Assembly (NCBI RefSeq): GCF_002837135.1
Contig: NZ_NWBQ01000056.1
Coordinates: 1 to 64,000 of the forward strand
Length of the DNA stretch: 64,000 nt
Direction: 5' to 3'
DNA from: Macromonas bipunctata
GTDB lineage: Bacteria > Pseudomonadota > Gammaproteobacteria > Burkholderiales > Burkholderiaceae_C
The stretch's first letter is position 1, and each line of letters opens with the position of its first letter. A model generated the notes under the pieces. It saw only the letters and a list, made by a program, of their open reading frames with translations. It did not search any database and was not told the DNA's origin. The translations under genes were made by a program, and so were the position numbers. Shown in pieces: positions 1-64,000 of the stretch.

Positions 1-249
1 GTGTTGCACTCCAACCAACTGCGCATGCTGCTGTCGGCGCTGGGTTACGTGCTCATCGAGCGGCTGCGCGCCTTGGCCCTGCAGGGCACCGCACTGGCAA
101 CAGCTCAGGTCGATACCCTGCGCATCAGACTGCTCAAGGTGGCTGCAGTGGTCACGCGCAACACACGGCGCATCCGGCTGTACTTGGCCTCGCACTGGCC
201 CAGCGCACCGATCTTCGCGCACGCCATGAGCCAGCTGCGCTCGCCCTGA
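1..249 (+). mobile_element. IS1380-family transposase, C-terminal fragment
   Basis: The reading frame is open from the window edge and ends at 249, so only the last 82 codons are visible. The pattern NQLRMLLSALGYVL, then RIRLLKVAAVV, then RRIRLYLASHWP resembles the end of IS1380-type DDE transposases, where a leucine-rich helix is followed by an arginine-rich strand. The apparent GTG start is probably internal. The element's right end should lie between 250 and about 405, but I could not fix its inverted repeat without the left end. It lies directly upstream of a TRAP permease gene that lacks its usual partners on this side. Confidence 0.7.
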
Positions 250-454
250 ACGCCGCGACAGCGCCTGGCCGGCGCGATGACACAAAACTGGCCCGCAACC
301 CAAGCCGGGGTGGGGGTCGCTGCGTCCTGACAGGGCCGATGCGCGCGGGTGCGTGCCTTTGGCTCACGGCAATGACCCGTAGCGACCCCTCTTCAGGCAT
401 CAAAGTGACAAAAGAGACGACGGGGTGGACTGCGGTGAAATATCCGGGCTAGCC
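250..454. other. Non-coding stretch between transposase and dctM; likely IS right end
   Basis: No convincing gene is seen. It must contain the right end of the IS1380-type element and the leader of the following dctM. There is no clear ribosome binding site just before the ATG at 455. A small DctQ subunit, normally encoded directly before DctM, is not present here. Confidence 0.5.
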
Positions 455-1753
455 ATGGACCTGACCATTACCGCGCTGCTGATAGGCGCGCTGTTTCTCA
501 TTCTCGGCTGTGGCGTCTGGGTCGGCCTGACGCTGACCGGTGTGGCCTGGATCGGCATGGAGCTGTTCACCAGCCGTCCGGTCGGCGACGCGATGGCGGT
601 CACGATCTGGGGCGCCGCGTCGTCGTGGACGCTGACTGCGCTGCCGCTGTTCATCTGGATGGGCGAGATCCTGTTCCGCACCAAGCTGTCGGAAGACATG
701 TTCAAGGGCCTGGCGCCCTGGCTGGAGCGCCTGCCAGGGCGGCTGCTGCACACCAACATCATCGGCAGCACCATCTTCGCGGCGGTGTCGGGCTCGTCGG
801 CGGCGACCTGCGCCACCATCGGCAAGATGACGCTGCCGGAACTGGCCAAGCGCGGCTACCCGGAGCACATCACCATCGGCACGCTGGCCGGCGCCAGCAC
901 CCTGGGCCTGCTGATCCCGCCCTCGATCATCATGATCGTCTACGGCGTCACGGCCAACGTGTCGATCGCCCAGCTCTTCATCGCCGGTGTCGTCCCGGGC
1001 ATCCTGCTGGCCAGCCTGTTCATGGGCTACACCATGGTCTGGGCACTGCTCAATCCGGACCAGATCCCGCCGGCGGGCCCGTCCATGACCTTCGTCGAGA
1101 AGCTCAGGGAGTCGCGCAACCTGCTGCCGGTCGTCGCCCTGATCGGCGCCGTGCTGGGCTCGGTCTACAGCGGCATCGCCACCGCGACCGAATCGGCCGC
1201 GCTCGGCGTGGTCGGCGCGCTCGCCATCGCCATCGTGCAGGGCGGCATGCGCTGGCAGCAGTTCCGCGACAGCCTGCTGGGCGCCACGCGGCTGTACTGC
1301 ATGATCGCGCTGATCCTGGCCGGTGCCGCCTTCCTGACGCTGTCGATGGGCTATATCGGCCTGCCGCGCCAGCTCGCCGAGTGGATCGGCGCGCTGGGCC
1401 TGTCGCAGCTGCAGCTGATCGTGGTGCTGATGGGCTTCTTCATCGTGCTGGGCTGCTTCCTGGATGGCATCTCGATCGTGGTGCTGACCATGGGCGTGCT
1501 GCTGCCGACGATCGAGAAGGCCGGCATCGACCCGGTCTGGTTCGGCATCTTCGTGGTGCTGGTGGTCGAGATGGCGCAGATCACGCCGCCGGTGGGCTTC
1601 AACCTGTTCGTGCTGCAGGGCATGACCAAGAAGGAGATCAGCTACCTGGCCAAGCATTCGGTGCCGATGTTCCTGCTGATGGTGGGCGCGGTGCTGCTGA
1701 TCTACTTCGTGCCCGGCATCGTGACCTGGCTGCCACAACAGATGGCGGGCTGA
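455..1753 (+). CDS. TRAP transporter large permease (DctM family)
   Basis: Large membrane subunit of a tripartite ATP-independent periplasmic transporter, which drives uptake of an organic acid with the ion gradient. The 432-residue product is almost wholly hydrophobic, with repeated Gly-rich helices and the family signatures GSSAATCATIGKMTLPEL, LIPPSIIMIVYG and ITPPVGFNLFVLQG. I start at ATG 455, which gives a normal first helix (DLTITALLIGALFLIL); an in-frame GTG at 425 would add ten unlikely residues. The DctP and DctQ partners are not next to it: the IS fragment lies upstream. It ends 3 bp before pxpB, so it is probably cotranscribed with pxpBCA and may import a 5-oxoproline-related substrate (inference). 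Confidence 0.88.
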   Translation: MDLTITALLIGALFLILGCGVWVGLTLTGVAWIGMELFTSRPVGDAMAVTIWGAASSWTLTALPLFIWMGEILFRTKLSEDMFKGLAPWLERLPGRLLHTNIIGSTIFAAVSGSSAATCATIGKMTLPELAKRGYPEHITIGTLAGASTLGLLIPPSIIMIVYGVTANVSIAQLFIAGVVPGILLASLFMGYTMVWALLNPDQIPPAGPSMTFVEKLRESRNLLPVVALIGAVLGSVYSGIATATESAALGVVGALAIAIVQGGMRWQQFRDSLLGATRLYCMIALILAGAAFLTLSMGYIGLPRQLAEWIGALGLSQLQLIVVLMGFFIVLGCFLDGISIVVLTMGVLLPTIEKAGIDPVWFGIFVVLVVEMAQITPPVGFNLFVLQGMTKKEISYLAKHSVPMFLLMVGAVLLIYFVPGIVTWLPQQMAG

Positions 1754-1756
1754 ACC

Positions 1757-2524
1757 ATGGACACACAGGAATTGCTGGCACCGCGCTTGCTGGCGCTGGG
1801 TGATGCCGCCTGGACGGTGGAGTTCGGGCGCGAGATCAGCGCGGTCGTGAACGCCCGCGTCATGGACCTGGCCGAGCGCATCGCGCTGCTGCGCCAGGAC
1901 GACCCGCTGTTTGCTGCCGTAAGCGATGTGGTGCCGACCTTCCGCTCGCTCACCCTGCATTTCGACCCGCTGCTGACGGACGCCGAGGCCTTGGGCAAAC
2001 GCCTGCTGGCGCTGGCTGAGGAATCAGGCAGCAAACTGCACGAGGGCCGGCGCTGGCGGCTGCCGGTCTGCTTCGAGGGCGACTTCGCGCCCGACCTGCC
2101 GCGACTGGCGCAAGCCAAGGGGCTGGATCAGGACGCGGTCATCCAGCACCTGCTGGCGGCCGAGTTCCGGGTCTACATGATCGGCTTCCTGCCGGGCTTT
2201 CCCTACATGGGCGGTCTGCCGCCCGAGCTGGCCATGCCACGGCTGGCCAGCCCGCGCCAGCGCTTGCCAGCCAACTCGCTGGCGGTGGCGGGCGAGATGT
2301 GCGCGGTCTACCCCTGGGAGAGCCCAGGCGGCTGGAACCTGCTCGGCCGCACACCGGTGCAGCTGTTCGACCTGAAGCAGGCCGAACAGCCCGCCATGCT
2401 GGCCGCGGGCGACCGGGTGCGCTGGTACGCCGTGCCACGGGACGAATACGAACGGCTGCAGCAGCAGATCCAGGGCGGCGCCTTGCCGCGCGAGAGCTTC
2501 CTGCAAGCGGAGGAGCAGACATGA
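1757..2524 (+). CDS. pxpB: 5-oxoprolinase subunit PxpB
   Basis: Subunit B of the prokaryotic ATP-dependent 5-oxoprolinase PxpABC, which opens cytosolic 5-oxoproline (pyroglutamate) to glutamate. The 255-residue protein has the carboxyltransferase-domain (AHS1/KipI-like) pattern: GDAAWTVEFG near the N-terminus, then the hallmark FLPGFPYMGGLP near residue 140 and PRLASPRQRLPANSLAVAG, then YPWESPGGWNLLGRTP. Length fits the family. It begins 3 bp after dctM and overlaps pxpC by 4 bp (ATGA), indicating tight translational coupling. Confidence 0.92.
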   Translation: MDTQELLAPRLLALGDAAWTVEFGREISAVVNARVMDLAERIALLRQDDPLFAAVSDVVPTFRSLTLHFDPLLTDAEALGKRLLALAEESGSKLHEGRRWRLPVCFEGDFAPDLPRLAQAKGLDQDAVIQHLLAAEFRVYMIGFLPGFPYMGGLPPELAMPRLASPRQRLPANSLAVAGEMCAVYPWESPGGWNLLGRTPVQLFDLKQAEQPAMLAAGDRVRWYAVPRDEYERLQQQIQGGALPRESFLQAEEQT

Positions 2525-3558
2525 CTGGCATGATCGAAGTGCTGCAACCCGGTTTTGGCACCACGGTCCAGGACCGTGGACGCCGTGGCCACCGGCACGA
2601 GGGCATACCTCAGTCGGGCTGGCTGGATGGCACGCTGGCCGAGGCCGCCAACGCGCTGGTCGGCAACAACGGCGGCGAGGCGGTGCTCGAGCTGCGCGGC
2701 CTGGGCACCGAACTGCGGGTGCAGGCCGGCCCGGTGCGGGTCGCGCTGGCTGGCGCCATCGCCGCCAAATGGCTGCGCGCCGACGGCAAGCACCTCACCC
2801 TGCCCGCCTGGCAAAGCGCCACCCTGCAAGTCGGCGACCGGCTGCAGCTGGGGGCGGCGGAAAGCGGCTGCGCCTACCTGGCGGTCGCCGGTGGCCTGCG
2901 CCTGCCGCCGCAGCTGGGCAGCCGCTCCAGCTACTGGCGCGCCGGCCTGGAGGGCGTACAAGGCCGCGCCATGCGCCCGGGCGACCTGCTGCCCTGCAGC
3001 AAGTGGAACTTGCCCGACCCGAAGGAATGGCGCAGCGCCTCGCCCTGGATCTTGCCGGACGGCCCGATCCGGGTCATCCTGGGGCCGCAGCAGGACCACT
3101 TCAGCCCGGGGGCGATCGAGACCCTGCTCGGCCAGGACTGGGAGACCACGCCCGAGCAGGACCGCATGGGCATGCGGCTGCGCGGCAGCGCGCTGGCGCA
3201 TGTCGATGCGGACGCCGCCGACATCGTGTCCGACGCGGTGACACCCGGCGCGATCCAGGTGCCGGCCAACGGCCAGCCCATCGTGCTGCTGGCCGACAGC
3301 CAGACGGTGGGCGGCTACCCCAAGATCGCGACCGTCATCAGCGCCGACCTGCCGCGGCTGGCCCACCTCAAGGCCGGCACGCGGCTGCGCTTCCAGGCCG
3401 TCGGCCTGGCCGAGGCGCGGCTGGCACTGCAGGCCCAGCTGGCCGACTGGCAACGCTGGCTGGCCACGCGCGAAGCCTTCGTGCCGGCCGGCTTCATCGA
3501 CCTCGAGGCACTCTACGGCAGCAACCTCGTCAGCGGCATGCTGCGCGCCGAACCCTGA
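2521..3558 (+). CDS. pxpC: 5-oxoprolinase subunit PxpC
   Basis: Subunit C (AHS2/KipA-like) of the 5-oxoprolinase complex, acting with PxpB on 5-oxoproline. The 345-residue protein begins MTGMIEVLQPGFGTTVQDRG, the standard start of this family, and contains GIPQSGWLD, LELRGLGTELR, YLAVAGGL and the late signature QIPANGQPI-like segment PANGQPIVLLADSQTVGGYPK. The frame is open further upstream into pxpB, but ATG 2521 in the ATGA overlap gives the canonical N-terminus. PxpA follows after 16 bp. Confidence 0.93.
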   Translation: MTGMIEVLQPGFGTTVQDRGRRGHRHEGIPQSGWLDGTLAEAANALVGNNGGEAVLELRGLGTELRVQAGPVRVALAGAIAAKWLRADGKHLTLPAWQSATLQVGDRLQLGAAESGCAYLAVAGGLRLPPQLGSRSSYWRAGLEGVQGRAMRPGDLLPCSKWNLPDPKEWRSASPWILPDGPIRVILGPQQDHFSPGAIETLLGQDWETTPEQDRMGMRLRGSALAHVDADAADIVSDAVTPGAIQVPANGQPIVLLADSQTVGGYPKIATVISADLPRLAHLKAGTRLRFQAVGLAEARLALQAQLADWQRWLATREAFVPAGFIDLEALYGSNLVSGMLRAEP

Positions 3559-3574
3559 TCCGGAGTATTGCGAT

Positions 3575-4348
3575 ATGACGACCCGACTGATCAACCTCAA
3601 CGCCGACATGGGCGAAAGCTTTGGCGCCTGGCAGATGGGCGACGACCCGGCCCTGCTGCAGATCGTCAGCAGCGCCAACCTGGCCTGCGGCTTCCATGCC
3701 GGCGACCCGCTCATCATGCGCAGCACGGTGCGGCTGGCGCTGGCGCAAGGCGTCAGCATCGGCGCCCATCCGTCCTTCCCCGACCTGCAGGGCTTTGGCC
3801 GCCGCGCGATGCAGCTGACACCCGCCGAGCTGGAAGCGACCATCCTGTACCAGGTGGGTGCGCTGCAGGCCATGGCGACGGCCGAGGGTGGCCGGGTCAG
3901 CCATGTCAAGCCGCACGGCGCCCTCAACAACATCGCCTGCGCCGATGCGGCCATCGCCGCCACTGTAGCCCGCGCAGTGCACAGCCTGGATCCGACGCTG
4001 ATCCTGCTGGCACCGGCGCACTCCGAGCTGGCCCGGGCCGGCGAGGCCGCTGGCCTGCCGGTGCGCTATGAAGTGTTTGCCGACCGCGCCTACCTCGACG
4101 ACGGCCAGCTGATGCCGCGCTCGCGCCCCGGCGCCGTGCTGCACGATGCCCAGCAATGCGTGGACCATGTGCTGGCCATGCTGCGCGAGCAGGCCATCGT
4201 CGCGGCCAGCGGACATCGGCTGCCAACCCGCATCGACAGCATCTGCGTGCATGGCGACGGTCCCGAGGCGGTGGCCAGCGCGCGCCTGATCCGGCAGGCG
4301 CTGGAACAGGCAGGCTACCGGCTGGCGGCGCTGGACCGGATGGGCTGA
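3575..4348 (+). CDS. pxpA: 5-oxoprolinase subunit PxpA (LamB/YcsF family)
   Basis: Subunit A of PxpABC. The 257-residue protein has the family signatures NLNADMGESFG at the N-terminus, SSANLACGFHAGD (metal and active-site region), GAHPSFPD and HVKPHGALNN, and near the end ICVHGDGP. Full length for the family. It is the last gene of the dctM-pxpBCA run; no terminator hairpin is visible before the TetR gene, which starts 82 bp downstream. Confidence 0.95.
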   Translation: MTTRLINLNADMGESFGAWQMGDDPALLQIVSSANLACGFHAGDPLIMRSTVRLALAQGVSIGAHPSFPDLQGFGRRAMQLTPAELEATILYQVGALQAMATAEGGRVSHVKPHGALNNIACADAAIAATVARAVHSLDPTLILLAPAHSELARAGEAAGLPVRYEVFADRAYLDDGQLMPRSRPGAVLHDAQQCVDHVLAMLREQAIVAASGHRLPTRIDSICVHGDGPEAVASARLIRQALEQAGYRLAALDRMG

Positions 4349-4430
4349 CGCCTTCGACCCAGCAAATCGCCAGGCGAAAACAGAGGAAGTTGAAGGGGCC
4401 GCTGCCTTGGGCACTTCTATACTCGCGGCC

Positions 4431-5114
4431 ATGAACCAGCGCGTACATTCCCCGACCGGCACCACCCCGCAACGCCGCAGCAGCAAAGAACCGGGCCGCA
4501 CCAACGACCCCGAACGCACCAAGGCCAACATCCTGGCCGTGGCGGCGCAGGAGTTCGGCGCCAAGGGGCTGGCCGGAGCGCGCATCGACGAAATCGCCGC
4601 CGCCACGCACACCAGCAAGCGCATGATCTACTACTACTTCGGCAGCAAGGAGGGCCTGTACCTCGCGGTGCTGGAGGAGTCGTACCGCAGCGTGCGCAAC
4701 ATCGAGGCCCAGCTCCACCTCAACGACCTGGCCCCCGAAGCGGCCCTGCGCACCCTGGTGGGCTTCACCTTTGACCACCACCTGGCGCACGAGAACTACA
4801 TCCGGCTCGTGATGTCGGAAAACATCCACCAGGGCCAGTACCTGGCGCAAAGCCCGCGCATCCAGGAGCTCAACGTGCCCGCCATTTCGGCCATCCGGCA
4901 CCTGTACGAACGCGGCGTGGCGCAGGGCGTGTTCCGCCCCGGCCTCGATCCGGTGGACATCCACGCCTCCATCTCGGCGCTGTCGTTCTTCAACGTCGCC
5001 AACCGGCACACCTTTGGCCTGATCTTCAAGCTCGACATGCAGGATCCGGCCTACATTGCGCGCCGCCGCGAGAGCGTGATCGAGATGGTGGTGCGCTTCG
5101 TGCGCCTGCCCTAA
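4431..5114 (+). CDS. TetR/AcrR-family transcriptional regulator
   Basis: DNA-binding repressor of 227 residues. After a basic N-terminal tail comes the TetR helix-turn-helix at roughly residues 23-68, with ILAVAAQEFGAKGLAGARI then AAATHTSKRMIYYYFGSKEGLY; the rest is an all-helical ligand domain. I start at ATG 4431, though a TTG lies 24 bp upstream. A TATACT box at 4418-4423 is only 7 bp before the ATG, so a leaderless transcript is possible, although no good -35 is seen. The gene lies 93 bp upstream of dctQMP-aroQ-aroE, whose promoter carries a TetR-type palindrome, and a related site precedes the HPPD-like gene, so it probably controls both units (inference). Confidence 0.9.
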   Translation: MNQRVHSPTGTTPQRRSSKEPGRTNDPERTKANILAVAAQEFGAKGLAGARIDEIAAATHTSKRMIYYYFGSKEGLYLAVLEESYRSVRNIEAQLHLNDLAPEAALRTLVGFTFDHHLAHENYIRLVMSENIHQGQYLAQSPRIQELNVPAISAIRHLYERGVAQGVFRPGLDPVDIHASISALSFFNVANRHTFGLIFKLDMQDPAYIARRRESVIEMVVRFVRLP

Positions 5115-5167
5115 AACCATCCCCTCGCAGCCATGCGATGTTAGGGTTTGTCCCAGCACAACAAAAA

Positions 5168-5185
5168 CTAACCAGTTCGTACAAT
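5168..5185. promoter_or_regulatory. Putative TetR operator and -10 box upstream of dctQ
   Basis: A palindrome ACTAACCAGTTCGT at 5167-5180 fits the TetR-type pattern ACnAACnnGTTnGT with all fixed bases symmetric. It runs into TACAAT at 5180-5185, a plausible -10 box. A related 15-mer, TAACCGTTTGGTACA, lies before the HPPD-like gene (12 of 15 bases match). The binding protein is inferred to be the TetR encoded just upstream. Confidence 0.6.
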
Positions 5186-5207
5186 ACGCCCCATTCAGGA
5201 GATGCCC

Positions 5208-5738
5208 ATGCTTGACAAACCTATCGAATACCTGGCGCGGCTGCTGTCGCTGCTGATGGTGGCGGCGCTGGCCTTGATGGTGGTGCTGGTGTTCACCAAC
5301 GTCGTGCTGCGCTACGCCTTCAACTCCGGCCTCACGCTGTCGGAGGAACTCTCGCGCTGGCTGTTCGTGTGGATGACGTTCATGGGCGCCTTTGTGGGCC
5401 TGCGCGACAAGGGCCACCTCGGCACCGACGCACTGGTGGCACGCCTGCCGCTGGCTGGCCAGAAGGTGTGCTTCGCCATCGGGCACGTGTTGATGCTGTT
5501 TTGCTGCTGGCTGATCTTCAGCGGGGCCTGGCAGCAAGTGCTCATCAACCACGACACCACCAGTCCGGTGATGGAAGTCTCGATGGCCCTCTTCTACAGC
5601 AGCGGGCTGGTGTTCTCGGTGCTGGCGGCGCTGGTGCTGTGCCACGACCTGTTCAAGCTGCTGACCGGCCAGCTCCAGCCCGGCCACCTGATTGGCGTGC
5701 GCGATTCCGACGACATGCCCCACGGCAACCCGCACTGA
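5208..5738 (+). CDS. dctQ: TRAP transporter small permease (DctQ family)
   Basis: Small membrane subunit of a TRAP transporter. The 176-residue product has four hydrophobic segments and the DctQ core with FTNVVLRYAFNSGLTLSEEL followed by RWLFVWMTFMGAFVGLRDKGHLG, around residues 28-75. ATG 5208 is chosen because CAGGAGA at 5196-5202 is well spaced for it; an ATG 6 bp earlier overlaps that site. It is the first gene of a likely operon dctQ-dctM-dctP-aroQ-aroE that ends at the terminator at 9527-9549. Quinate, shikimate or a related acid is the inferred substrate. Confidence 0.9.
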   Translation: MLDKPIEYLARLLSLLMVAALALMVVLVFTNVVLRYAFNSGLTLSEELSRWLFVWMTFMGAFVGLRDKGHLGTDALVARLPLAGQKVCFAIGHVLMLFCCWLIFSGAWQQVLINHDTTSPVMEVSMALFYSSGLVFSVLAALVLCHDLFKLLTGQLQPGHLIGVRDSDDMPHGNPH

Positions 5739-5763
5739 AGCCCCTCACAAGAGATCACCCACC

Positions 5764-7044
5764 ATGACGATTGCAATTTTCCTGGGGGCGCTGCTCGGTG
5801 CCATGGCGCTGGGCATCCCGATCGCGTTCTCGCTGCTGCTGTGCGGCGCGGCGCTGATGTGGCACATGGACATGTTCGACGCGCAGATCCTGGCGCAGAA
5901 CGTGATCGAGGGCAGCAACAGCTTTCCGCTGCTGGCCGTGCCCTTCTTCATGCTGGCGGGCGAGATCATGAACGCAGGCGGCCTGTCGCGGCGCATCGTG
6001 CACTTTGCCATGACGCTGGTGGGCCACGTCAAGGGCGGCCTGGGCTACGTGGGCATCATGGCCGCCATCATCATGGCCTCGCTGTCGGGCTCGGCGGTGG
6101 CCGATGCCGCCGCCCTGGCCGCGCTGCTGCTGCCCATGATGCAGCGTGCGGGCTACGACCCGGCGCGCTCGGCCGGGCTGCTGTCGGCCTCCAGCATCAT
6201 CGCCCCCATCATTCCGCCATCGATTGGTTTTGTCATCTTCGGCGTGGCCTCGGGGGTGTCGGTGTCCAAGCTGTTCATGGCGGGCATTGCGCCAGGCATC
6301 ATGCTGGGTGCGGCGCTGTGGTTCACGTGGTGGCTGCTGGTGCGCAGCGAAAAAATCGAGGCCGCCCCGCGCGCCAGCAAGACCGAGGTGCTGCGCGCCT
6401 TCAAGGACGCCACCTTCGCGCTGGTGCTGCCGGTGATCGTGGTGGTGGGCCTGAAGTTCGGTGTCTTCACCCCGACCGAGGCTGCCGTGGTGGCCGCGGT
6501 GTACGCGCTGTTCATCTCCACCGTGGTGTACGGCGAGCTCAAGCTCAACCAGCTCTACGGGCTGTTCCTGGCGGCGGCCAAGACCACCTCCGTCATCATG
6601 TTCCTCGTCGCTGCGGCCATGGTGTCGGCCTGGATGATCACGGTGGCCGACCTGCCGTCCACCCTGGTCACGCTGCTGGAGCCACTGCTCGACAGCCCGC
6701 GCCTGCTGATGCTGGCCATCATGGTGCTCATCATCCTGATCGGCACCGCCATGGACATGACGCCCACCATCCTGATCCTGACCCCGGTGCTCATGCCCAT
6801 CGTCAAGGCCGCGGGCATCGACCCGGTGTACTTCGGCGTCATGTTCATGATCAACACGGCCATCGGCCTCATCACCCCACCTGTGGGCACGGTGCTGAGC
6901 ACGGTGGCGGGCGTGGGCAAGATCCGCATGGACGCGGTGGTCAAGGGCGTGTGGCCCTTCATGCTGGCCCAGTTTGCGCTGCTGCTGCTGATGGTGCTGT
7001 TCCCCCAGCTGGTGATGGTGCCCGCACGCTGGTTCTACAGCTGA
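5764..7044 (+). CDS. dctM: TRAP transporter large permease (DctM family)
   Basis: Large permease subunit, 426 residues, with about a dozen membrane segments. Family motifs are visible: PFFMLAGEIMNAGGLSRRIV, SLSGSAVADAAALAALLLPMM, IIAPIIPPSIGFVIFGVASG and INTAIGLITPPVGTVLSTVAG. The start at ATG 5764 follows AAGAGATCACCCACC and gives a clean first helix. It is a second, distinct DctM compared with the one at 455-1753 and, unlike it, sits in a complete Q-M-P set. Confidence 0.94.
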   Translation: MTIAIFLGALLGAMALGIPIAFSLLLCGAALMWHMDMFDAQILAQNVIEGSNSFPLLAVPFFMLAGEIMNAGGLSRRIVHFAMTLVGHVKGGLGYVGIMAAIIMASLSGSAVADAAALAALLLPMMQRAGYDPARSAGLLSASSIIAPIIPPSIGFVIFGVASGVSVSKLFMAGIAPGIMLGAALWFTWWLLVRSEKIEAAPRASKTEVLRAFKDATFALVLPVIVVVGLKFGVFTPTEAAVVAAVYALFISTVVYGELKLNQLYGLFLAAAKTTSVIMFLVAAAMVSAWMITVADLPSTLVTLLEPLLDSPRLLMLAIMVLIILIGTAMDMTPTILILTPVLMPIVKAAGIDPVYFGVMFMINTAIGLITPPVGTVLSTVAGVGKIRMDAVVKGVWPFMLAQFALLLLMVLFPQLVMVPARWFYS

Positions 7045-7082
7045 TTCACAATGTTCGAGTTTTTTTCACTGGAGACAACATC

Positions 7083-8084
7083 ATGAAACGTCTGTTCCTC
7101 AAAACCCTGGTGGCCAGCGTGGCCCTGGCCTGCGTGGGCGTGGCATCGGCCCAGACCAAGACCATCAAGTTCGCGACCCAGAACCCCAAGGGCCACCCGC
7201 TGGTCATGGGCATGGAAAAGTTCAAGAGCCTGGTCGAGGCCCAGTCCGGCGGCCAGCTCAAGGTCAACCTGTTCCCCGGCGGCACGCTGGGCAGCGACCA
7301 GGCCAACGTCTCGGCCCTGCAAGGCGGCACGCTGGAAATGGTGACCATGAACTCCGGCATCCTGTCCAACCAAGTCAAGGAATTTGCGGTGTGGGACTTT
7401 CCCTTCATGTTCAACAACAGCAAGGAAGCCGATGCCGTCATCGACGGCCCCTTTGGCCAGAGCATGCACAAAAAGCTTGAAGCCAAGGGCCTGATGGGCC
7501 TGGCCTACTACGAGCTGGGTTTCCGCCACATCACCAACAGCAAGCGCCCCATCAGCAAACTCGAAGACCTGGAAGGCCTCAAGCTGCGCGTGATCCCCAA
7601 CCCCATCAACGTGGACTGGGTCAAGGCGCTGGGTGCCAACCCCACCCCGCTGCCGTTCCCGGAGCTGTACGGTGCGCTGGAGCAAAAAGCCATCGACGGG
7701 CAGGAAAACCCCGTTTCGGTGATCCTGGCCAACAAGCTCTACGAAGTGCAAAAACACCTGGTGCTGAGCAACCACCAGTACAACCCGCAATCGGTGCTCA
7801 TCAGCAAGAAGTTCTGGGACAAGCTGACCCCGGCCCAGCAAAAGATCGTGGCCGATGCGGCCAAGGAATCGGCCAGGTACCAGCGTGAACAAGCACGCGG
7901 CCAGGTGGCCGGTGCGTTGGCAGAGCTGAAGAAAAACGGCATGCAAGTCACCGAACTGCCCATGACCGAAGTGGCCAAGCTGCGCGACAAGATGCGCACC
8001 GTGACCGCCAAGTACGCCGTCAACGCGGGCCAGGACACCGTGCAGGCCCTGCAGGCCGAACTGGCCAAGGTGCGCGGCAAGTAA
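7083..8084 (+). CDS. dctP: TRAP transporter substrate-binding protein (DctP family)
   Basis: Periplasmic solute receptor of the TRAP system, 333 residues. It has a signal peptide (MKRLF, hydrophobic core, cleavage expected after GVASA near residue 23), then KFATQNPKGHPLVMGMEKF. The DctP core LKLRVIPNPINVDWVKALGANPTPLPFPELYGALEQKAIDGQENPV contains the Arg that binds the substrate carboxylate in this family (LKLRV). ATG 7083 follows GGAGACAACATC. The neighbours dehydroquinase and shikimate dehydrogenase suggest a cyclic hydroxy acid as ligand, but the family binds many acids. Confidence 0.93.
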   Translation: MKRLFLKTLVASVALACVGVASAQTKTIKFATQNPKGHPLVMGMEKFKSLVEAQSGGQLKVNLFPGGTLGSDQANVSALQGGTLEMVTMNSGILSNQVKEFAVWDFPFMFNNSKEADAVIDGPFGQSMHKKLEAKGLMGLAYYELGFRHITNSKRPISKLEDLEGLKLRVIPNPINVDWVKALGANPTPLPFPELYGALEQKAIDGQENPVSVILANKLYEVQKHLVLSNHQYNPQSVLISKKFWDKLTPAQQKIVADAAKESARYQREQARGQVAGALAELKKNGMQVTELPMTEVAKLRDKMRTVTAKYAVNAGQDTVQALQAELAKVRGK

Positions 8085-8135
8085 GCCGTCGCCTGCTCTT
8101 TTCCTCGGCGCCCTTCCCTTTTTCTCTGCTCTGCC

Positions 8136-8597
8136 ATGCAAAAAATCCTGCTCCTCAACGGCCCCAACCTCAACCTGCTGGGCACCCGCGAACCGCAACA
8201 GTACGGCCACACCACGCTGGCCGACGTTGAAGCCAGCTTCAGCGCCGCCGCCGCCCGGCACGGCTACGAGGCCGAATGCTTCCAGAGCAACTGGGAAGGC
8301 GCGCTGCTGGACAAGATCCACGAATATGGCCGCCTGTACAAGGCCGGGCAAGCACTGGGTTGCGTGTTCAACCCCGGCGCGTTCACGCACACCTCGATTG
8401 CACTGCACGACGCCATCAAAGGCGTGGACGGTCTGCCAGTGATCGAGTGCCACATCTCCAACGTTCACGCACGCGAAGCGTTTCGCCACCACAGCTGGGT
8501 GTCGCCCGCTGCGGCGGGCATCGTCATCGGGTTTGGCGTGGATGGCTACCTGATCGCGCTGGACGGGCTGGTGCGCAAGTTCGGCGCTGTGGCCTGA
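8136..8597 (+). CDS. aroQ: Type II 3-dehydroquinate dehydratase
   Basis: Converts 3-dehydroquinate to 3-dehydroshikimate in the cytosol. The 153-residue protein matches the small dodecameric type II enzyme: LLLNGPNLNLLGTREPQQYG at the N-terminus holds the catalytic Arg and Tyr of the flexible loop, then SNWEGALLDKIHE, FNPGAFTHTSIALHDAI and IECHISNVHAREAFRHHS with the catalytic His. The family more often reads NPAAYTHTS, so the G and F here are slightly unusual. Position between dctP and an AroE-like gene points to catabolic use (a QuiB role) rather than aromatic amino acid synthesis; that is inference. Confidence 0.94.
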   Translation: MQKILLLNGPNLNLLGTREPQQYGHTTLADVEASFSAAAARHGYEAECFQSNWEGALLDKIHEYGRLYKAGQALGCVFNPGAFTHTSIALHDAIKGVDGLPVIECHISNVHAREAFRHHSWVSPAAAGIVIGFGVDGYLIALDGLVRKFGAVA

Positions 8598-8629
8598 CCC
8601 CCTTTTTTTCCTCCAACACCCCCACCGCC

Positions 8630-9466
8630 ATGCACATCAACGGCCACACCGAGATCATTGCCCACATCGGCTACCCGACGCACAGCTTCAAGTCGCCGAT
8701 GATCTACAACCCGTACTTCGAGCACATCGGGGCCAACGTGGTGGTGGTGCCCATGGGCTGTCAGGCACCGGACTACCCGGCGTTCCTGCGCTCGGTGTTT
8801 GCGCTGACCAACATCCGGGGTGCGCTCATCACCATGCCGCACAAAGTCACCACCGTGGGGTTGCTGGATGCAGTCACGCCCACCGTGCGCGTGGCCGGAG
8901 CCTGCAACGCCGTCAAGCGGCTGCCCGATGGCCGCCTGGTGGGCGACATGTTCGATGGTGCTGGTTTTGTGCGTGGCGTACAACGCAAGGGCCTGAATTT
9001 GCAAGGGGCCAAGGTACTGGTCGTGGGGTGTGGGGGCGTAGGTTCTGCCATTGTGGCCTCGCTGGCTGGGGCGGGCATTGCGGCCATCACCCTGTTCGAT
9101 GTGAACAGCGCCAGCGCCACCGCGCTGGCACAGCGCATCCAACAACATTACCCACACATTGCTGTCCACACCGGCAGCAATGACCCGGTGGGCTGTGATT
9201 TGGTGGTCAACGCCACCCCCATGGGCATGAACGAAGGCGACCCCCTGCCGCTGGACGTGGAACGCCTGTCGCCCCACACTTTTGTGGGCGAGGTGGTGAT
9301 GCGCACCGAAATGACCGCCTTCCTGCAAGCGGCGCAGCAACGTGGTTGCGCCATCCAGGTCGGGGCCGACATGCTGTTCGAGCAAATTCCGGCCTACCTG
9401 GAATACTTTGACCTGCCCACCACCACCGCCGAGCAACTGCGGGCGCTGGCACGTCTGGCATACTGA
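8630..9466 (+). CDS. Shikimate/quinate 5-dehydrogenase-like protein (AroE family)
   Basis: The 278-residue oxidoreductase has an AroE substrate domain and a Rossmann domain. The N-terminal serine motif reads THSFKSP rather than the usual HSLSP. The catalytic Lys in ITMPHK, the Asn in AGACNAV and the Asp in FDGAGF are kept. The nucleotide site VVGCGGVGSAIVASLAGAGI is followed by LFDVNSAS: an Asp ends strand two, where NADP enzymes have NRT. That favours NAD and a catabolic quinate/shikimate role, converting shikimate to 3-dehydroshikimate (inference from family knowledge). A terminator begins 60 bp after its stop, so it is probably the last gene of the dctQMP operon. Confidence 0.85.
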   Translation: MHINGHTEIIAHIGYPTHSFKSPMIYNPYFEHIGANVVVVPMGCQAPDYPAFLRSVFALTNIRGALITMPHKVTTVGLLDAVTPTVRVAGACNAVKRLPDGRLVGDMFDGAGFVRGVQRKGLNLQGAKVLVVGCGGVGSAIVASLAGAGIAAITLFDVNSASATALAQRIQQHYPHIAVHTGSNDPVGCDLVVNATPMGMNEGDPLPLDVERLSPHTFVGEVVMRTEMTAFLQAAQQRGCAIQVGADMLFEQIPAYLEYFDLPTTTAEQLRALARLAY

Positions 9467-9526
9467 CCTTCGCGCCTGCCGGCGTGGGGTTCTGCCCCGC
9501 GCACGGGCGGCTTCTGTTGTTTCAAC

Positions 9527-9549
9527 GCCCGCTATACGCGGGCTTTTTT
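9527..9549 (+). terminator. Intrinsic terminator after aroE-like gene
   Basis: Perfect stem GCCCGC (9527-9532) / GCGGGC (9538-9543), loop TATAC, followed by six T at 9544-9549. It ends only 6 bp before the AEC permease ATG at 9556, so it both closes the upstream operon and overlaps where the next gene's ribosome site should be. Confidence 0.85.
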
Positions 9550-9555
9550 GCCACC

Positions 9556-10491
9556 ATGCTGCACATCCTCTCCATCACCTCGCCCATTTTTTTGCTGATT
9601 GCCGTGGGCTATCTGGCCGTCTGGCGCGGCATCTTCAAGCGCGAGGACATGCAAGTGCTGGGCAAACTGCTGGTGGACTTTCTGTTGCCCGCACTGGTGT
9701 GCCGCGCCATCACGCAGTTCCCGCTGCACGAGGTGCTCAACGTGCGCTACCTGGCGGCCTACGGTGCTGGGTCGGCGGTGGCGTTGCTGGCGGGCGTGTT
9801 GTACGGACGCTGGCGCGGCATGCCTTGGCCGCAGGCGGCACTGACGGGCATGGGGTTGTCGGCCTCCAACACCGTGTTCGTGGGCTTCCCGATCGTGAGC
9901 GAACTGCTGGGCCCCAGCGCCGCCATCGCCATGACGCTGGGCGTGCTGGTGGAAAACCTGCTGGTGGTGCCGGTCGTGCTGGTGTTGGCCGGGCGCGATG
10001 CCGACCTGCCGTGGCAACGCTCGCTGGTGCAATCGTTGCGTACACTGGCACGCAACCCCATCATCTGGTCGATCGTGGTCGGTGTCACCTGTTCGGCACT
10101 GGAACTCAAGTTGCCCTACGTGCTGGACCGCAGTTTGCACATCACCGGCTCGGCGGCGGCGGGCGTGGCGCTGCTGATGATTGGTGGCGTGCTGGTGGGC
10201 CAGCGGCTGCAAGACGTGAAATTGGATTTGCCGGTGGTGGTGGGCGGCAAACTGGTGCTGCACCCGCTGTGCGTGCTGCTGGCGCTCACGCTGCTGCCGC
10301 CGTTGAGCCCCACGCTGCACCAGGCCGCCATCCTGTACGCCTGCATGCCACTGCCGGCGCTGTTTTCAGCCTTGGCGCAACGGCTGGGCCACGGTGGCTA
10401 CGCCGCCACCTTGCTGGTGGCCTCCACCGTGGCGGCGTTCTTCACCGTCAACGCCTGGATCTGGCTGGTGACCCAAGTGCTGGTGACTTAA
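9556..10491 (+). CDS. AEC (auxin efflux carrier) family transporter
   Basis: Integral membrane carrier of 311 residues with about ten hydrophobic segments and the family start LHILSITSPIFLLIAVGYLAVWRGIF. Further features are the loop VDFLLPALVCRAI, GLSASNTVFVGFPI and LARNPIIWSIVVGV. AEC permeases move small organic acids; the substrate here is unknown, although the shikimate-type neighbours suggest a related acid. ATG 9556 gives the canonical N-terminus, but no ribosome binding site is seen because a terminator hairpin occupies 9527-9549. Its stop overlaps that of the convergent dehydratase gene by 3 bp (TTAA). Confidence 0.88.
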   Translation: MLHILSITSPIFLLIAVGYLAVWRGIFKREDMQVLGKLLVDFLLPALVCRAITQFPLHEVLNVRYLAAYGAGSAVALLAGVLYGRWRGMPWPQAALTGMGLSASNTVFVGFPIVSELLGPSAAIAMTLGVLVENLLVVPVVLVLAGRDADLPWQRSLVQSLRTLARNPIIWSIVVGVTCSALELKLPYVLDRSLHITGSAAAGVALLMIGGVLVGQRLQDVKLDLPVVVGGKLVLHPLCVLLALTLLPPLSPTLHQAAILYACMPLPALFSALAQRLGHGGYAATLLVASTVAAFFTVNAWIWLVTQVLVT

Positions 10492-11396
10492 AGCGGGGTT
10501 TTCAGGCGCATTTGGTTGGGCAAGGGCACCGATCGGCGCAGCACGTCCTCGGCCAACCACAGCGCCGATTTACGTGCGCGTTCGGCCACCGTGGGCAAAG
10601 GCATCTGCTGGTAATCGTCGTTGAACACCTCAAAACTGTAATCGCCGGTATAGCCCAGGTTGTCGAGCTTGAGCACCAGTTGCGCCAGTTGTTCACTGTG
10701 TACGCCCTCACCCGGAAACACGCGGAACGTGCGTGCGGTGGTGATGCGTTCTTCAAAAGTACGCGTTTCCTGCCACATGAAGTCGGCCAACTGCACCAGA
10801 AAAATTTTGTCTGGATCGAGGTAGTCGATTTCCTCCAGCGGCGTTTTGGCGGCAAAAATGTGGAACGAGTCGATACCCAGCCCCAGGTTGGGGCAATCGG
10901 CGCGGCACACCACGTCCCACGCGCTGGTGAATTCGTTGATGGTGCGGCCCCAAGACAGTCCCTCATAAGCGATCTTGATACCCAACGGCACCGCCAGCAT
11001 GGCCAATTTGCGCAAATCGCGCGCAATGTGGTCCACATCCGCGCTGGCGTGTACCGACGTGGACGAACATGCCAGCAGCACCTTGCAACCCAGCGCCGCG
11101 CACATTTCCAGCATGCTCTTGGCAATGTCCACCTTGTAGTGGTGCAAATGCCCGCTCAAGCCCTCAAAATCGCGCAGCACCTGAAAGCCTGTGCCGCGCA
11201 AGCCGCTGTCGTGTACCGCCTGCACCGCCGCACGCCAGCCGTTGGGGTGCCCCACCAAGTCGTTGGCCTTGAGCATCACTTGCGAGAACCCAGCTTCCTT
11301 CATGGCCGCCAGCTTGGCCTCCAGCGGCCCCGCCAGCGTGATGGTGTCCATGCCAAAGCCCGCCATGGCGGGCACCGTGTTGCGTGGATGGCTCAT
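10488..11396 (-). CDS. 3-dehydroshikimate dehydratase-like protein (sugar phosphate isomerase/epimerase fold)
   Basis: The 302-residue TIM-barrel protein belongs to the AP-endonuclease-2-like isomerase family. Likely metal ligands are the Glu in IAYEGLSWGRTINEF, the Asp and His in LGIDSFHIFA, the Gln in VQLADF and the Glu in YSFEVFND. These, with FRVFPGEGVH, match bacterial 3-dehydroshikimate dehydratases (QuiC/AsbF type) that make protocatechuate. In Pseudomonas putida QuiC1 this domain is fused to a C-terminal HPPD-like domain; here it ends at the normal domain boundary and the HPPD-like part is a separate gene 3 bp upstream. Context with aroQ and an AroE-like gene supports the function. 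Confidence 0.8.
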   Translation of the reverse strand: MSHPRNTVPAMAGFGMDTITLAGPLEAKLAAMKEAGFSQVMLKANDLVGHPNGWRAAVQAVHDSGLRGTGFQVLRDFEGLSGHLHHYKVDIAKSMLEMCAALGCKVLLACSSTSVHASADVDHIARDLRKLAMLAVPLGIKIAYEGLSWGRTINEFTSAWDVVCRADCPNLGLGIDSFHIFAAKTPLEEIDYLDPDKIFLVQLADFMWQETRTFEERITTARTFRVFPGEGVHSEQLAQLVLKLDNLGYTGDYSFEVFNDDYQQMPLPTVAERARKSALWLAEDVLRRSVPLPNQMRLKTPL

Positions 11397-11399
11397 GGT

Positions 11400-12326
11400 T
11401 CAACCCTCCTCGCGTGCGGTTTCGCTGTGAACCAGCTCAAACACCACCGACCCCAAATACGTCTTGCTGATGGCTCCGCGCGGTTCGCTGTGTGCAGCTT
11501 GGGTTTCCACAAACTCCACCCCCAAAGCACGCAACGCGTTCACCGCGGCCAACACATCGGGGACACCCAGACCAATGCGCTGCAAACGCTCTTGCGCATC
11601 CATCACGTTCACGTCCGGCTCAATCAGCTGAACCATGAAGCGGTGTGCCGGATGGAGCGCCGGTGTGCGCAACAACTTGCCCTTGGGCATGATGCCAAAA
11701 CGTTGCTCATCCGGAATCAGCTCGGCACCAAACAACTCATGGTAAAACTCCATCCAATCGTAGCTGCGCTCCGGGCCGATGTACTGAACCACCCCAAAAA
11801 AGTGGATACCGGCGGTGGCGGGCGGGTGTTGATCCACCGACGGAATCGGCACAAAATCCACATCGTAAATCGAGAATTCCTTGTAGCGGTCCACAAAATA
11901 AATGCGGCTCCCGCCCGCGCCGTGAATAGCCGGGATGTTGAGCTCCATCACCTCGGCCCGCGTGGGCACTTCCCAAGCCCCACGCTCCAGCACGTAGTCG
12001 TAGGCGGCACGCGCATCCCGCACCCGCAAAGCCATGGCCGAAATGCGTGGTACAGAGCCACCATGCGTAGCGCCTTGCACATCCTGCGGATGCGCATTCA
12101 CCACCACATTCAAATCCCCTTGGCGGTACAACAACACCTCGCGCGAGCGGTGCCGCGCCACGGGCCGGAATCCCATCATCTCCAACACTTGCCCCAGCGC
12201 CTGCGGCTGTGTGGTGGCGTACTCCACAAACTCAATCCCATCCAACCCAATGGGGTTGGCCGCATCGCTGAACGAAGCCTGCAAGGGCTCGCGGTTGTGA
12301 CCAGCTTTCAACAAAAAATCGCTCAT
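11400..12326 (-). CDS. HPPD-like double-VOC protein, stand-alone counterpart of the QuiC1 C-terminal domain
   Basis: The 308-residue protein has two vicinal-oxygen-chelate repeats in the style of 4-hydroxyphenylpyruvate dioxygenase: LDGIEFVEYATTQPQALGQVLEMMGF in the first, then AGIHFFGVVQYIG and VVFELVHSE in the second. The second repeat keeps the first-ligand His (GIHFF) and last-ligand Glu (FELV). At the middle ligand, where HPPD has QHIAL, this reads QRIGL, so the His appears to be Arg. True dioxygenase activity is therefore doubtful. It is the first gene of a two-gene unit with the dehydratase-like gene; AGGAGA is well placed before ATG 12326. A putative operator lies in its promoter. Confidence 0.8.
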   Translation of the reverse strand: MSDFLLKAGHNREPLQASFSDAANPIGLDGIEFVEYATTQPQALGQVLEMMGFRPVARHRSREVLLYRQGDLNVVVNAHPQDVQGATHGGSVPRISAMALRVRDARAAYDYVLERGAWEVPTRAEVMELNIPAIHGAGGSRIYFVDRYKEFSIYDVDFVPIPSVDQHPPATAGIHFFGVVQYIGPERSYDWMEFYHELFGAELIPDEQRFGIMPKGKLLRTPALHPAHRFMVQLIEPDVNVMDAQERLQRIGLGVPDVLAAVNALRALGVEFVETQAAHSEPRGAISKTYLGSVVFELVHSETAREEG

Positions 12327-12355
12327 CGTGTGTATCTCCTGTGACCGAAGTCCAC

Positions 12356-12376
12356 AATGTAACCGTTTGGTACATT
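12356..12376. promoter_or_regulatory. Putative operator in the HPPD-like gene / pgi intergenic region
   Basis: Inverted repeat AATGTA (12356-12361) / TACATT (12371-12376) around ACCGTTTGG. The core TAACCGTTTGGTACA matches TAACCAGTTCGTACA before dctQ at 12 of 15 positions, so the same TetR may bind both. It lies 30-50 bp upstream of the HPPD-like ATG on the minus strand, where a repressor would block transcription. A weak rightward promoter TTGGTA-17-TATAGC (12368-12396) for pgi overlaps it. Confidence 0.55.
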
Positions 12377-12443
12377 TTGTGGCGGCACAATATAGCCCGG
12401 ATTTACCCTAGCCCATTCAAAAAAACCATCCGGGGACACCACC

Positions 12444-14048
12444 TTGCTACCTCACGCCACCCCCTTTACCCCGCCCCAGCAGCGTGCTGCGTGGCAACAC
12501 CTGCAACAACTGGCCGCACAAGGCCTGCCCCATTTGCGCGAGCTGCTGGCCACACCAGACACCGCACGCCATACCAGTCTGCAACTGCAAGCCGCCGGGC
12601 TCCGGCTGGATGCCACGCACCAGCAAGTCACCCCCCACGTGCTGCAAGCCCTGCTGGCCCTGGCCGACGAATCCGGCGTGATGGCACAAGCGCAAGCCCA
12701 ACGCGAGGGCCAAGCCATCAACCGCACAGAACACCGCGCCGCGCTGCACGTGGCGCTGCGCGGCGGCAACCGGCCCAACCCACCTTGGGGCCAAGCTATC
12801 CAACAAGCGGTCAACCGGGAACTGGAACGCTTCCTCCGCGCGGCGGAACGCATCCGCCACGGCCAATGGCGTGGCCACCGGGGTCAGCGCATCACCGATG
12901 TGGTCAACCTGGGCATTGGCGGCTCCGACCTCGGCCCGCGCATGGCGGTGCAAGCACTCGACAGCTACACACACCCCGATGTGAAAGTTCACTTTGTCTC
13001 CAACCCGGATGCCTGGGCCTTGCATCACAAATTGCGCCGCCTGCACCCCGACCACACCCTGTTCGTGGTGCAAAGCAAAACCTTCACCACGCAAGAAACC
13101 ATGACCCTGGCCGCGTCGGCACGGCGCTGGCTGTCTGACCACGGCCTGCACAGCCACACCGAACAAGCCCCGCACCTGATCGCCGTCACCGCATCCCCCG
13201 CCCTGTCGGCGCAGCAAGGTTACGCGCCCGAACACACCTTCGGCTTCTGGGACTGGGTGGGTGGGCGCTACTCGGTCTGGTCGGCCATTGGCCTGCCATT
13301 GGCCATCGCCATCGGCGCGTCACACTTCCGCGCATTTTTGGCCGGTGGGCACGCTATGGACCAACACTTCTGGCACGCCCCCGCCGAGCACAACATGCCG
13401 CTGATGATGGCACTGCTGGGCGTGTGGAACCGTAACTTTCTGGGTTGCCCCAGCCACCTGATCGCCGCTTACGCCAGCCGGTTGTTCCACTTCGCGCGCT
13501 TTGTGCAACAACTCGACATGGAATCCAACGGCAAATCCACCCACGTGGATGGCAGCGCGGCCCAGATCGACACCGGCCCCATCGTCTGGGGTGGCTTGGG
13601 CATCGAGGGCCAGCACGCCTACTTCCAGCTGCTGCACCAAGGCCAGCACCGCGTGCCGGTCGATTTCATCGGCGTCGAAACCGAAGACACCCCGCTGCCG
13701 CTGGCCGCCGAGCACCACCGCGTGGCCCTGCTCAACCTGCGCGCCCAAGCCCGAGCCTTGGCCATCGGGCGCGATGCCGACGCCACCGCCGCCGAACTGC
13801 GCCAGCAAGGCTTGGACCAAGCACAGATTCACACCCTGCTGCCCCACCGCACCTTCCGGGGCAACGTGCCCAACGCCACCCTGTGGCTGCCCACCTTGGA
13901 TCCACACCACCTGGGCGCGCTGGTGGCGCTGTACGAGCACAAAGTGTTCTGCCAGTCGGTGCTGTGGGGCATCTACCCGTTTGACCAATGGGGCGTGGAA
14001 CTGGGCAAAACCCTGGCCCAGCAACTGGAACGCCAAGGCGAGGCCTGA
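12444..14048 (+). CDS. pgi: Glucose-6-phosphate isomerase
   Basis: Interconverts glucose 6-phosphate and fructose 6-phosphate. The 534-residue protein shows the sugar isomerase signatures NLGIGGSDLGPRMA (near residue 155), VQSKTFTTQETM, GGRYSVWSAIGLPLAIAIG and QLDMESNGK, and ends with the Pgi helix GALVALYEHKVFCQSVLWGIYPFDQWGVELGK. Length fits. The start is a TTG at 12444, as no ATG lies nearby in frame; this is somewhat uncertain. It is divergent from the HPPD-like gene and separate in function. Confidence 0.95.
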   Translation: MLPHATPFTPPQQRAAWQHLQQLAAQGLPHLRELLATPDTARHTSLQLQAAGLRLDATHQQVTPHVLQALLALADESGVMAQAQAQREGQAINRTEHRAALHVALRGGNRPNPPWGQAIQQAVNRELERFLRAAERIRHGQWRGHRGQRITDVVNLGIGGSDLGPRMAVQALDSYTHPDVKVHFVSNPDAWALHHKLRRLHPDHTLFVVQSKTFTTQETMTLAASARRWLSDHGLHSHTEQAPHLIAVTASPALSAQQGYAPEHTFGFWDWVGGRYSVWSAIGLPLAIAIGASHFRAFLAGGHAMDQHFWHAPAEHNMPLMMALLGVWNRNFLGCPSHLIAAYASRLFHFARFVQQLDMESNGKSTHVDGSAAQIDTGPIVWGGLGIEGQHAYFQLLHQGQHRVPVDFIGVETEDTPLPLAAEHHRVALLNLRAQARALAIGRDADATAAELRQQGLDQAQIHTLLPHRTFRGNVPNATLWLPTLDPHHLGALVALYEHKVFCQSVLWGIYPFDQWGVELGKTLAQQLERQGEA

Positions 14049-14078
14049 ACGATTTGCTGCACCGCAACAAATTCAAAT

Positions 14079-14108
14079 TGCCAAACCCCCATTGCACCAT
14101 GTAAGATA
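14079..14108 (+). promoter_or_regulatory. Sigma-70-type promoter for the phasin gene
   Basis: TTGCCA at 14079-14084 and TAAGAT at 14103-14108 with an 18-bp spacer. It lies between pgi and the phasin ATG at 14197 and predicts a leader of about 80 nt. Confidence 0.6.
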
Positions 14109-14196
14109 GCGGCAATGCTGCAGCGCAACATTGGTTTCCCGCCACGGGAAGCTGGTCTGTCCGGTGCTGCCTCTCTACATTCTTCAGGAGTTTTCC

Positions 14197-14742
14197 ATGT
14201 ACAAGTTCCCCACCGAACAAATTACCGCGTCTGGCCAGCAAGCTGCCGAACAAATCAGCCAAATCGCCACCAGCGCCTTCAGCGGCGTGGAAAAGATGAC
14301 CGAGCTGAACCTGGCCACCAGCAAGTCCGTGCTGAACGATGCCCTGAGCTCGCTGCAAGCCGTGGCCGGTGCCAAGAGCCCGCAAGAAGCCATGAGCGCC
14401 CAGGCCGAGCTGCTCAAGCCGATGGCCGAGAAAGCCGCCGTGTACGGCAAGGCCGCCTACGCCATCGCCGCCGAGACCGGTGCCGAACTGACCAAGGCCT
14501 CCAGCGGCAAGCTGGGCGACCTGCAAAAGACCTTCGGTGCCAGCTTCGAATCCATGGGCCAGAACCTGCCCGCCGGCACCGAGCCGTTCATGGCCGCGTT
14601 CAAGAACGCTATGGCCACCGGCCAGCAAATGATGGAATCGGCCCAGGCCACCGTCAAGCAAGCCGCCTCGCAAGTCGAAGCCAACGCCGCCAAGGCCACC
14701 GAAGCCGTCATCAAGGCCGTGAACCCGGCTGCCAGCAAGTAA
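14197..14742 (+). CDS. phaP: Phasin family protein (PHA granule-associated)
   Basis: Small granule-coating protein of polyhydroxyalkanoate inclusions, 181 residues, rich in Ala, Gln, Lys and Glu and predicted almost wholly helical. The phasin pattern is seen in FSGVEKMTELNLATSKSVLND, then SPQEAMSAQAELLKPMAEKAAVYGKAAYAIAAETGAEL and an Ala-rich tail. ATG 14197 is preceded by TCAGGAG at 14184-14190. It has its own promoter and is followed by a terminator, so it is monocistronic. It implies that the host stores PHA; no PHA synthase is in the window. Confidence 0.92.
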   Translation: MYKFPTEQITASGQQAAEQISQIATSAFSGVEKMTELNLATSKSVLNDALSSLQAVAGAKSPQEAMSAQAELLKPMAEKAAVYGKAAYAIAAETGAELTKASSGKLGDLQKTFGASFESMGQNLPAGTEPFMAAFKNAMATGQQMMESAQATVKQAASQVEANAAKATEAVIKAVNPAASK

Positions 14743-14817
14743 AAAAGCAACGGCGTCCGGCGCATTGCCTGTGCGGTACGCCACCAAGGCGCCCTTGCCG
14801 CTTGACCGCAAACCACA

Positions 14818-14850
14818 ACGCCCCGGCACCTTGCGTGCGCGGGGCGTTTT
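14818..14850 (+). terminator. Intrinsic terminator after the phasin gene
   Basis: Stem CGCCCCG (14819-14825) / CGGGGCG (14840-14846) followed by TTTT, about 75 bp after the phasin stop. Confidence 0.75.
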
Positions 14851-14880
14851 GTTATGAACCAGCAACGCCCGGCACCAACA

Positions 14881-14910
14881 AAAAAGCCAACTCCGTCTGA
14901 GTTGGCTTTT
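14881..14910. terminator. Bidirectional terminator between phasin and tRNA-Arg
   Basis: Stem GCCAACTC (14886-14893) / GAGTTGGC (14899-14906), loop CGTCT, with five A before and four T after. It can end transcription of the tRNA gene on the minus strand and act as a second stop for the phasin unit on the plus strand. Confidence 0.85.
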
Positions 14911-14920
14911 GGGCAAAATC

Positions 14921-14996
14921 TGGTGCGGCTGGCGGGGATCGAACCCACGACCCTCGGCTTCGGAGGCCGATACTCTATCCACTGAGCTACAGCCGC
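14921..14996 (-). tRNA. tRNA-Arg (anticodon CCG)
   Basis: Read on the minus strand, the 76-nt sequence begins GCGGCTGTAGCTCAGTGGAT and ends with an encoded CCA. The acceptor GCGGCTG pairs with CAGCCGC. The anticodon arm is TCGGC-CTCCGAA-GCCGA, giving anticodon CCG for Arg codon CGG, and the T arm contains GGGTTCGATCCCC. A terminator follows at 14910-14881. Confidence 0.97.
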
Positions 14997-15060
14997 TGGA
15001 AAACTGTCAAGCCGCTCGATTCTACCAGCGCGGCCAAGCCCTCGCCGGAATGCGGTTGGC

Positions 15061-15066
15061 TATAAT
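15061..15066 (+). promoter_or_regulatory. Candidate -10 box for the cytochrome c gene
   Basis: TATAAT lies 69 bp upstream of the ATG at 15135, just beyond the tRNA gene. No convincing -35 box is found at 16-18 bp spacing, so this is only a candidate. Confidence 0.35.
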
Positions 15067-15134
15067 TTGGCGCGCCGTCCCTGCGCCCACGGGGAAGATT
15101 CACTTTCCACCTCTCCAGCCCACCAAGGTCAACC

Positions 15135-15674
15135 ATGAGCGATTCCGCCAACGCGTCCCACACCGCTTTCCCAGTCTCTTCGCGGCCCCGGTCGCCGGTT
15201 GCTGCCGTCCTGCGTGGCCTGCCTGTGGTGGGCGTGCTGGGCTTGCTGCTGGCCGGTTGCAGCCCGAGCGGCATGCCATCGGACCAGGAAGAGCTGGCCA
15301 TTGCACAACGCATCCAGCGCGTGGGCACCATCGCCTTCAAGGAAGCCAAGCGCGGCCTGCAATCCGGCGAGGAAGTGTACAAGGCCCAATGCTCGGCGTG
15401 CCACGCCGCCGGTCTGGTGGGTGCGCCCAAGTTTGGCGACGCTGGCGCTTGGGCACCGCGCATCGCCACCGGCTACGAGGCCCTGCTCAACTCGGCCCTC
15501 AAGGGCAAAGGCGCCATGGGCCCGCAAGGTGGCGGCCAGTTCCAGGACATCGAAATTGCCCGCGCCATGGTGTACATGACCAGCGCCGCCGGCAGTAAGT
15601 TCCAGGAACCCGCTGCCCCGGCCGCTGAAGGTGGCGAAGGTGAGCAAGCCGCTCCCGCTGCACCGGCGATGTGA
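15135..15674 (+). CDS. c5-type cytochrome, probable membrane-anchored
   Basis: Monoheme class I cytochrome c of 179 residues. A hydrophobic segment at about 27-41 ends in LLLAGC, which can be read as a lipobox with Cys42 or as part of a signal anchor. The heme site is CSACH at residues 86-90; NSALKGKGAMGPQGGG supplies the likely axial Met, as in cytochrome c5. The tail is a low-complexity Pro/Ala/Glu stretch. It probably shuttles electrons in the periplasm. It stands alone between tRNA-Arg and a terminator. Confidence 0.88.
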   Translation: MSDSANASHTAFPVSSRPRSPVAAVLRGLPVVGVLGLLLAGCSPSGMPSDQEELAIAQRIQRVGTIAFKEAKRGLQSGEEVYKAQCSACHAAGLVGAPKFGDAGAWAPRIATGYEALLNSALKGKGAMGPQGGGQFQDIEIARAMVYMTSAAGSKFQEPAAPAAEGGEGEQAAPAAPAM

Positions 15675-15719
15675 TCACCCCCGCTAGGCGGGCCACCGCC
15701 CTGCCCGCCGCCTGCACCG

Positions 15720-15745
15720 AACCGCACACCCGTTGTGCGGTTTTT
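15720..15745 (+). terminator. Intrinsic terminator after the cytochrome c gene
   Basis: Stem ACCGCACA (15721-15728) / TGTGCGGT (15734-15741), loop of five bases, T-run to 15745. It lies 46 bp after the cytochrome stop and 20 bp from the end of the convergent hydrolase gene. Confidence 0.85.
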
Positions 15746-15764
15746 GTTTGTGGGGCGGGCTTCT

Positions 15765-16802
15765 TCAGGCGGGTGGCTGCTGGTGCAGCCAGTCCAGCAC
15801 CCTCTCGGGCCAGGCCCAGATTTGCAACCGCCAGCGTGCCCGCCCATCCAGCGGCCCGGCAAAACCCACATGGCCACCCCAGGCGGGCTGCCACAGCGTC
15901 ACCGCCGCCGACACCTGCTGGCACGTGGGCAAACTGGCCGCCGGTACAAACGGGTCGTTGCGCGCATTGAGCAGCAACGCGGGCACCTGCACCGCCTGCA
16001 ACCCCGGCAGGGCCGAAGCGCGCTGCCAGTAGTCGTCCACGCCCGCAAAGCCGTGCAGCGGCGCGGTGAAGGCGTCATCAAAGGCGTACAGGGTGCGCGC
16101 ACGCAACGCCGCCTCCAGGTCGAACAAGCCCGGGTACTGCCGCCACTTGGCACGCGCCTTGGCACGCATGGTGTGCAGGAAGCGGCGCACGTACAGCCAG
16201 CGGTTCACACCCCGGTCCATGGCATGCCCGGCAGCGGCCACGTCCAGCGGTGCCGACACCGCCGCCACCGCCCGCACCACCTCCAGCGCGGCCTGGCCCG
16301 CCTCACCCGCCCAACGCAACAAGGCATTGCCACCCAGCGACACGCCCAGCGCGTACAGCGGGCGGCCAGGGTGCAGCTGCCGCACGCGGCGCAGCATCCA
16401 GTCGATCTCGGCAAAGTCGCCCGAATGGTAGGCGCGCGGGCCGTGGTTGATGGCGCCACCACAACCCCGGAAATGCGGCAGCACCAACGGCCAGCCGCGC
16501 TGCCGCGCCACATGGGCCAGTGCCTGCGCGTAGTGGCTCTGCGACGAGCCCTCCAGGCCATGGAACAGCACCAGGCACGGCGCCTCGGGGGTGGTGGGTG
16601 CCAGCAGGTGGTCCACCTCGACAAAATCGCCGTCGGGCGTGGCCCAGCGTTCCCGCTGCCAGCGCGGGGCCGCACCGGGGTAACGCTGCGCCCACAGCGC
16701 CGATGCCACCGTCTGCGCATGCCCGGCCCAACCGCTGCCGGAAGACGTAAAAAAACCGCCTTGCGGCGGTTCAAGCTCCGTGGGTGCCAAGGGCACGCTC
16801 AC
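15765..16802 (-). CDS. YheT-like alpha/beta hydrolase
   Basis: Alpha/beta hydrolase of 345 residues, related to E. coli YheT (UPF0017). It has the oxyanion motif [27 protein letters not shown], the nucleophile elbow [12 protein letters not shown], the acid in NARNDPFVP and the base in GGHVGF. Substrate unknown. The start is GTG 16802, in a GTGA overlap with the end of atpC. No later start exists before the conserved AGHAQT segment. Codons 11-18 are the intrinsic terminator of the atp operon (16749-16771), so expression would need read-through or an internal promoter. Confidence 0.85.
16749..16771 (-). terminator. Intrinsic terminator of the atp operon, inside the YheT-like gene
   Basis: On the minus strand AACCGCC (16771-16765) pairs with GGCGGTT (16760-16754), loop GCAA, followed by a run of seven T overlapping the stem end (16755-16749). 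It lies 28-50 bp after the atpC stop, within the first codons of the overlapping hydrolase gene. Confidence 0.85.
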
Positions 16803-17215
16803 TTGCGCTGGTTGAAACGGCGCGCGGCTGCCACTTGGGCCGCCATGATGGCCAGCGCCGACTGGGCCTTGGCCAAGTCGATGTCGCTCTTGGCGTTGCG
16901 CAGGGCCTCCTCGGCCGCCTTGCGGGCCTCGTTGGCACGGGCTTCGTCCAGATCGTGGCCACGGATGGCGGTGTCGCTCAGCACCGTGATCAGGTTGGGC
17001 TGCACTTCCAGAATGCCACCCACCACGAAAACGAACTCCTCGTCGCCATCGGCCTTCTCGATGCGCACCGCACCCGGACGGATACGGGTCAGCAGCGGGA
17101 TGTGGCCCGGCAGGATGCCCAGCTCACCGTTTTCACCGGGCAATGCCACGAACTTGGCCGGACCACTGAAGACAGACTCTTCGGCGCTGACCACTTCGAC
17201 TTGAATTGTGCTCAT
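16799..17215 (-). CDS. atpC: ATP synthase F1 epsilon subunit
   Basis: Epsilon subunit of the F1 rotor stalk, 138 residues. It starts [19 protein letters not shown], has [22 protein letters not shown] in the beta-barrel domain and an Ala-rich C-terminal helical hairpin ending [11 protein letters not shown] 17215 is used; the open frame extends 13 codons further but lacks family support. Last canonical gene of the atp operon; it overlaps the YheT-like gene by 4 bp. Confidence 0.96.
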
Positions 17216-17284
17216 CTCTACTCCTGGAACAAGTGGACCGAAGGCCAGCAGCACCGCACCCGCTCAGGGTGCGGCCAGCGGACA

Positions 17285-18712
<1,428 letters not shown>

Positions 18713-18734
18713 CTAGATTCTGTTGACTTCGACC

Positions 18735-19601
18735 TCAAACGGCCGCGGCGCCTGCCACAATTTCCGACAGTTCCTTGGTGATCGCGGCCTGGCGGGTCTT
18801 GTTGTAGACCAGCTTCAGTTCATTGATCACGCTACCGGCGTTGTCGGTCGCAGCCTTCATGGCCACCATGCGCGCCGATTGCTCCGACGCCATGTTCTCG
18901 GCCACCGCCTGGTACACCTGCGCTTCCACGTAGCGTTGCAGCAGATCGTCGATCACGGTCGCGGCGTCAGGCTCGTAGATGTAGTCCCATTCGTGGCTGC
19001 TGCCTTCGGCCTGCAGCGTCTCGGGGCTCAGGGGCAGCAGCTGCTGCACCACGGCTTCCTGCTTCATGGTGTTGATGAACTTGGTGTAGCAGATGTACAC
19101 CGCGCTCAGCTTGCCTTCGGTGTAGGCATCCAGCAGCACCTTGACCGGGCCGATCAGCTTTTCCAGGTGCGGCGTGTCGCCCAGGCCCGTCACCGTGGAC
19201 AGCACCTGCGCGCCGCTGCGGTTGAGAAAGCCCACACCCTTGTTGCCAATGGCCAGCGTCTGCACGCTGTGGCCCTTGGCCTGCAGCTCCTTGAGCTGCT
19301 GCGTGACGACGCGCAACACGTTGGTGTTGAGGCCGCCACACAAACCCTTGTCGGTGGTCACCACGATGAGGCCAGCGGTCTTGGCGTCGTTGGTTTCCAT
19401 GAACGGGTGGCTGTACTCCGAGTTGGCGCGGCTCAGGTTGGCTGCGATCTGGCGCACCTTCTCGCTGTAAGGCCGAGCCGCGCGCATCCGCTCCTGCGCC
19501 TTGCGCATTTTGGATGCGGCCACCATTTCCATGGCTTTGGTGATCTTCTTGGTGTTTTCCACCGACTTGATCTTGCCGCGTATTTCCTTGCCTGCTGCCA
19601 T
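18735..19601 (-). CDS. atpG: ATP synthase F1 gamma subunit
   Basis: Central rotor shaft, 288 residues. N-terminal coiled-coil helix [20 protein letters not shown] followed by [15 protein letters not shown], then [10 protein letters not shown] and a C-terminal helix ending [23 protein letters not shown], the typical gamma signature. Standard position between atpA and atpD. Confidence 0.98.
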
Positions 19602-19629
19602 GAATGGCTCCTTAGCTCGTCTTCAGGAC

Positions 19630-21183
19630 TCAGGCGAAAGACTTCTTGAACGCCACAATGGCAGCGTTCAATTGGGCTTCGGCATCCTTGTCCATGGCCT
19701 TGTTCTGCTCCAGCTTGTTCAGCAGAGCGGCGTGGCTGGTTTTCAGGAACTGGTGCAGGCCGGATTCAAAGGCCAGCACCTTCTTGACATCGATGTCGTC
19801 CATGAAGCCCTTGTTCACGGCAAACAGCGTCGCACCCATCAGGCTGATCGACAGCGGTGCGTACTGGGCCTGCTTGAGCAGCTCGGTCACGCGGGCACCA
19901 CGGTCGAGCTGCTTGCGGGTGGCTTCGTCCAGATCGGAGGCGAACTGCGCGAACGCGGCCAGCTCACGGTACTGGGCCAAGTCGGTACGAATACCACCGG
20001 ACAGGTTCTTGACCAGCTTGGTCTGAGCGGCACCACCGACGCGCGACACCGAGATACCGGCGTTGATGGCGGGACGGATGCCGGCGTTGAACAGGCTGGT
20101 TTCGAGGAAGATCTGGCCGTCGGTGATCGAGATCACGTTGGTCGGCACGAAGGCGGACACGTCACCGGCTTGCGTTTCGATGATCGGCAGTGCGGTCAGC
20201 GAACCGGTCTTGCCCTTGACGGCGCCCTTGGTGAAAGCTTCGACGTAGTCGGCGTTGACGCGAGCGGCACGCTCCAGCAGACGGCTGTGCAGGTAGAACA
20301 CGTCGCCCGGGTAGGCTTCGCGGCCCGGCGGACGGCGCAGCAGCAGCGAGACCTGACGGTAGGCCACGGCCTGCTTGGACAGGTCGTCGTACACGATCAG
20401 CGCGTCTTCGCCGCGGTCGCGGAAGTACTCGCCCATGGTGCAGCCGGCGTAGGCCGACAGGTACTGCATGGCAGCGGACTCGGAAGCCGAAGCGGCGACG
20501 ACGATGGTGTATTCCATCGCGCCGGCTTGTTCCAGCGCGCGCACCACGTTCTTGATCGAGGACGCCTTCTGGCCGATCGCGACGTAGATACAGGTAACGC
20601 CCTGGCCCTTCTGGTTGATGATGGCGTCGATCGCGACGGCGGTCTTGCCGGTCTGGCGGTCGCCAATGATCAGTTCGCGCTGGCCACGGCCCACGGGCAC
20701 CATCGAGTCGATGGACTTGAGGCCGGTCTGCAGCGGCTGGTCCACGGATTGACGTGCAATCACGCCCGGGGCCACTTTTTCAATCACGTCGGTCATCTTG
20801 GCGTTGACCGGGCCCTTGCCGTCGATCGGGGCGCCCAGCGCGTTGACCACGCGGCCCACCAGCTCGGGGCCGACCGGCACTTCCAGGATGCGGCCCGTGC
20901 ACTTGACGGTGTCGCCTTCGGAGATGTGCTCGTATTCACCCAGGATCACGGCGCCCACCGAGTCGCGCTCCAGGTTCAGCGCCAGACCGAAAGTCTGTGC
21001 ACCGTCCTTGGTGGCCGGGAATTCCAGCATCTCGCCTTGCATCACGTCCGACAGGCCGTGCACGCGCACGATACCGTCGGTCACGGACACCACGGTGCCC
21101 TGGTTGCGAATGTCGGCACTGGCGGACAGACCTTCGATGCGGCTCTTGATCAGTTCAGAAATTTCTGCGGGATTGAGTTGCAT
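19630..21183 (-). CDS. atpA: ATP synthase F1 alpha subunit
   Basis: Non-catalytic nucleotide-binding subunit of F1, 517 residues. It starts [19 protein letters not shown], has P-loop [11 protein letters not shown] near residue 169 and the signature [14 protein letters not shown] near residue 365. Ordinary length and gene order. Confidence 0.98.
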
Positions 21184-21225
21184 GACTCTTTCCTATCCTT
21201 ATAAACGTCGGGTTACCCGGCACCG

Positions 21226-21756
21226 TCAGGCGGTGAGGGCCGCTTTCATTTTTTCCAGTCGTGCCTTGACGGAAGTGTCGAGCACCTCGTCACCCACCAC
21301 CACACGCACACCGCCAATCAACTCAGGGTCGAGTTGCACATCCAGGTGCAACTTGCGGGCAAAGCGCTTTTCCAGTTGCGCGGCCAAGTCGGCCAGCGCG
21401 GCAGACTCGATGGGGAAGGCACTGAAGACCGTGGCATCGGCGGAACCACCCTGGGCGTTTTTCAACGCGCGGAACTGGCCGGCAATTTCGGGCAAGGCCA
21501 CCAGACGACCGTTTTCCAGCACGGCCTGCAGGAAGTTCTTTCCTGCGTCCCCGAGCGGGGTTTTCACCACGCTCACGATCACGTCCAGCACCTGCTGATG
21601 CGACACCTTGGGGTTGTCGGCAAACTGCTGCAGTTGCGCATTGGCAGCGACAGCCGCCAGCTCATCGAGCCATGCGGCCGTGCCGGCCAAATCGGAAACC
21701 TGCGCTTTGAACAGCGCTTCGGCGTAGGGTCGGGCTATGGTTGCAAGTTCTGCCAT
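21226..21756 (-). CDS. atpH: ATP synthase F1 delta subunit
   Basis: Stator subunit linking F1 to the b dimer, 176 residues. It begins [20 protein letters not shown] and ends with [27 protein letters not shown], the delta (OSCP) signature. 42 bp upstream of atpA. Confidence 0.96.
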
Positions 21757-21778
21757 GGTCTTCTTTGCCTTGAGCTGT

Positions 21779-22249
21779 TTACAGCTCGGTCTTCAGACGA
21801 TTCAACAAATCCGCGTGGACACTGGCGTTGACTTCCTTGCGGAGAATCTGCTCAGCGCCCTTCACGGCCAGTGCCGCCACTTGCTCGCGCAAGGCTTCAC
21901 GGGCCTGGACGGTTTGCTGCTCGGCCTCGGCCTTGGCGGCGACGAGAATCTTGTTGCCTTCCTCGGTCGCGCGGGCCTTGGCCTCGTCAATGATGCTCTG
22001 GGCACGGCGCTCGGCGTCGGCCAGACGTGCAGCGGTCTCGTTGCGGGTAGAGGCCAGCTCAGCTTCCACACGCTTGTTGGCGGAGGAAAGTTCAGCCTTG
22101 GCCCGATCGGCGGCGGCCAGGCCGTCGGCGATCTTCTGGGCCCGCTCATCCAGCGCCTTTGTGATCGGGGGCCACACGAATTTCATCGTGAACCACACCA
22201 GGATCGCAAAAACGACCGCCTGCAGGAACAGGGTTGCGTTAATGTTCAC
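21779..22249 (-). CDS. atpF: ATP synthase F0 b subunit
   Basis: Peripheral stalk subunit, 156 residues: one N-terminal membrane helix ([26 protein letters not shown]) followed by a long charged coiled coil rich in Ala, Glu and Arg. Length and gene position match b subunits. Confidence 0.97.
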
Positions 22250-22285
22250 GGTTCATTCCTTTCGGTCGTGAAAGGGATCCGGGAA

Positions 22286-22543
<258 letters not shown>

Positions 22544-22588
22544 TTAAGAAATGGATGGAAAGAAAAAAACAAACGAACGAGGGGAAGG

Positions 22589-23482
22589 TCAGTGAGCTTC
22601 GTGGGCCTGCCCCACGTAGATCAACGTCAACATCATGAAGATGAAGGCTTGCAGCGTAATCACCAGGATGTGGAAGATGCTCCACACGGTACCAGCAATC
22701 ACATGCCCGATACCCAGCCAGAACATCCCGTCAGCGGGGTTGAACTGCCAGGCCCACACACCGCCCATCAGGGCGATCAGCATGAAGACCAGTTCGCCAG
22801 CAAACATGTTGCCGAACAGTCGCATGCCGTGGGAAACGGTTTTCGCGATGAATTCAATCATCTGCATCAGGAAGTTGATCGGGTACAGCAGCGGGTTGTC
22901 GCCAAACGGTGCTGCCACCAGCTCGTGCGCCCAGCCGCCCAGGCCCTTGATCTTGATGTTGTAGAACAGGCACACCAGCAGCACGCTGGTGGACAGCCCC
23001 AGGGTGGTGGACAGGTCGGCCGTCGGCACCACGCGCATGTAATCCTTGAAGCCCATGGCCGGGCCGGCGGTGTGCCACCACTGGGGCAGCGCGTCCACTG
23101 GCAGCATGTCCATCGCGTTCATCAGGAAGATCCAGACAAAGACGGTCAGGGCCAGCGGCGACACCAGCTTGCGGCTGGTCGGGCTCTTGATCAGGCCCTT
23201 GGCCTGGTTTTCCACCATTTCGGACATGATCTCGACCGCCGCCTGGAAGCGACCCGGCACGCCGGAGGTGGCCTTGCGTGCGCCCAGCCACAGCAGGAAG
23301 CAGCCAATCACGCCCAGGATGACGGAGTAGGCCACCGAGTCCAGATTGAAGACACTGAAGTCCACAATGCTGGTTTGCTTGACGCTGGCAAAGTTGAAAT
23401 CCTTTTGCAGGTGTTGCAAGTGGTGCTGGATGTATTCCCCAGCATTCGGACCGTGTGTACCAGCGTTTTCAGCAGCAGACAT
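22589..23482 (-). CDS. atpB: ATP synthase F0 a subunit
   Basis: Membrane half-channel subunit, 297 residues, with multiple helices. The essential Arg region reads SHGMRLFGNMFAGELVFMLIALMGG and the last helix AFIFMMLTLIYVGQA. An N-terminal soluble extension of about 40 residues precedes the first helix, common in Comamonadaceae. Confidence 0.97.
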   Translation of the reverse strand: MSAAENAGTHGPNAGEYIQHHLQHLQKDFNFASVKQTSIVDFSVFNLDSVAYSVILGVIGCFLLWLGARKATSGVPGRFQAAVEIMSEMVENQAKGLIKSPTSRKLVSPLALTVFVWIFLMNAMDMLPVDALPQWWHTAGPAMGFKDYMRVVPTADLSTTLGLSTSVLLVCLFYNIKIKGLGGWAHELVAAPFGDNPLLYPINFLMQMIEFIAKTVSHGMRLFGNMFAGELVFMLIALMGGVWAWQFNPADGMFWLGIGHVIAGTVWSIFHILVITLQAFIFMMLTLIYVGQAHEAH

Positions 23483-23505
23483 ATGTCACCAATTTTTCCA
23501 TTGAC

Positions 23506-24003
23506 TTATTTGACCAACTTGGAGCGCACCGAACGGGCCAGGGCCAGCCAGTACGCCTTCATCGTCACCACAAAACCTGCCAGCAAAGCCAGCCAGTCCA
23601 ACTGCGGCACCACCTTGGGCGCCGCAAACAACAAAGCGATCGTCAGGGCCACCTTGGCCAACTCCCAGAACAGGAGGCTGGCCATGGCCGAACCCGAGTG
23701 CTGCAGGCGCGTGCTGCGCAACATGCCGCGCACCCACAACACCGAAGGCAGCACCACCGCCAGCGCACCGTAGGCCGCGGACTGGGCCGCGTTGGTGCGA
23801 CCCGTGAACCACCATGCCAACAGCACCACCAGCGCCCCCACCAGCAGCTGCAGCCCCACCACGCGCCAGGGCGAGGTGCTGGTCTGGCGCTGACGCCAGG
23901 CCTGGGCTTCTTCGGGCGTCAGGGGCTTGAAATCGGACGCTTCGTCTTTATCTGGGTCACATGCAGCAGGATCTGCTGTGTGAGCGGATGTGATTTTCTG
24001 CAT
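23506..24003 (-). CDS. atpI: ATP synthase I-like protein
   Basis: First gene of the atp operon, 165 residues. About 45 hydrophilic residues lead into four hydrophobic segments, including WRVVGLQLLVGALVVLLAWW and LLFWELAKVALTIALLFAA, the AtpI pattern. The family helps assemble the c-ring or transport ions and is not a structural subunit. 23 bp before atpB. Confidence 0.85.
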   Translation of the reverse strand: MQKITSAHTADPAACDPDKDEASDFKPLTPEEAQAWRQRQTSTSPWRVVGLQLLVGALVVLLAWWFTGRTNAAQSAAYGALAVVLPSVLWVRGMLRSTRLQHSGSAMASLLFWELAKVALTIALLFAAPKVVPQLDWLALLAGFVVTMKAYWLALARSVRSKLVK

Positions 24004-24050
24004 GACAAATTACACCCTGTTTACAACCGATCGCTACTGCAAAGTCCTCA

Positions 24051-24079
24051 ATTATACGTAGAAACCCTGTTTGGCCCAG
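24051..24079 (-). promoter_or_regulatory. Candidate promoter of the atp operon
   Basis: On the minus strand a perfect TATAAT (24056-24051) lies 48 bp upstream of the atpI ATG. The matching -35 region (about 24079-24073, CTGGGCC) is weak. It is the best promoter candidate in this gap. Confidence 0.5.
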
Positions 24080-24214
24080 CTTTTGGGCGAAACAGGTGTG
24101 TTGGTGCGTGCGTCCGACACCACATTTCGGTGCGGGCGCGGGCACAATAGCCGCTGCGGCGCCCTCTGTGCAGGCCGCCCAACCTCCCCCCTTCACCGCC
24201 TTTGCTGCCTGACC

Positions 24215-24523
24215 ATGAGCGCCTCTGTTGTTCCCCCTTCTTCTGTTGCTGCGGCCCCCAACCTGGACGCGCTGATCGACTACCCGTGCCTGTTCCCGAT
24301 CAAGGTGATGGGGGCCAATGTGGACGGTTTTGTGGACACCATGGTGGCGGTGGCGCGCCAGTTTGACCCGAGCTTTGAGGCCGACACCCGCATCGAGCTG
24401 CGCCAGAGCAAGGGCGGCAACTACCTGGGCATCACGCTGACCGTGATGGCCACTGATCGCGAACAATTGGACAATTTGTACCGCGCGCTGTCGGGGCACC
24501 CGATGGTGAAGGTCGCGCTGTGA
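24215..24523 (+). CDS. ybeD: YbeD/DUF493 family protein
   Basis: Small cytosolic protein of 102 residues. [31 protein letters not shown] and [40 protein letters not shown] match the DUF493 fold, an ACT-like alpha/beta domain proposed to be regulatory. ATG 24215 removes a non-conserved upstream extension. It overlaps lipB by 4 bp (GTGA), the common ybeD-lipB arrangement. Confidence 0.92.
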
Positions 24524-25203
24524 GCACTGGCGGCTGGGACGTGCGCCAGCTGGGCCAGGTGGATTACGCCACGACCTACGCGGCCATGCAAGCCTTCACC
24601 GCCGAACGTAGCCCCGACACGCCCGATGCGCTGTGGCTGTGTGAGCACGATCCGGTCTATACGCAAGGGCTGGCGGGGCTGGCAGCACACGTGCTCCAGC
24701 CAGGCGATATTCCGGTGGTGCAAAGCAACCGGGGCGGCCAAGTCACCTACCACGGCCCCGGTCAGGTGGTGGCGTACCCGCTGGTGGATTTGAAGCGCGC
24801 CGGTTATTACGTCAAGGAATATGTGTACCGGCTGGAAGAAGCGGTGCTGCGCACGCTGCGCATTTTCGGTATCACCGGGCACCGCGTGGCGGGTGCTCCG
24901 GGCATTTACGTGCGGCTGGCCGACCCATTTGACCACAGCGCCTTGCGCGATGTGGCCCCCGGCGACGACCCGTTCCGTGGCCTGGGCAAGATCAGCGCGC
25001 TGGGCATCAAGGTCAGCCGCCACTGCACCTACCACGGTCTGGCCCTGAACGTGGCGATGGACTTGACACCCTTTGCGCGTATCAACCCCTGTGGCTACGC
25101 CGGACTGCAAACGGTGGATCTTTCTACAATGGGCGTATCGACCGACACCGCCACCGTGACCGAGGTGCTGGGCCAGCAACTGCTGGCCTTGTTGACCCCT
25201 TGA
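24520..25203 (+). CDS. lipB: Octanoyl-[ACP]:protein octanoyltransferase
   Basis: Transfers octanoate from ACP to lipoyl domains, the first step of lipoate synthesis. The 227-residue protein has [20 protein letters not shown], the catalytic Lys in [11 protein letters not shown] and the catalytic Cys in [10 protein letters not shown]. It starts with GTG 24520 in the overlap with ybeD, and lipA follows after 52 bp. Confidence 0.97.
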
Positions 25204-25255
25204 GGCCCTCATCGGCCCAGGCCGAACCGCCCCACTGTATTTTGCATACCACCAG

Positions 25256-26236
25256 ATGAACACTTCCGACGTAGTGCGCCACGCCGCCGACGCTGAGAAC
25301 TACAACCCCAGCGCCAAGCAAAAAAGCCAGGCCAAGACCGCACGCATTCCCATCAAGATCGTACCGGCAGAAACGCTGAAAAAGCCGGACTGGATTCGCG
25401 TCAAGGCGGGCTCACCCACCACGCGCTTTTACGAAATCAAGGACACACTGCGCGCCAACAAGCTGGTGACGGTGTGCGAGGAAGCCAGCTGCCCCAACAT
25501 TGGGGAATGTTTTGGCAAGGGCACCGCCACTTTCATGATCATGGGCGACAAGTGCACACGCCGCTGCCCGTTCTGCGACGTGGGCCACGGCCGCCCCGAC
25601 CCGCTGGACGCCAACGAACCGGACAACCTGGCCAAGACGATTGCCGAGCTCAGGCTCAAGTACGTGGTGATCACCAGTGTGGACCGCGACGACTTGCGCG
25701 ACGGGGGTGCCGCGCATTACGTGAGCTGCATCCAGAAGACGCGCGCGCTGTCGCCCCAGACCCAGATCGAGGTGCTGGTGCCCGATTTCCGGGGCCGTCT
25801 GGACAAGGCGCTCGACGTGCTGGCCGACGGCCTGCCGGATGTGATGAACCACAACATGGAAACGGTGCCGCGCCTGTACAAGGAAGCGCGCCCGGGCGCG
25901 GACTACGCGCACTCGCTCAAGCTGCTCCAAGATTTCAAGGCCCGCTTCCCCGGCATTCCGACCAAGAGCGGCCTGATGGTGGGCCTGGGCGAGACGGACG
26001 AGGAAATCCTGGACGTGATGCGCGACATGCGCGCCCACGGCATCGAGATGCTGACCATCGGCCAATACCTGGCCCCCAGCGGGCACCACCTGCCGGTGCG
26101 CCGCTACGTGCATCCGGACATTTTCAAAATGTTCGAGGCCAAAGCCTATGAGATGGGCTTTACCCACGCCGCCGTGGGCGCGATGGTGCGCTCCAGCTAC
26201 CACGCCGACCAGCAGGCCCACGCTGCCGGGGTGTGA
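25256..26236 (+). CDS. lipA: Lipoyl synthase (radical SAM)
   Basis: Inserts two sulfurs into the octanoyl chain to form lipoyl. The 326-residue protein carries both iron-sulfur sites: [12 protein letters not shown] (auxiliary cluster, CX4CX5C) and CTRRCPFC (radical SAM CX3CX2C). It ends with RSSYHADQQ, providing the conserved Arg-Ser-Ser near the C-terminus. The stop overlaps the following murU start by 1 bp (TGATG). Confidence 0.98.
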
Positions 26237-26973
26237 TGCCACCGCGCGCACAAGCCATGGTGCTGGCCGCCGGACGCGGTGAGCGCATGCGCCCACTGAC
26301 CGACCACCAGCCCAAACCGATGCTGGCGGTACAAGGCCAGCCTTTGCTGGAATGGCATTTGCAGGCGCTGGCGCGCGGCGGTGTGCGCGCTGTGCTGATC
26401 AACACCGGCTGGCTGGGCGAGCACATTCCGGCCCGTTGGGGCCAGCAAGCGGCGGGCTTGGCGCTGCATTACTCGATGGAAGTGCAGGACTTTGGCCACG
26501 CGCTGGAAACCGCTGGCGGCATCGCGCGCGCCTTGCCACAACTCGATGAGGTGTTCTGGTTGCTGGCGGGCGATGTGTTTGTGCCCGACTTTGTGTTCAG
26601 CCCAGAAGCGGTGCAACGTTTTGCCGCCAGCAGCGCAATGGCGCATGTGTGGCTGGTGCCGAACCCGGAACACCACCCGCACGGCGACTTTGGTCTCAGC
26701 CCTGAAGGACTGGCCCTGAACCTGCCCCCTGAACACGCCGAACCGTGTTACACCTACAGCACCATCGGCCTGTACAAGCGCGCTTTTTTTGCGCCGCCGC
26801 TGTGCGACATCGCCCTGGGCAACCCGCACGGCGTGGCCGCACCGCTGGGGCCGTTGTTGCGCCGTGGCATGGACGCGGGTTGCGTCAGTGCCGAGCTGTA
26901 CCAGGGCCACTGGACCGACGTGGGCACGCCACAACGGTTGGCCGCCTTGAACGCGGGCCACATCTCCATCTGA
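26236..26973 (+). CDS. murU: Nucleotidyltransferase, probable N-acetylmuramate-1-phosphate uridylyltransferase
   Basis: Sugar-nucleotide pyrophosphorylase of 245 residues. It starts PPRAQAMVLAAGRGERMRPLTDHQPKPMLAV, the NTP-binding GxGxRxxP-TxxxPK signature, followed by PLLEWHLQAL and LAGDVF with the metal Asp. It closely resembles Pseudomonas MurU of the peptidoglycan recycling pathway; another sugar-1-phosphate substrate is possible. ATG 26236 is preferred over GTG 26233. No amgK kinase is adjacent. Confidence 0.8.
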   Translation: MPPRAQAMVLAAGRGERMRPLTDHQPKPMLAVQGQPLLEWHLQALARGGVRAVLINTGWLGEHIPARWGQQAAGLALHYSMEVQDFGHALETAGGIARALPQLDEVFWLLAGDVFVPDFVFSPEAVQRFAASSAMAHVWLVPNPEHHPHGDFGLSPEGLALNLPPEHAEPCYTYSTIGLYKRAFFAPPLCDIALGNPHGVAAPLGPLLRRGMDAGCVSAELYQGHWTDVGTPQRLAALNAGHISI

Positions 26974-26999
26974 TTTTTGCCGTTGTGAGGCCACCCAAC

Positions 27000-28397
27000 A
27001 TGAGCGCCATCCCGCACCAAGCCATTTACGCCGACCGCCGTGCCCGACTGGCCGCCCAACTGGGTGATGGGGGGGTGGCCATCATCCCCACCGCACCAGA
27101 ACGCCAACGCAACCGCGACAGTGAATACCTGTTCCGCTTTGACAGCTACTTCTACTACCTGACCGGGTTTACTGAACCCCGGGCCTGGCTGGTCATTACC
27201 GCCGAAGGGCATACCACCCTGTTCTGCCAACCCAAGGATCTGGAACGTGAGATCTGGGACGGCATCCGGCTGGGGCCGCAGGCCGCGCCCGCAGCGCTGG
27301 GGGTGGACGAGGCGTGGTCGGTACACGAACTGGACACCCGCCTGCCACAGTTGCTGGAAAACCGCAACACGGTCTGGTACCCGTTTGCCGTCCACGCCGG
27401 ACTGGAAACACGGATCGACGGCTGGCTGCAACAAGTGCGCGCCCGTGTACGCCAAGGTGCGACCTGCCCCGACACGCAACGCGACGTGTGCGTGTTGCTG
27501 GACGAAATGCGTTTGTTCAAGGACACACATGAGATCGGCGTGATGCGGCGTGCCGCCGACATCAGCGCACAGGCGCACATCCGGGCCATGCAACGCTGCG
27601 CGCGCATGCTACGTGGCGGGCAAGAGGTGCGCGAGTACCACCTGGATGCCGAGTTGTTGCACGAATTCCGCCAACACGGCTCGCAGTACCCCGCCTACGG
27701 CAGCATTGTGGCCGCCGGGGCCAACGCCTGCGTGCTGCACTACCGGGCCGACAACGCGCCGGTGCGCGATGGGGAACTGGTGCTGATCGATGCCGGTTGC
27801 GAACTGGACGGTTACGCATCCGACATCACACGCACCTTTCCGGCCAACGGGCGCTTCAGCGGGCCACAGCGCGCGCTGTACGATTTGGTGCTAGCGGCGC
27901 AAGAAGCCGCGATTGCCGCAACGAAACCGGGCAACCGCTTTACCGACCCGCACGATGCCACGGTGCGCGTGTTGGCCCAAGGCATGCTGGACTTGGGGCT
28001 GCTGAACAAAAACGACGTGGGCCACCTGGACGACGTGATCGAACAACGCCACTACTTCCGCCACTACATGCACCGCACCGGCCACTGGCTGGGGCTGGAC
28101 GTACACGATGTGGGCAGCTACGTCGAACCAGGCGAACCGGGCCGCCCCACCGGGCGCAACGACCCCGTGACGGGCCAGCCGGTGCGCGAACGCCCGAGCC
28201 GCATCCTGCGCCCCGGCATGGCGCTGACCATCGAGCCGGGCCTGTACATCAGCCCAGCTGCCGGGGTGCCCAAGGAGTTTTGGAACATCGGTATCCGCAT
28301 CGAGGACGATGCCATCGTCACCGACACGGGCTGCGAGTTGATCACACGCGGCGTGCCGGTAGACGGCGATGAGATCGAGGCGCTGATGCGTGGCTGA
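27000..28397 (+). CDS. pepP: Xaa-Pro aminopeptidase (aminopeptidase P)
   Basis: Metallopeptidase removing N-terminal residues before proline, 465 residues. The N-terminal AMP domain contains RDSEYLFRFDSYFYYLTGF. The pita-bread catalytic domain has the dinuclear metal ligands in LIDAGCELDGYASDITRTFPANG, the His in HYMHRTGHWLGLDVHDVG and Glu residues in LTIEPGLYI and RIEDD. ATG 27000 follows GTGAGG and gives the standard start. It converges with the M20 pseudogene, leaving 2 bp. Confidence 0.95.
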   Translation: MSAIPHQAIYADRRARLAAQLGDGGVAIIPTAPERQRNRDSEYLFRFDSYFYYLTGFTEPRAWLVITAEGHTTLFCQPKDLEREIWDGIRLGPQAAPAALGVDEAWSVHELDTRLPQLLENRNTVWYPFAVHAGLETRIDGWLQQVRARVRQGATCPDTQRDVCVLLDEMRLFKDTHEIGVMRRAADISAQAHIRAMQRCARMLRGGQEVREYHLDAELLHEFRQHGSQYPAYGSIVAAGANACVLHYRADNAPVRDGELVLIDAGCELDGYASDITRTFPANGRFSGPQRALYDLVLAAQEAAIAATKPGNRFTDPHDATVRVLAQGMLDLGLLNKNDVGHLDDVIEQRHYFRHYMHRTGHWLGLDVHDVGSYVEPGEPGRPTGRNDPVTGQPVRERPSRILRPGMALTIEPGLYISPAAGVPKEFWNIGIRIEDDAIVTDTGCELITRGVPVDGDEIEALMRG

Positions 28398-28399
28398 CG

Positions 28400-30046
28400 C
28401 TACGCCATCCGCAACCTCGATCCATTCATCATTTGGCTGAGGAATTCCAGCGCCATGCCCGCCATGGCCTTGGTGCCCACCTGCATCATGCCCTCGTCAA
28501 AGTCGAACGCCGGGTTGTGGTTGGGCGCGGCGGTGTGCGGCTCCTTGCCCACCGGCGGTGCGCCCACCATGATGTACACGCCTGGAATTTCCTTCTGGAA
28601 CTCGGAAAAATCTTCAGATGCCATCATCTTGGACGCTGGCATGGTCTTGCCATCGCTGATTTTTTTGAGGATGGGCACCATGTCGTTCATCAGCTGTTCG
28701 GGGTTGATGGTGGCGGAGTAGCCGCCCGGCGGGAAGGTGACTTCGGCGGTGGCGCCGTTGGCTTCGGCAATCAGCGTGGCCATCTTGCGGATGCGTTCCT
28801 TGGCATCGCGGCGCATGTCTTCTTGACATCCTCCCCGCCATTAATGGCGGGGATTCCCTCTACAGGACGGCCATGCCCGACCGCATCAGCTTGCGCCGAC
28901 TCATTCAGCAAAGCGCCTACCTCTCGGACTCCCATGCGGGACGGCGAATTACCGGACATTTCTGTGCTCGGTTCCAACTGCCTAATGGCAAAAGAAGAAT
29001 TTGGAACTGTTGTCGCAACGGAAGGCAGTTTACCACCAAGCAGGCCGTCCCGGCCTGATCGCTCGAACCTCGGGCTGAACCCCGAGGCTTGCCGCTCAAT
29101 CTGGGTCAAAGGTGCGTAGCGTGCCTTCCAATTCCACGCTTTCGGGGATGATGTTGTTGCGGTTGCCGCCCACGAACTTGCCCATCGACAGCACAGCAGG
29201 TTCTTTGCTGATGTTGAGCTGGCGCGAGACGATGGTTTGCAAAGAGTTAACCAGTTGCGAACCGACCGAGATGGGGTCTACACCAGCCCAAGGCATGGCA
29301 CCGTGGGTCTGCTTGCCCTTGATGCGGATCTTGACCACGTCGGACGACGCGAACACCGGGCCGGTCTTGTAGGCGATGACGCGCGGCAGGTTGGGGATCA
29401 GGTGGGCGGCAAAGATGGCTTCGGGCCTGGGTTGCAGCAGCGCGCCGTCGGCCACCATGGCGGCGGCACCGAATTTCTCGCCTTCTTTGAGCTCGTGCGG
29501 CGCACCTTCTTCGGCGGGCTGGAACACCAGCACGATGGTGCCCGCGATTTGGTCGCGCATGCCGGCAAAGACTTCGGCCGCGCCCATCAGCATGGCGGTG
29601 TGGCCGTCGTGGCTGCAGGCGTGGGCCACCGGCACTTCAGCGCCCATGTATTTTTGCTTCTGTTTGGAGGCGAAGGGCAGGCCAGAGGCTTCGGCCACCG
29701 GGAGCGCGTCCATGTCGGCGCGCAAGGCCACGGTGCGGCCCGGTTTGGCACCCTTGAGCACGCCGACCACGCCAGTGCCACCCACACGTTCACGCACTTC
29801 GTAACCCAGCGCACGCAGGTGCTTGGCCACGTAAGCGGCCGTCTGGACTTCTTGGCCCGAGAGTTCGGCGTTCTGGTGGATGTGGCGGCGCCATTCAACC
29901 ATCTTGGGTTGCACGCGCTCAACCCTGTGCTTCAGCGCGTCGATGGCGTCTTGGCTCAAGCTTTGTGCGGTGACCAGCTGGGGCAGGGTCAGCACAGCGG
30001 CGGCCGTCATGGCGGCGGTCAGGGTCTTGGTTCGGGAAAAGTTTAT
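28400..30046 (-). pseudogene. M20-family amidohydrolase, interrupted by an IS200/IS605-type element
   Basis: Secreted or periplasmic amidohydrolase/deacylase gene split in two. The 5' part (from about 30046 to 29105) encodes a signal peptide, RRHIHQNAELSGQE, ALRADMDALPV, HACSHDGHTAMLMGAA and PAEEGAPHELKEG with the metal ligands, and breaks off at GTLRTFD. The 3' part (28822-28400) resumes at EDMRRDAKERI and includes the late His in APNHNPAFDF. Removing about 280 bp rejoins the frame. A stop just inside the insert truncates the protein at 29096, losing the C-terminal 140 residues. The well-spaced start behind GGAG is ATA (30046-30044), not ATG; the first ATG at 30010 would clip the basic part of the signal peptide. 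Confidence 0.88.
28823..29104 (-). mobile_element. Short IS200/IS605-type element (MITE/deletion derivative)
   Basis: About 280 bp inserted in the amidohydrolase gene. Read on the minus strand, the left end carries hairpin CCTCGGGGTTCAGCCCGAGG (29087-29068) and the right end GGAATCCCCGCCATTAATGG, then CGGGGAGGATGTCAA. The latter is the hallmark subterminal hairpin and TCAA terminus of IS605-type elements. There are no inverted terminal repeats or target duplication, as expected for this family. An open minus frame across the insert (with MSGNSPSRMGVREVGALLNE) may be the end of a lost tnpB. No TnpA is present, so it needs one in trans. Ends are ambiguous by a few bases (29100-29104). Confidence 0.8.
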
Positions 30047-30052
30047 GGTTTT

Positions 30053-30247
30053 GTCTCCAGTGATTTTTTATGTTGCAAGAACCTCCACGCCCTGCGGCGG
30101 CACAGCCAACCAAGGGCGCGGATGTGGTGATACACCCAGCCACTGCCTCACCGCCACCTATGGCCCGACACGCGGGTGCGGGAGCGGCGGCGGTACGGTA
30201 TCAGGCGGCGGGTGGCGGTGCGGCGCCCAAGGCGCCGAATGTGAAAC
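30053..30247. other. Intergenic region between pcaF and the M20 pseudogene
   Basis: About 195 bp without a gene. It must hold the amidohydrolase promoter. A hairpin CGGCGCC (30221-30227) / GGCGCCG (30231-30237) lies 10-27 bp after the pcaF stop but has no T-run, so it is a weak terminator candidate at most. Confidence 0.4.
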
Positions 30248-31450
30248 TCAGACGCGTTCCAGCACCACGGCAATGCCTTGGCCCACGCCAATGCACATGG
30301 TGCACAGGGCGTAGCGGCCACCCGTGAAGTGCAGGCGGTTGATGGCAGTGGTGGCCAAGCGGGCACCCGAGGCACCCAGCGGGTGGCCCAACGCAATCGC
30401 ACCGCCCCAGGCGTTGACGCGGGCATCGTCGTCGGCCAAGCCCAAGCCGCGCAGCACGGCCAGCCCTTGAGCCGCAAATGCTTCGTTGAGCTCGATCACG
30501 TCCATTTGCGCCAGCATCAGGCCGGTCTGGGCCAGCACCTTTTGCACGGCAGGGGTCGGGCCATAACCCATGATGCGCGGTGCCACGCCAGCGGTGGCCA
30601 TGCCGACCACACGGGCCTTGGGGGTCAGGCCATACTTGGCGGCGTGGGCTTCGTCGGCCAGCAACAGCGCGCAAGCGCCATCGTTCACGCCGGAAGCGTT
30701 GCCTGCGGTCACGCTGCCGTCGGGGCGCACCACACCTTTGAGCTTGGCCAGTGCCTCCAGCGTGGTGGCGCGCGGGTGCTCGTCGGTGTCCACGACGATG
30801 GCATCGCCCTTCTTTTGCGGAATGGTGACGGGGCAGATCTCGCGCGCCAAGTGACCAGCCTTGATGGCAGCGGCGGCGCGCAGTTGGCTGTGGTAGGCCA
30901 TCAGGTCTTGCGCTTCGCGCTCGATCTTGAAGTCCACGGCCACGTTCTCAGCGGTTTCGGGCATGCTGTCCACGCCGTACTGAGCCTTCATCAGCTTGTT
31001 GATGAAACGCCAGCCAATGGTGGTGTCGTACACGGCGTTGGCACGGCTGAAGGCGCTTTCAGCCTTGGGCATGACAAACGGGGCGCGGCTCATGCTTTCC
31101 ACGCCGCCCGCGATCATCAGGCCGGCTTCGCCGGACTTGATGGCGCGCGAGGCGGTGCCGATGGCGTCCAGACCGGAGCCGCACAGGCGGTTGACGGTGG
31201 AACCCGGCAGCTCGATGGGCAAACCGGCCAGCAAGCTGGACATGCGGGCCACGTTGCGGTTGTCTTCACCGGCCTGGTTGGCGCAGCCGTAGATCACGTC
31301 GGCCACGGCGGCCCAGTCCACGTTGGGGTTGCGCGCCATCAGCGCCTTGAGGGGCACAGCGCCCAGGTCGTCGGCGCGCACGCTGCTCAGGGCGCCGCCG
31401 TAACGGCCAAAGGGGGTGCGGATGGCGTCGCAAATAAAGGCTTGGTTCAT
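30248..31450 (-). CDS. pcaF: 3-oxoadipyl-CoA thiolase
   Basis: Cleaves 3-oxoadipyl-CoA with CoA to succinyl-CoA and acetyl-CoA, the last step of the beta-ketoadipate pathway. The 400-residue thiolase has the acyl-Cys in STVNRLCGSGLDAIGTASRA, His in GGAIALGHPLGASGARL and the second Cys in YALCTMCIGVGQGIA. The start MNQAFICDAIRTPFGRYGGAL and the DNRNVARMSSLLAGLP segment are characteristic of PcaF rather than acetoacetyl-CoA thiolases. It follows pcaIJ with a 22-bp gap. Confidence 0.95.
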   Translation of the reverse strand: MNQAFICDAIRTPFGRYGGALSSVRADDLGAVPLKALMARNPNVDWAAVADVIYGCANQAGEDNRNVARMSSLLAGLPIELPGSTVNRLCGSGLDAIGTASRAIKSGEAGLMIAGGVESMSRAPFVMPKAESAFSRANAVYDTTIGWRFINKLMKAQYGVDSMPETAENVAVDFKIEREAQDLMAYHSQLRAAAAIKAGHLAREICPVTIPQKKGDAIVVDTDEHPRATTLEALAKLKGVVRPDGSVTAGNASGVNDGACALLLADEAHAAKYGLTPKARVVGMATAGVAPRIMGYGPTPAVQKVLAQTGLMLAQMDVIELNEAFAAQGLAVLRGLGLADDDARVNAWGGAIALGHPLGASGARLATTAINRLHFTGGRYALCTMCIGVGQGIAVVLERV

Positions 31451-31472
31451 GTGTGGTCTCCAGAAAACGGTA

Positions 31473-32120
31473 TCAGGCGGCAGCGATCGGCAGGCCGACC
31501 ATTTGTTCCAGTTCGGCCAAGGTCAGGCCATCGACGATGTCGATCAGCTGGAGACCGTTGGGCGTGCATTCCAGCGTGGCCAGGTCGGAGTAGATACGCT
31601 TGACGCAGGCAATGCCCGTCAGCGGGTAGGTGCAGGCCTGCACGACCTTGCTCTCGCCTTTTTTGGTCAGCAAGTCCATCATGACCCAGGTTTGCTTGGC
31701 ACCGACGGCCAAGTCCATCGCACCGCCCACGGCGGGGATGGCACCCGCTTCGCCGGTGCTCCAGTTGGCCAGATCGCCCGTGGCCGAGACCTGAAACGCG
31801 CCCAGCACGCTGATGTCGAGGTGGCCGCCGCGCATCATGGCAAAGCTGTCGGCGTGGTGGAAGAAGGCACCGCCCGGCAACAGCGTCACGGGCTGTTTGC
31901 CTGCGTTGATGAGGTCGTAGTCTTCCTCGCCAGCGGCGGGGGCGGCACCCATGCCCAGAATGCCGTTCTCGCTGTGCAGCACGACTTCCATGCCCTCGGG
32001 CAGGTAGTTGGCCACCAGCGTGGGCTGGCCAATGCCAAGGTTGACGTAGGCACCGTCAAAAATGTCTTGGGCCACGCGCTGGGCCAGTGCTTGCTTGGTG
32101 CGCTTGGTGTAGTTGCTCAT
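31473..32120 (-). CDS. pcaJ: 3-oxoadipate CoA-transferase subunit B
   Basis: Beta subunit of succinyl-CoA:3-oxoadipate CoA-transferase, 215 residues. It starts SNYTKRTKQALAQRVAQDI, has NLGIGQPTLVANYLP and the catalytic Glu in LHSENGILGMG, then LDISVLGAFQVSATGDLANW. ATG 32120 is used; seven extra upstream codons are not conserved. 17 bp after pcaI. Confidence 0.95.
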   Translation of the reverse strand: MSNYTKRTKQALAQRVAQDIFDGAYVNLGIGQPTLVANYLPEGMEVVLHSENGILGMGAAPAAGEEDYDLINAGKQPVTLLPGGAFFHHADSFAMMRGGHLDISVLGAFQVSATGDLANWSTGEAGAIPAVGGAMDLAVGAKQTWVMMDLLTKKGESKVVQACTYPLTGIACVKRIYSDLATLECTPNGLQLIDIVDGLTLAELEQMVGLPIAAA

Positions 32121-32137
32121 GGTGTTGCTCCTGCGGC

Positions 32138-32851
32138 TCAAGCCTGTTTGAAACCACCGGCCTGGGTGGCGACGTGTTCGATCTGCACGATCTTGGACAC
32201 AAAGATGCCCGGCGTGACGATGTTTTCCGGGTCGATCTGGCCCAGTTCCACAATGTTGTGCACAGTGGCCACGGTGAACTTGGCGGCGGTGGCCATCACG
32301 GGGCCGAAGTTACGCGCAGCCTTGCGGTACAACAAGTTGCCCCAGCGGTCGCCGGTTTCGGCCTTGATGAGGGCCACATCACCGTGGATGGGGTATTCCA
32401 GCACGTAGTCTTTGCCGTTGATGTGGCGGGTTTCCTTGGGGCTACCGTCGGCGTTGCGCGCCAGTTCGGTACCAAAGCCGGTGGGGGTGAAGAACGCCCC
32501 CACACCCGCACCCGCAGCGCGCAGACGCTCGGCCAGGTTGCCTTGCGGCACCAGTTCCAGCTCGATCTTGCCCGCGCGGTACAGCTCGTCAAACACCCAA
32601 GAATCGGCCTGACGCGGAAAGCTGCAAATGATCTTGCGCACGCGCCCGGTCTTGAGGAGCGCGGCAAGGCCCGCGTCGGCGTTGCCCGCGTTGTTGTTGA
32701 CCACGGTCAGGTCTTTGGCCCCCTGTTCGATCAAGCCGTCGATCAGCTCGTTGGGAATCCCGGCGGTGCCAAAACCCCCAATCAGCACGGTGGCCCCGTC
32801 CTGCACACCCGACAACGCCTCTGCAATTGAGGCCGCGATTTTGTTGATCAC
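32138..32851 (-). CDS. pcaI: 3-oxoadipate CoA-transferase subunit A
   Basis: Alpha subunit, 237 residues, with GATVLIGGFGTAGIPNELIDGL, VVNNNAGNADAGLAALLKTGRVRKIICSFPRQ and RARAAGAGVGAFFTPTGFGT-like motifs of type I CoA-transferases. First gene of pcaIJF, divergent from the IclR regulator across a shared operator region at 32892-32923. Confidence 0.95.
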   Translation of the reverse strand: MINKIAASIAEALSGVQDGATVLIGGFGTAGIPNELIDGLIEQGAKDLTVVNNNAGNADAGLAALLKTGRVRKIICSFPRQADSWVFDELYRAGKIELELVPQGNLAERLRAAGAGVGAFFTPTGFGTELARNADGSPKETRHINGKDYVLEYPIHGDVALIKAETGDRWGNLLYRKAARNFGPVMATAAKFTVATVHNIVELGQIDPENIVTPGIFVSKIVQIEHVATQAGGFKQA

Positions 32852-32891
32852 AGATCATGCTCCTGAAAAAGCCACCCGGCGGGCGGCGGTT

Positions 32892-32923
32892 ATTTGTTCT
32901 ATATACGAACATTTGTTCGTATA
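32892..32923. promoter_or_regulatory. Three-repeat PcaU/PobR-type operator between pcaI and pcaR
   Basis: Three adjacent 10-bp motifs: ATTTGTTCTA (32892-32901), TATACGAACA inverted (32902-32911) and TTTGTTCGTA direct (32912-32921). The last two form a perfect palindrome with 11-bp arms from 32902 to 32923. IclR regulators PcaU and PobR are known to use three such 10-bp repeats. TATAAT at 32920-32925 is the likely -10 box of the regulator gene. Confidence 0.85.
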
Positions 32924-32953
32924 ATGAATTTCTACGAAAGATTCTAAGACCCA

Positions 32954-33769
32954 ATGGCACCTTTGGCAACCCGTTCCCACCCTGATCCGGCACCCACGCC
33001 AGGCGACAGCTACGTGCAATCGTTTGCGCGCGGGCTGGAGGTCATCCGTTCGTTCAGCGCGCAAGCCCCCACGCAGACCCTGAGCGAGGTGGCGGCCCGC
33101 ACGGGCCTGACCCGTGCCGGGGCGCGGCGCATCCTGCTGACCTTGCAAACGCTGGGCTACGTCGGCAGCGACGGCAAACACTTCCGGCTCACGCCGCGCA
33201 TCCTGGACTTGGGCTTTGCCTACTTGTCGTCCATGCCGATCTGGAACCTGGCAGAGCCGGTGATGGAAACCCTGGCCGAACAGGTCAAGGAATCGTGCTC
33301 GGCGGCGGTGCTGGACGGCAGCGACATCGTTTACGTGCTGCGGGTGCATACGCACAAGATCCTGTCGCTCAACTTGGGGGTGGGTTCGCGCCTGCCCGCG
33401 TACTGCACGTCGATGGGCCGCGTGCTGCTGGCCGGTTTGCCCGACGATGAGGTGGAACGCCGTTTGCGGGCCAGCGACTTGCAGCCACGCACCGCACGCA
33501 GCCTCACCAGCGTGCCAGCGCTGCTGGCTGAAATCCGCCAAGTGCGGGCACAAGACTGGTGCGTGCTGGACCAAGAGCTGGAAGACGGCCTGATCTCGAT
33601 TGCCGCGCCGGTGTTGAATGCGGCGGGCGAAGCGGTGGCGGCACTCAACGTCTCGGGGCAGGCACACCGCAGCAACGCCCAGACCATGCAGCAAACCATG
33701 TTGCCCGCGTTGCGAGCGGCGGCCAGCACCGTCTCGCAACTGCTGCGTTCATCGGGGCACGCGGTCTGA
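32954..33769 (+). CDS. pcaR: IclR-family regulator of the beta-ketoadipate genes (PcaR/PcaU type)
   Basis: Transcription factor of 271 residues. It has a winged helix-turn-helix at about residues 22-85 (FARGLEVIRSFSAQAPTQTL, then EVAARTGLTRAGARRILLTLQTLGYV) and the IclR effector domain with LSLNLGVGSRLPAYCTSMGRVLLAGL and DQELEDGLISIAAPVLNAAGE. This is the PcaR/PcaU/PobR subgroup, responding to beta-ketoadipate or protocatechuate. It is divergent from pcaIJF and its operator fits the subgroup. Activator versus repressor role is not decided by sequence. Confidence 0.9.
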   Translation: MAPLATRSHPDPAPTPGDSYVQSFARGLEVIRSFSAQAPTQTLSEVAARTGLTRAGARRILLTLQTLGYVGSDGKHFRLTPRILDLGFAYLSSMPIWNLAEPVMETLAEQVKESCSAAVLDGSDIVYVLRVHTHKILSLNLGVGSRLPAYCTSMGRVLLAGLPDDEVERRLRASDLQPRTARSLTSVPALLAEIRQVRAQDWCVLDQELEDGLISIAAPVLNAAGEAVAALNVSGQAHRSNAQTMQQTMLPALRAAASTVSQLLRSSGHAV

Positions 33770-33790
33770 ATCACGCACGGGCCCCAAGAC

Positions 33791-35137
33791 TCACACCGCT
33801 GGCGCGGGCTTGAGCGCGGCCTGCGCCGCCACATTGGACTGGCGCACGGTGAACACCAGCATCGCCAGCGTGGCCACCGCCCCCGGAACCGCAAACGCCA
33901 GGAAGTTGAGCTGCAGCGGCAGCTGCGCCGTCATCAGCGCCCCGCCCAGCAGCGGGCCCACAATCGCGCCATTGCGGCCAATGCCCGAGGCCCAGCCCAG
34001 GCCGGTGGAACGGATGGACAGGCCGTAGTACTGCGCCGTGCCCGCGTACAGCAAAATCTGCGTGCCAATGGTGGTGGCGCCGGCCACAAAAATCAGCAGG
34101 TACAGCACCGGGGTCGGGCTCTTGAAGCCCAGCAGGCTGATCGACACCGCCGCGGCCAGAAAGAAGCCCATCATCACCTTGCTCAGGCTGAAGCGGTCGC
34201 CCAGCCAGCCGCCCAGGATGGCACCGGCCATGCCGCCAAAGTTCAGCGCCAGCATGAAGCTCAAGCTGGAACCCAGGCTGTAACCGGCGTTGGCCATCAG
34301 CTTGGGCAACCACGAGCCCAGCGCGTACACCATCAGCAGGCAGCAAAAGAACGCCAGCCACAGGCACAGCGTGCCCACCAGGCGGCCATCGCGGAACAGC
34401 TCCAGCACCGAGGCCGTACCGCCCTTGCCCGCGCCGGTCAGCACAAACTCGTCCTGTGCCGTGAAGCTGCGGCCGGGCTCGATGCGGGCCAGCACCTTGC
34501 GGGCTTCGTCGTGACGGCCCTGGCGCACCAGAAAGCCCAGCGACTCGGGCAGGAAGTACAGGATCACCGGCAGCGTGACCAGCGGCACGGCGGCGACAAA
34601 GAACATCCAGCGCCAGCCGAACTCCGGCAGCATGTAGATGCCGACTCCCGCCGCCAGCATGCCACCCAGCGAGTAGCCGCTGAACATGATGGCCACCAGC
34701 GTGCTGCGCAGGCGCTTGGGCGCGTACTCGTTCATCAGCGCCACGGCGTTGGGCATCAGGCCACCGCAGCCCAGGCCGGCAATGAAGCGGAAGATGCCGA
34801 ACTCGGTCGGCGTGCGGGCAAAGCCGTTCACGATGGTGGCCAACGAAAACAGCGCAAAGCAGATGGCGATGCCTTTTTTGCGGCCAATTTTGTCGGCCAG
34901 CGGGCCAAAAAACAGCGCCCCGGCCATCATGCCAAACAAGGCGTAACTGCCCAAAGCACCGGCCTGTAATGGGGTCAGACCCCATTCTTTCATGATAGCG
35001 GGCAGCACCACGCCGTAGATGAACAGGTCGTAGCCGTCGAAAATCAGCACCAGCGCGCACAGGCACATCACCATCCAGTGAAAGCCGGTGAAGCGCGCGT
35101 GGTCAATGACGCCGTGGACGTCGATCTTTTGGGTCAT
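33791..35137 (-). CDS. benK: MFS aromatic acid:H+ symporter, probable benzoate transporter
   Basis: Twelve-helix permease of 448 residues of the AAHS family. The signature DGYDLFIYGVVLPAIMKEWGL in helix one carries the Asp needed for aromatic acid uptake in PcaK/BenK. The loop GPLADKIGRKKGI, LGCGGLMPNAVALMNEY and WLGDRFS are also typical. ATG 35137 follows AGGAGACCCCC. It lies downstream of benD, so benzoate is the probable substrate, with 4-hydroxybenzoate or related acids as alternatives. Confidence 0.88.
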   Translation of the reverse strand: MTQKIDVHGVIDHARFTGFHWMVMCLCALVLIFDGYDLFIYGVVLPAIMKEWGLTPLQAGALGSYALFGMMAGALFFGPLADKIGRKKGIAICFALFSLATIVNGFARTPTEFGIFRFIAGLGCGGLMPNAVALMNEYAPKRLRSTLVAIMFSGYSLGGMLAAGVGIYMLPEFGWRWMFFVAAVPLVTLPVILYFLPESLGFLVRQGRHDEARKVLARIEPGRSFTAQDEFVLTGAGKGGTASVLELFRDGRLVGTLCLWLAFFCCLLMVYALGSWLPKLMANAGYSLGSSLSFMLALNFGGMAGAILGGWLGDRFSLSKVMMGFFLAAAVSISLLGFKSPTPVLYLLIFVAGATTIGTQILLYAGTAQYYGLSIRSTGLGWASGIGRNGAIVGPLLGGALMTAQLPLQLNFLAFAVPGAVATLAMLVFTVRQSNVAAQAALKPAPAV

Positions 35138-35247
35138 GGGGGTCTCCTCTGCCGCATACATTGCGGGCAGATGTTGTGAACGGGGCCGCGCCAGACAGCC
35201 CCAGATCGGTGGTCAAGGTGGGGGAGAAACGGGAGCGCGCGGCGCGA

Positions 35248-36027
35248 TCAGCCGAGATCGCCGCCGCCCACGGGCAGCGTCACGCCTGTGATGTAGGAGG
35301 CCTCGTCCGAGGCCAGGAACAGGATGGCACCGACTTGTTCGTCGATGGTGCCGTAGCGCTTCATCAGGCTGGAGTCGATGGTCTGGTCGATGATCTGCTG
35401 GTACCAGGCCTTTTCCTGCTCGGTTTGCTCGGCGGCGTTGCGCGGAATGCGGCGCGGCGGCGCTTCGGTGCCGCCGGTGGCAATCGCGTTGACACGCACA
35501 CCGCGTTGCGCAGTTTCAAACGCCAGGCACGCGGTCAGGGCATTGACACCGCCCTTGGCCGCACCGTAGGGCACGCGGTTGATGGCGCGCGTGGCGATCG
35601 ACGAGATGTTGACGATCACGCCCTGGCCCTGCTCCAGCATCTGCGGCAGCACGGCGTGGCAGCACCACAGCGTCGGGAACAGCGAGCGGCGCACCTCGGC
35701 CTCGATCTCGTTGACCTGGTAGTGCTCGAACGGCTTGGCCCAGATGGTGCCGCCCACGTTGTTGATGAGCACATCGATACGGCCAAAGTGGGCCGCCGCC
35801 TCCTGCATCACGTGCTGGCAATCGGCGGCCTGCTCCATGTCGGCGGTCAGGGTCAGCACCTCGGTGCCCTGGGCGGTGAGCTGGTCGCGCAGCTCGAACA
35901 CCAGCTCCGAGCGGTCCACCAGCACCAGCTTGGCGCCTTCGGCGGCCATGCGTTCGGCCACACCTTTGCCGATGCCCTGGGCCGCGCCCGTGATCACGGC
36001 CACCTTGTTCTCAAAACGTGGTTTCAT
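35248..36027 (-). CDS. benD: 1,6-dihydroxycyclohexa-2,4-diene-1-carboxylate dehydrogenase
   Basis: Short-chain dehydrogenase that oxidises and decarboxylates the benzoate cis-diol to catechol with NAD. The 259-residue protein has TGAAQGIGKGVA for NAD binding, LVDRSEL with Asp ending strand two, INNVGGTIWAKPFEHY, the catalytic Ser in NISSIATRAINRVPYGAAKGG with Tyr and Lys, and the long BenD loop GGTEAPPRRIPRN. It lies after benC, separated by a terminator-like hairpin. Confidence 0.95.
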   Translation of the reverse strand: MKPRFENKVAVITGAAQGIGKGVAERMAAEGAKLVLVDRSELVFELRDQLTAQGTEVLTLTADMEQAADCQHVMQEAAAHFGRIDVLINNVGGTIWAKPFEHYQVNEIEAEVRRSLFPTLWCCHAVLPQMLEQGQGVIVNISSIATRAINRVPYGAAKGGVNALTACLAFETAQRGVRVNAIATGGTEAPPRRIPRNAAEQTEQEKAWYQQIIDQTIDSSLMKRYGTIDEQVGAILFLASDEASYITGVTLPVGGGDLG

Positions 36028-36038
36028 GGGGAAACTCC

Positions 36039-36065
36039 AAAAAAGGCCCGGTCACAAACCGGGCC
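36039..36065 (-). terminator. Terminator-like hairpin between benC and benD
   Basis: On the minus strand GGCCCGG (36065-36059) pairs with CCGGGCC (36051-36045), loop of seven bases, followed by six T (36044-36039). It lies 24 bp past the benC stop and 12 bp before benD, so it could attenuate benD and benK relative to benABC. Confidence 0.75.
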
Positions 36066-36089
36066 GAATGCAAGACAAACGGAAACGGA

Positions 36090-37097
36090 TCAGGCGCTGG
36101 CCGAGAACTTCTCGTGGTAGAAGTTGGCGGGCTTGATGCCCTGGTTGCGCATGTACTGGTTCACCGCTTCCACCATGGGCGGCGGGCCGCACAGGTAGAT
36201 GTCCACCTCGCCGGCGTTGAGCTGCGCGGGCTGGATGTGGTTGGTCACGTAACCCTTGTTGGGGTAGGTGCTGTCGGGGCTGGCCACGCAAGCGGCCCAC
36301 GTGAAGTTGGGGATCTGCGCCTTGAAAGCGTCCAGCTTGTCCAGGTCCACCAGGTCGGCGTCGTGGGTCACGCCGTAGATCAGGTGGATCGGGAACGCGC
36401 TGCCCTGCTCGGCAATCTTTTCCAGCATGGCGGTGAACGGGGCCAGGCCGGTGCCGCCCGCCAGCATCAGCAGCGGGCGCTTGATGTCGCGCAGGTAGAA
36501 GCTGCCCAGCGGGCCTGCCAGCTTCATGGCAGCGCCAGGTTGTGCCTGGCCGGTCAGGAAGCCGCTCATCTTGCCGTTGGGCACGTTGCGGATCAGGAAC
36601 GACACCTCGCCATTCTTGACCAGCGAACTGAACGAGTAGGCGCGGCTCTCTTCAGTGCCCGGAATCTGCAGGTTGACGTACTGGCCCGGCAGGAACGACA
36701 GCTTGTCGAGCGACTCGCCCTGGATGGTCAGGGAGATGGTGCTGGGCGACTGCTGGCGCACCTCCTTCACGGCCACGTCGTAGCTGGCCTGCTGGGTCTT
36801 GCACACCGCCGAGGAGGCCGGCACGCGCACCACGCAGTCGCTTTGGGCGCGCATCTGGCACGTCAGCACATAGCCTTCCTTGGCCTCGTCGTCGCTCAGG
36901 GCGTCCTCGATGTAGTCGCCCATGGTGTAGGTGCCGGATTCGGCAAAACACTTGCAGGTGCCGCAAGCGCCGTCGCGGCAGTCGAGCGGGATGTTGACGC
37001 CCTGGCGGTAGGCGGCGTCGGCGACGGTTTCGGTCGGGTTCGCTTCAATGAAGCGGGTCACGCCGTCTTCAAACTGGAAGGCAATGTGGTGTGTCAT
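36090..37097 (-). CDS. benC: Benzoate 1,2-dioxygenase electron transfer component
   Basis: NADH:acceptor reductase feeding the BenAB oxygenase, 335 residues. It has an N-terminal plant-type 2Fe-2S ferredoxin with CRDGACGTCKCF and a later Cys in LTCQMRAQSDC. The FAD domain is marked by ESRAYSFSSL, and the NADH domain by LMLAGGTGLAPFTAMLEKI and YLCGPPPMVEAV. Full length. 68 bp after benB. Confidence 0.96.
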   Translation of the reverse strand: MTHHIAFQFEDGVTRFIEANPTETVADAAYRQGVNIPLDCRDGACGTCKCFAESGTYTMGDYIEDALSDDEAKEGYVLTCQMRAQSDCVVRVPASSAVCKTQQASYDVAVKEVRQQSPSTISLTIQGESLDKLSFLPGQYVNLQIPGTEESRAYSFSSLVKNGEVSFLIRNVPNGKMSGFLTGQAQPGAAMKLAGPLGSFYLRDIKRPLLMLAGGTGLAPFTAMLEKIAEQGSAFPIHLIYGVTHDADLVDLDKLDAFKAQIPNFTWAACVASPDSTYPNKGYVTNHIQPAQLNAGEVDIYLCGPPPMVEAVNQYMRNQGIKPANFYHEKFSASA

Positions 37098-37165
37098 GTC
37101 AAATCCATAAAGGCCACAGCTTACTTTTTTTTCAAGTACGCCGTGGCCCGTAGCTCAAACAACGC

Positions 37166-37654
37166 TCAGAGGCAGATCACGTCGATGACGTGGTGGATGT
37201 AGTCGTTCTTGATCACGACGTACTTCTTCTTGATCTGCGGCTGCGCGCCCGAGAAGTCGATGGTGTACACCGAATGGCCAAAGTAGCTGTCGGTGGTGTG
37301 GTAGCGGTAGCTCAGGTTGAACCAGTTGAAGCGCACCGTCACCAGATCGCCGTCTTGCGACACGATCTCGATGTTGGACAGGTTGTGGCCGGTGCGCGGC
37401 TCGGGCATGCTGGCCGCCGAACGCTCGGTCTTGATGCGGAACACGCGGTCTTCCAGGCCACCACGGTTGGCGTAGTAGATCAGGGAGATCTCGTTTTGCG
37501 GGTTGGCGGTCAGCGTGTTGTCGTCGTCCCACGACGGCACCCAGTACTCGGCGTCGGGCGCGTAGCACTCGAGCCATTCTTCAAACTGCTTGTCGTCCAG
37601 CAGGCGGGCTTCGCGGAACAGGAAGGCTTGGACTTGTTCGATCGTCACGGACAT
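37166..37654 (-). CDS. benB: Benzoate 1,2-dioxygenase small subunit
   Basis: Beta subunit of the ring-hydroxylating oxygenase, 162 residues, cone-fold. EARLLDDKQFEEWLECYAPDAEYWVPSW is typical of this family, as is the end KKKYVVIKNDYIHHVIDVICL. It has a structural role in the alpha3beta3 hexamer. 22 bp after benA. Confidence 0.95.
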   Translation of the reverse strand: MSVTIEQVQAFLFREARLLDDKQFEEWLECYAPDAEYWVPSWDDDNTLTANPQNEISLIYYANRGGLEDRVFRIKTERSAASMPEPRTGHNLSNIEIVSQDGDLVTVRFNWFNLSYRYHTTDSYFGHSVYTIDFSGAQPQIKKKYVVIKNDYIHHVIDVICL

Positions 37655-37676
37655 GGCGTGTGTCTCCTCAATGGGG

Positions 37677-39041
37677 TTACTTGGACTCGGCTTGGGCCTT
37701 GACGGCGGCTTGCATCACGTCCATCCAGTAGCGGTGCTGGGTGGTGTACAGGCCTTCGTCCTCGGTCTTGACACCGCTGAGGATGGGCTCCAGACCGATG
37801 GACTGGGCGGCTTCGTCGGCGCCCTGCACCCAGTGCTTGGAGCCACGGCACATGTCGTTCCATTCCAGCGCGATGCCGTTGTAGCCCTCTTGGCAGGCGC
37901 GGAATTCTTCCAGGTCGTCCGGGGTGGCCATGCCAGTGGCGTTGAAGAAGTCCTCGTACTGGCGGATGCGGCGCGCGCGCGCTTCCGGTGCCTCACCCTT
38001 GGGGGCGATGCAGTAGATGGTGACTTCGGTCTTGTTGACGGCGATGGGGCGCAGCACGCGGATCTGCGAGCTGAACTGGTCCATCAGGTACACGTTGGGG
38101 TACAGGCACAGGTTGCGCGAGCGGTTGATCATCCAGTCGGCGGTGGCCTGGCCGTACTTGGCCACCAGCTCGTCGCGGATGGGGTAAGCCGGGCGGTCTT
38201 GCGGGTTGGCCCACTCGGTCCACAGCAGGATATGGCCGTTTTCGAACGAGTAGGAACCACCGCCGTTCTTGGCCCACTGGCCGGCGTCCATCGCCTTGAT
38301 CTCGTCACCGGCGTCGCGCTGCTTGCGGGCGTTGGTGGTGGCGGCGTAGTTCCAGTGCACCGAGCTCACGTGGTAGCCGTCGGCACCGTTTTCGGCCTGG
38401 ATCTTCCAGTTGGCATCAAAGGTGTAGGTGGAGCTGCCGCGCAGCACTTCCAGGCCCTCGGGCGACTGGTCCACAATCATGTCGATGATCTTGGTGGTGC
38501 CGCCCAGGAATTCGGTCAGGGGCTTGACGTCGGCGTTGAGGCTGCCAAACAGGAAGCCGCGGTAGCTCTCGAAGCGCGCCACCTTCTTCAGGTCGTGGCT
38601 GCCGTTCTTGTTGAACGATTCGGGGTAGCCGGCCGCTTCGCCGCCGTCCTTGACTTTCAGCAGCTTGCCGCTGTTGTTGAACGTCCAGCCGTGGAAGGTG
38701 CAGGTAAAGTTGGACTTGTTGCCCTTCTTGTGGCGGGCCAGGGTGGCGCCACGGTGCGAACAGGCGTTGATCAGCGCGTTGAGCTGGCCGTCCTTGTTGC
38801 GGGTGATCATGATCGGCTGGCGGCCGATGTTGGTGGTGTAGTAGTCGCCGTTGTTCGGGATCTGGCTCTCGTGGGCCAGGTAGATCCAGTTGCCTTCGAA
38901 GATGTGCTTCATCTCGAGCTCGAACAGCTCCTCGTCGGTAAAGGCGGAGCGGTGGACGCGGTACTCGCCCTTGTCGTGGTCTTCGACCAGCATGCCGTTG
39001 AGTCGCTCTTGCAGGCTGGCTTTTTGCATCGGGTTGCTCAT
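37677..39041 (-). CDS. benA: Benzoate 1,2-dioxygenase large subunit
   Basis: Catalytic subunit that dihydroxylates benzoate to the cis-diol carboxylate, 454 residues. The Rieske cluster ligands are in [13 protein letters not shown] and CTFHGWTF (CxH-17-CxxH). The mononuclear iron site is in [16 protein letters not shown] with two His. ATG 39041 follows GGAGATCTTTCC; the ten-codon upstream extension is not conserved. Ring-substituted benzoates are possible substrates, but benDC and cat genes support benzoate. Confidence 0.96.
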
Positions 39042-39364
39042 GGAAAGATCTCCGGTTCTCTTGTCTGTCAAAAAAGAGGGAGCTGGAGCCGTCCAGGAGG
39101 CAAGGGCTGGCGCGGACGCACCTTTTGGGCGCGGTACCGAACCGCCGCCGCACGGGCGTTGCGGGGACTTGTCTCCTGCGACGGGGCCACCGCCCAGTCA
39201 TCAAGTGTTGTGGGACTGGGTGCTGCAGCGCCCCGGTTTGTTGTGCAAGCCGGCACGTGCGGCCCAAGCCACCGTTTTTTATGTTTGATGGGAGTCATCT
39301 TACCCACAAGCGCGGCCCGGATCCAAGACTGTTTTAGACTCACTTCATACCCAAAAGGCATAGC
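39042..39364. other. benA / LysR divergent intergenic region (323 bp)
   Basis: GC-rich for most of its length with no gene I can support. Only the last 25 bp before the LysR start shows a clear regulator site (39347-39361). The benA promoter must lie here on the minus strand, but I cannot fix its boxes. Confidence 0.5.
39347..39361. promoter_or_regulatory. LysR-type binding site (ATAC-N7-GCAT)
   Basis: ATAC (39347-39350), CCAAAAG, GCAT (39358-39361) matches the BenM/CatM consensus ATAC-N7-GTAT with one mismatch and contains the T-N11-A core. It ends 3 bp before the LysR ATG, fitting autoregulation, and is far (over 300 bp) from benA. Confidence 0.6.
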
Positions 39365-40297
39365 ATGGATCTCAGGCACCTGAAATACTTCATCGCGGTG
39401 GCGGAAGAGCGCAGCTTCACGCAAGCAGCGCAGCGGCTGCACATCTCGCAGCCGCCGCTGAGCCGCCAGATCCAGCAGCTGGAAGAGGAGCTGGGCCTGC
39501 AGCTGCTCGACCGCGAGGCGCGGCCGCTGCGCCTGACCGAGGCCGGGCGCTTTTTCTATGGCCGCGCGCTGCGGCTGCTGGAGCAAGTCAACGAGGCCGT
39601 CCACATGACGCGGCGCGTGGCGCAGCTGGAACGCCGGCTGGTGATCGGGTTTGTGCCCTCCACCATCTACGGCGCCCTGCCCCGCATTGCGCGCATGTTC
39701 CGCAGCCTGCAGCCGCAGACCGAGCTGATGCTGGTGGAAAAGACCTCGGTCGAGCAGCTGGCCGAACTCAAGTCCGGGCGCATCGATGTCGGCTTTGGCC
39801 GCATCCGGCTCGACGACAGCAGCATCAAGCGCGAGGTGTTGCGCGAGGAATCGCTGGTGCTGGCCATGCCCAGCGACCACCCGCTGGCGCGCGACAGCGG
39901 CCCGGTGACGCTGGCACAGGCCGCACGCTACCCGCTGCTGGTGTACCCGCGCCTGCCCCGGCCCAGCTACGCGGACCACGTGCTGTCGCTGTTCCGCGAC
40001 CAGGGCGTGGAGCCGCGCGCCGTGCATGAGGTGCAGGAGATGCAGACCGCGCTCGGGCTGGTGGCCTCGGGCATGGGGGTGTGCGTGGTGCCCAGCAGCG
40101 CACAGAAGCTGCGCCGCGACGAGGTGGCCTACCGCTGCCTGGCCGAGGTGCAGGCGGTCTCGCCCATCATCATGAGCACGCGCCTCAACGACCAGTCGCC
40201 CGACATCGACACTCTGCGCGCTGCCATTGAGGCCATCTACCAGGCCGAAGGCTGGCTGCCCCCGTTTGGCGCCAGCCAGTACCCGCCGCAGCCATAA
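39365..40297 (+). CDS. benM: LysR-family regulator, BenM/CatM type
   Basis: Activator-type regulator of 310 residues. The N-terminal helix-turn-helix LRHLKYFIAVAEERSFTQAA with LHISQPPLSRQIQQLEEELG matches BenM/CatM. The effector domain follows BenM closely: IGFVPSTIYGALPRIARMFR, LKSGRIDVGFGRIRLDDSSIKREVL and ALGLVASGMGVCVVPSSAQKL. Members respond to cis,cis-muconate, and BenM also to benzoate. Divergent from benABCD and convergent with catBCA. Which of the two LysR proteins here serves ben and which cat is not certain. Confidence 0.88.
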   Translation: MDLRHLKYFIAVAEERSFTQAAQRLHISQPPLSRQIQQLEEELGLQLLDREARPLRLTEAGRFFYGRALRLLEQVNEAVHMTRRVAQLERRLVIGFVPSTIYGALPRIARMFRSLQPQTELMLVEKTSVEQLAELKSGRIDVGFGRIRLDDSSIKREVLREESLVLAMPSDHPLARDSGPVTLAQAARYPLLVYPRLPRPSYADHVLSLFRDQGVEPRAVHEVQEMQTALGLVASGMGVCVVPSSAQKLRRDEVAYRCLAEVQAVSPIIMSTRLNDQSPDIDTLRAAIEAIYQAEGWLPPFGASQYPPQP

Positions 40298-40333
40298 AAA
40301 AAGCCGACCCCGGCATGGCTGCACGGAATCGGC
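40296..40333 (-). terminator. Intrinsic terminator of the catBCA operon
   Basis: On the minus strand GCCGATTCC (40333-40325) pairs with GGGGTCGGC (40311-40303) using two G-T pairs, loop of 13 bases, then seven T (40302-40296). It lies 46 bp beyond the catA stop and overlaps the stop codon of the convergent LysR gene. Confidence 0.75.
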
Positions 40334-40378
40334 GATTCAGCTTTCAACGCCACCGGGCACGCGGCCCGGCAGGGATGA

Positions 40379-41311
40379 TTACTTGTTCAGGGCCTTGGCC
40401 ACGCGGGTGCGCGGGTCGGTGTCGTCTTCCTTGACGGCTTGCTGCATCTTGAAGTCGAACTTGGCGCGCACGAACGGTGCGTTGATGCCCAGCGACTCGT
40501 AGCCAGCCGGTGCCACGTTTTCTTCCAGGTTCAGCACCAGGGCTTCGCGGGTGGCGAAAGCGAAGTCGTCGTCGATGTAGGCGTCACCGGGGGTGTTGAC
40601 CTGGGTGGTCAGGGTGCGGTGGCCCGGCTTGACGATGTGGAAGTGGATGTGGGCCGGACGGATGCCGTGGCGACCCAGCACGGCGAACAGCTCGTGGGTC
40701 GGGCCAGAGGGCGGAATTTCGTAGCCCGGGGCGATGGTGGTGCGGAAGCGGTACTGGCCCTTCTCGTTGGTCACGATCTTGCGGCGCAGTTCGTGGTCCT
40801 TCATGCCCGGGAAGAAGTGCGAGTAGCCACCCTTCTCGTTGCAGTGCCATGCGTCCATTTCAGCGCCCGCCACCGGATTGCCTTCGTGGTCGTACACGGT
40901 GCCTTCCATCACCAGCACCTTGCCGGTGCCGCGCAGGGTGGAGTCGTCGTCGAGCTGGGCTTCGTAGTTGAACTTCGGAGCGCCGGCCACGTACAGCGGG
41001 CCTTCGATGGCGCGCGGGGTACCGGCGGCGATGCCAGCGGCTTCGTCGGCCTCGTCCATCATGATGTCCAGCAGGCGGTCAAAGCCCAGGCCGGCGGTGA
41101 TCAGGCCCACTTGGCCGGTCTGGCCCAGACGGGTCAGCCAGTCGCAGGCGGCCCAGAACTCGTCCGGGGTCACCTTCAGCTCGTCGATGGCCTTGAACAG
41201 GTCGGCGGTGATGCGGGTGATGATGGCGCGGGCACGCGGGTTGCCTTCGTTGATCTTGATGGTGTTGACACGCTCGAGCAGCTGCTCTTTGGTGTATTCG
41301 TTCTTGGTCAT
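40379..41311 (-). CDS. catA: Catechol 1,2-dioxygenase (intradiol)
   Basis: Opens catechol to cis,cis-muconate using Fe(III). The 310-residue protein has iron ligands Tyr in GPLYVAGAP, Tyr in KGQYRFRTTIAPGY and two His in GIRPAHIHFHIVKPGH, and an N-terminal helical linker for dimerisation. ATG 41311 follows AGGAGACACC. It is last in catBCA, and the order catB-catC-catA resembles other betaproteobacteria and pseudomonads. Confidence 0.97.
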   Translation of the reverse strand: MTKNEYTKEQLLERVNTIKINEGNPRARAIITRITADLFKAIDELKVTPDEFWAACDWLTRLGQTGQVGLITAGLGFDRLLDIMMDEADEAAGIAAGTPRAIEGPLYVAGAPKFNYEAQLDDDSTLRGTGKVLVMEGTVYDHEGNPVAGAEMDAWHCNEKGGYSHFFPGMKDHELRRKIVTNEKGQYRFRTTIAPGYEIPPSGPTHELFAVLGRHGIRPAHIHFHIVKPGHRTLTTQVNTPGDAYIDDDFAFATREALVLNLEENVAPAGYESLGINAPFVRAKFDFKMQQAVKEDDTDPRTRVAKALNK

Positions 41312-41364
41312 GGTGGTGTCTCCTTGCTTGGGGTTAAAAAACAACGGGGAAAACGGGGAACCGG

Positions 41365-41643
41365 TTACGCAATCGCCGAGGGGTGTTGGGCCAGCGGCGT
41401 GACGTGGATCTTCATGTACGGGAACAGCGGCAGCTGCGACAGCAGGGTGTGCAGCTCGTCGTTGCTGGCCACGTCGAACAGGCTGTAGTTGGCGTATTCG
41501 CCCACCACGCGCCACAGGTTCTTCCAGCGGCCATCGCGTTGCAGTTCTTGCGAATAGGCTTTTTCGCGGGCCTTGATTTCGTTGGCTTGCTCGACCGGCA
41601 GGTCGTGCGGGATGTTCACATCCATGCGAACCAGAAACAACAT
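41365..41643 (-). CDS. catC: Muconolactone delta-isomerase
   Basis: Converts muconolactone to beta-ketoadipate enol-lactone. The 92-residue ferredoxin-like protein starts MLFLVRMDVNIPHDLPVEQ and contains RDGRWKNLWRVVGEYANYSLFDV and LPLFPYMKIHVTPLAQHPSAI, the standard CatC motifs. Lies between catB and catA. Confidence 0.96.
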   Translation of the reverse strand: MLFLVRMDVNIPHDLPVEQANEIKAREKAYSQELQRDGRWKNLWRVVGEYANYSLFDVASNDELHTLLSQLPLFPYMKIHVTPLAQHPSAIA

Positions 41644-41671
41644 GGGTTAGCTCCAGAGGAAAAAACAGGGG

Positions 41672-42853
41672 TCAGGCCGTGGCCTTGTGGCCCAGGTCGA
41701 TGTGGGTGGCGTTCAGGCCAGCGCGGGCGCGGTCAAAGCGGTCCAGCTGGGCCAGATCCACGGTGAGGCCAAAACCGGGGCCATCGGGCAGTTGCAGTTC
41801 AAAATCGACAATCGGCATGCGCTCGGTCACGATGTCGTCCACCAGCAGTTGGGGGCCAAACAGTTCGCAACCGCTGTGCTGCGTGCCCAGGGTCGAGAAC
41901 ACGTGCGCCGAGGCGGCGCTGCCGATGGAGGTCTCCAGCATGGTGCCGCCGTACCAGCCGATGTCGGCGGCTTCGGCCACCGCCGCCACCTGGCGGGTGC
42001 GAATCAAGCCGCCGTGCTTGGCCACCTTGAGCGAGAACACGTGGCTGGCCTGGGCGCGGGCCAGCATCATCGCGTCTTGCGGGCTGCACACGGTTTCATC
42101 GGCCATGATGCTGGCGCGGTCGCCCAGCGTGGCGGTCAGGGTCTTGAGGGCTTCGACGTTCCACTTGGCCACGGGCTGCTCGATCAGCGTGACACCCGCT
42201 TCAATGAGTTGCGGCAGGTAGCGGCGGGCGGTGTTGCCGTCCCAGGCCTGGTTCACGTCCACGGTCAGGGTGGCCTTGCCTTCCAGGCCACGGGCAATCT
42301 GACTCACCACCGCCACGTCTTGGGCCGGGGTGCGGGCACCAATTTTCATTTTGAAGATGCGGTGGCGCTTTTGTTCGAGGCGCAACTGGGCTTCTTCCAA
42401 ATCCTTGGCCACGTCGCCGCTGGCCAGCGTCCAGGCCAGGGGCAGGCTCTGGTGGCGCTTGCCGCCCAGCAGCTGGTAGGCGGGCAAGCCGAGGCTGCGC
42501 GAGACGGCATCGATCAACGCCATCTCGACCGCGCTCTTGGCAAAGGCGTTGCCCTTGCAGAAAGCGTCCATGCGGGCCAGGGCACCGCCAAAGCTGCCGC
42601 CGTCCTGGCCGATCAGGGCCGGGGCGAGGTAGTTGTCGATGGCGTGCTTGATGCTTTCGGGGGATTCCTCGTTCCAGGACGGGCCACCGATGGTGGCCGC
42701 TTCGCCAAAGCCCGTGGCACCGTTGGCCAACCACAGTTGCACGATGACGGGGCTTTGGCGGCTGATGGCACCAAACGACAGCTTGTGCGGGCGGATGGTG
42801 GGAATGTCCAGAATCCGCGCTTCAATGCGCTCAATGGGGAAACGACCCGTCAT
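41672..42853 (-). CDS. catB: Muconate cycloisomerase
   Basis: Cyclises cis,cis-muconate to muconolactone. The 393-residue enolase-superfamily enzyme has the catalytic Lys pair in HRIFKMKIGAR, the metal ligands Asp in TVDVNQAW, Glu in LIEQPVAKWN and Asp in IMADETVCS, and the second Lys in VFSLKVAKHGG. ATG 42853 is used, with a TTG three codons upstream. First gene of catBCA, divergent from a LysR gene. Confidence 0.95.
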   Translation of the reverse strand: MTGRFPIERIEARILDIPTIRPHKLSFGAISRQSPVIVQLWLANGATGFGEAATIGGPSWNEESPESIKHAIDNYLAPALIGQDGGSFGGALARMDAFCKGNAFAKSAVEMALIDAVSRSLGLPAYQLLGGKRHQSLPLAWTLASGDVAKDLEEAQLRLEQKRHRIFKMKIGARTPAQDVAVVSQIARGLEGKATLTVDVNQAWDGNTARRYLPQLIEAGVTLIEQPVAKWNVEALKTLTATLGDRASIMADETVCSPQDAMMLARAQASHVFSLKVAKHGGLIRTRQVAAVAEAADIGWYGGTMLETSIGSAASAHVFSTLGTQHSGCELFGPQLLVDDIVTERMPIVDFELQLPDGPGFGLTVDLAQLDRFDRARAGLNATHIDLGHKATA

Positions 42854-42945
42854 GGAAAACAACCTTTGTGTCGGTGGGATTGGAAAACCACGCTAGCGTA
42901 AGGGCAAAGTCAGCCCGATTCCAATGGTTTATTTGCGATCAACCG

Positions 42946-42960
42946 TTCGATAAAAACGAA
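42946..42960. promoter_or_regulatory. LysR-type binding site between catB and lysR
   Basis: Inverted repeat TTCG (42946-42949) - ATAAAAA - CGAA (42957-42960) with the T-N11-A core. It lies 30 bp before the LysR ATG and about 93 bp before catB, the usual place for an activator-repressor site. Confidence 0.65.
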
Positions 42961-42989
42961 TGGTGGAATAGTTGATATACGATCTGGCT

Positions 42990-43940
42990 ATGGAACTGAG
43001 ACAACTGCGCTACTTTCTGGACATTGCCGAGACCGAGCACCTGACGCAATCGGCGCAGAACCTGTTCGTGACGCAATCTACGCTGTCGCACGGGCTGCGC
43101 CAGCTGGAGCAGGAGCTGGAAGTGGACTTGTTCGACCGCTTAGGTCGGGGCTTGAAACTGTCGCAGGCGGGGGCAGAATTCCGCGCCTACGCGCTGCGGG
43201 CACTCAAAGAGCTGGAAGCGGGCCGCATGGCACTGACCGACCTCAACGGCCTGCAGTCGGGCCGCCTGACGGTGGGCGCGTTCCCGACCTTCCTCAACAC
43301 GGTGGTGCCGGCCACGGTGGTGGCCTTCAACGCCAGCTACCCCAAGGTGGCGGTGGAGGTGCGCGCGCTGCGCGCGGGGGCGATCGAGGAACAGCTGCTG
43401 CGCGGCGAGCTGGACCTGGGCATTGCGTTCCACCCCACCACGCACCAGGACATTGAAACCGAGCTGCTGTTCAACGAACGGCTGATGCTGGTGGTGAATG
43501 CGCGCCACCCGCTGGCGCTGCACCACAGCCTGCCGCTGGCGGCGCTGGCACAGACGCCGCTGGCGCTGCTGTCGCGCCACTTTGCCACGCGGCGCCAGAT
43601 CGACGACAGCCTGCGCCAGGCCGGGGTGACGCCGCCGGTGCGGGTGGAGATGGAGTCGGTGGAGGCGATGATTGGCGTGTGCCGCTGCGGCCACGCGCTG
43701 GCCAGCATCGTACCCGAGCGCGCGGCGCGGCTGGCGCCAGACCTGCACGCCATCGCCTTGACCGAACCCGAGATGGTGCGCCACGCCGGGCTGCTGTGGC
43801 GCCGGGGCGTGTCGCACAGCGTGGCGGTGCGCGAGTTTGCGGCACAGTTGCGCACCGTGCAGCAACAAACCGCCGATGCGCTGATGATGACGCGCGCCCC
43901 GCTGACGCATCCCATCGGGCCAGGGTCGGCGGCCCGATGA
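42990..43940 (+). CDS. LysR-family regulator divergent from catB
   Basis: Regulator of 316 residues. The helix-turn-helix is MELRQLRYFLDIAETEHLTQ then SAQNLFVTQSTLSHGLRQLEQEL, and the effector domain has GRLTVGAFPTFLNTVVPATV and LRGELDLGIAFHP. It is closer in style to CynR/CidR-type LysR proteins than to CatM. Position and the palindrome at 42946-42960 make control of catBCA likely (inference). ATG 42990 is chosen over TTG 42972. Confidence 0.88.
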   Translation: MELRQLRYFLDIAETEHLTQSAQNLFVTQSTLSHGLRQLEQELEVDLFDRLGRGLKLSQAGAEFRAYALRALKELEAGRMALTDLNGLQSGRLTVGAFPTFLNTVVPATVVAFNASYPKVAVEVRALRAGAIEEQLLRGELDLGIAFHPTTHQDIETELLFNERLMLVVNARHPLALHHSLPLAALAQTPLALLSRHFATRRQIDDSLRQAGVTPPVRVEMESVEAMIGVCRCGHALASIVPERAARLAPDLHAIALTEPEMVRHAGLLWRRGVSHSVAVREFAAQLRTVQQQTADALMMTRAPLTHPIGPGSAAR

Positions 43941-43953
43941 AGCAATAGCAGGG

Positions 43954-44736
43954 TTACAGGCCGGCCCAGAAGGTGGTCAACAGGGCGGCAAAGGCCTCGG
44001 GCTGTTCCACCGCGCTCAGGTGGGCAGCGTCCAGGCTCACCAGCTGGGCGCCGGGAATGCGCTCGGCAATCGCCTGCGACATGGCGGGCGGCGTGGCTTC
44101 GTCGCGGCTGCCAGCAATCACCAGCGTCGGGCAGGTGATGCGGGCGTTGCCAGCGTCCAGCTCGATCTTGGCCACGGCATCGCACGCGGCGGCGTAGGGC
44201 ACGGGCGCGGTGGCTTCGAGCACCGCACGCAGCGCCGCCACCTTGGCCGCACTGCCCTGAGGCTGATCGGCGCGGAATTCGGGCGTGAACCAGCGTTGCA
44301 TGGCGCCGTCGGCAATGGGGGCCACGCCGTTGGCCAGTACGGTGTCGATGCGGGCCTGCCACATGGTACGGGCTGTGTCGTCGTAGTGGCTGGCGGAGTT
44401 GGCAATGGTGAGGCTGCGCACCAGTTCAGGGTGGCGTGCGCCCAGCGCCTGCGCCGTCATGCCGCCCATCGACAGGCCCACAAAATGCACCGGCTGGCCA
44501 CCGGCGTGGGCGCGGATGAACGCGGCGGCGTCGTCGGCCAGGTCGTCCATGCTGCAGGCGCCGTCGGTGGCGGGGCTGCGGCCGTGGCCGCGGTGGTCGT
44601 AGCGCAGCACGGTGTAGCGGTCTTGCAGCGCGGCGGCCACGCCGTCCCACATCGTCAGATCACAGCCCAGCGCATGGCTGAGCACCACCACCGGGCCCTG
44701 GCCCTGGCCCTGCTGCACAAAATTGAGTTGCGGCAT
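43954..44736 (-). CDS. pcaD: 3-oxoadipate enol-lactonase
   Basis: Hydrolyses beta-ketoadipate enol-lactone to beta-ketoadipate, where the catechol branch joins pcaIJF. The 260-residue alpha/beta hydrolase has LSHALGCDLTMWDGVA, YDHRGHGRSP, the nucleophile FVGLSMGGMTAQALG, Asp in IAGSRDEATPP and His in LDAAHLSAVEQP. No pcaC domain is fused. Convergent with the LysR gene across 13 bp. Confidence 0.93.
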   Translation of the reverse strand: MPQLNFVQQGQGQGPVVVLSHALGCDLTMWDGVAAALQDRYTVLRYDHRGHGRSPATDGACSMDDLADDAAAFIRAHAGGQPVHFVGLSMGGMTAQALGARHPELVRSLTIANSASHYDDTARTMWQARIDTVLANGVAPIADGAMQRWFTPEFRADQPQGSAAKVAALRAVLEATAPVPYAAACDAVAKIELDAGNARITCPTLVIAGSRDEATPPAMSQAIAERIPGAQLVSLDAAHLSAVEQPEAFAALLTTFWAGL

Positions 44737-44780
44737 AACTGCTTGTCCTGTTCAAAACACAAAAGGGGGCGGCGCGGGCT

Positions 44781-45011
44781 TCACTCCAGCACCAGAAAGT
44801 ACTTGCTCTGGAACACGAAGGCGTCCTCGTTCTGCACCTGTTGCGCGCTGGTGCCCACCTGGTAGCTCACCAGGCCGTCCTCGGCCTTGAGCACCTGCAC
44901 CGTTTGCTGGCCGCTGGAATCGGTCCAGACCTGGCCGGGGGCCAGGCGCGAGGTTGGCAGAAAACGGCCCTGCAGCACCGAGCGGTTGTTGAGTTGGCTG
45001 ACACGTAACAT
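44781..45011 (-). CDS. Small conserved-looking protein of unknown function
   Basis: I do not recognise the family. The 76-residue product MLRVSQLNNRSVLQGRFLPT continues into a compact beta-rich sequence with alternating hydrophobic residues (SRLAPGQVWTDSSGQQTVQV, VSYQV, FVFQSKYFLVLE). No signal peptide or membrane segment is seen. Codon use looks like its neighbours and the frame has clear third-position GC. ATG 45011 is a sensible start. It stands alone between pcaD and the SEC-C protein. Confidence 0.6.
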   Translation of the reverse strand: MLRVSQLNNRSVLQGRFLPTSRLAPGQVWTDSSGQQTVQVLKAEDGLVSYQVGTSAQQVQNEDAFVFQSKYFLVLE

Positions 45012-45165
45012 GGTTCGACACAGTTCCTTGGCTTGCGCCGGTGCCCCACCGGGCCCGGCAGCGGCATAGTCTAATGGAACCGTGTGGCAACGGCGCCACA
45101 CTTACCGGCGGCTGACACGCACGGGCCCACACCAGCGCCCTGGCGCCGCCCGCTAAACTGTGCCC

Positions 45166-45978
<813 letters not shown>

Positions 45979-46002
45979 GCGCAGCCGCCCGCACCACGCG
46001 CT

Positions 46003-47757
46003 TCAGTCCATCAGCAGGGCTTGCGGGTCGTCGCTCTCCAGCACGGTCTGCACCCAGGCCTGCAGCTTGCGGGTGTCGGCGCGCAGCACCTGCTGCTTGA
46101 CAGCCAGGATCTGCGACGGGTGCATGGAAAAGCTGCGCAGCCCCATGCCCAGCAGCAGGCGCGTCATGGCGGGGTCGCCCGCCATTTCGCCGCACACGCT
46201 CACGCTCTTGCCCTGGGCGCGCGCTTCGGCAATCACGCTGGCCACCAGGTGCAGGATGGCCGGATGCAGCGGGTCGTACAGGTGGGCCACGCTCTCGTCC
46301 ACGCGGTCGATCGCCAGCGTGTACTGGATCAGGTCGTTGGTGCCGATCGACAAAAAGTCGAAGTGGCGCAGGAACATGCGCACGCACAACGCCGCCGCAG
46401 GCACCTCGATCATCGCGCCCAGGCGCACACTGCCATAGACCTCGGCGCGCTCATCGAGCTGCGCGCGCGCGCGCGCCAGCAGCGCCACCACCTGCCGGAT
46501 CTCGCTGGCGTGCGCCACCATCGGCAGCAGCAGGTTGATCTTGCCGTAGGCCGCCGCGCGCAGCACCGCGCGCAGCTGGGTCAGGAACATCGCGGGCTCC
46601 GACAGGCTCCAGCGGATGGCGCGCAGCCCCAGCGCCGGGTTGAGGTGGTCGTCGCGCGTGTGGCGCTCCAGCGGCTTGTCGGCGCCCACGTCCACGGTGC
46701 GGATGGTGACGGGCAGGCCCTGCATGCCTTCCACCGCGCGGCGGTAGGCGTCAAACTGCTCGTCCTCGCCGGGCAACTGGCCATCGCGCCCCATGAACAA
46801 AAATTCGGTGCGGAACAGCCCCACCCCCACCGCGCCCACCGCCAGCGCGGCCTGCGTGTCCTGCGGCTGCTCGATGTTGGCCAGCAGCTCGATGCGCTCG
46901 CCGTCCAGCGTCACCGCCGGCGTGTTCTTGATGCGCGACAGGCGCTCGCGCTCCACCTCGCCCTGGCGCTGCTTGAACTGGTATTCGGCCAGCACGATCG
47001 GCGACGGATCAACAATCACCACGCCCGCATCGCCGTCGATGATGACCCAGTCGTCCTGCTGCACCAGCGTGCTGGCGGTGCGCGCACCCACCACCGCCGG
47101 AATGTCCATGCTGCGCGCCACGATGGCGGTGTGGCTGGTCTTGCCGCCCACGTCGGTCACAAAACCGGCAAACACGCTTTGCTTGAACTGCAGCATGTCG
47201 GCGGGCGAGAGGTCATGCGCGATCAGCACCAGCGGCCCGTCGGTCTGGGGCTCGGCGGACGGCACGGTGCTGTCTTGGCCGTCGGCCACCTGCAGCGGCG
47301 ACGCCGCCCCGCGCAGCTGGCGCAGCAGGCGCTCCACCACCTGCTCCAGGTCGGCCTTGCGCTCGCGCAGGTAAGGGTCTTCCATCTCGTCGAACTGACG
47401 CGCCACCGTCTCCAGCTGCGAGGTCAGCGCCCACTCGGCGTTGTAGTGGCGCTCCACCACCCAGTGCTTGACGCCCGCCTCCAGCTGCTCGTCCTGCAGC
47501 AGCATGCGGTGCACGTCCAGCAGCGCCGACAGCTCGTGGTGCGCGTCCTTGGCCGCCAGCTCCTGCAAGCCCTGCTGCACCCGGCCCAGCTCGGCCACCA
47601 CCGCGTCACGCGCCAGGCGCAGGCGCTCGATTTCGGCCACCACCTGCTCGGGCGCCACAAAGTAGTGCGCCACGTCCATGCGGCTCGACGCCACCAGCAC
47701 CGCGCGCCCGATGGCGATGCCGCGCGACACCGCCTGACCATGCAGCGAGAACGTCAC
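46003..47757 (-). CDS. ptsI: PTS enzyme I (phosphoenolpyruvate-protein phosphotransferase)
   Basis: Takes phosphate from PEP and passes it to HPr. The 584-residue protein has the phospho-His209 in DVGGKTSHTAIVARSMDIPAV, the PEP-binding FRTEFLFMGR, and the C-terminal TIM barrel with SIGTNDLIQYTLAIDR and VCGEMAGDP. The start is GTG 47757 in a GTGA overlap with ptsH, giving the canonical TFSLHGQAVSRGIAIGRA. No sugar permease is nearby, so the phosphate chain is probably regulatory. Confidence 0.96.
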   Translation of the reverse strand: MTFSLHGQAVSRGIAIGRAVLVASSRMDVAHYFVAPEQVVAEIERLRLARDAVVAELGRVQQGLQELAAKDAHHELSALLDVHRMLLQDEQLEAGVKHWVVERHYNAEWALTSQLETVARQFDEMEDPYLRERKADLEQVVERLLRQLRGAASPLQVADGQDSTVPSAEPQTDGPLVLIAHDLSPADMLQFKQSVFAGFVTDVGGKTSHTAIVARSMDIPAVVGARTASTLVQQDDWVIIDGDAGVVIVDPSPIVLAEYQFKQRQGEVERERLSRIKNTPAVTLDGERIELLANIEQPQDTQAALAVGAVGVGLFRTEFLFMGRDGQLPGEDEQFDAYRRAVEGMQGLPVTIRTVDVGADKPLERHTRDDHLNPALGLRAIRWSLSEPAMFLTQLRAVLRAAAYGKINLLLPMVAHASEIRQVVALLARARAQLDERAEVYGSVRLGAMIEVPAAALCVRMFLRHFDFLSIGTNDLIQYTLAIDRVDESVAHLYDPLHPAILHLVASVIAEARAQGKSVSVCGEMAGDPAMTRLLLGMGLRSFSMHPSQILAVKQQVLRADTRKLQAWVQTVLESDDPQALLMD

Positions 47758-48023
47758 TGGCCCTCTCCAAACTTGTCGTGGATCAGCGCCAGCAGCGCGT
47801 CCATCGCTTCTTGCTCGCCGGCGCCGTTGGTCTCCACCTCCACCTCGGCGCCCAGGCCGGCGGCCAGCATCATCACGCCCATGATGCTCTTGGCGTTGAT
47901 GCGCCGCCCGTTGCGGCTGAGCCAGACCTCGCAGCCAAAGCTGCCAGCCAGCTTGCTCAGCTTGGCCGATGCGCGGGCGTGCAAGCCCAGTTTGTTGCTG
48001 ATGGTGACGGTGTTCTTGATCAC
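47754..48023 (-). CDS. ptsH: PTS phosphocarrier HPr
   Basis: Phosphocarrier of 89 residues between enzyme I and EIIA. His15 lies in NKLGLHARASAKL, and Ser46 in NAKSIMGVMMLAAG is the site phosphorylated by HPr kinase in many proteobacteria. It lies between the EIIA gene and ptsI. Confidence 0.96.
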   Translation of the reverse strand: MIKNTVTISNKLGLHARASAKLSKLAGSFGCEVWLSRNGRRINAKSIMGVMMLAAGLGAEVEVETNGAGEQEAMDALLALIHDKFGEGQ

Positions 48024-48074
48024 GAATGCTCCTAAATATAAATCTTGTTTTGATGCCGACTTGAATTCTTTGGT

Positions 48075-48473
48075 TCAGCTGTCGGGCGGCACGGTGGCCA
48101 CCGACATCACGCCCTGGGTGGCACCCTGCAGCGCACGCGCCACCAGCTCGTCCAGCGGCTCGTGGCGGTAGCACGTGGCGCGCAGCAGCATGGGCAGGTT
48201 CACGCCGGTCAGCAGGCGCGAATGCACGCCATCGACCAGCTGGCTGGCCACGTTGCACGGCGTGGCGCCAAACACATCGGCCAGCACCAGCGTGCCGGGC
48301 GTACCCAGGCTGGCCTGCGCGCTGCGCGCGTGCTGCAACGTGGTCTCGGGCGCCTCGTCGGCGGGCACGTCCAGCGCCTGCACACACGCCGCCGCGTCCG
48401 GAAACACGTGCAGCAGCCCCAGACGCAATGCGGAGGCCAAGGGAGCGTGTGCAATGATGAGGATGCCGTTCAT
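48075..48473 (-). CDS. PTS EIIA component, mannose family
   Basis: Cytosolic phosphoacceptor of 132 residues with the EIIA-Man fold: NGILIIAHAPLASAL carries the expected phospho-His9, and TLVLADVFGATPCNVASQL the second conserved loop. There is no EIIB, EIIC or EIID. In betaproteobacteria the EIIA-HPr-EI triplet is regulatory, linked to PHA metabolism and HPr kinase. It overlaps the upstream MFS gene by 4 bp. Confidence 0.92.
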   Translation of the reverse strand: MNGILIIAHAPLASALRLGLLHVFPDAAACVQALDVPADEAPETTLQHARSAQASLGTPGTLVLADVFGATPCNVASQLVDGVHSRLLTGVNLPMLLRATCYRHEPLDELVARALQGATQGVMSVATVPPDS

Positions 48474-49717
48474 GGGGCCGGATTATCGGTCTTGAGCGCA
48501 CAGTAACCGGCGTAGCACAGCACGCAGGCCAGCGCGTACAGGCCCATCGCCCCTTGCATGGCCTGCGGCTCGGCCCAGCCCAGGGCCACCAAGGCGTCGA
48601 TCAGCAACCCCAACCCCCACTGCACCGCAAACACGCCACAGAAAATCACCAGGTTGTACGCCGACAACGCCCGCCCCGCCATGTGCGCCGGAAACGCCAG
48701 CGCCACCGACGGCTGCGCCAGCGAGCCAAACGTGCAGCAGACACAAAACAGCGCCCACGCCAGCCCGCCCGCCTGCGGCCCCAGCGCCACATTGGCCAGC
48801 AACACCAGCAGGCCCAGCGGCATGCCCCAGGTGATGAGACGCTCGGCGCTCCAGCCACGCTGCGCCAGACGCGGGTTGACCAGCCCCCAGAGCCAGAACG
48901 CCACCAGCATCGCCACGTTGATGCCAAACAGCCCCTGCGCCGCCTGCGCAGGGGTGTAGCCCGCCACCTTCACCAGCCAGGGCCCGGCCCACAGGGTCTG
49001 GATCGCGATCATGCCGCCGTAGTTGATGGCACCGATCAGCGCCATCTTCTGGAAATAGCGGTGGCGCCAGATATCGCCATAACCCTGCGCGCCGGCGGGT
49101 TCTGGCGTGGTGCTGGCAGGCGCCACCACCGGCCATGCCGGCACGCGCCAGGCCAGCACCAGCACCACCAGCACCAACGCAATCGCCAAACCCCAGAACA
49201 CCCCGCGCCAGCCCCACAGCGGCAACAGCCACTGCACCGGCAGCGTGGCCGCCACCATGCCCAGGGCCCCCACCATCAGCATCCACGAATTGGCGCGCAG
49301 GCGCACATGCGGCAGCAGCCAGCGCCGGTAGCCCGTCAGCGGCGCCATCAGGCACGCGCCCAGCCCGGCCCCGATCAGCACCCGCGCCAGCAGCAGGCCG
49401 TAAAAGCCCTCGGCGGTGGCAAAAGCCACGCAACCCAGTACCGCCACCGACAAGAACAGCGTGATCACCCGCTTGGGGCCGTAGCGATCCAGCCAGCGCC
49501 CCATGGGCAGCTGCACCGCCGAGAAGCCCACAAAATAGCCACTGGCCAGCAAGCCCAAATCGCGCGCCTGCAACTGCCACTCGGCGCTCAGCACCGGCGC
49601 CAGCGTGGCGGTGATGGCGCGCAGCAGCGTCGAGATGAAATACGCGGCGGCAAACGCCAAACACACCCAGACCGCGGTGCGGCTGGGCAAGACATCGGGG
49701 GAAGCGGGTGGATTCAT
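48470..49717 (-). CDS. MFS transporter of unknown substrate
   Basis: Twelve-helix major facilitator permease of 415 residues. The loop 2-3 motif reads GRWLDRYGPKRVI, and helices include FVGFSAVQLPM, LIGAGLGACLMAPLTGYR and INYGGMIAIQTLWAGPWL. No substrate-defining motif is recognised. It overlaps the EIIA gene by 4 bp (ATGA), so it is cotranscribed with the PTS triplet; whether that is functional is unclear. Confidence 0.85.
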   Translation of the reverse strand: MNPPASPDVLPSRTAVWVCLAFAAAYFISTLLRAITATLAPVLSAEWQLQARDLGLLASGYFVGFSAVQLPMGRWLDRYGPKRVITLFLSVAVLGCVAFATAEGFYGLLLARVLIGAGLGACLMAPLTGYRRWLLPHVRLRANSWMLMVGALGMVAATLPVQWLLPLWGWRGVFWGLAIALVLVVLVLAWRVPAWPVVAPASTTPEPAGAQGYGDIWRHRYFQKMALIGAINYGGMIAIQTLWAGPWLVKVAGYTPAQAAQGLFGINVAMLVAFWLWGLVNPRLAQRGWSAERLITWGMPLGLLVLLANVALGPQAGGLAWALFCVCCTFGSLAQPSVALAFPAHMAGRALSAYNLVIFCGVFAVQWGLGLLIDALVALGWAEPQAMQGAMGLYALACVLCYAGYCALKTDNPAP

Positions 49718-49823
49718 GGCGCTCTCAGCCCACAGCGGGCAACAGGGGTATGATTTTGCCCTTCTGCCCCCTTGTTGTTTTTTCTGCGCCCGTTGGGGCC
49801 GCGTTTTTTACCCTCAAATCGCC

Positions 49824-50342
49824 ATGCAACTGACACGCCGCCGCTGCCACGCCGCCTTGCTGGCCTGGGCCGCCGCCGCCAGCCTGGGCCTGGGTGGCTG
49901 CAGCAGCAACCAGATGCCCGACTCGCGCTTCCTGCTGCTCGACGGCAGCAGCCTCACCAGCGCCGACCTCAAGGGCAAGGTGACGCTGGTCAACTTCTGG
50001 GCCACCACCTGCGTCTCGTGCGTGCAGGAGATGCCCGCGCTGGTGCAAACCTACCAGAAGTACCAGGCGCGCGGCTTCGAGACCGTGGCCGTGGCCATGC
50101 ACTACGACCCGCCGCAGTGGGTGCTCAACTTTGCCACCAGCCGCCAGCTGCCGTTCAAAGTCGCCATCGACAACACCGGCGCACTGGCGCAAGGCTGGGG
50201 CGACGTCAAGCTCACCCCCACCACCTTCCTGGTGGACCGCCAAGGCAACATCGTCAAGCGCTTTGTGGGCGAACCCGACTTTGCCGCCCTGCACCAGCTC
50301 ATCGAGCAACTGCTGGCCCAGGACGGCCCCGGCAGCGCCTGA
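49824..50342 (+). CDS. TlpA/ResA-like thioredoxin-fold lipoprotein
   Basis: Membrane-anchored thiol-disulfide protein of 172 residues. The N-terminus RRRCHAALLAWAAAASLGLGGC gives a lipobox with Cys26. The thioredoxin active site is VNFWATTCVSCVQEMPAL: CVSC replaces the usual CxPC. The cis-Pro loop is VKLTPTTFLVDRQG. A role in cytochrome c maturation or periplasmic thiol reduction is likely given the cytochrome c' gene directly downstream (convergent). Confidence 0.88.
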   Translation: MQLTRRRCHAALLAWAAAASLGLGGCSSNQMPDSRFLLLDGSSLTSADLKGKVTLVNFWATTCVSCVQEMPALVQTYQKYQARGFETVAVAMHYDPPQWVLNFATSRQLPFKVAIDNTGALAQGWGDVKLTPTTFLVDRQGNIVKRFVGEPDFAALHQLIEQLLAQDGPGSA

Positions 50343-50363
50343 GGCCAGGCACACACTACGCCA

Positions 50364-50810
50364 TCACTCGCGGTAGGCGTCGTGGCAGGCCTTGCAGGTG
50401 GCGGCGGTCTCGCCAAACGCCTTCTTCACCGCGTCCAGGTTGCCGGTCTTGGTAGCCTCATGCAGCGCCGCAGCGGCCAGCACCATCTTGTCGCCACCGG
50501 CCTTGACCTTGGTCATCTCGGTCCACAGCTCGGGCTTGGTACGGCTCTTGACGTCCTTGGACTCGGGCGTGAAACCGGCCATGGGCAGCTTGCTCATCAT
50601 CATCACGATCTCGGCGTTCTGCTGCGCCGCCTTGGCATCGAACGGCACCTTGCCGCTGGTCATGGCACCAATGCGGCTGAAATGCGTGCCCAGCACGCTG
50701 AACGCCGACTGGCGGTACTTCACCGCATCGGCCGGTTTCTGGAACTGGGCTTGCGCGCCCCCGGCGGCCAGCAACGCACCGGCCAACAACACCGCATGAC
50801 GGATCTTCAT
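50364..50810 (-). CDS. Cytochrome c' (class II)
   Basis: Periplasmic four-helix-bundle heme protein, 148 residues. Signal peptide MKIRHAVLLAGALLAAGGAQA, then QFQKPADAVKYRQSAFSVLG, with heme motif CKACH five residues from the C-terminus (ATCKACHDAYRE). Class II cytochromes bind NO and CO. Divergent from a b561-type cytochrome gene, its common partner. Confidence 0.95.
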   Translation of the reverse strand: MKIRHAVLLAGALLAAGGAQAQFQKPADAVKYRQSAFSVLGTHFSRIGAMTSGKVPFDAKAAQQNAEIVMMMSKLPMAGFTPESKDVKSRTKPELWTEMTKVKAGGDKMVLAAAALHEATKTGNLDAVKKAFGETAATCKACHDAYRE

Positions 50811-50862
50811 AATCTACCTCACAGACAACTGGTTCAAGACACAACATGCACGCCCCATGCGC

Positions 50863-50882
50863 GCATACTGGATAGTGTATGC
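50863..50882. promoter_or_regulatory. Dyad in the cytochrome c' / b561 divergent promoter
   Basis: GCATAC (50863-50868) and GTATGC (50877-50882) flank TGGATAGT. It is centred about 62 bp from the cytochrome c' ATG and 48 bp from the b561 ATG. It could be an operator for both genes; the regulator is not identified. Confidence 0.45.
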
Positions 50883-50919
50883 TTTCCCGCATATCGTCTG
50901 GCCCAAAAAGGAGTGTCGT

Positions 50920-51588
50920 ATGCACCGAGTTCGAGTCTGGGATCTGCCCACCCGCCTGTTCCACTGGGCGCTGGTGCTGTGCGTGGCGGGGCTGGTCGTC
51001 AGTGGCAACCTGGGCGGCAACTGGATGGAATGGCACCTGCGGCTGGGCTACGCCGCGCTGGTGCTGCTGCTGTTTCGGCTGCTGTGGGGCGTGGTGGGCG
51101 GGCGCTGGTCGCGCTTTGCCAGCTTTGTGTATTCGCCGCTGAGTGTGTGGCGCCACCTGCGCGGCCAGGGCGACCCACTGCACCACGTCGGCCACAACCC
51201 GCTGGGCGCGTTCTCGGTGTGGGCCATGCTGGCGGTGCTGCTGGTGCAGGTGGGCACCGGCCTGGTCAGCGACGACGAGATCGCCTTCTTCGGCCCGCTG
51301 GTGCGTTTCGTGTCGTACGACACCGCCATGGCGGCCACGCAGTACCACAAGGGCTGGGGCAAACTGGCGCTGCTGGGCCTGATAGTGCTGCACGTGCTGG
51401 CGCTGCTGTTCTACCACTGGGTCAAGCGCGAACGGCTGGTGGCGGCCATGGTGTCGGGCGACAAGCAACTGCCCCACCCCGCCCCCAGTGCGGCCGATGG
51501 CCCGCGCGAGCGCCTGCTGGCCCTGGTGCTGCTGGGCCTCAGCAGTGCGGTGGTGTGGTGGGTGGTGCGCCTGGGCACTGTCGTATAG
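50920..51588 (+). CDS. Cytochrome b561-family membrane protein
   Basis: Diheme b-type cytochrome of 222 residues with four membrane helices. Likely heme His residues lie in DLPTRLFHWAL, HHVGHNPLGA, YHKGWGKLALL and VLHVLALLFYHW. ATG 50920 follows AAAGGAG at 50906-50912. This family often pairs with cytochrome c' or other c cytochromes and passes electrons from quinol. Followed by a GNAT gene 7 bp after its stop. Confidence 0.92.
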   Translation: MHRVRVWDLPTRLFHWALVLCVAGLVVSGNLGGNWMEWHLRLGYAALVLLLFRLLWGVVGGRWSRFASFVYSPLSVWRHLRGQGDPLHHVGHNPLGAFSVWAMLAVLLVQVGTGLVSDDEIAFFGPLVRFVSYDTAMAATQYHKGWGKLALLGLIVLHVLALLFYHWVKRERLVAAMVSGDKQLPHPAPSAADGPRERLLALVLLGLSSAVVWWVVRLGTVV

Positions 51589-51595
51589 TGTCGGC

Positions 51596-52093
51596 ATGGA
51601 CGACACGCCCGCCCTCCAGATCGACATCCGCAACGTGGACAGTGGCCCCGGGCTGCTGTGGCTGCGGGAACTGTTCCTCGACTACCAGCGCGACATCGGC
51701 ATCGACCTGGGCTACCAGGGCTTTGCCGAGGAGCTGGCCACCCTGCCCGGCGAGTACCGCCCGCCAGCGGGGGCCCTGTTGCTGGCGCTGGTGGATGGTG
51801 AACCTGCAGGCTGCTGCGCCCTGCGGCCGCTGCCCAACAGCGACCACCCCGACGCCTGCGAGATGAAACGCCTGTTCGTGCGGCCCGCCCTCCGCAGGCT
51901 GGGGCTGGGACGGCAACTGGTGGAACAGACCCTGCTATGCGCCCAGCAAGCGGGCTACCGCCACCTGCTGCTCGACACCCTGACCGACATGGAGGCCGCG
52001 CGCGCCCTGTACGAGGAACTGGGCTTCGAGGAAATCGCCCCTTACTACCACAACCCACTGCCGGGCGCGCACTACCTGCGCGTCACGCTCTGA
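51596..52093 (+). CDS. GNAT-family N-acetyltransferase
   Basis: Acetyltransferase of 165 residues. It has the acetyl-CoA binding motif MKRLFVRPALRRLGLGRQLVEQTL and then LDTLTDMEAARALYEELGF with the motif B. Substrate unknown. It starts 7 bp after the b561 gene, so probably cotranscribed without evident functional tie. Confidence 0.9.
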   Translation: MDDTPALQIDIRNVDSGPGLLWLRELFLDYQRDIGIDLGYQGFAEELATLPGEYRPPAGALLLALVDGEPAGCCALRPLPNSDHPDACEMKRLFVRPALRRLGLGRQLVEQTLLCAQQAGYRHLLLDTLTDMEAARALYEELGFEEIAPYYHNPLPGAHYLRVTL

Positions 52094-52117
52094 CGCACGG
52101 CAACGGCCTCACGCCGC

Positions 52118-52627
52118 TCAGGCGGCCTTGGCCTGAGCCAGCATCGTGCTGGCGTCGCTGACCTCGAACTTGCCGGGGCCTTCCACGTTCAGCGTGGCCA
52201 CCACACCGTTCTTCACCAGCATGGAATAGCGGTTGCTGCGCAGGCCCAGACCCTTGCCAGTCAGGTCCAGCGTCAGGCCGGTGGCCTGGGTGAACACCGC
52301 ATCGCCATCGGCCAGCATGCGCACCTTGCCCGCCGCTTGCAGCTCGCGGCCCCAGGCGCCCATCACGAACGCGTCGTTGACGCTGACGCACCAGATCTCG
52401 TCCACGCCGGCGGCTTTCAACGCGTCATGCTGCGCGATGTAGCCCGGCACGTGCTGGGCCGAGCAGGTCGGGGTGAAAGCACCCGGCAGGGCAAACAGGG
52501 CAATCGTCTTGCCCGCGCTGGCCTGCGCCACGTCCACCGGGTTCGGGCCCAGGCTGCAGCCATTGCCCTCGACCTCATTGAACTCCATCAGGGTCACGGC
52601 CGGCAGTTTGTCACCAACTTGAATCAT
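52118..52627 (-). CDS. Peroxiredoxin, Prx5 subfamily
   Basis: Thiol peroxidase of 169 residues. The peroxidatic Cys55 is in ALPGAFTPTCSAQHVPGY; another Cys at 80 lies in EIWCVSVNDAFVMGAWG. These and LTGKGLGLRSNRYSMLV match the Prx5/AhpC-TSA redoxin group that uses glutathione or glutaredoxin. It is downstream of the ribosomal operon but beyond its terminator, so is independently transcribed. Confidence 0.93.
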   Translation of the reverse strand: MIQVGDKLPAVTLMEFNEVEGNGCSLGPNPVDVAQASAGKTIALFALPGAFTPTCSAQHVPGYIAQHDALKAAGVDEIWCVSVNDAFVMGAWGRELQAAGKVRMLADGDAVFTQATGLTLDLTGKGLGLRSNRYSMLVKNGVVATLNVEGPGKFEVSDASTMLAQAKAA

Positions 52628-52710
52628 CGCTTACTCCATCGAAAAGGGCCGACCAGCGGCCCACCACACAATCCGGCACGCGCGGCACAAGGCCGCGCGG
52701 TACAGGCGAA

Positions 52711-52741
52711 AAAAAACGACCGAAGTATCGGTCGTTTTTTT
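52711..52741. terminator. Strong terminator at the end of the S10 ribosomal operon
   Basis: Stem ACGACCGA (52716-52723) / TCGGTCGT (52728-52735), loop AGTA, with A-run before and seven T after, thus usable both ways. It lies 30-60 bp past the rpsQ stop on the minus strand. Confidence 0.9.
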
Positions 52742-52770
52742 GGTTCGTGCCCAAGGGGCCCGGAACAGGC

Positions 52771-53046
52771 TTACACCAGACCGGCCTTTTGCACCAAGCG
52801 GGTAGCAACCCAGTTCTTGGTCTTGGACAGCGGACGGCTTTCGGTGATCTCGATCACGTCGCCCAGCTTGTACTCACCGTTCTCATCGTGAGCGTGGTAC
52901 TTGCTCGACTTGGTCACGATCTTGCCGTACAGCTCATGCTTCACGGCACGTTCCACCAGCACGGTCACGGTCTTGGCACGCTTGTCGCTCACCACTTTAC
53001 CGATCAGGGTGCGCTTGAGGGATGTCTTGGCTTCCGTCATGGTCAC
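52771..53046 (-). CDS. rpsQ: 30S ribosomal protein S17
   Basis: Primary 16S rRNA binder, 91 residues. [35 protein letters not shown] and [19 protein letters not shown] are the S17 signatures. Last gene before the operon terminator; the spc genes (rplN onward) do not follow directly. Confidence 0.97.
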
Positions 53047-53049
53047 TCC

Positions 53050-53247
53050 TTATTGGCCAGCGGCTTGCTTTTCAGCAAGGATGGTCTTCGCACGGGCGAT
53101 GGCACGGCGGGTGCTGCGCAGCGTGGCGAGGTTGGACAGTTGTTGCGTGGCTTTTTGCATGCGCAGGTTGAAGTGGGCCTTTTGCAGGGCTTTCACTTCG
53201 GCTTGCAGGCCGGCAACGTCTTTTTGGCGCAGTTCAGCAGCTTTCAT
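53050..53247 (-). CDS. rpmC: 50S ribosomal protein L29
   Basis: Helical hairpin protein of 65 residues, [20 protein letters not shown] then [32 protein letters not shown], the L29 pattern near the tunnel exit. 3 bp before rpsQ. Confidence 0.97.
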
Positions 53248-53263
53248 CTTGTGTTCTCCTGAA

Positions 53264-53680
53264 TCACTGGCCCAGCATGCGGGTCACAAAAGTGGTGCGC
53301 AGGGGCAGCTTGGCTGCCGCGAGCGTAAAGGCTTCGCGAGCCAGTTGCTCAGGCACGCCCACGATTTCGTACAGCACCTTGCCGGGCTGGATCTCAGCCA
53401 CGTAGTACTCCACGCCACCCTTACCGTTGCCCATACGGACTTCGGCGGGCTTCTTGGAAATCGGCTTGTCGGGGAACACGCGAATCCAGATACGGCCGCC
53501 ACGCTTGACGTGACGGGAAATCGCACGGCGTGCGGATTCGATCTGGCGTGCCGTCAGACGGCCACGGTCGGTGGACTTCAGGCCGAAATCGCCAAAGGCC
53601 ACGGTATTGCCAGTGGTGGCAATACCGGTGTTGCGGCCTTTTTGCTCTTTACGGTATTTACGGCGAGCAGGTTGCAACAT
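53264..53680 (-). CDS. rplP: 50S ribosomal protein L16
   Basis: 138 residues, [19 protein letters not shown] at the start, [21 protein letters not shown] and [20 protein letters not shown]. Ordinary L16. The segment MGNGKGG, where RoxA/YcfD-type hydroxylation of Arg occurs in some bacteria, is present as VRMGNGKGG. Confidence 0.97.
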
Positions 53681-53693
53681 GGTTTATTTCTCC

Positions 53694-54491
53694 TTAGGCC
53701 TGGGGCTTGTCGCTGCCATCGGCCGGGGCGGCATTGCTGCCAGCGCCACGGCGGGGGCCACCACGACCCGGGCGGTCGTTGCGGGCACCGTCACGGCGCG
53801 GACCGCGCGGGCGGCGCTCGTCGTCCGGACGCGGGGTGCTGTCCAGCGACGGGGCGTCGTTGCGACCCAGCGTGTCGCCCTTGTACACCCACACCTTGAC
53901 ACCGATGATGCCGTAGGTGGTCTTGGCTTCGGACGTGCCGTAGTCGATGTCGGCGCGCAGGGTGTGCAGCGGCACACGGCCTTCGCGGTACCACTCGGTA
54001 CGTGCGATTTCGATGCCGTTCAGACGACCCGACGACATGATCTTGATGCCCTGGGCACCCAGGCGCATGGCGTTCTGCATCGCGCGCTTCATGGCGCGAC
54101 GGAACATGATGCGCTTTTCGAGCTGCTGGGTGATCGAATCGGCGATCAGCTTGGCATCGACTTCGGGCTTGCGCACTTCTTCGATGTTCACAGCGACCGG
54201 CACACCCAGTTGAGCGGCCAGATCTTTCTTCAGCTTCTCGATGTCTTCGCCCTTCTTGCCGATCACCACGCCCGGACGTGCCGAGTAGATGGTGATGCGG
54301 GCATTCTTGGCGGGACGCTCGATGACCACGCGGGCCACCGAAGCGTTCTTGAGCTTGGCCTTGAGGTACTCGCGCACCTTGATGTCTTCGGCCAGCATGC
54401 CCGCGAAGTCACGGTTGCTGGCGTACCAACGGCTGGACCAGTTGCGGCTGACCGCCAGGCGGAAGCCGGTAGGATGGATTTTCTGTCCCAT
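53694..54491 (-). CDS. rpsC: 30S ribosomal protein S3 with extended C-terminal tail
   Basis: 265 residues. N-terminal [21 protein letters not shown] domain with [19 protein letters not shown], and the second domain [31 protein letters not shown]. After about residue 215 comes a low-complexity tail rich in Arg, Gly, Pro and Asp, about 45 residues beyond the E. coli end. Such tails occur in Comamonadaceae S3. Confidence 0.97.
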
Positions 54492-54506
54492 AGTCTTCCT
54501 TCAGGC

Positions 54507-54836
54507 TCAGTTGCCAACCGTCACGTAAATGTGACAGGTGGGTTTGCTGATGCGGTTGCCGCGGCCCTTGGCGCGTGCGGTGAAACGCTTGAGCGTGGTG
54601 CCTTGCTCGACGTAGATGGTCTTGACCTTCAGTTCGTCGATGTCGGCACCGTCATTGTGTTCGGCGTTGGCGATGGCGGAGAGCAAAGCCTTCTTGACGA
54701 TGCCAGCAGCTTTTTTCTGCGTGAACGTCAGGATGTTCAGGGCTTGACCTACCTGCTTGCCGCGAATCAGGTCGGCCACCAGACGGCCCTTGTCGACCGA
54801 CAGGCGAACGCCGCGAACGATAGCGCGTGTTTCCAT
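54507..54836 (-). CDS. rplV: 50S ribosomal protein L22
   Basis: 109 residues with [29 protein letters not shown] and the tunnel hairpin ending [25 protein letters not shown]. The macrolide-relevant loop shows no deletion by eye. Confidence 0.97.
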
Positions 54837-54845
54837 GGTGTGTCC

Positions 54846-55121
54846 TTACTTCTTGGCTTTTTTATCGCCGGGGTGGCCTTTGAACGTGCGGGTCAGCGAG
54901 AACTCACCCAGCTTGTGACCCACCATTTGGTCGGTGATGTACACAGGCACGTGCTGCTTGCCGTTGTGCACGGCAATGGTCAGACCGATGAAGTCGGGCA
55001 GGATCATGGAGCGACGCGACCAGGTCTTGACCGGCTTTTTGTCCTTGGTGGCGACGGCTTTTTCAACCTTGGCCAGCAGGTGGTGGTCAACGAAGGGACC
55101 TTTTTTCAGAGAACGAGTCAT
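54846..55121 (-). CDS. rpsS: 30S ribosomal protein S19
   Basis: 91 residues: [52 protein letters not shown] and [18 protein letters not shown], all S19 signatures. Confidence 0.98.
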
Positions 55122-55133
55122 TTATGCGGCCCC

Positions 55134-55958
55134 TTACTTCTTGCGACGCGACACGATCATGTTCTGCGTGCGGCGGTTGTTGCGGGTACGGTAACCCTTG
55201 GTCAGGTTGCCCCACGGATCGACCGGCGGCATACCGGTACCGGTACGGCCTTCACCACCACCGTGCGGGTGGTCGATCGGGTTCATCGCCACACCGCGAA
55301 CGGTCGGGCGGATACCCATGTGACGCTTGACACCGGCCTTGCCCAACTGGCGCAGGCTGTGCTCGGTGTTGGAGACCTCGCCAATGGTGGCGCGGCAGTC
55401 CACGTGCACCTTGCGCACTTCGCCGGAACGCATACGCACCTGGGCGTAGATGCCTTCACGGGCCAGCAGCACAGCGGAGGCGCCGGCGGAACGGGCGATT
55501 TGCGCGCCCTTGCCGATTTGCAGCTCGATGCAGTGGATGGTGGAACCGACCGGAATGTTGCGAATCGGCAGGGTGTTGCCCACGCGGATCGGGGACTCCG
55601 AGCCGCTCAGCAGGGTCGCGCCCACTTCAACGCCACGCGGGGCGATGATGTAGCGGCGCTCGCCGTCGGCGTAGCACAGCAGCGCGATGTGCGCGGTGCG
55701 GTTCGGGTCGTATTCCAGACGCTCGACCTTGGCCGGGATGCCGTCCTTGTTGCGACGGAAATCGATCACGCGGTAGTGGTGCTTGTTGCCACCGCCCTTG
55801 TGACGTACCGTGATGTGACCGTTGTTGTTGCGGCCAGCCTTCTGGAACTGCGGCTCCAGCAGCGGCGCGTAACCGGCACCCTTGTGCAGGGTTTCACGGG
55901 TCACTTTGACCATGCCACGACGACCCGGGGTCGTCGGCTTCATCTTGATAACTGCCAT
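55134..55958 (-). CDS. rplB: 50S ribosomal protein L2
   Basis: 274 residues, [19 protein letters not shown] at the start and the peptidyl-transferase-near loop [19 protein letters not shown] with the conserved His. Ordinary. Confidence 0.98.
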
Positions 55959-55960
55959 GA

Positions 55961-56275
55961 TTAGACGGCCTCCCCACCGAAGCTGAGTTCCTGACCCTGC
56001 TGCAGCGTCACATAGGCTTTGCGCACGTGGTCACGACGGCCCACGGTCTTGCCAAAACGCTTGGCCTTGCCCTTTTGGTTCAGGACGTTGACCGCTGCAA
56101 CCTTGACGTTGAACAGCAGTTCCACGGCGGCCTTGATTTCAGGCTTGGTGGCGTCTTGCAGCACCTTGAACAGCATGGTGTTGTTCTTTTCGGCGGCCAG
56201 GGTGCCCTTTTCGGACACGATGGGAGCCACCAACACCTGCATCAGACGACCTTCGTCAAACTGGACGTTGCTCAT
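55961..56275 (-). CDS. rplW: 50S ribosomal protein L23
   Basis: 104 residues. It has [30 protein letters not shown], then [32 protein letters not shown]. Exit-tunnel docking protein for trigger factor and SRP. Overlaps rplD by 4 bp. Confidence 0.97.
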
Positions 56276-56892
56276 GCGAACATCTCCTTGAGTTTGTCGA
56301 TGGCACCCTTGGTGACGATCACTTTCTTGTAGTGAACCAGCGACAGCGGATCGGCGTAACGCGGCTCAACCACCAGCACGTGCGGCAGGTTGCGCGAAGC
56401 CAGGTACAGGTTTTCGTCGATCTGGTCGGCGATCACGAGCACGGATTGCAGGTTCATGGCCTTGAACTTGGCGGCCAGCAGCTTGGTCTTGGGGGCTTCC
56501 ACGGTCAGGGAATCCACCACGGCCAGACGGCCTTCACGAACCAGTTGCGAGAAGATGGAGGCCATGCCGGCGCGGTACATCTTCTTGTTCAGCTTTTGGC
56601 TGAAGTTTTCGTCCGGGCTGTTCGGGAAAATCCGACCGCCCCCACGCCACAGCGGGGAAGACGTCATACCGGCACGGGCGTTGCCGGTGCCTTTTTGCTT
56701 GAACGGCTTCTTGGTGCTGTGCTTGACCATTTCGCGGTCTTTTTGGGCACGGGTACCTTGACGCGCGTTGGCCTGGTAAGCCACCACCAGCTGGTGGATC
56801 AGCGATTCGTTGTAGTCGCGACCAAAGATGGTCTCGGGCACTTCCAGCTGGGAAGTGGCTTGACCTTGGTCGTTCAGGAGTTCAACTTGCAT
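56272..56892 (-). CDS. rplD: 50S ribosomal protein L4
   Basis: 206 residues, [24 protein letters not shown] and the extended loop [35 protein letters not shown]. In E. coli L4 also regulates the S10 operon. Overlaps rplC stop by 1 bp (TGATG). Confidence 0.97.
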
Positions 56893-57563
56893 CAGTTAGC
56901 TCCTTTGCTGGCAGCTTTGACGGCGGGACGCACGGTGACAAAGCCACCCTTGGAGCCCGGAACGGCACCCTTGATCAGCAGCAGCTGACGGGCTTCATCG
57001 ACACGCACCACATCCAGGTTCTGGGTGGTGACGGTCTCGGCGCCCATGTGGCCGGTCATCTTCTTGCCCGGGAACACGCGGCCCGGATCCTGCGCCATCG
57101 AGATGGAACCCGGCACGTTGTGCGAACGGCTGTTACCGTGCGAAGCGCGCTGGGAAGCAAAGTTGTGACGCTTGATGGTGCCGGCAAAGCCTTTACCGAT
57201 GGAGGTGCCTTGCACGTCCACTTTTTGACCGGCTGCGAACAGCTCGGTCACGGGCAGCACCGAACCGGCGGCAAACTTGCCAGCCACTTCGGCGGTGACG
57301 CGGAATTCTTGCAGGATTTCACCGGCTTCGACGCCAGCCTTGGCCAGGTGACCAGCTTCGGGCTTGGTCACGCGCGAGGCACGACGCTTGCCAAAGGTCA
57401 CTTGCAGGGCATCGTAACCGTCGTTGGCCTGGGTTTTGACTTGTGCCACGCGGTTGTTCGACACATCGACCACCGTGACAGGCACTGCGTCCCCGTCATC
57501 GGTGAACAGACGCATCATGCCCACCTTGCGGCCCAACAACCCGAGGGAGTTGCTCAGACTCAT
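56892..57563 (-). CDS. rplC: 50S ribosomal protein L3
   Basis: 223 residues from ATG 57563: [62 protein letters not shown] with the Gln methylated in E. coli region, and [23 protein letters not shown]. The frame extends 20 codons upstream without conservation. 200 bp after rpsJ, with a hairpin in the gap. Confidence 0.97.
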
Positions 57564-57692
57564 TGTTTTCTCCGTTCCCGACTTCAATTGGCCGGGGCTG
57601 ATTGCCTGCACCTTGCGCAACACAAGACACGAGGCGGGTTAAAGACACTGGATGCTGCCGCTGGCAAAGCCAGCACAGCATCTGAAGTGCTG

Positions 57693-57722
57693 AAAAGCCT
57701 GCGATTCTACACCGCAGGCTTT
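57693..57722 (-). terminator. Terminator-like hairpin between rpsJ and rplC
   Basis: On the minus strand AAAGCCTGCG (57722-57713) pairs with CGCAGGCTTT (57703-57694), loop of nine bases, followed by one or two more T. It starts 42 bp after the rpsJ stop and could act as an intrinsic terminator or attenuator within the ribosomal gene cluster. Confidence 0.65.
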
Positions 57723-57763
57723 GAACATGCAAGCGTTGCCGGTGGCCCGGACGCGCGGCGATG

Positions 57764-58075
57764 TTATTGCAGCTTGATTTCGACGTCCACGCCAGCCGGC
57801 AGGTCGAGCTTCATCAGCGCGTCCACGGTCTTGTCGGTCGGATCCACGATGTCCATCAGGCGCTGGTGGGTGCGGATCTCGAGCTGGTCGCGGCTGGTCT
57901 TGTTGACGTGGGGCGAACGCAGGATGTCGAAACGCTTCATGCGGGTCGGCAGGGGCACCGGGCCCTTGACGATGGCGCCGGTGCGCTTGGCGGTGTCAAC
58001 GATTTCGGCGGCCGAGGCGTCGATCAGCTTGTAATCAAAAGCCTTCAGGCGGATACGGATTTTTTGCTTGTTCAT
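57764..58075 (-). CDS. rpsJ: 30S ribosomal protein S10
   Basis: 103 residues, [20 protein letters not shown] and [39 protein letters not shown], the S10/NusE signatures. Also a partner of NusB in antitermination. 85 bp after tuf. Confidence 0.98.
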
Positions 58076-58160
58076 GACTGGTTCCTAAAAGTTCGGGAGA
58101 GCGAATGCGCTGAAAAAGAAGCCGACCGGCGCATGCCGGCCGACCACTGTTCAACGGAAA

Positions 58161-59351
<1,191 letters not shown>

Positions 59352-59500
59352 GATGCAATTCCTTCAAAAAAGAACAAGGCCCGTGTGGGGGTTTAAGGTC
59401 TGCACTGCACTGCGGGATCGTCTCGCACGGGCACAAGGCGGCGTGCAGTCGCAGACCGGGAATTTAACCGAAGCCGGTGACGGCTCCGGTGGGCTGGGGT

Positions 59501-61603
59501 TTACTTGGCGCGGGCGGCCATGATGGCTTCTTGCACGTTGCGCGGGGCTTCCGAGTAGTGCTTGAATTCCATGGTGTAGGTGGCGCGACCTTGGGTGGCC
59601 GAACGCAGCGCGGTGGAGTAGCCGAACATTTCGGACAGCGGCACTTCGGCCTTGATGGCCTTGCCACCGCCAACCATGTCGTCCATGCCCTGCACCATGC
59701 CGCGGCGGCTCGACAAGTCGCCCATCACGGTACCGGCGTAGTCTTCTGGCGTTTCCACTTCCACGGCCATCATAGGTTCCAGAATGACCGGCTGGGCCTT
59801 CTTGCAACCTTCCTTGAAGCCGAAGATGGCGGCCATCTTGAACGCCAGTTCGTTCGAGTCCACATCGTGGTACGAACCGAAGTGCAGCGTGACCTTGACG
59901 TCCACCACCGGGTAACCGGCCAGCACGCCTTGGCCCAGAGCTTCCTGGATGCCCTTTTCCACCGCCGGGATGAATTCGCGCGGCACCACACCGCCCTTGA
60001 TCGCGTCCACGAATTCGAAGCCCTTGCCGGCCTCTTGCGGTTCGATCTTGAGCACGACGTGACCGTACTGGCCCTTGCCACCGGACTGGCGCACGAACTT
60101 GCCTTCGGCTTCGTTCACGGTGCCACGGATGGTTTCGCGGTAGGCCACTTGCGGCTTGCCGACGTTGGCTTCCACACCGAATTCGCGCTTCATGCGGTCC
60201 ACGATGATGTCCAGGTGCAGCTCGCCCATGCCAGCGATGATGGTCTGACCGGATTCTTCGTCGGTGCGCACGCGGAAGGACGGATCTTCGGCGGCCAGGC
60301 GGTTGAGGGCGATGCCCATCTTTTCCTGGTCGGTCTTGGTCTTGGGCTCGACGGCCTGGGCAATCACCGGCTCCGGGAACACCATCTTTTCCAGCGCGAT
60401 GATGGCGGACGGGTCGCACAGGGTTTCACCGGTGGTGACGTCCTTCAGGCCCACGCAGGCGGCGATGTCGCCGGCGCGGATTTCTTCAACTTCCTGGCGG
60501 TTGTTGGCGTGCATCTGCACGATACGGCCAATGCGCTCCTTCTTGCCCTTGACGGCGTTGTACACGGTGTCGCCCTTCTTGAGGACGCCGGAGTACACGC
60601 GCACGAAGGTCAGCTGGCCCACGAACGGGTCGGTCATCAGCTTGAACGCCAGCGCGGACAGCTTTTCCTCGTCGTCGGCCTTGCGGCTGGTCGGCTCTTC
60701 GTTTTCGTCGGTGCCACCGACCGGGGGGATGTCCACCGGGGAAGGCAGCAGTTCAATCACGGCGTCGAGCATGCGCTGCACGCCCTTGTTCTTGAACGCG
60801 GTGCCGCACAGCATGGGCTGGATTTCGGTCGCCAGGGTGCGCGCACGCAGACCGGCGGTGATTTCCTCTTCGGTCAGCTCTTCGCCACCGAGGTACTTGT
60901 CCATCAGCTCTTCGCTCGATTCGGCGGCGGCTTCGACCATCTTCTCGCGCCATTCCTTGGCCAGCTCCAGCAGCTCGGCCGGAATTTCCTCGTAGCTGAA
61001 CTTCATGCCCTGGGAGGCTTCATCCCAAATGATGGCCTTCATCTTGCGCAGATCCACCACGCCCTTGAAGTTTTCCTCGGCACCGATCGGGATCACGATC
61101 GGCACGGGGTTGCCCTTCAGGCGGGTCTTGATCTGGTCCACGACCTTGAAGAAGTTGGCGCCGGTGCGATCCATCTTGTTCACGAAGGCCAGACGCGGCA
61201 CCTTGTACTTGTTGGCCTGGCGCCACACGGTCTCGGACTGCGGCTGCACGCCACCCACGGCGCAGTACACCATGCAGGCGCCGTCGAGCACGCGCATGGA
61301 ACGCTCCACCTCGATGGTGAAGTCCACGTGACCGGGGGTGTCGATGATGTTGAAGCGGTGCTCGGGGAAGGTGTTGTCCATCCCTTTCCAGAAGCAGGTG
61401 GTGGCGGCCGAGGTGATGGTGATACCACGTTCCTGTTCCTGCTCCATCCAGTCCATGGTGGCAGCGCCGTCGTGCACTTCACCGATCTTGTGGCTCACGC
61501 CGGTGTAGAACAGGATGCGTTCGGTGGTGGTGGTCTTGCCGGCGTCGATGTGGGCCGAAATACCGATGTTGCGGTAACGCGCGAGGGGCGTGGTACGTGC
61601 CAT
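59501..61603 (-). CDS. fusA: Elongation factor G
   Basis: Translocase GTPase, 700 residues from ATG 61603 ([30 protein letters not shown]). G3 [22 protein letters not shown]4 [10 protein letters not shown], domain IV with [14 protein letters not shown] and the C-terminal [29 protein letters not shown]. Ordinary. 149 bp from tuf. Confidence 0.98.
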
Positions 61604-61690
61604 GAAAATTTCTCCGAAAGATACGGGCAAAGCCCGCCACCCCTTGTGAGAGTGCTGCGGGCCTTGCGGGATGCTATAACAGCGCGGGGC

Positions 61691-62161
61691 TTAGAAGCGG
61701 AAGTGGCTGAACGCCTTGTTGGCGTCGGCCATGCGGTGCACTTCGTCGCGGCGCTTCATGGCGCCGCCACGGCCTTCCGTGGCTTCCAGCAGCTCGTTGG
61801 CCAGGCGCAGGGCCATGGACTTCTCGCTGCGCTTGCGGGCAGCGACCTTGATCCAGCGCATGGACAGGGCCAGACGGCGCACCGGGCGCACTTCGACCGG
61901 CACCTGGTAGTTGGCGCCACCGACGCGGCGGGACTTGACTTCCACCAGCGGCTTGACGTTGTTGATGGCGGTGGTGAAGAGTTCCAGCGGATCCTTGCCG
62001 GTCTTCTTTTCCATTTGTTCCAGGGCACCGTAGATGATGCGCTCTGCAACCGCCTTTTTGCCGCCTTCCATGATCACGTTCATGAATTTGGACAGCTCGA
62101 CATTGCCGAACTTGGGATCCGGCAGAATTTCACGTTTAGGGACTTCGCGACGACGTGGCAT
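61691..62161 (-). CDS. rpsG: 30S ribosomal protein S7
   Basis: 156 residues from ATG 62161: [54 protein letters not shown] and the end [18 protein letters not shown]. 16S rRNA 3' domain organiser. Confidence 0.98.
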
Positions 62162-62335
62162 GTTTGACCTCTGTTGCTTCAGTTGGCACCGGCTTGGCGG
62201 CACCGCGAGAGCTATTCCCAACTCTCACTTACTCGACCCGTGCGCACACAGCGTGCACATTGAGGGTCATTGCGCTGCCTGAACCGCGCCACGCGGCCAA
62301 CAGCACCGAATTCTTGACACCCGAAGGGGCCAGGC

Positions 62336-62713
62336 TTACTTGGCCTTGGGCTTCTTGGCGCCGTACTTGGAGCGCGACTGCTTGCGGTCTTTGACGCCTT
62401 GCAGGTCGAGCGAACCGCGCACGATGTGGTAACGCACACCCGGCAAGTCTTTCACACGGCCGCCGCGCACCAGCACCACGCTGTGCTCTTGCAGGTTGTG
62501 GCCTTCACCGCCGATGTAGGAGATGACTTCGAAGCCGTTGGTCAGGCGCACCTTGGCGACTTTACGCAGCGCGGAGTTCGGCTTCTTGGGGGTGGTGGTG
62601 TACACACGGGTACACACGCCACGGCGCTGGGGGCAGTTCTCCATCGCGGGAGATTTGGACTTGGTCTTTTCGACCTCCCGCCCCTGACGGACGAGCTGGT
62701 TGATGGTTGGCAT
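62336..62713 (-). CDS. rpsL: 30S ribosomal protein S12
   Basis: 125 residues, [50 protein letters not shown] and [19 protein letters not shown]. The Lys residues of TPKKPNS and GRVKDLPG that mutate in streptomycin resistance are wild type. First gene of the str block. Confidence 0.98.
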
Positions 62714-62814
62714 TGAAACGTCCCTAAACGTTTGAAATTGAAAACGGAAAGCCCTTCGGATGTTTCCGAAAAGCCCTCTAATGTATCACGCCCGATGGGT
62801 GCAAGGCAACTGCT

Positions 62815-63993
62815 TTACTGGATCCACAGGCGCAGCGCGTCCCACAGGCGGCCCACGGGGCCGGCTTCTTCCACGGTTTCAAGCACGAACAGCGGCACTT
62901 CTGTCACCACGGCGCCGCTGGCGGTGGTCACGCGCAGGGTGCCCAGGGGTTCGCCCTTTTGCAGCGGGGCGATGAGCGGGTCGGTGCGCAGGACTTCGGT
63001 TTTCAGGCGCGCGGCTTCACCCGCTGGCACGCTGACAACCACGCCGTCGGGGCGGCCGAGCTTGGCCTGGCCCGCCTGGCCCTTCCAGACGGTGGGCGTG
63101 ACCACGGCCTGACCCGGCGCGAACAGGCGCACGGCCTCGTAGGCGGAGTAGCCCCAGTTGAGCAGCTTCTGGCTTTCGGTGGCGCGGGCGTTTTCGTTGG
63201 CGGCGCCCAGCATGACGCTGATCAGGCGGCGCTGGCCGGCGGCGTCCTTGCCCAGGGCCGGGAACTGGCGCTTGGCGGTGGCCACCAGGCAGTAGCCGGC
63301 GGCGTTGGTGTGGCCAGTCTTGAGGCCATCGACCGTGGGGTCGCGGAACAGCAGCAGGTTGCGGTTGAGCTCGTTGGCCGCTGGCGTGCCGGGGTAGCGG
63401 TAACGCTGGATGGCGTAGTAGCCCACGTACTGCGGGAAGTCCTGCATCAGGCGGGTGGCCAGGATGGAGAGGTCGCGCGCGGTGGTGACGTGCCCGGCCT
63501 CGGTCAGGCCTTCGGGGTTCTTGTAGTGGGTGTTGCGCATGCCCAGCACTTGCGCCTGCTGGTTCATGAGCTCGACGAAGCGCTCGACGGTGCCGCCCAC
63601 GCCCTCGGCCAGCGCCACGGTGGCGTCGTTGCCGGACTGCACGATCATGCCCTTGAGCAGGTCTTCGACCGGGACTTGCATCTTGGGGTCGATGAACATG
63701 CGCGAGCCGGGCATCTTCCAGGCGCGCTCGCTGACGCTGAAGGTCTGGGCCAGCGTGATTTTCTTGGCCTTGAGCGCGTCAAACACCAGGTAGGCCGCCA
63801 TGAGCTTGGTCAGCGAGGCGGGCTCGACCGGGGTGTCGGCGTCCTTGGCGGCCAGCACCTGGTTGGTGGTGGCATCGAACAGCAGGTAGGCGCGGGCGGC
63901 GATTTCGGGCGGCGGCAGGGTTTGCGCGCCCAGCGGCACCAGCGCGGCCAGGCCCAGCGCGGCACCCAGCAGCCAGCGGCGGCCGTGCAACAT
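62815..63993 (-). CDS. dacC: D-alanyl-D-alanine carboxypeptidase (penicillin-binding protein 5/6 type)
   Basis: Peptidoglycan carboxypeptidase of 392 residues, exported. Signal peptide LHGRRWLLGAALGLAALVPLGAQT, then the S11 catalytic motifs: SLTK at 60-63, SGN at 120-122 and KTG in VDGLKTGHTNAAGYCLVATA. The C-terminal PBP5 domain and an amphipathic-looking end (VGRLWDALRLWIQ) anchor it to the membrane. The symbol could equally be dacA. Its start lies 7 bp from the window end. Confidence 0.92.
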   Translation of the reverse strand: MLHGRRWLLGAALGLAALVPLGAQTLPPPEIAARAYLLFDATTNQVLAAKDADTPVEPASLTKLMAAYLVFDALKAKKITLAQTFSVSERAWKMPGSRMFIDPKMQVPVEDLLKGMIVQSGNDATVALAEGVGGTVERFVELMNQQAQVLGMRNTHYKNPEGLTEAGHVTTARDLSILATRLMQDFPQYVGYYAIQRYRYPGTPAANELNRNLLLFRDPTVDGLKTGHTNAAGYCLVATAKRQFPALGKDAAGQRRLISVMLGAANENARATESQKLLNWGYSAYEAVRLFAPGQAVVTPTVWKGQAGQAKLGRPDGVVVSVPAGEAARLKTEVLRTDPLIAPLQKGEPLGTLRVTTASGAVVTEVPLFVLETVEEAGPVGRLWDALRLWIQ

Positions 63994-64000
63994 GACTTCA

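Follow-up and report, generated by a model that had tools for sequence, protein, structure and literature searches.

The most likely reading of this 64,000-nucleotide stretch of Macromonas bipunctata DNA (the window) is that a local, self-repressing TetR-type regulator controls two units on opposite strands. It is highly probable that this TetR binds one imperfect palindrome at three places, namely its own start codon (O1), the promoter of the dctQMP-aroQ-aroE-AEC operon (O2) and the promoter of a VOC-dehydratase unit (O3), and that it represses its own gene, controls both units and is released by a small molecule of the module (Table 1). A widespread uptake-and-degradation cluster of Comamonadaceae-type bacteria, probably directed at plant cyclitol acids, would thereby have a defined regulator and operator.

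As the earlier note had proposed, the genes form a predicted quinate/shikimate-type set, judged by sequence: a type II dehydroquinase, an AroE-type dehydrogenase and a QuiC-like 3-dehydroshikimate dehydratase are all present. Two AroE-family genes (two PF08501 matches), the operon copy included, are found in the M. bipunctata genome. The transporter is assigned at the level of the TRAP family, the solved relatives of DctP (best 4p47) giving no clue to its substrate.

Table 1. Genes and putative regulatory elements of the two units (positions in the window)
Feature	Position	Strand	Basis
TATACT, likely tetR -10 box, 7 nt to ATG (leaderless arrangement)	4418..4423	+	ortholog conservation
tetR, TetR-type repressor, 227 aa	4431..5114	+	Pfam PF00440 (TetR_N), PF17938 (TetR_C_29)
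putative operator O1, GAACCAGCGCGTACA, within first tetR codons	4433..4447	+	PWM 2.0, ortholog codon conservation
TAGGGTTTGTCC, second shared promoter element (TAGGGTWW)	5142..5153	+	exact-match search of window
putative operator O2, TAACCAGTTCGTACA, 5' of dctQ; right half overlaps possible -10 (TACAAT)	5169..5183	+	PWM 38.8; genome pattern search
dctQ, TRAP small permease	5202..5738	+	PF04290
dctM, TRAP large permease	5764..7044	+	PF06808; YiaN-like match below cut-off
dctP, TRAP solute-binding protein	7083..8084	+	PF03480; best solved relative 4p47
aroQ, type II 3-dehydroquinate dehydratase	8136..8597	+	PF01220, TIGR01088
aroE-like shikimate/quinate dehydrogenase	8630..9466	+	PF08501; best solved relative 4k28
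AEC-family transporter, last gene of + strand unit	9556..10491	+	PF03547
3-dehydroshikimate dehydratase domain as own gene (QuiC N-terminal half)	10488..11396	-	NF042435 positions 6-268, under whole-protein cut-off
HPPD/VOC-like gene (QuiC C-terminal half as own gene)	11400..12326	-	PF14696; NF042435 positions 290-466
putative operator O3, TAACCGTTTGGTACA, VOC/pgi divergent gap, 33 bp from VOC start	12360..12374	+	PWM 18.5; 0/150 shuffles
TAGGGTAAATCC, copy of second element on VOC sense strand	12399..12410	-	exact-match search of window
pgi, glucose-6-phosphate isomerase, divergent from VOC	12444..14048	+	PF00342

Putative operator sites and the TetR gene

The 15-mers of O2 and O3 had been reported as matching at 12/15 bases, and both their positions and this identity are borne out. 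Their shared pattern TAACCNNTTNGTACA has two matches at ≤1 mismatch in the M. bipunctata genome (2,699,505 bases), both in the window and both exact; at the same threshold, 8 matches are obtained with the reversed control. The dctQ site fits the palindrome ACnAACnnGTTnGT, as had been claimed for it, and the VOC site does not fit it exactly, its GTT being displaced by one base. A wider symmetrical pattern, GTACNAACNGGTTNGTAC at ≤3 mismatches, recovers the dctQ site on either strand but not the VOC site, and its one other match in the window (15944) is unrelated.

A PWM was derived from sites of other genomes (57 distinct sequences), with the window sites excluded; they were collected with TAACYNNTTNGTACA at ≤1 mismatch, a pattern that takes its fixed positions from O2 and O3. 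Scored with this PWM, the window gives 38.8 at the dctQ site, 18.5 at the VOC site, 2.0 at the tetR start and -3.3 at the next-ranked place. The top score in dinucleotide shuffles of the window (n=150) is 12.4; because 18.5 is reached in 0/150, O3 exceeds chance by itself. A score of 1.96 is reached in 21/150, so that O1 is not beyond chance by score and therefore rests on its conservation in relatives. The motif as a product of chance is rejected on the genome pattern search, the PWM ranking and the shuffles. The poorer fit of O3 compared with O2 counts against a three-operator regulon.

Some details of the earlier description require adjustment. The TetR gene does lie upstream of the dctQ site, but the distance of 93 bp given for it separates the tetR stop from the second ATG of dctQ (5208), the site itself beginning 54 bp after the stop. 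The statement that no copy occurs near pxp, pgi or the ben/cat genes holds for pxp and ben/cat and fails for pgi, since O3 lies in the 117 bp divergent gap between VOC and pgi. The third site, spanning the tetR start codon and third-best by PWM score in the window, had been missed.

The TetR protein has the domain architecture of its family (PF00440, 50.5 bits; PF17938, 161.3 bits; both over cut-off), and conserved palindrome-like operators are found both at tetR and near the adjacent target genes, the VOC-unit site being kept in few genomes only. Its AlphaFold model has a mean pLDDT of 91, with 3npi and RutR as the nearest solved folds. The helix-turn-helix sequence TSKRMIYYYF is present in 19/21 aligned orthologs, the other two having TSKRMLYYYF (L066) and TSKRMIYYYY (L089). 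A close TetR paralog as an alternative binder is rejected, as TetR itself is the single match when the M. bipunctata genome is searched with the protein (E≤0.001).

For the tetR start, 47 of the 80 named loci (the best 80 of 562) were kept, having a match from residue 1 and the start codon present. TAYACT lies 5-9 nt 5' of the start codon in 42/47 of these orthologs, and an SD-like motif occurs in 2/48. Val codon 5 is GTA in 39/47, as against 15/659 Val codons downstream, and codon 6 is CAT in 41/47; in the AlphaFold model, the N-terminus around codon 5 is unstructured and of low confidence. Judged by these codons, the self-site O1 is under constraint as DNA in the relatives.

Consensus sigma-70 promoter scans of 4350-5260, 8000-8200 and 12280-12500 give zero matches, including none for an internal aroQ promoter (8000-8200) in this genome; the -10 assignments therefore rest on inspection by eye and on conservation. 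The two copies of the second element are its sole exact matches in the window. Among the named loci (best 80 of 562), AGGGT is located at a near-fixed distance 5' of 43/74 strong operators and is absent within 70 nt of the other 31/74. TAGGGTWW was dropped as a second regulon-specific site, TAGGGTWWNYCC having 9 copies in the genome, 7 of them outside the regulon sites.

Conservation of the motif among relatives

The TetR ortholog is present in 94/299 genomes (≥54% identity, our cut between two groups; 113 genomes at E≤1e-50, paralogs included). The strict motif is found in 43/299, all of which carry the ortholog (43/43; hypergeometric 6e-26, species taken as independent), and in 0/205 sampled genomes without it. 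The strict family pattern omits sites ending in ACAAT or ACAAA, among which is the dctQ site of the window, and 51/94 ortholog genomes are without the strict motif. In loci picked by the TetR protein alone (best 80 of 562), an operator (PWM score >20, ≤170 nt upstream) precedes dctQ in 65 of the 66 that have this gene, the 14/80 without dctQ lying outside the count. The scan of this genome and its relatives that the earlier note had proposed thus finds the motif conserved upstream of dctQ. The operator stays with the operon where tetR is located elsewhere (G012, G022, G267, G180 and G182).

These distributions bear on the alternative that the shared motif, instead of being an operator, serves as a general promoter element, which we consider extremely improbable. 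Its overlap with the possible -10 box at dctQ and the TAGGGTWW element common to both promoters would suit such a role, but there are only two matches in 2.7 Mb, one copy is situated within the first codons of tetR, and the co-occurrence with TetR largely refutes the idea, which is rejected.

The sole dehydroquinase and the VOC-dehydratase unit

A point missed earlier concerns aroQ, whose product is required for aromatic amino acid synthesis: besides this operon copy, no dehydroquinase was found in the M. bipunctata genome (one PF01220 match, zero PF01487). Dehydroquinases were counted in 79/94 ortholog genomes (completeness ≥95, contamination ≤5; 15 dropped). Of the 47 single-copy genomes, 27 have the sole type II gene ≤10 kb from tetR or a strict operator and 20 have it elsewhere; a type I enzyme was found in 1/20 genomes tested (G096). 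An operator is directly 5' of the aroQ ATG in G050 and G244, and G088 and G211 have an operator-led operon without aroQ yet with aroE, VOC and DSD. The only dehydroquinase of many such cells thus adjoins, or sits behind, an apparent catabolic repressor. Because the operon holds the sole dehydroquinase found, near the regulator or operator in 27/47, it is doubtful that the TetR acts as a simple catabolic switch that is 'off by default'; the sole dehydroquinase also counts against the three-operator reading, since a tight repressor would shut AroQ off. If TetR senses a pathway intermediate, low AroQ would raise 3-dehydroquinate and lift repression.

The single dehydroquinase of this genome, the 27/47 count and the operators abutting aroQ are what would be expected if the operon served mainly housekeeping aromatic biosynthesis with a gained transporter, TetR setting the dehydroquinase level and the TRAP substrate not being quinate or shikimate. 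We regard this as unlikely, since the cluster has, in addition, another AroE-family gene and one resembling a 3-dehydroshikimate dehydratase gene, the operons of G088 and G211 dispense with aroQ, and aroQ is elsewhere in 20/47.

The VOC and dehydratase genes correspond to the two halves of QuiC: NF042435, which describes a single two-domain protein with a cut-off of 1200 bits, matches two genes here, at 159.4 and 80.4 bits. Their upstream regions were compared in the best 30 of 171 genomes (VOC E≤1e-40), window included, the 171 containing weaker HPPD-like matches (∼36-44% identity). A TetR-type site occurs in 4/30 units, namely the window, G209, G154 and G236; the VOC sites of G209 and G154 belonged to the PWM training set, and their scores are therefore inflated. 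Units of the same layout (genus g51: G050, G166, G244) have no TetR-type site. Co-control of the dehydratase pair, suggested earlier, thus fails as a general rule: one local TetR for both units is predicted here, and its link to the pair is, from these upstream regions, lineage-specific. In 5/30 units (G207, G279, G244, G166, G050, the five highest VOC identities to the window, 84-86%), the VOC gene is preceded by a PcaU-like IclR box with ≤2 mismatches to TTCGATWATCGMA, which is the central portion of the PcaU/PcaR consensus given in PMC8222616; 42/7,839 background tiles contain such a box.

It is conceivable that TetR controls only itself and the dctQ operon, with O3 a chance look-alike or the site of another protein and the VOC-dehydratase unit under separate control of IclR/PcaU type, like that of some related genomes. 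The 26/30 VOC units (best 30 of 171) without a TetR-type site >5 and the enrichment of TTCGATWATCGMA-like boxes over background point this way. We nevertheless find it improbable: such a box is absent 5' of VOC in the window (closest match, 5 mismatches), O3 is the second-best TetR site in the window and unreached in the shuffles, and the three other genomes have TetR-type sites before VOC, two of them used in PWM training.

A tentative elaboration, to which we give low probability, is that TetR senses 3-dehydroquinate or 3-dehydroshikimate, inducing quinate/shikimate use while keeping the sole dehydroquinase at a working level, and that the VOC-dehydratase unit has been exchanged between TetR and an IclR-type regulator, probably more than once. 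In the VOC tree, 11/29 inner branches are open and there are four long rows; the g30 clade (G236, G154, G029) is supported and excludes G209 and the window. As the placements of these two are weak, 'more than once' is what we infer and not a result.

Proposed mechanism and comparison with known systems

In the preferred reading, with TetR controlling both units through three operators, bound TetR would block RNA polymerase, O2 overlapping a possible -10 box and O1 lying just downstream of the putative tetR -10 box of an apparently leaderless message. Candidate releasing ligands are quinate, shikimate, 3-dehydroquinate, 3-dehydroshikimate and protocatechuate, made or imported by the module. Release of TetR would lead to a joint rise of uptake, conversion to 3-dehydroshikimate and then conversion to protocatechuate.

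RutR, the E. coli TetR-family pyrimidine regulator, is the highest-ranked characterised regulator in the TetR fold search and shares the TetR architecture, but identity over the fold is 22-24%, TIGR03613 gives 44.8 bits against a cut-off of 368, and the genes controlled differ from those here. The fold search gives no ligand clue beyond RutR.

Both halves of the two-domain 3-dehydroshikimate dehydratases QuiC1 (Pseudomonas putida) and QsuB are present, but here as two separate genes. When the VOC half is aligned to 1cjx, what we take to be the first HPPD metal-ligand His is opposite a gap. In the dehydratase half, aligned to QuiC1 5hmq, 7/8 of the polar active-site residues listed in PMC7442255 are kept by our mapping, while the Ser206 position is Ala.

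Within the titles and visible abstracts searched (most subscription papers lying outside this scope), the pathway regulators found are LysR- and IclR-type; this regulon is not described there, and no regulator of the TetR family appears for genes of quinate, shikimate or 3-dehydroshikimate dehydratase. The IclR-family PcaU/PcaR, regulators of protocatechuate genes, are paralleled by the consensus-like boxes (PMC8222616) before the VOC unit in 5/30 genomes (best 30 of 171), whereas the M. bipunctata unit has a TetR-type operator instead, suggesting a case of one enzyme unit switching regulator. A similar overall plan is seen in QsuR-qsuABCD of Corynebacterium glutamicum, in which one local regulator serves quinate/shikimate uptake and use. 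According to PMC11258901, QsuR is a LysR-type regulator answering chorismate, whereas the module described here combines a TetR-type repressor with a TRAP transporter and encodes the dehydratase in two genes.

Proposed operator sites and their conservation

The two 15-mers that the earlier note had picked out before dctQ and before the HPPD-like (VOC) gene were confirmed at their coordinates (O2 and O3 in the table) and are identical at 12 of 15 bases. Allowing one mismatch, their shared pattern TAACCNNTTNGTACA matches only these two places, both perfectly, in the whole assembly (2,699,505 bases, 115 contigs), versus 8 matches for its reversed control. A position weight matrix (PWM) built from 57 distinct sites of other genomes, with the window sites excluded, ranked O2, O3 and O1 (at the start of tetR) as the top three positions in the window, the fourth-best position scoring -3.3. 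In 150 dinucleotide shuffles of the window the maximum score was 12.4, so that none attained the score of O3 (18.5), and 21 attained the level of O1 (1.96). When a wider symmetrical pattern was used and three mismatches were tolerated, the search recovered O2 plus a single unrelated position, and missed the VOC site.

Features of the two units and their upstream regions
Feature	Position	Place or basis	PWM score
tetR	4431-5114	TetR_N + TetR_C_29 domains	
TATACT, likely -10 box of tetR (TAYACT in relatives)	4418-4423		
O1, GAACCAGCGCGTACA	4433-4447	at tetR start codon	2.0
O2, TAACCAGTTCGTACA	5169-5183	before dctQ	38.8
O3, TAACCGTTTGGTACA	12360-12374	before VOC gene	18.5
TAGGGTWWNYCC	5142-5153 (+), 12399-12410 (-)	precedes both O2 and O3	
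dctQ, dctM, dctP, aroQ, AroE-like gene, AEC transporter		in that order behind tetR	
aroQ	8136-8597		
3-dehydroshikimate-dehydratase (DSD)-like gene, HPPD-like (VOC) gene	VOC 11400-12326	opposite strand; match two halves of QuiC	
Operator before aroQ start codon (G050, G244)	L093 9390-9418; L094 11121-11149		
PcaU/PcaR-like boxes	L034, L035, L039, L040, L041	before orthologous dehydratase unit	

Among 299 family genomes, a TetR ortholog (at least 54% identity, our own cut between two groups) is present in 94 and the strict motif TAACYNNTTNGTACATT in 43 (one match over all for the reversed control). All 43 are among the 94, and the motif occurs in none of the 205 others. The motif tracks the TetR ortholog and the direction of the association is plain; its strength is overstated by the hypergeometric value (6e-26), because this treats species as independent. 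Named loci (80, picked by TetR alignment alone) carry titles including Ramlibacter, Hydrogenophaga, Polaromonas, Acidovorax, Rhodoferax and Limnohabitans, with a few outside the family (e.g. Microvirga). In the 66 that contain dctQ, an operator (PWM above 20, at most 170 nt upstream) precedes it in 65, the sole exception being the Microvirga locus L188, where the operator stands before an aroE-dctQMP unit. TetR relatives with similar operators nearby and differing gene orders are seen in L188, L190 and L192-L195 (Microvirga, Hyphomicrobiales and other Alphaproteobacteria). The operator-led operon lies apart from tetR on a different contig in G012 and G022, more than 600 kb away in G267 and ∼7 kb away in G180 and G182, consistent with a trans-acting repressor. 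In one further locus (L105, G149:C46, 9591-9754), two strong operators share a single divergent gap between aroE-aroQ-DSD-VOC and dctQMP.

O2 and O3 are each preceded by a second shared element. Exact TAGGGTWW has two copies in the window, both at these elements (chance mean 0.53), and its longer form has 9 copies genome-wide versus 1 for the reversed control. Of 74 strong operators, 43 have AGGGT at a distance of 15-18 nt ahead of the point where the PWM begins.

Most likely, a TetR dimer would occupy O1, O2 and O3 and block initiation. The sites, their conservation and their co-occurrence with the TetR gene are established from sequence; we infer binding and repression, as well as the ligand and substrate. 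Judged by titles and visible abstracts, none of the papers listed by the literature searches describes such a TetR regulon.

The tetR start

Searching the genome with the TetR protein gave no match besides itself at E ≤ 0.001. Its closest solved folds are 3npi and RutR, but its score against the RutR family model falls below the cut-off. The tetR start is readable in 47 of the 80 named loci, where the frame mostly begins ATG AAC ... GTA CAT. GTA stands at codon 5 in 39 of the 47 (versus 15 of 659 Val codons downstream) and CAT at codon 6 in 41 (versus 64 of 280 His codons downstream; Fisher tests, the latter on His codons only), and the window's own gene has both. Since residues 1-26 are structureless in the model, at mostly low confidence, this conservation is best read as a constraint on DNA. 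TAYACT lies 5-9 nt upstream of the start codon in 42 of the 47 loci, and a Shine-Dalgarno-like motif is found at 2 of 48 tetR starts versus 43 of 63 dctM starts. From these sequences, the tetR message looks leaderless, with the operator immediately behind the -10 box.

Control of the dehydratase unit

Aligned to QuiC1 (5hmq), the DSD protein retains 7 of the 8 polar residues that PMC7442255 lists for the active site (our mapping); Ala stands at the position of Ser206. The closest solved structure to the AroE-like protein is 4k28. Another gene of the AroE family lies on contig C39 of the window's genome, and the operon's enzyme may therefore be free for catabolism. The HPPD-like half of QuiC stands as a separate gene; in the alignment of its protein to 1cjx, the position that we take to be the first metal-ligand His of HPPD is opposite a gap.

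Upstream regions were compared for the 30 best VOC matches, window included. A TetR-type site (PWM above 5) is present in four (the window, G209, G236 and G154, the sites of G209 and G154 having belonged to the PWM set), and VOC directly follows aroE in three (G276, G096 and G088). Five (G207, G279, G050, G166 and G244) carry a box that differs at no more than two positions from TTCGATWATCGMA, which forms the core of the PcaU/PcaR consensus given in PMC8222616; such a box occurs in 42 of 7,839 background tiles. The clusters of G050, G166 and G244 (genus g51) share the window's layout; upstream of the window's VOC gene there is no such box, the best place having five mismatches. The single local TetR proposed earlier for both units is supported in this genome; scanning relatives recovered the motif upstream of dctQ orthologs, but few of the VOC orthologs compared share it. 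In the VOC tree, the g30 genomes carrying the TetR site group together with support, to the exclusion of G209 and the window, both weakly placed. We infer, short of proof, that control of the VOC unit moved between TetR and a PcaU/PcaR-type regulator more than once.

The sole dehydroquinase

The only type II dehydroquinase of the window's genome is the aroQ of this otherwise catabolic-looking operon, and no type I enzyme was found there. A single type II gene is present in 47 of 79 TetR-ortholog genomes searched, at most 10 kb from tetR or a strict operator in 27 and elsewhere in 20; type I was found in one (G096) of 20 genomes tested. An additional operator lies immediately 5' of the aroQ ATG in G050 and G244, leaving scant room for the usual leader. 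A consensus sigma-70 promoter scan of positions 8000-8200 showed no separate aroQ promoter in the window. With the sole dehydroquinase behind the repressor, a cell not supplied with aromatic amino acids could not afford full repression, except where the repressor leaks, aroQ has its own promoter or a basal level of inducer is present. 3-Dehydroquinate or 3-dehydroshikimate as inducer would satisfy the last case. QsuR, which answers chorismate (PMC11258901), offers a precedent in which a quinate/shikimate regulator has a biosynthetic metabolite as its effector.
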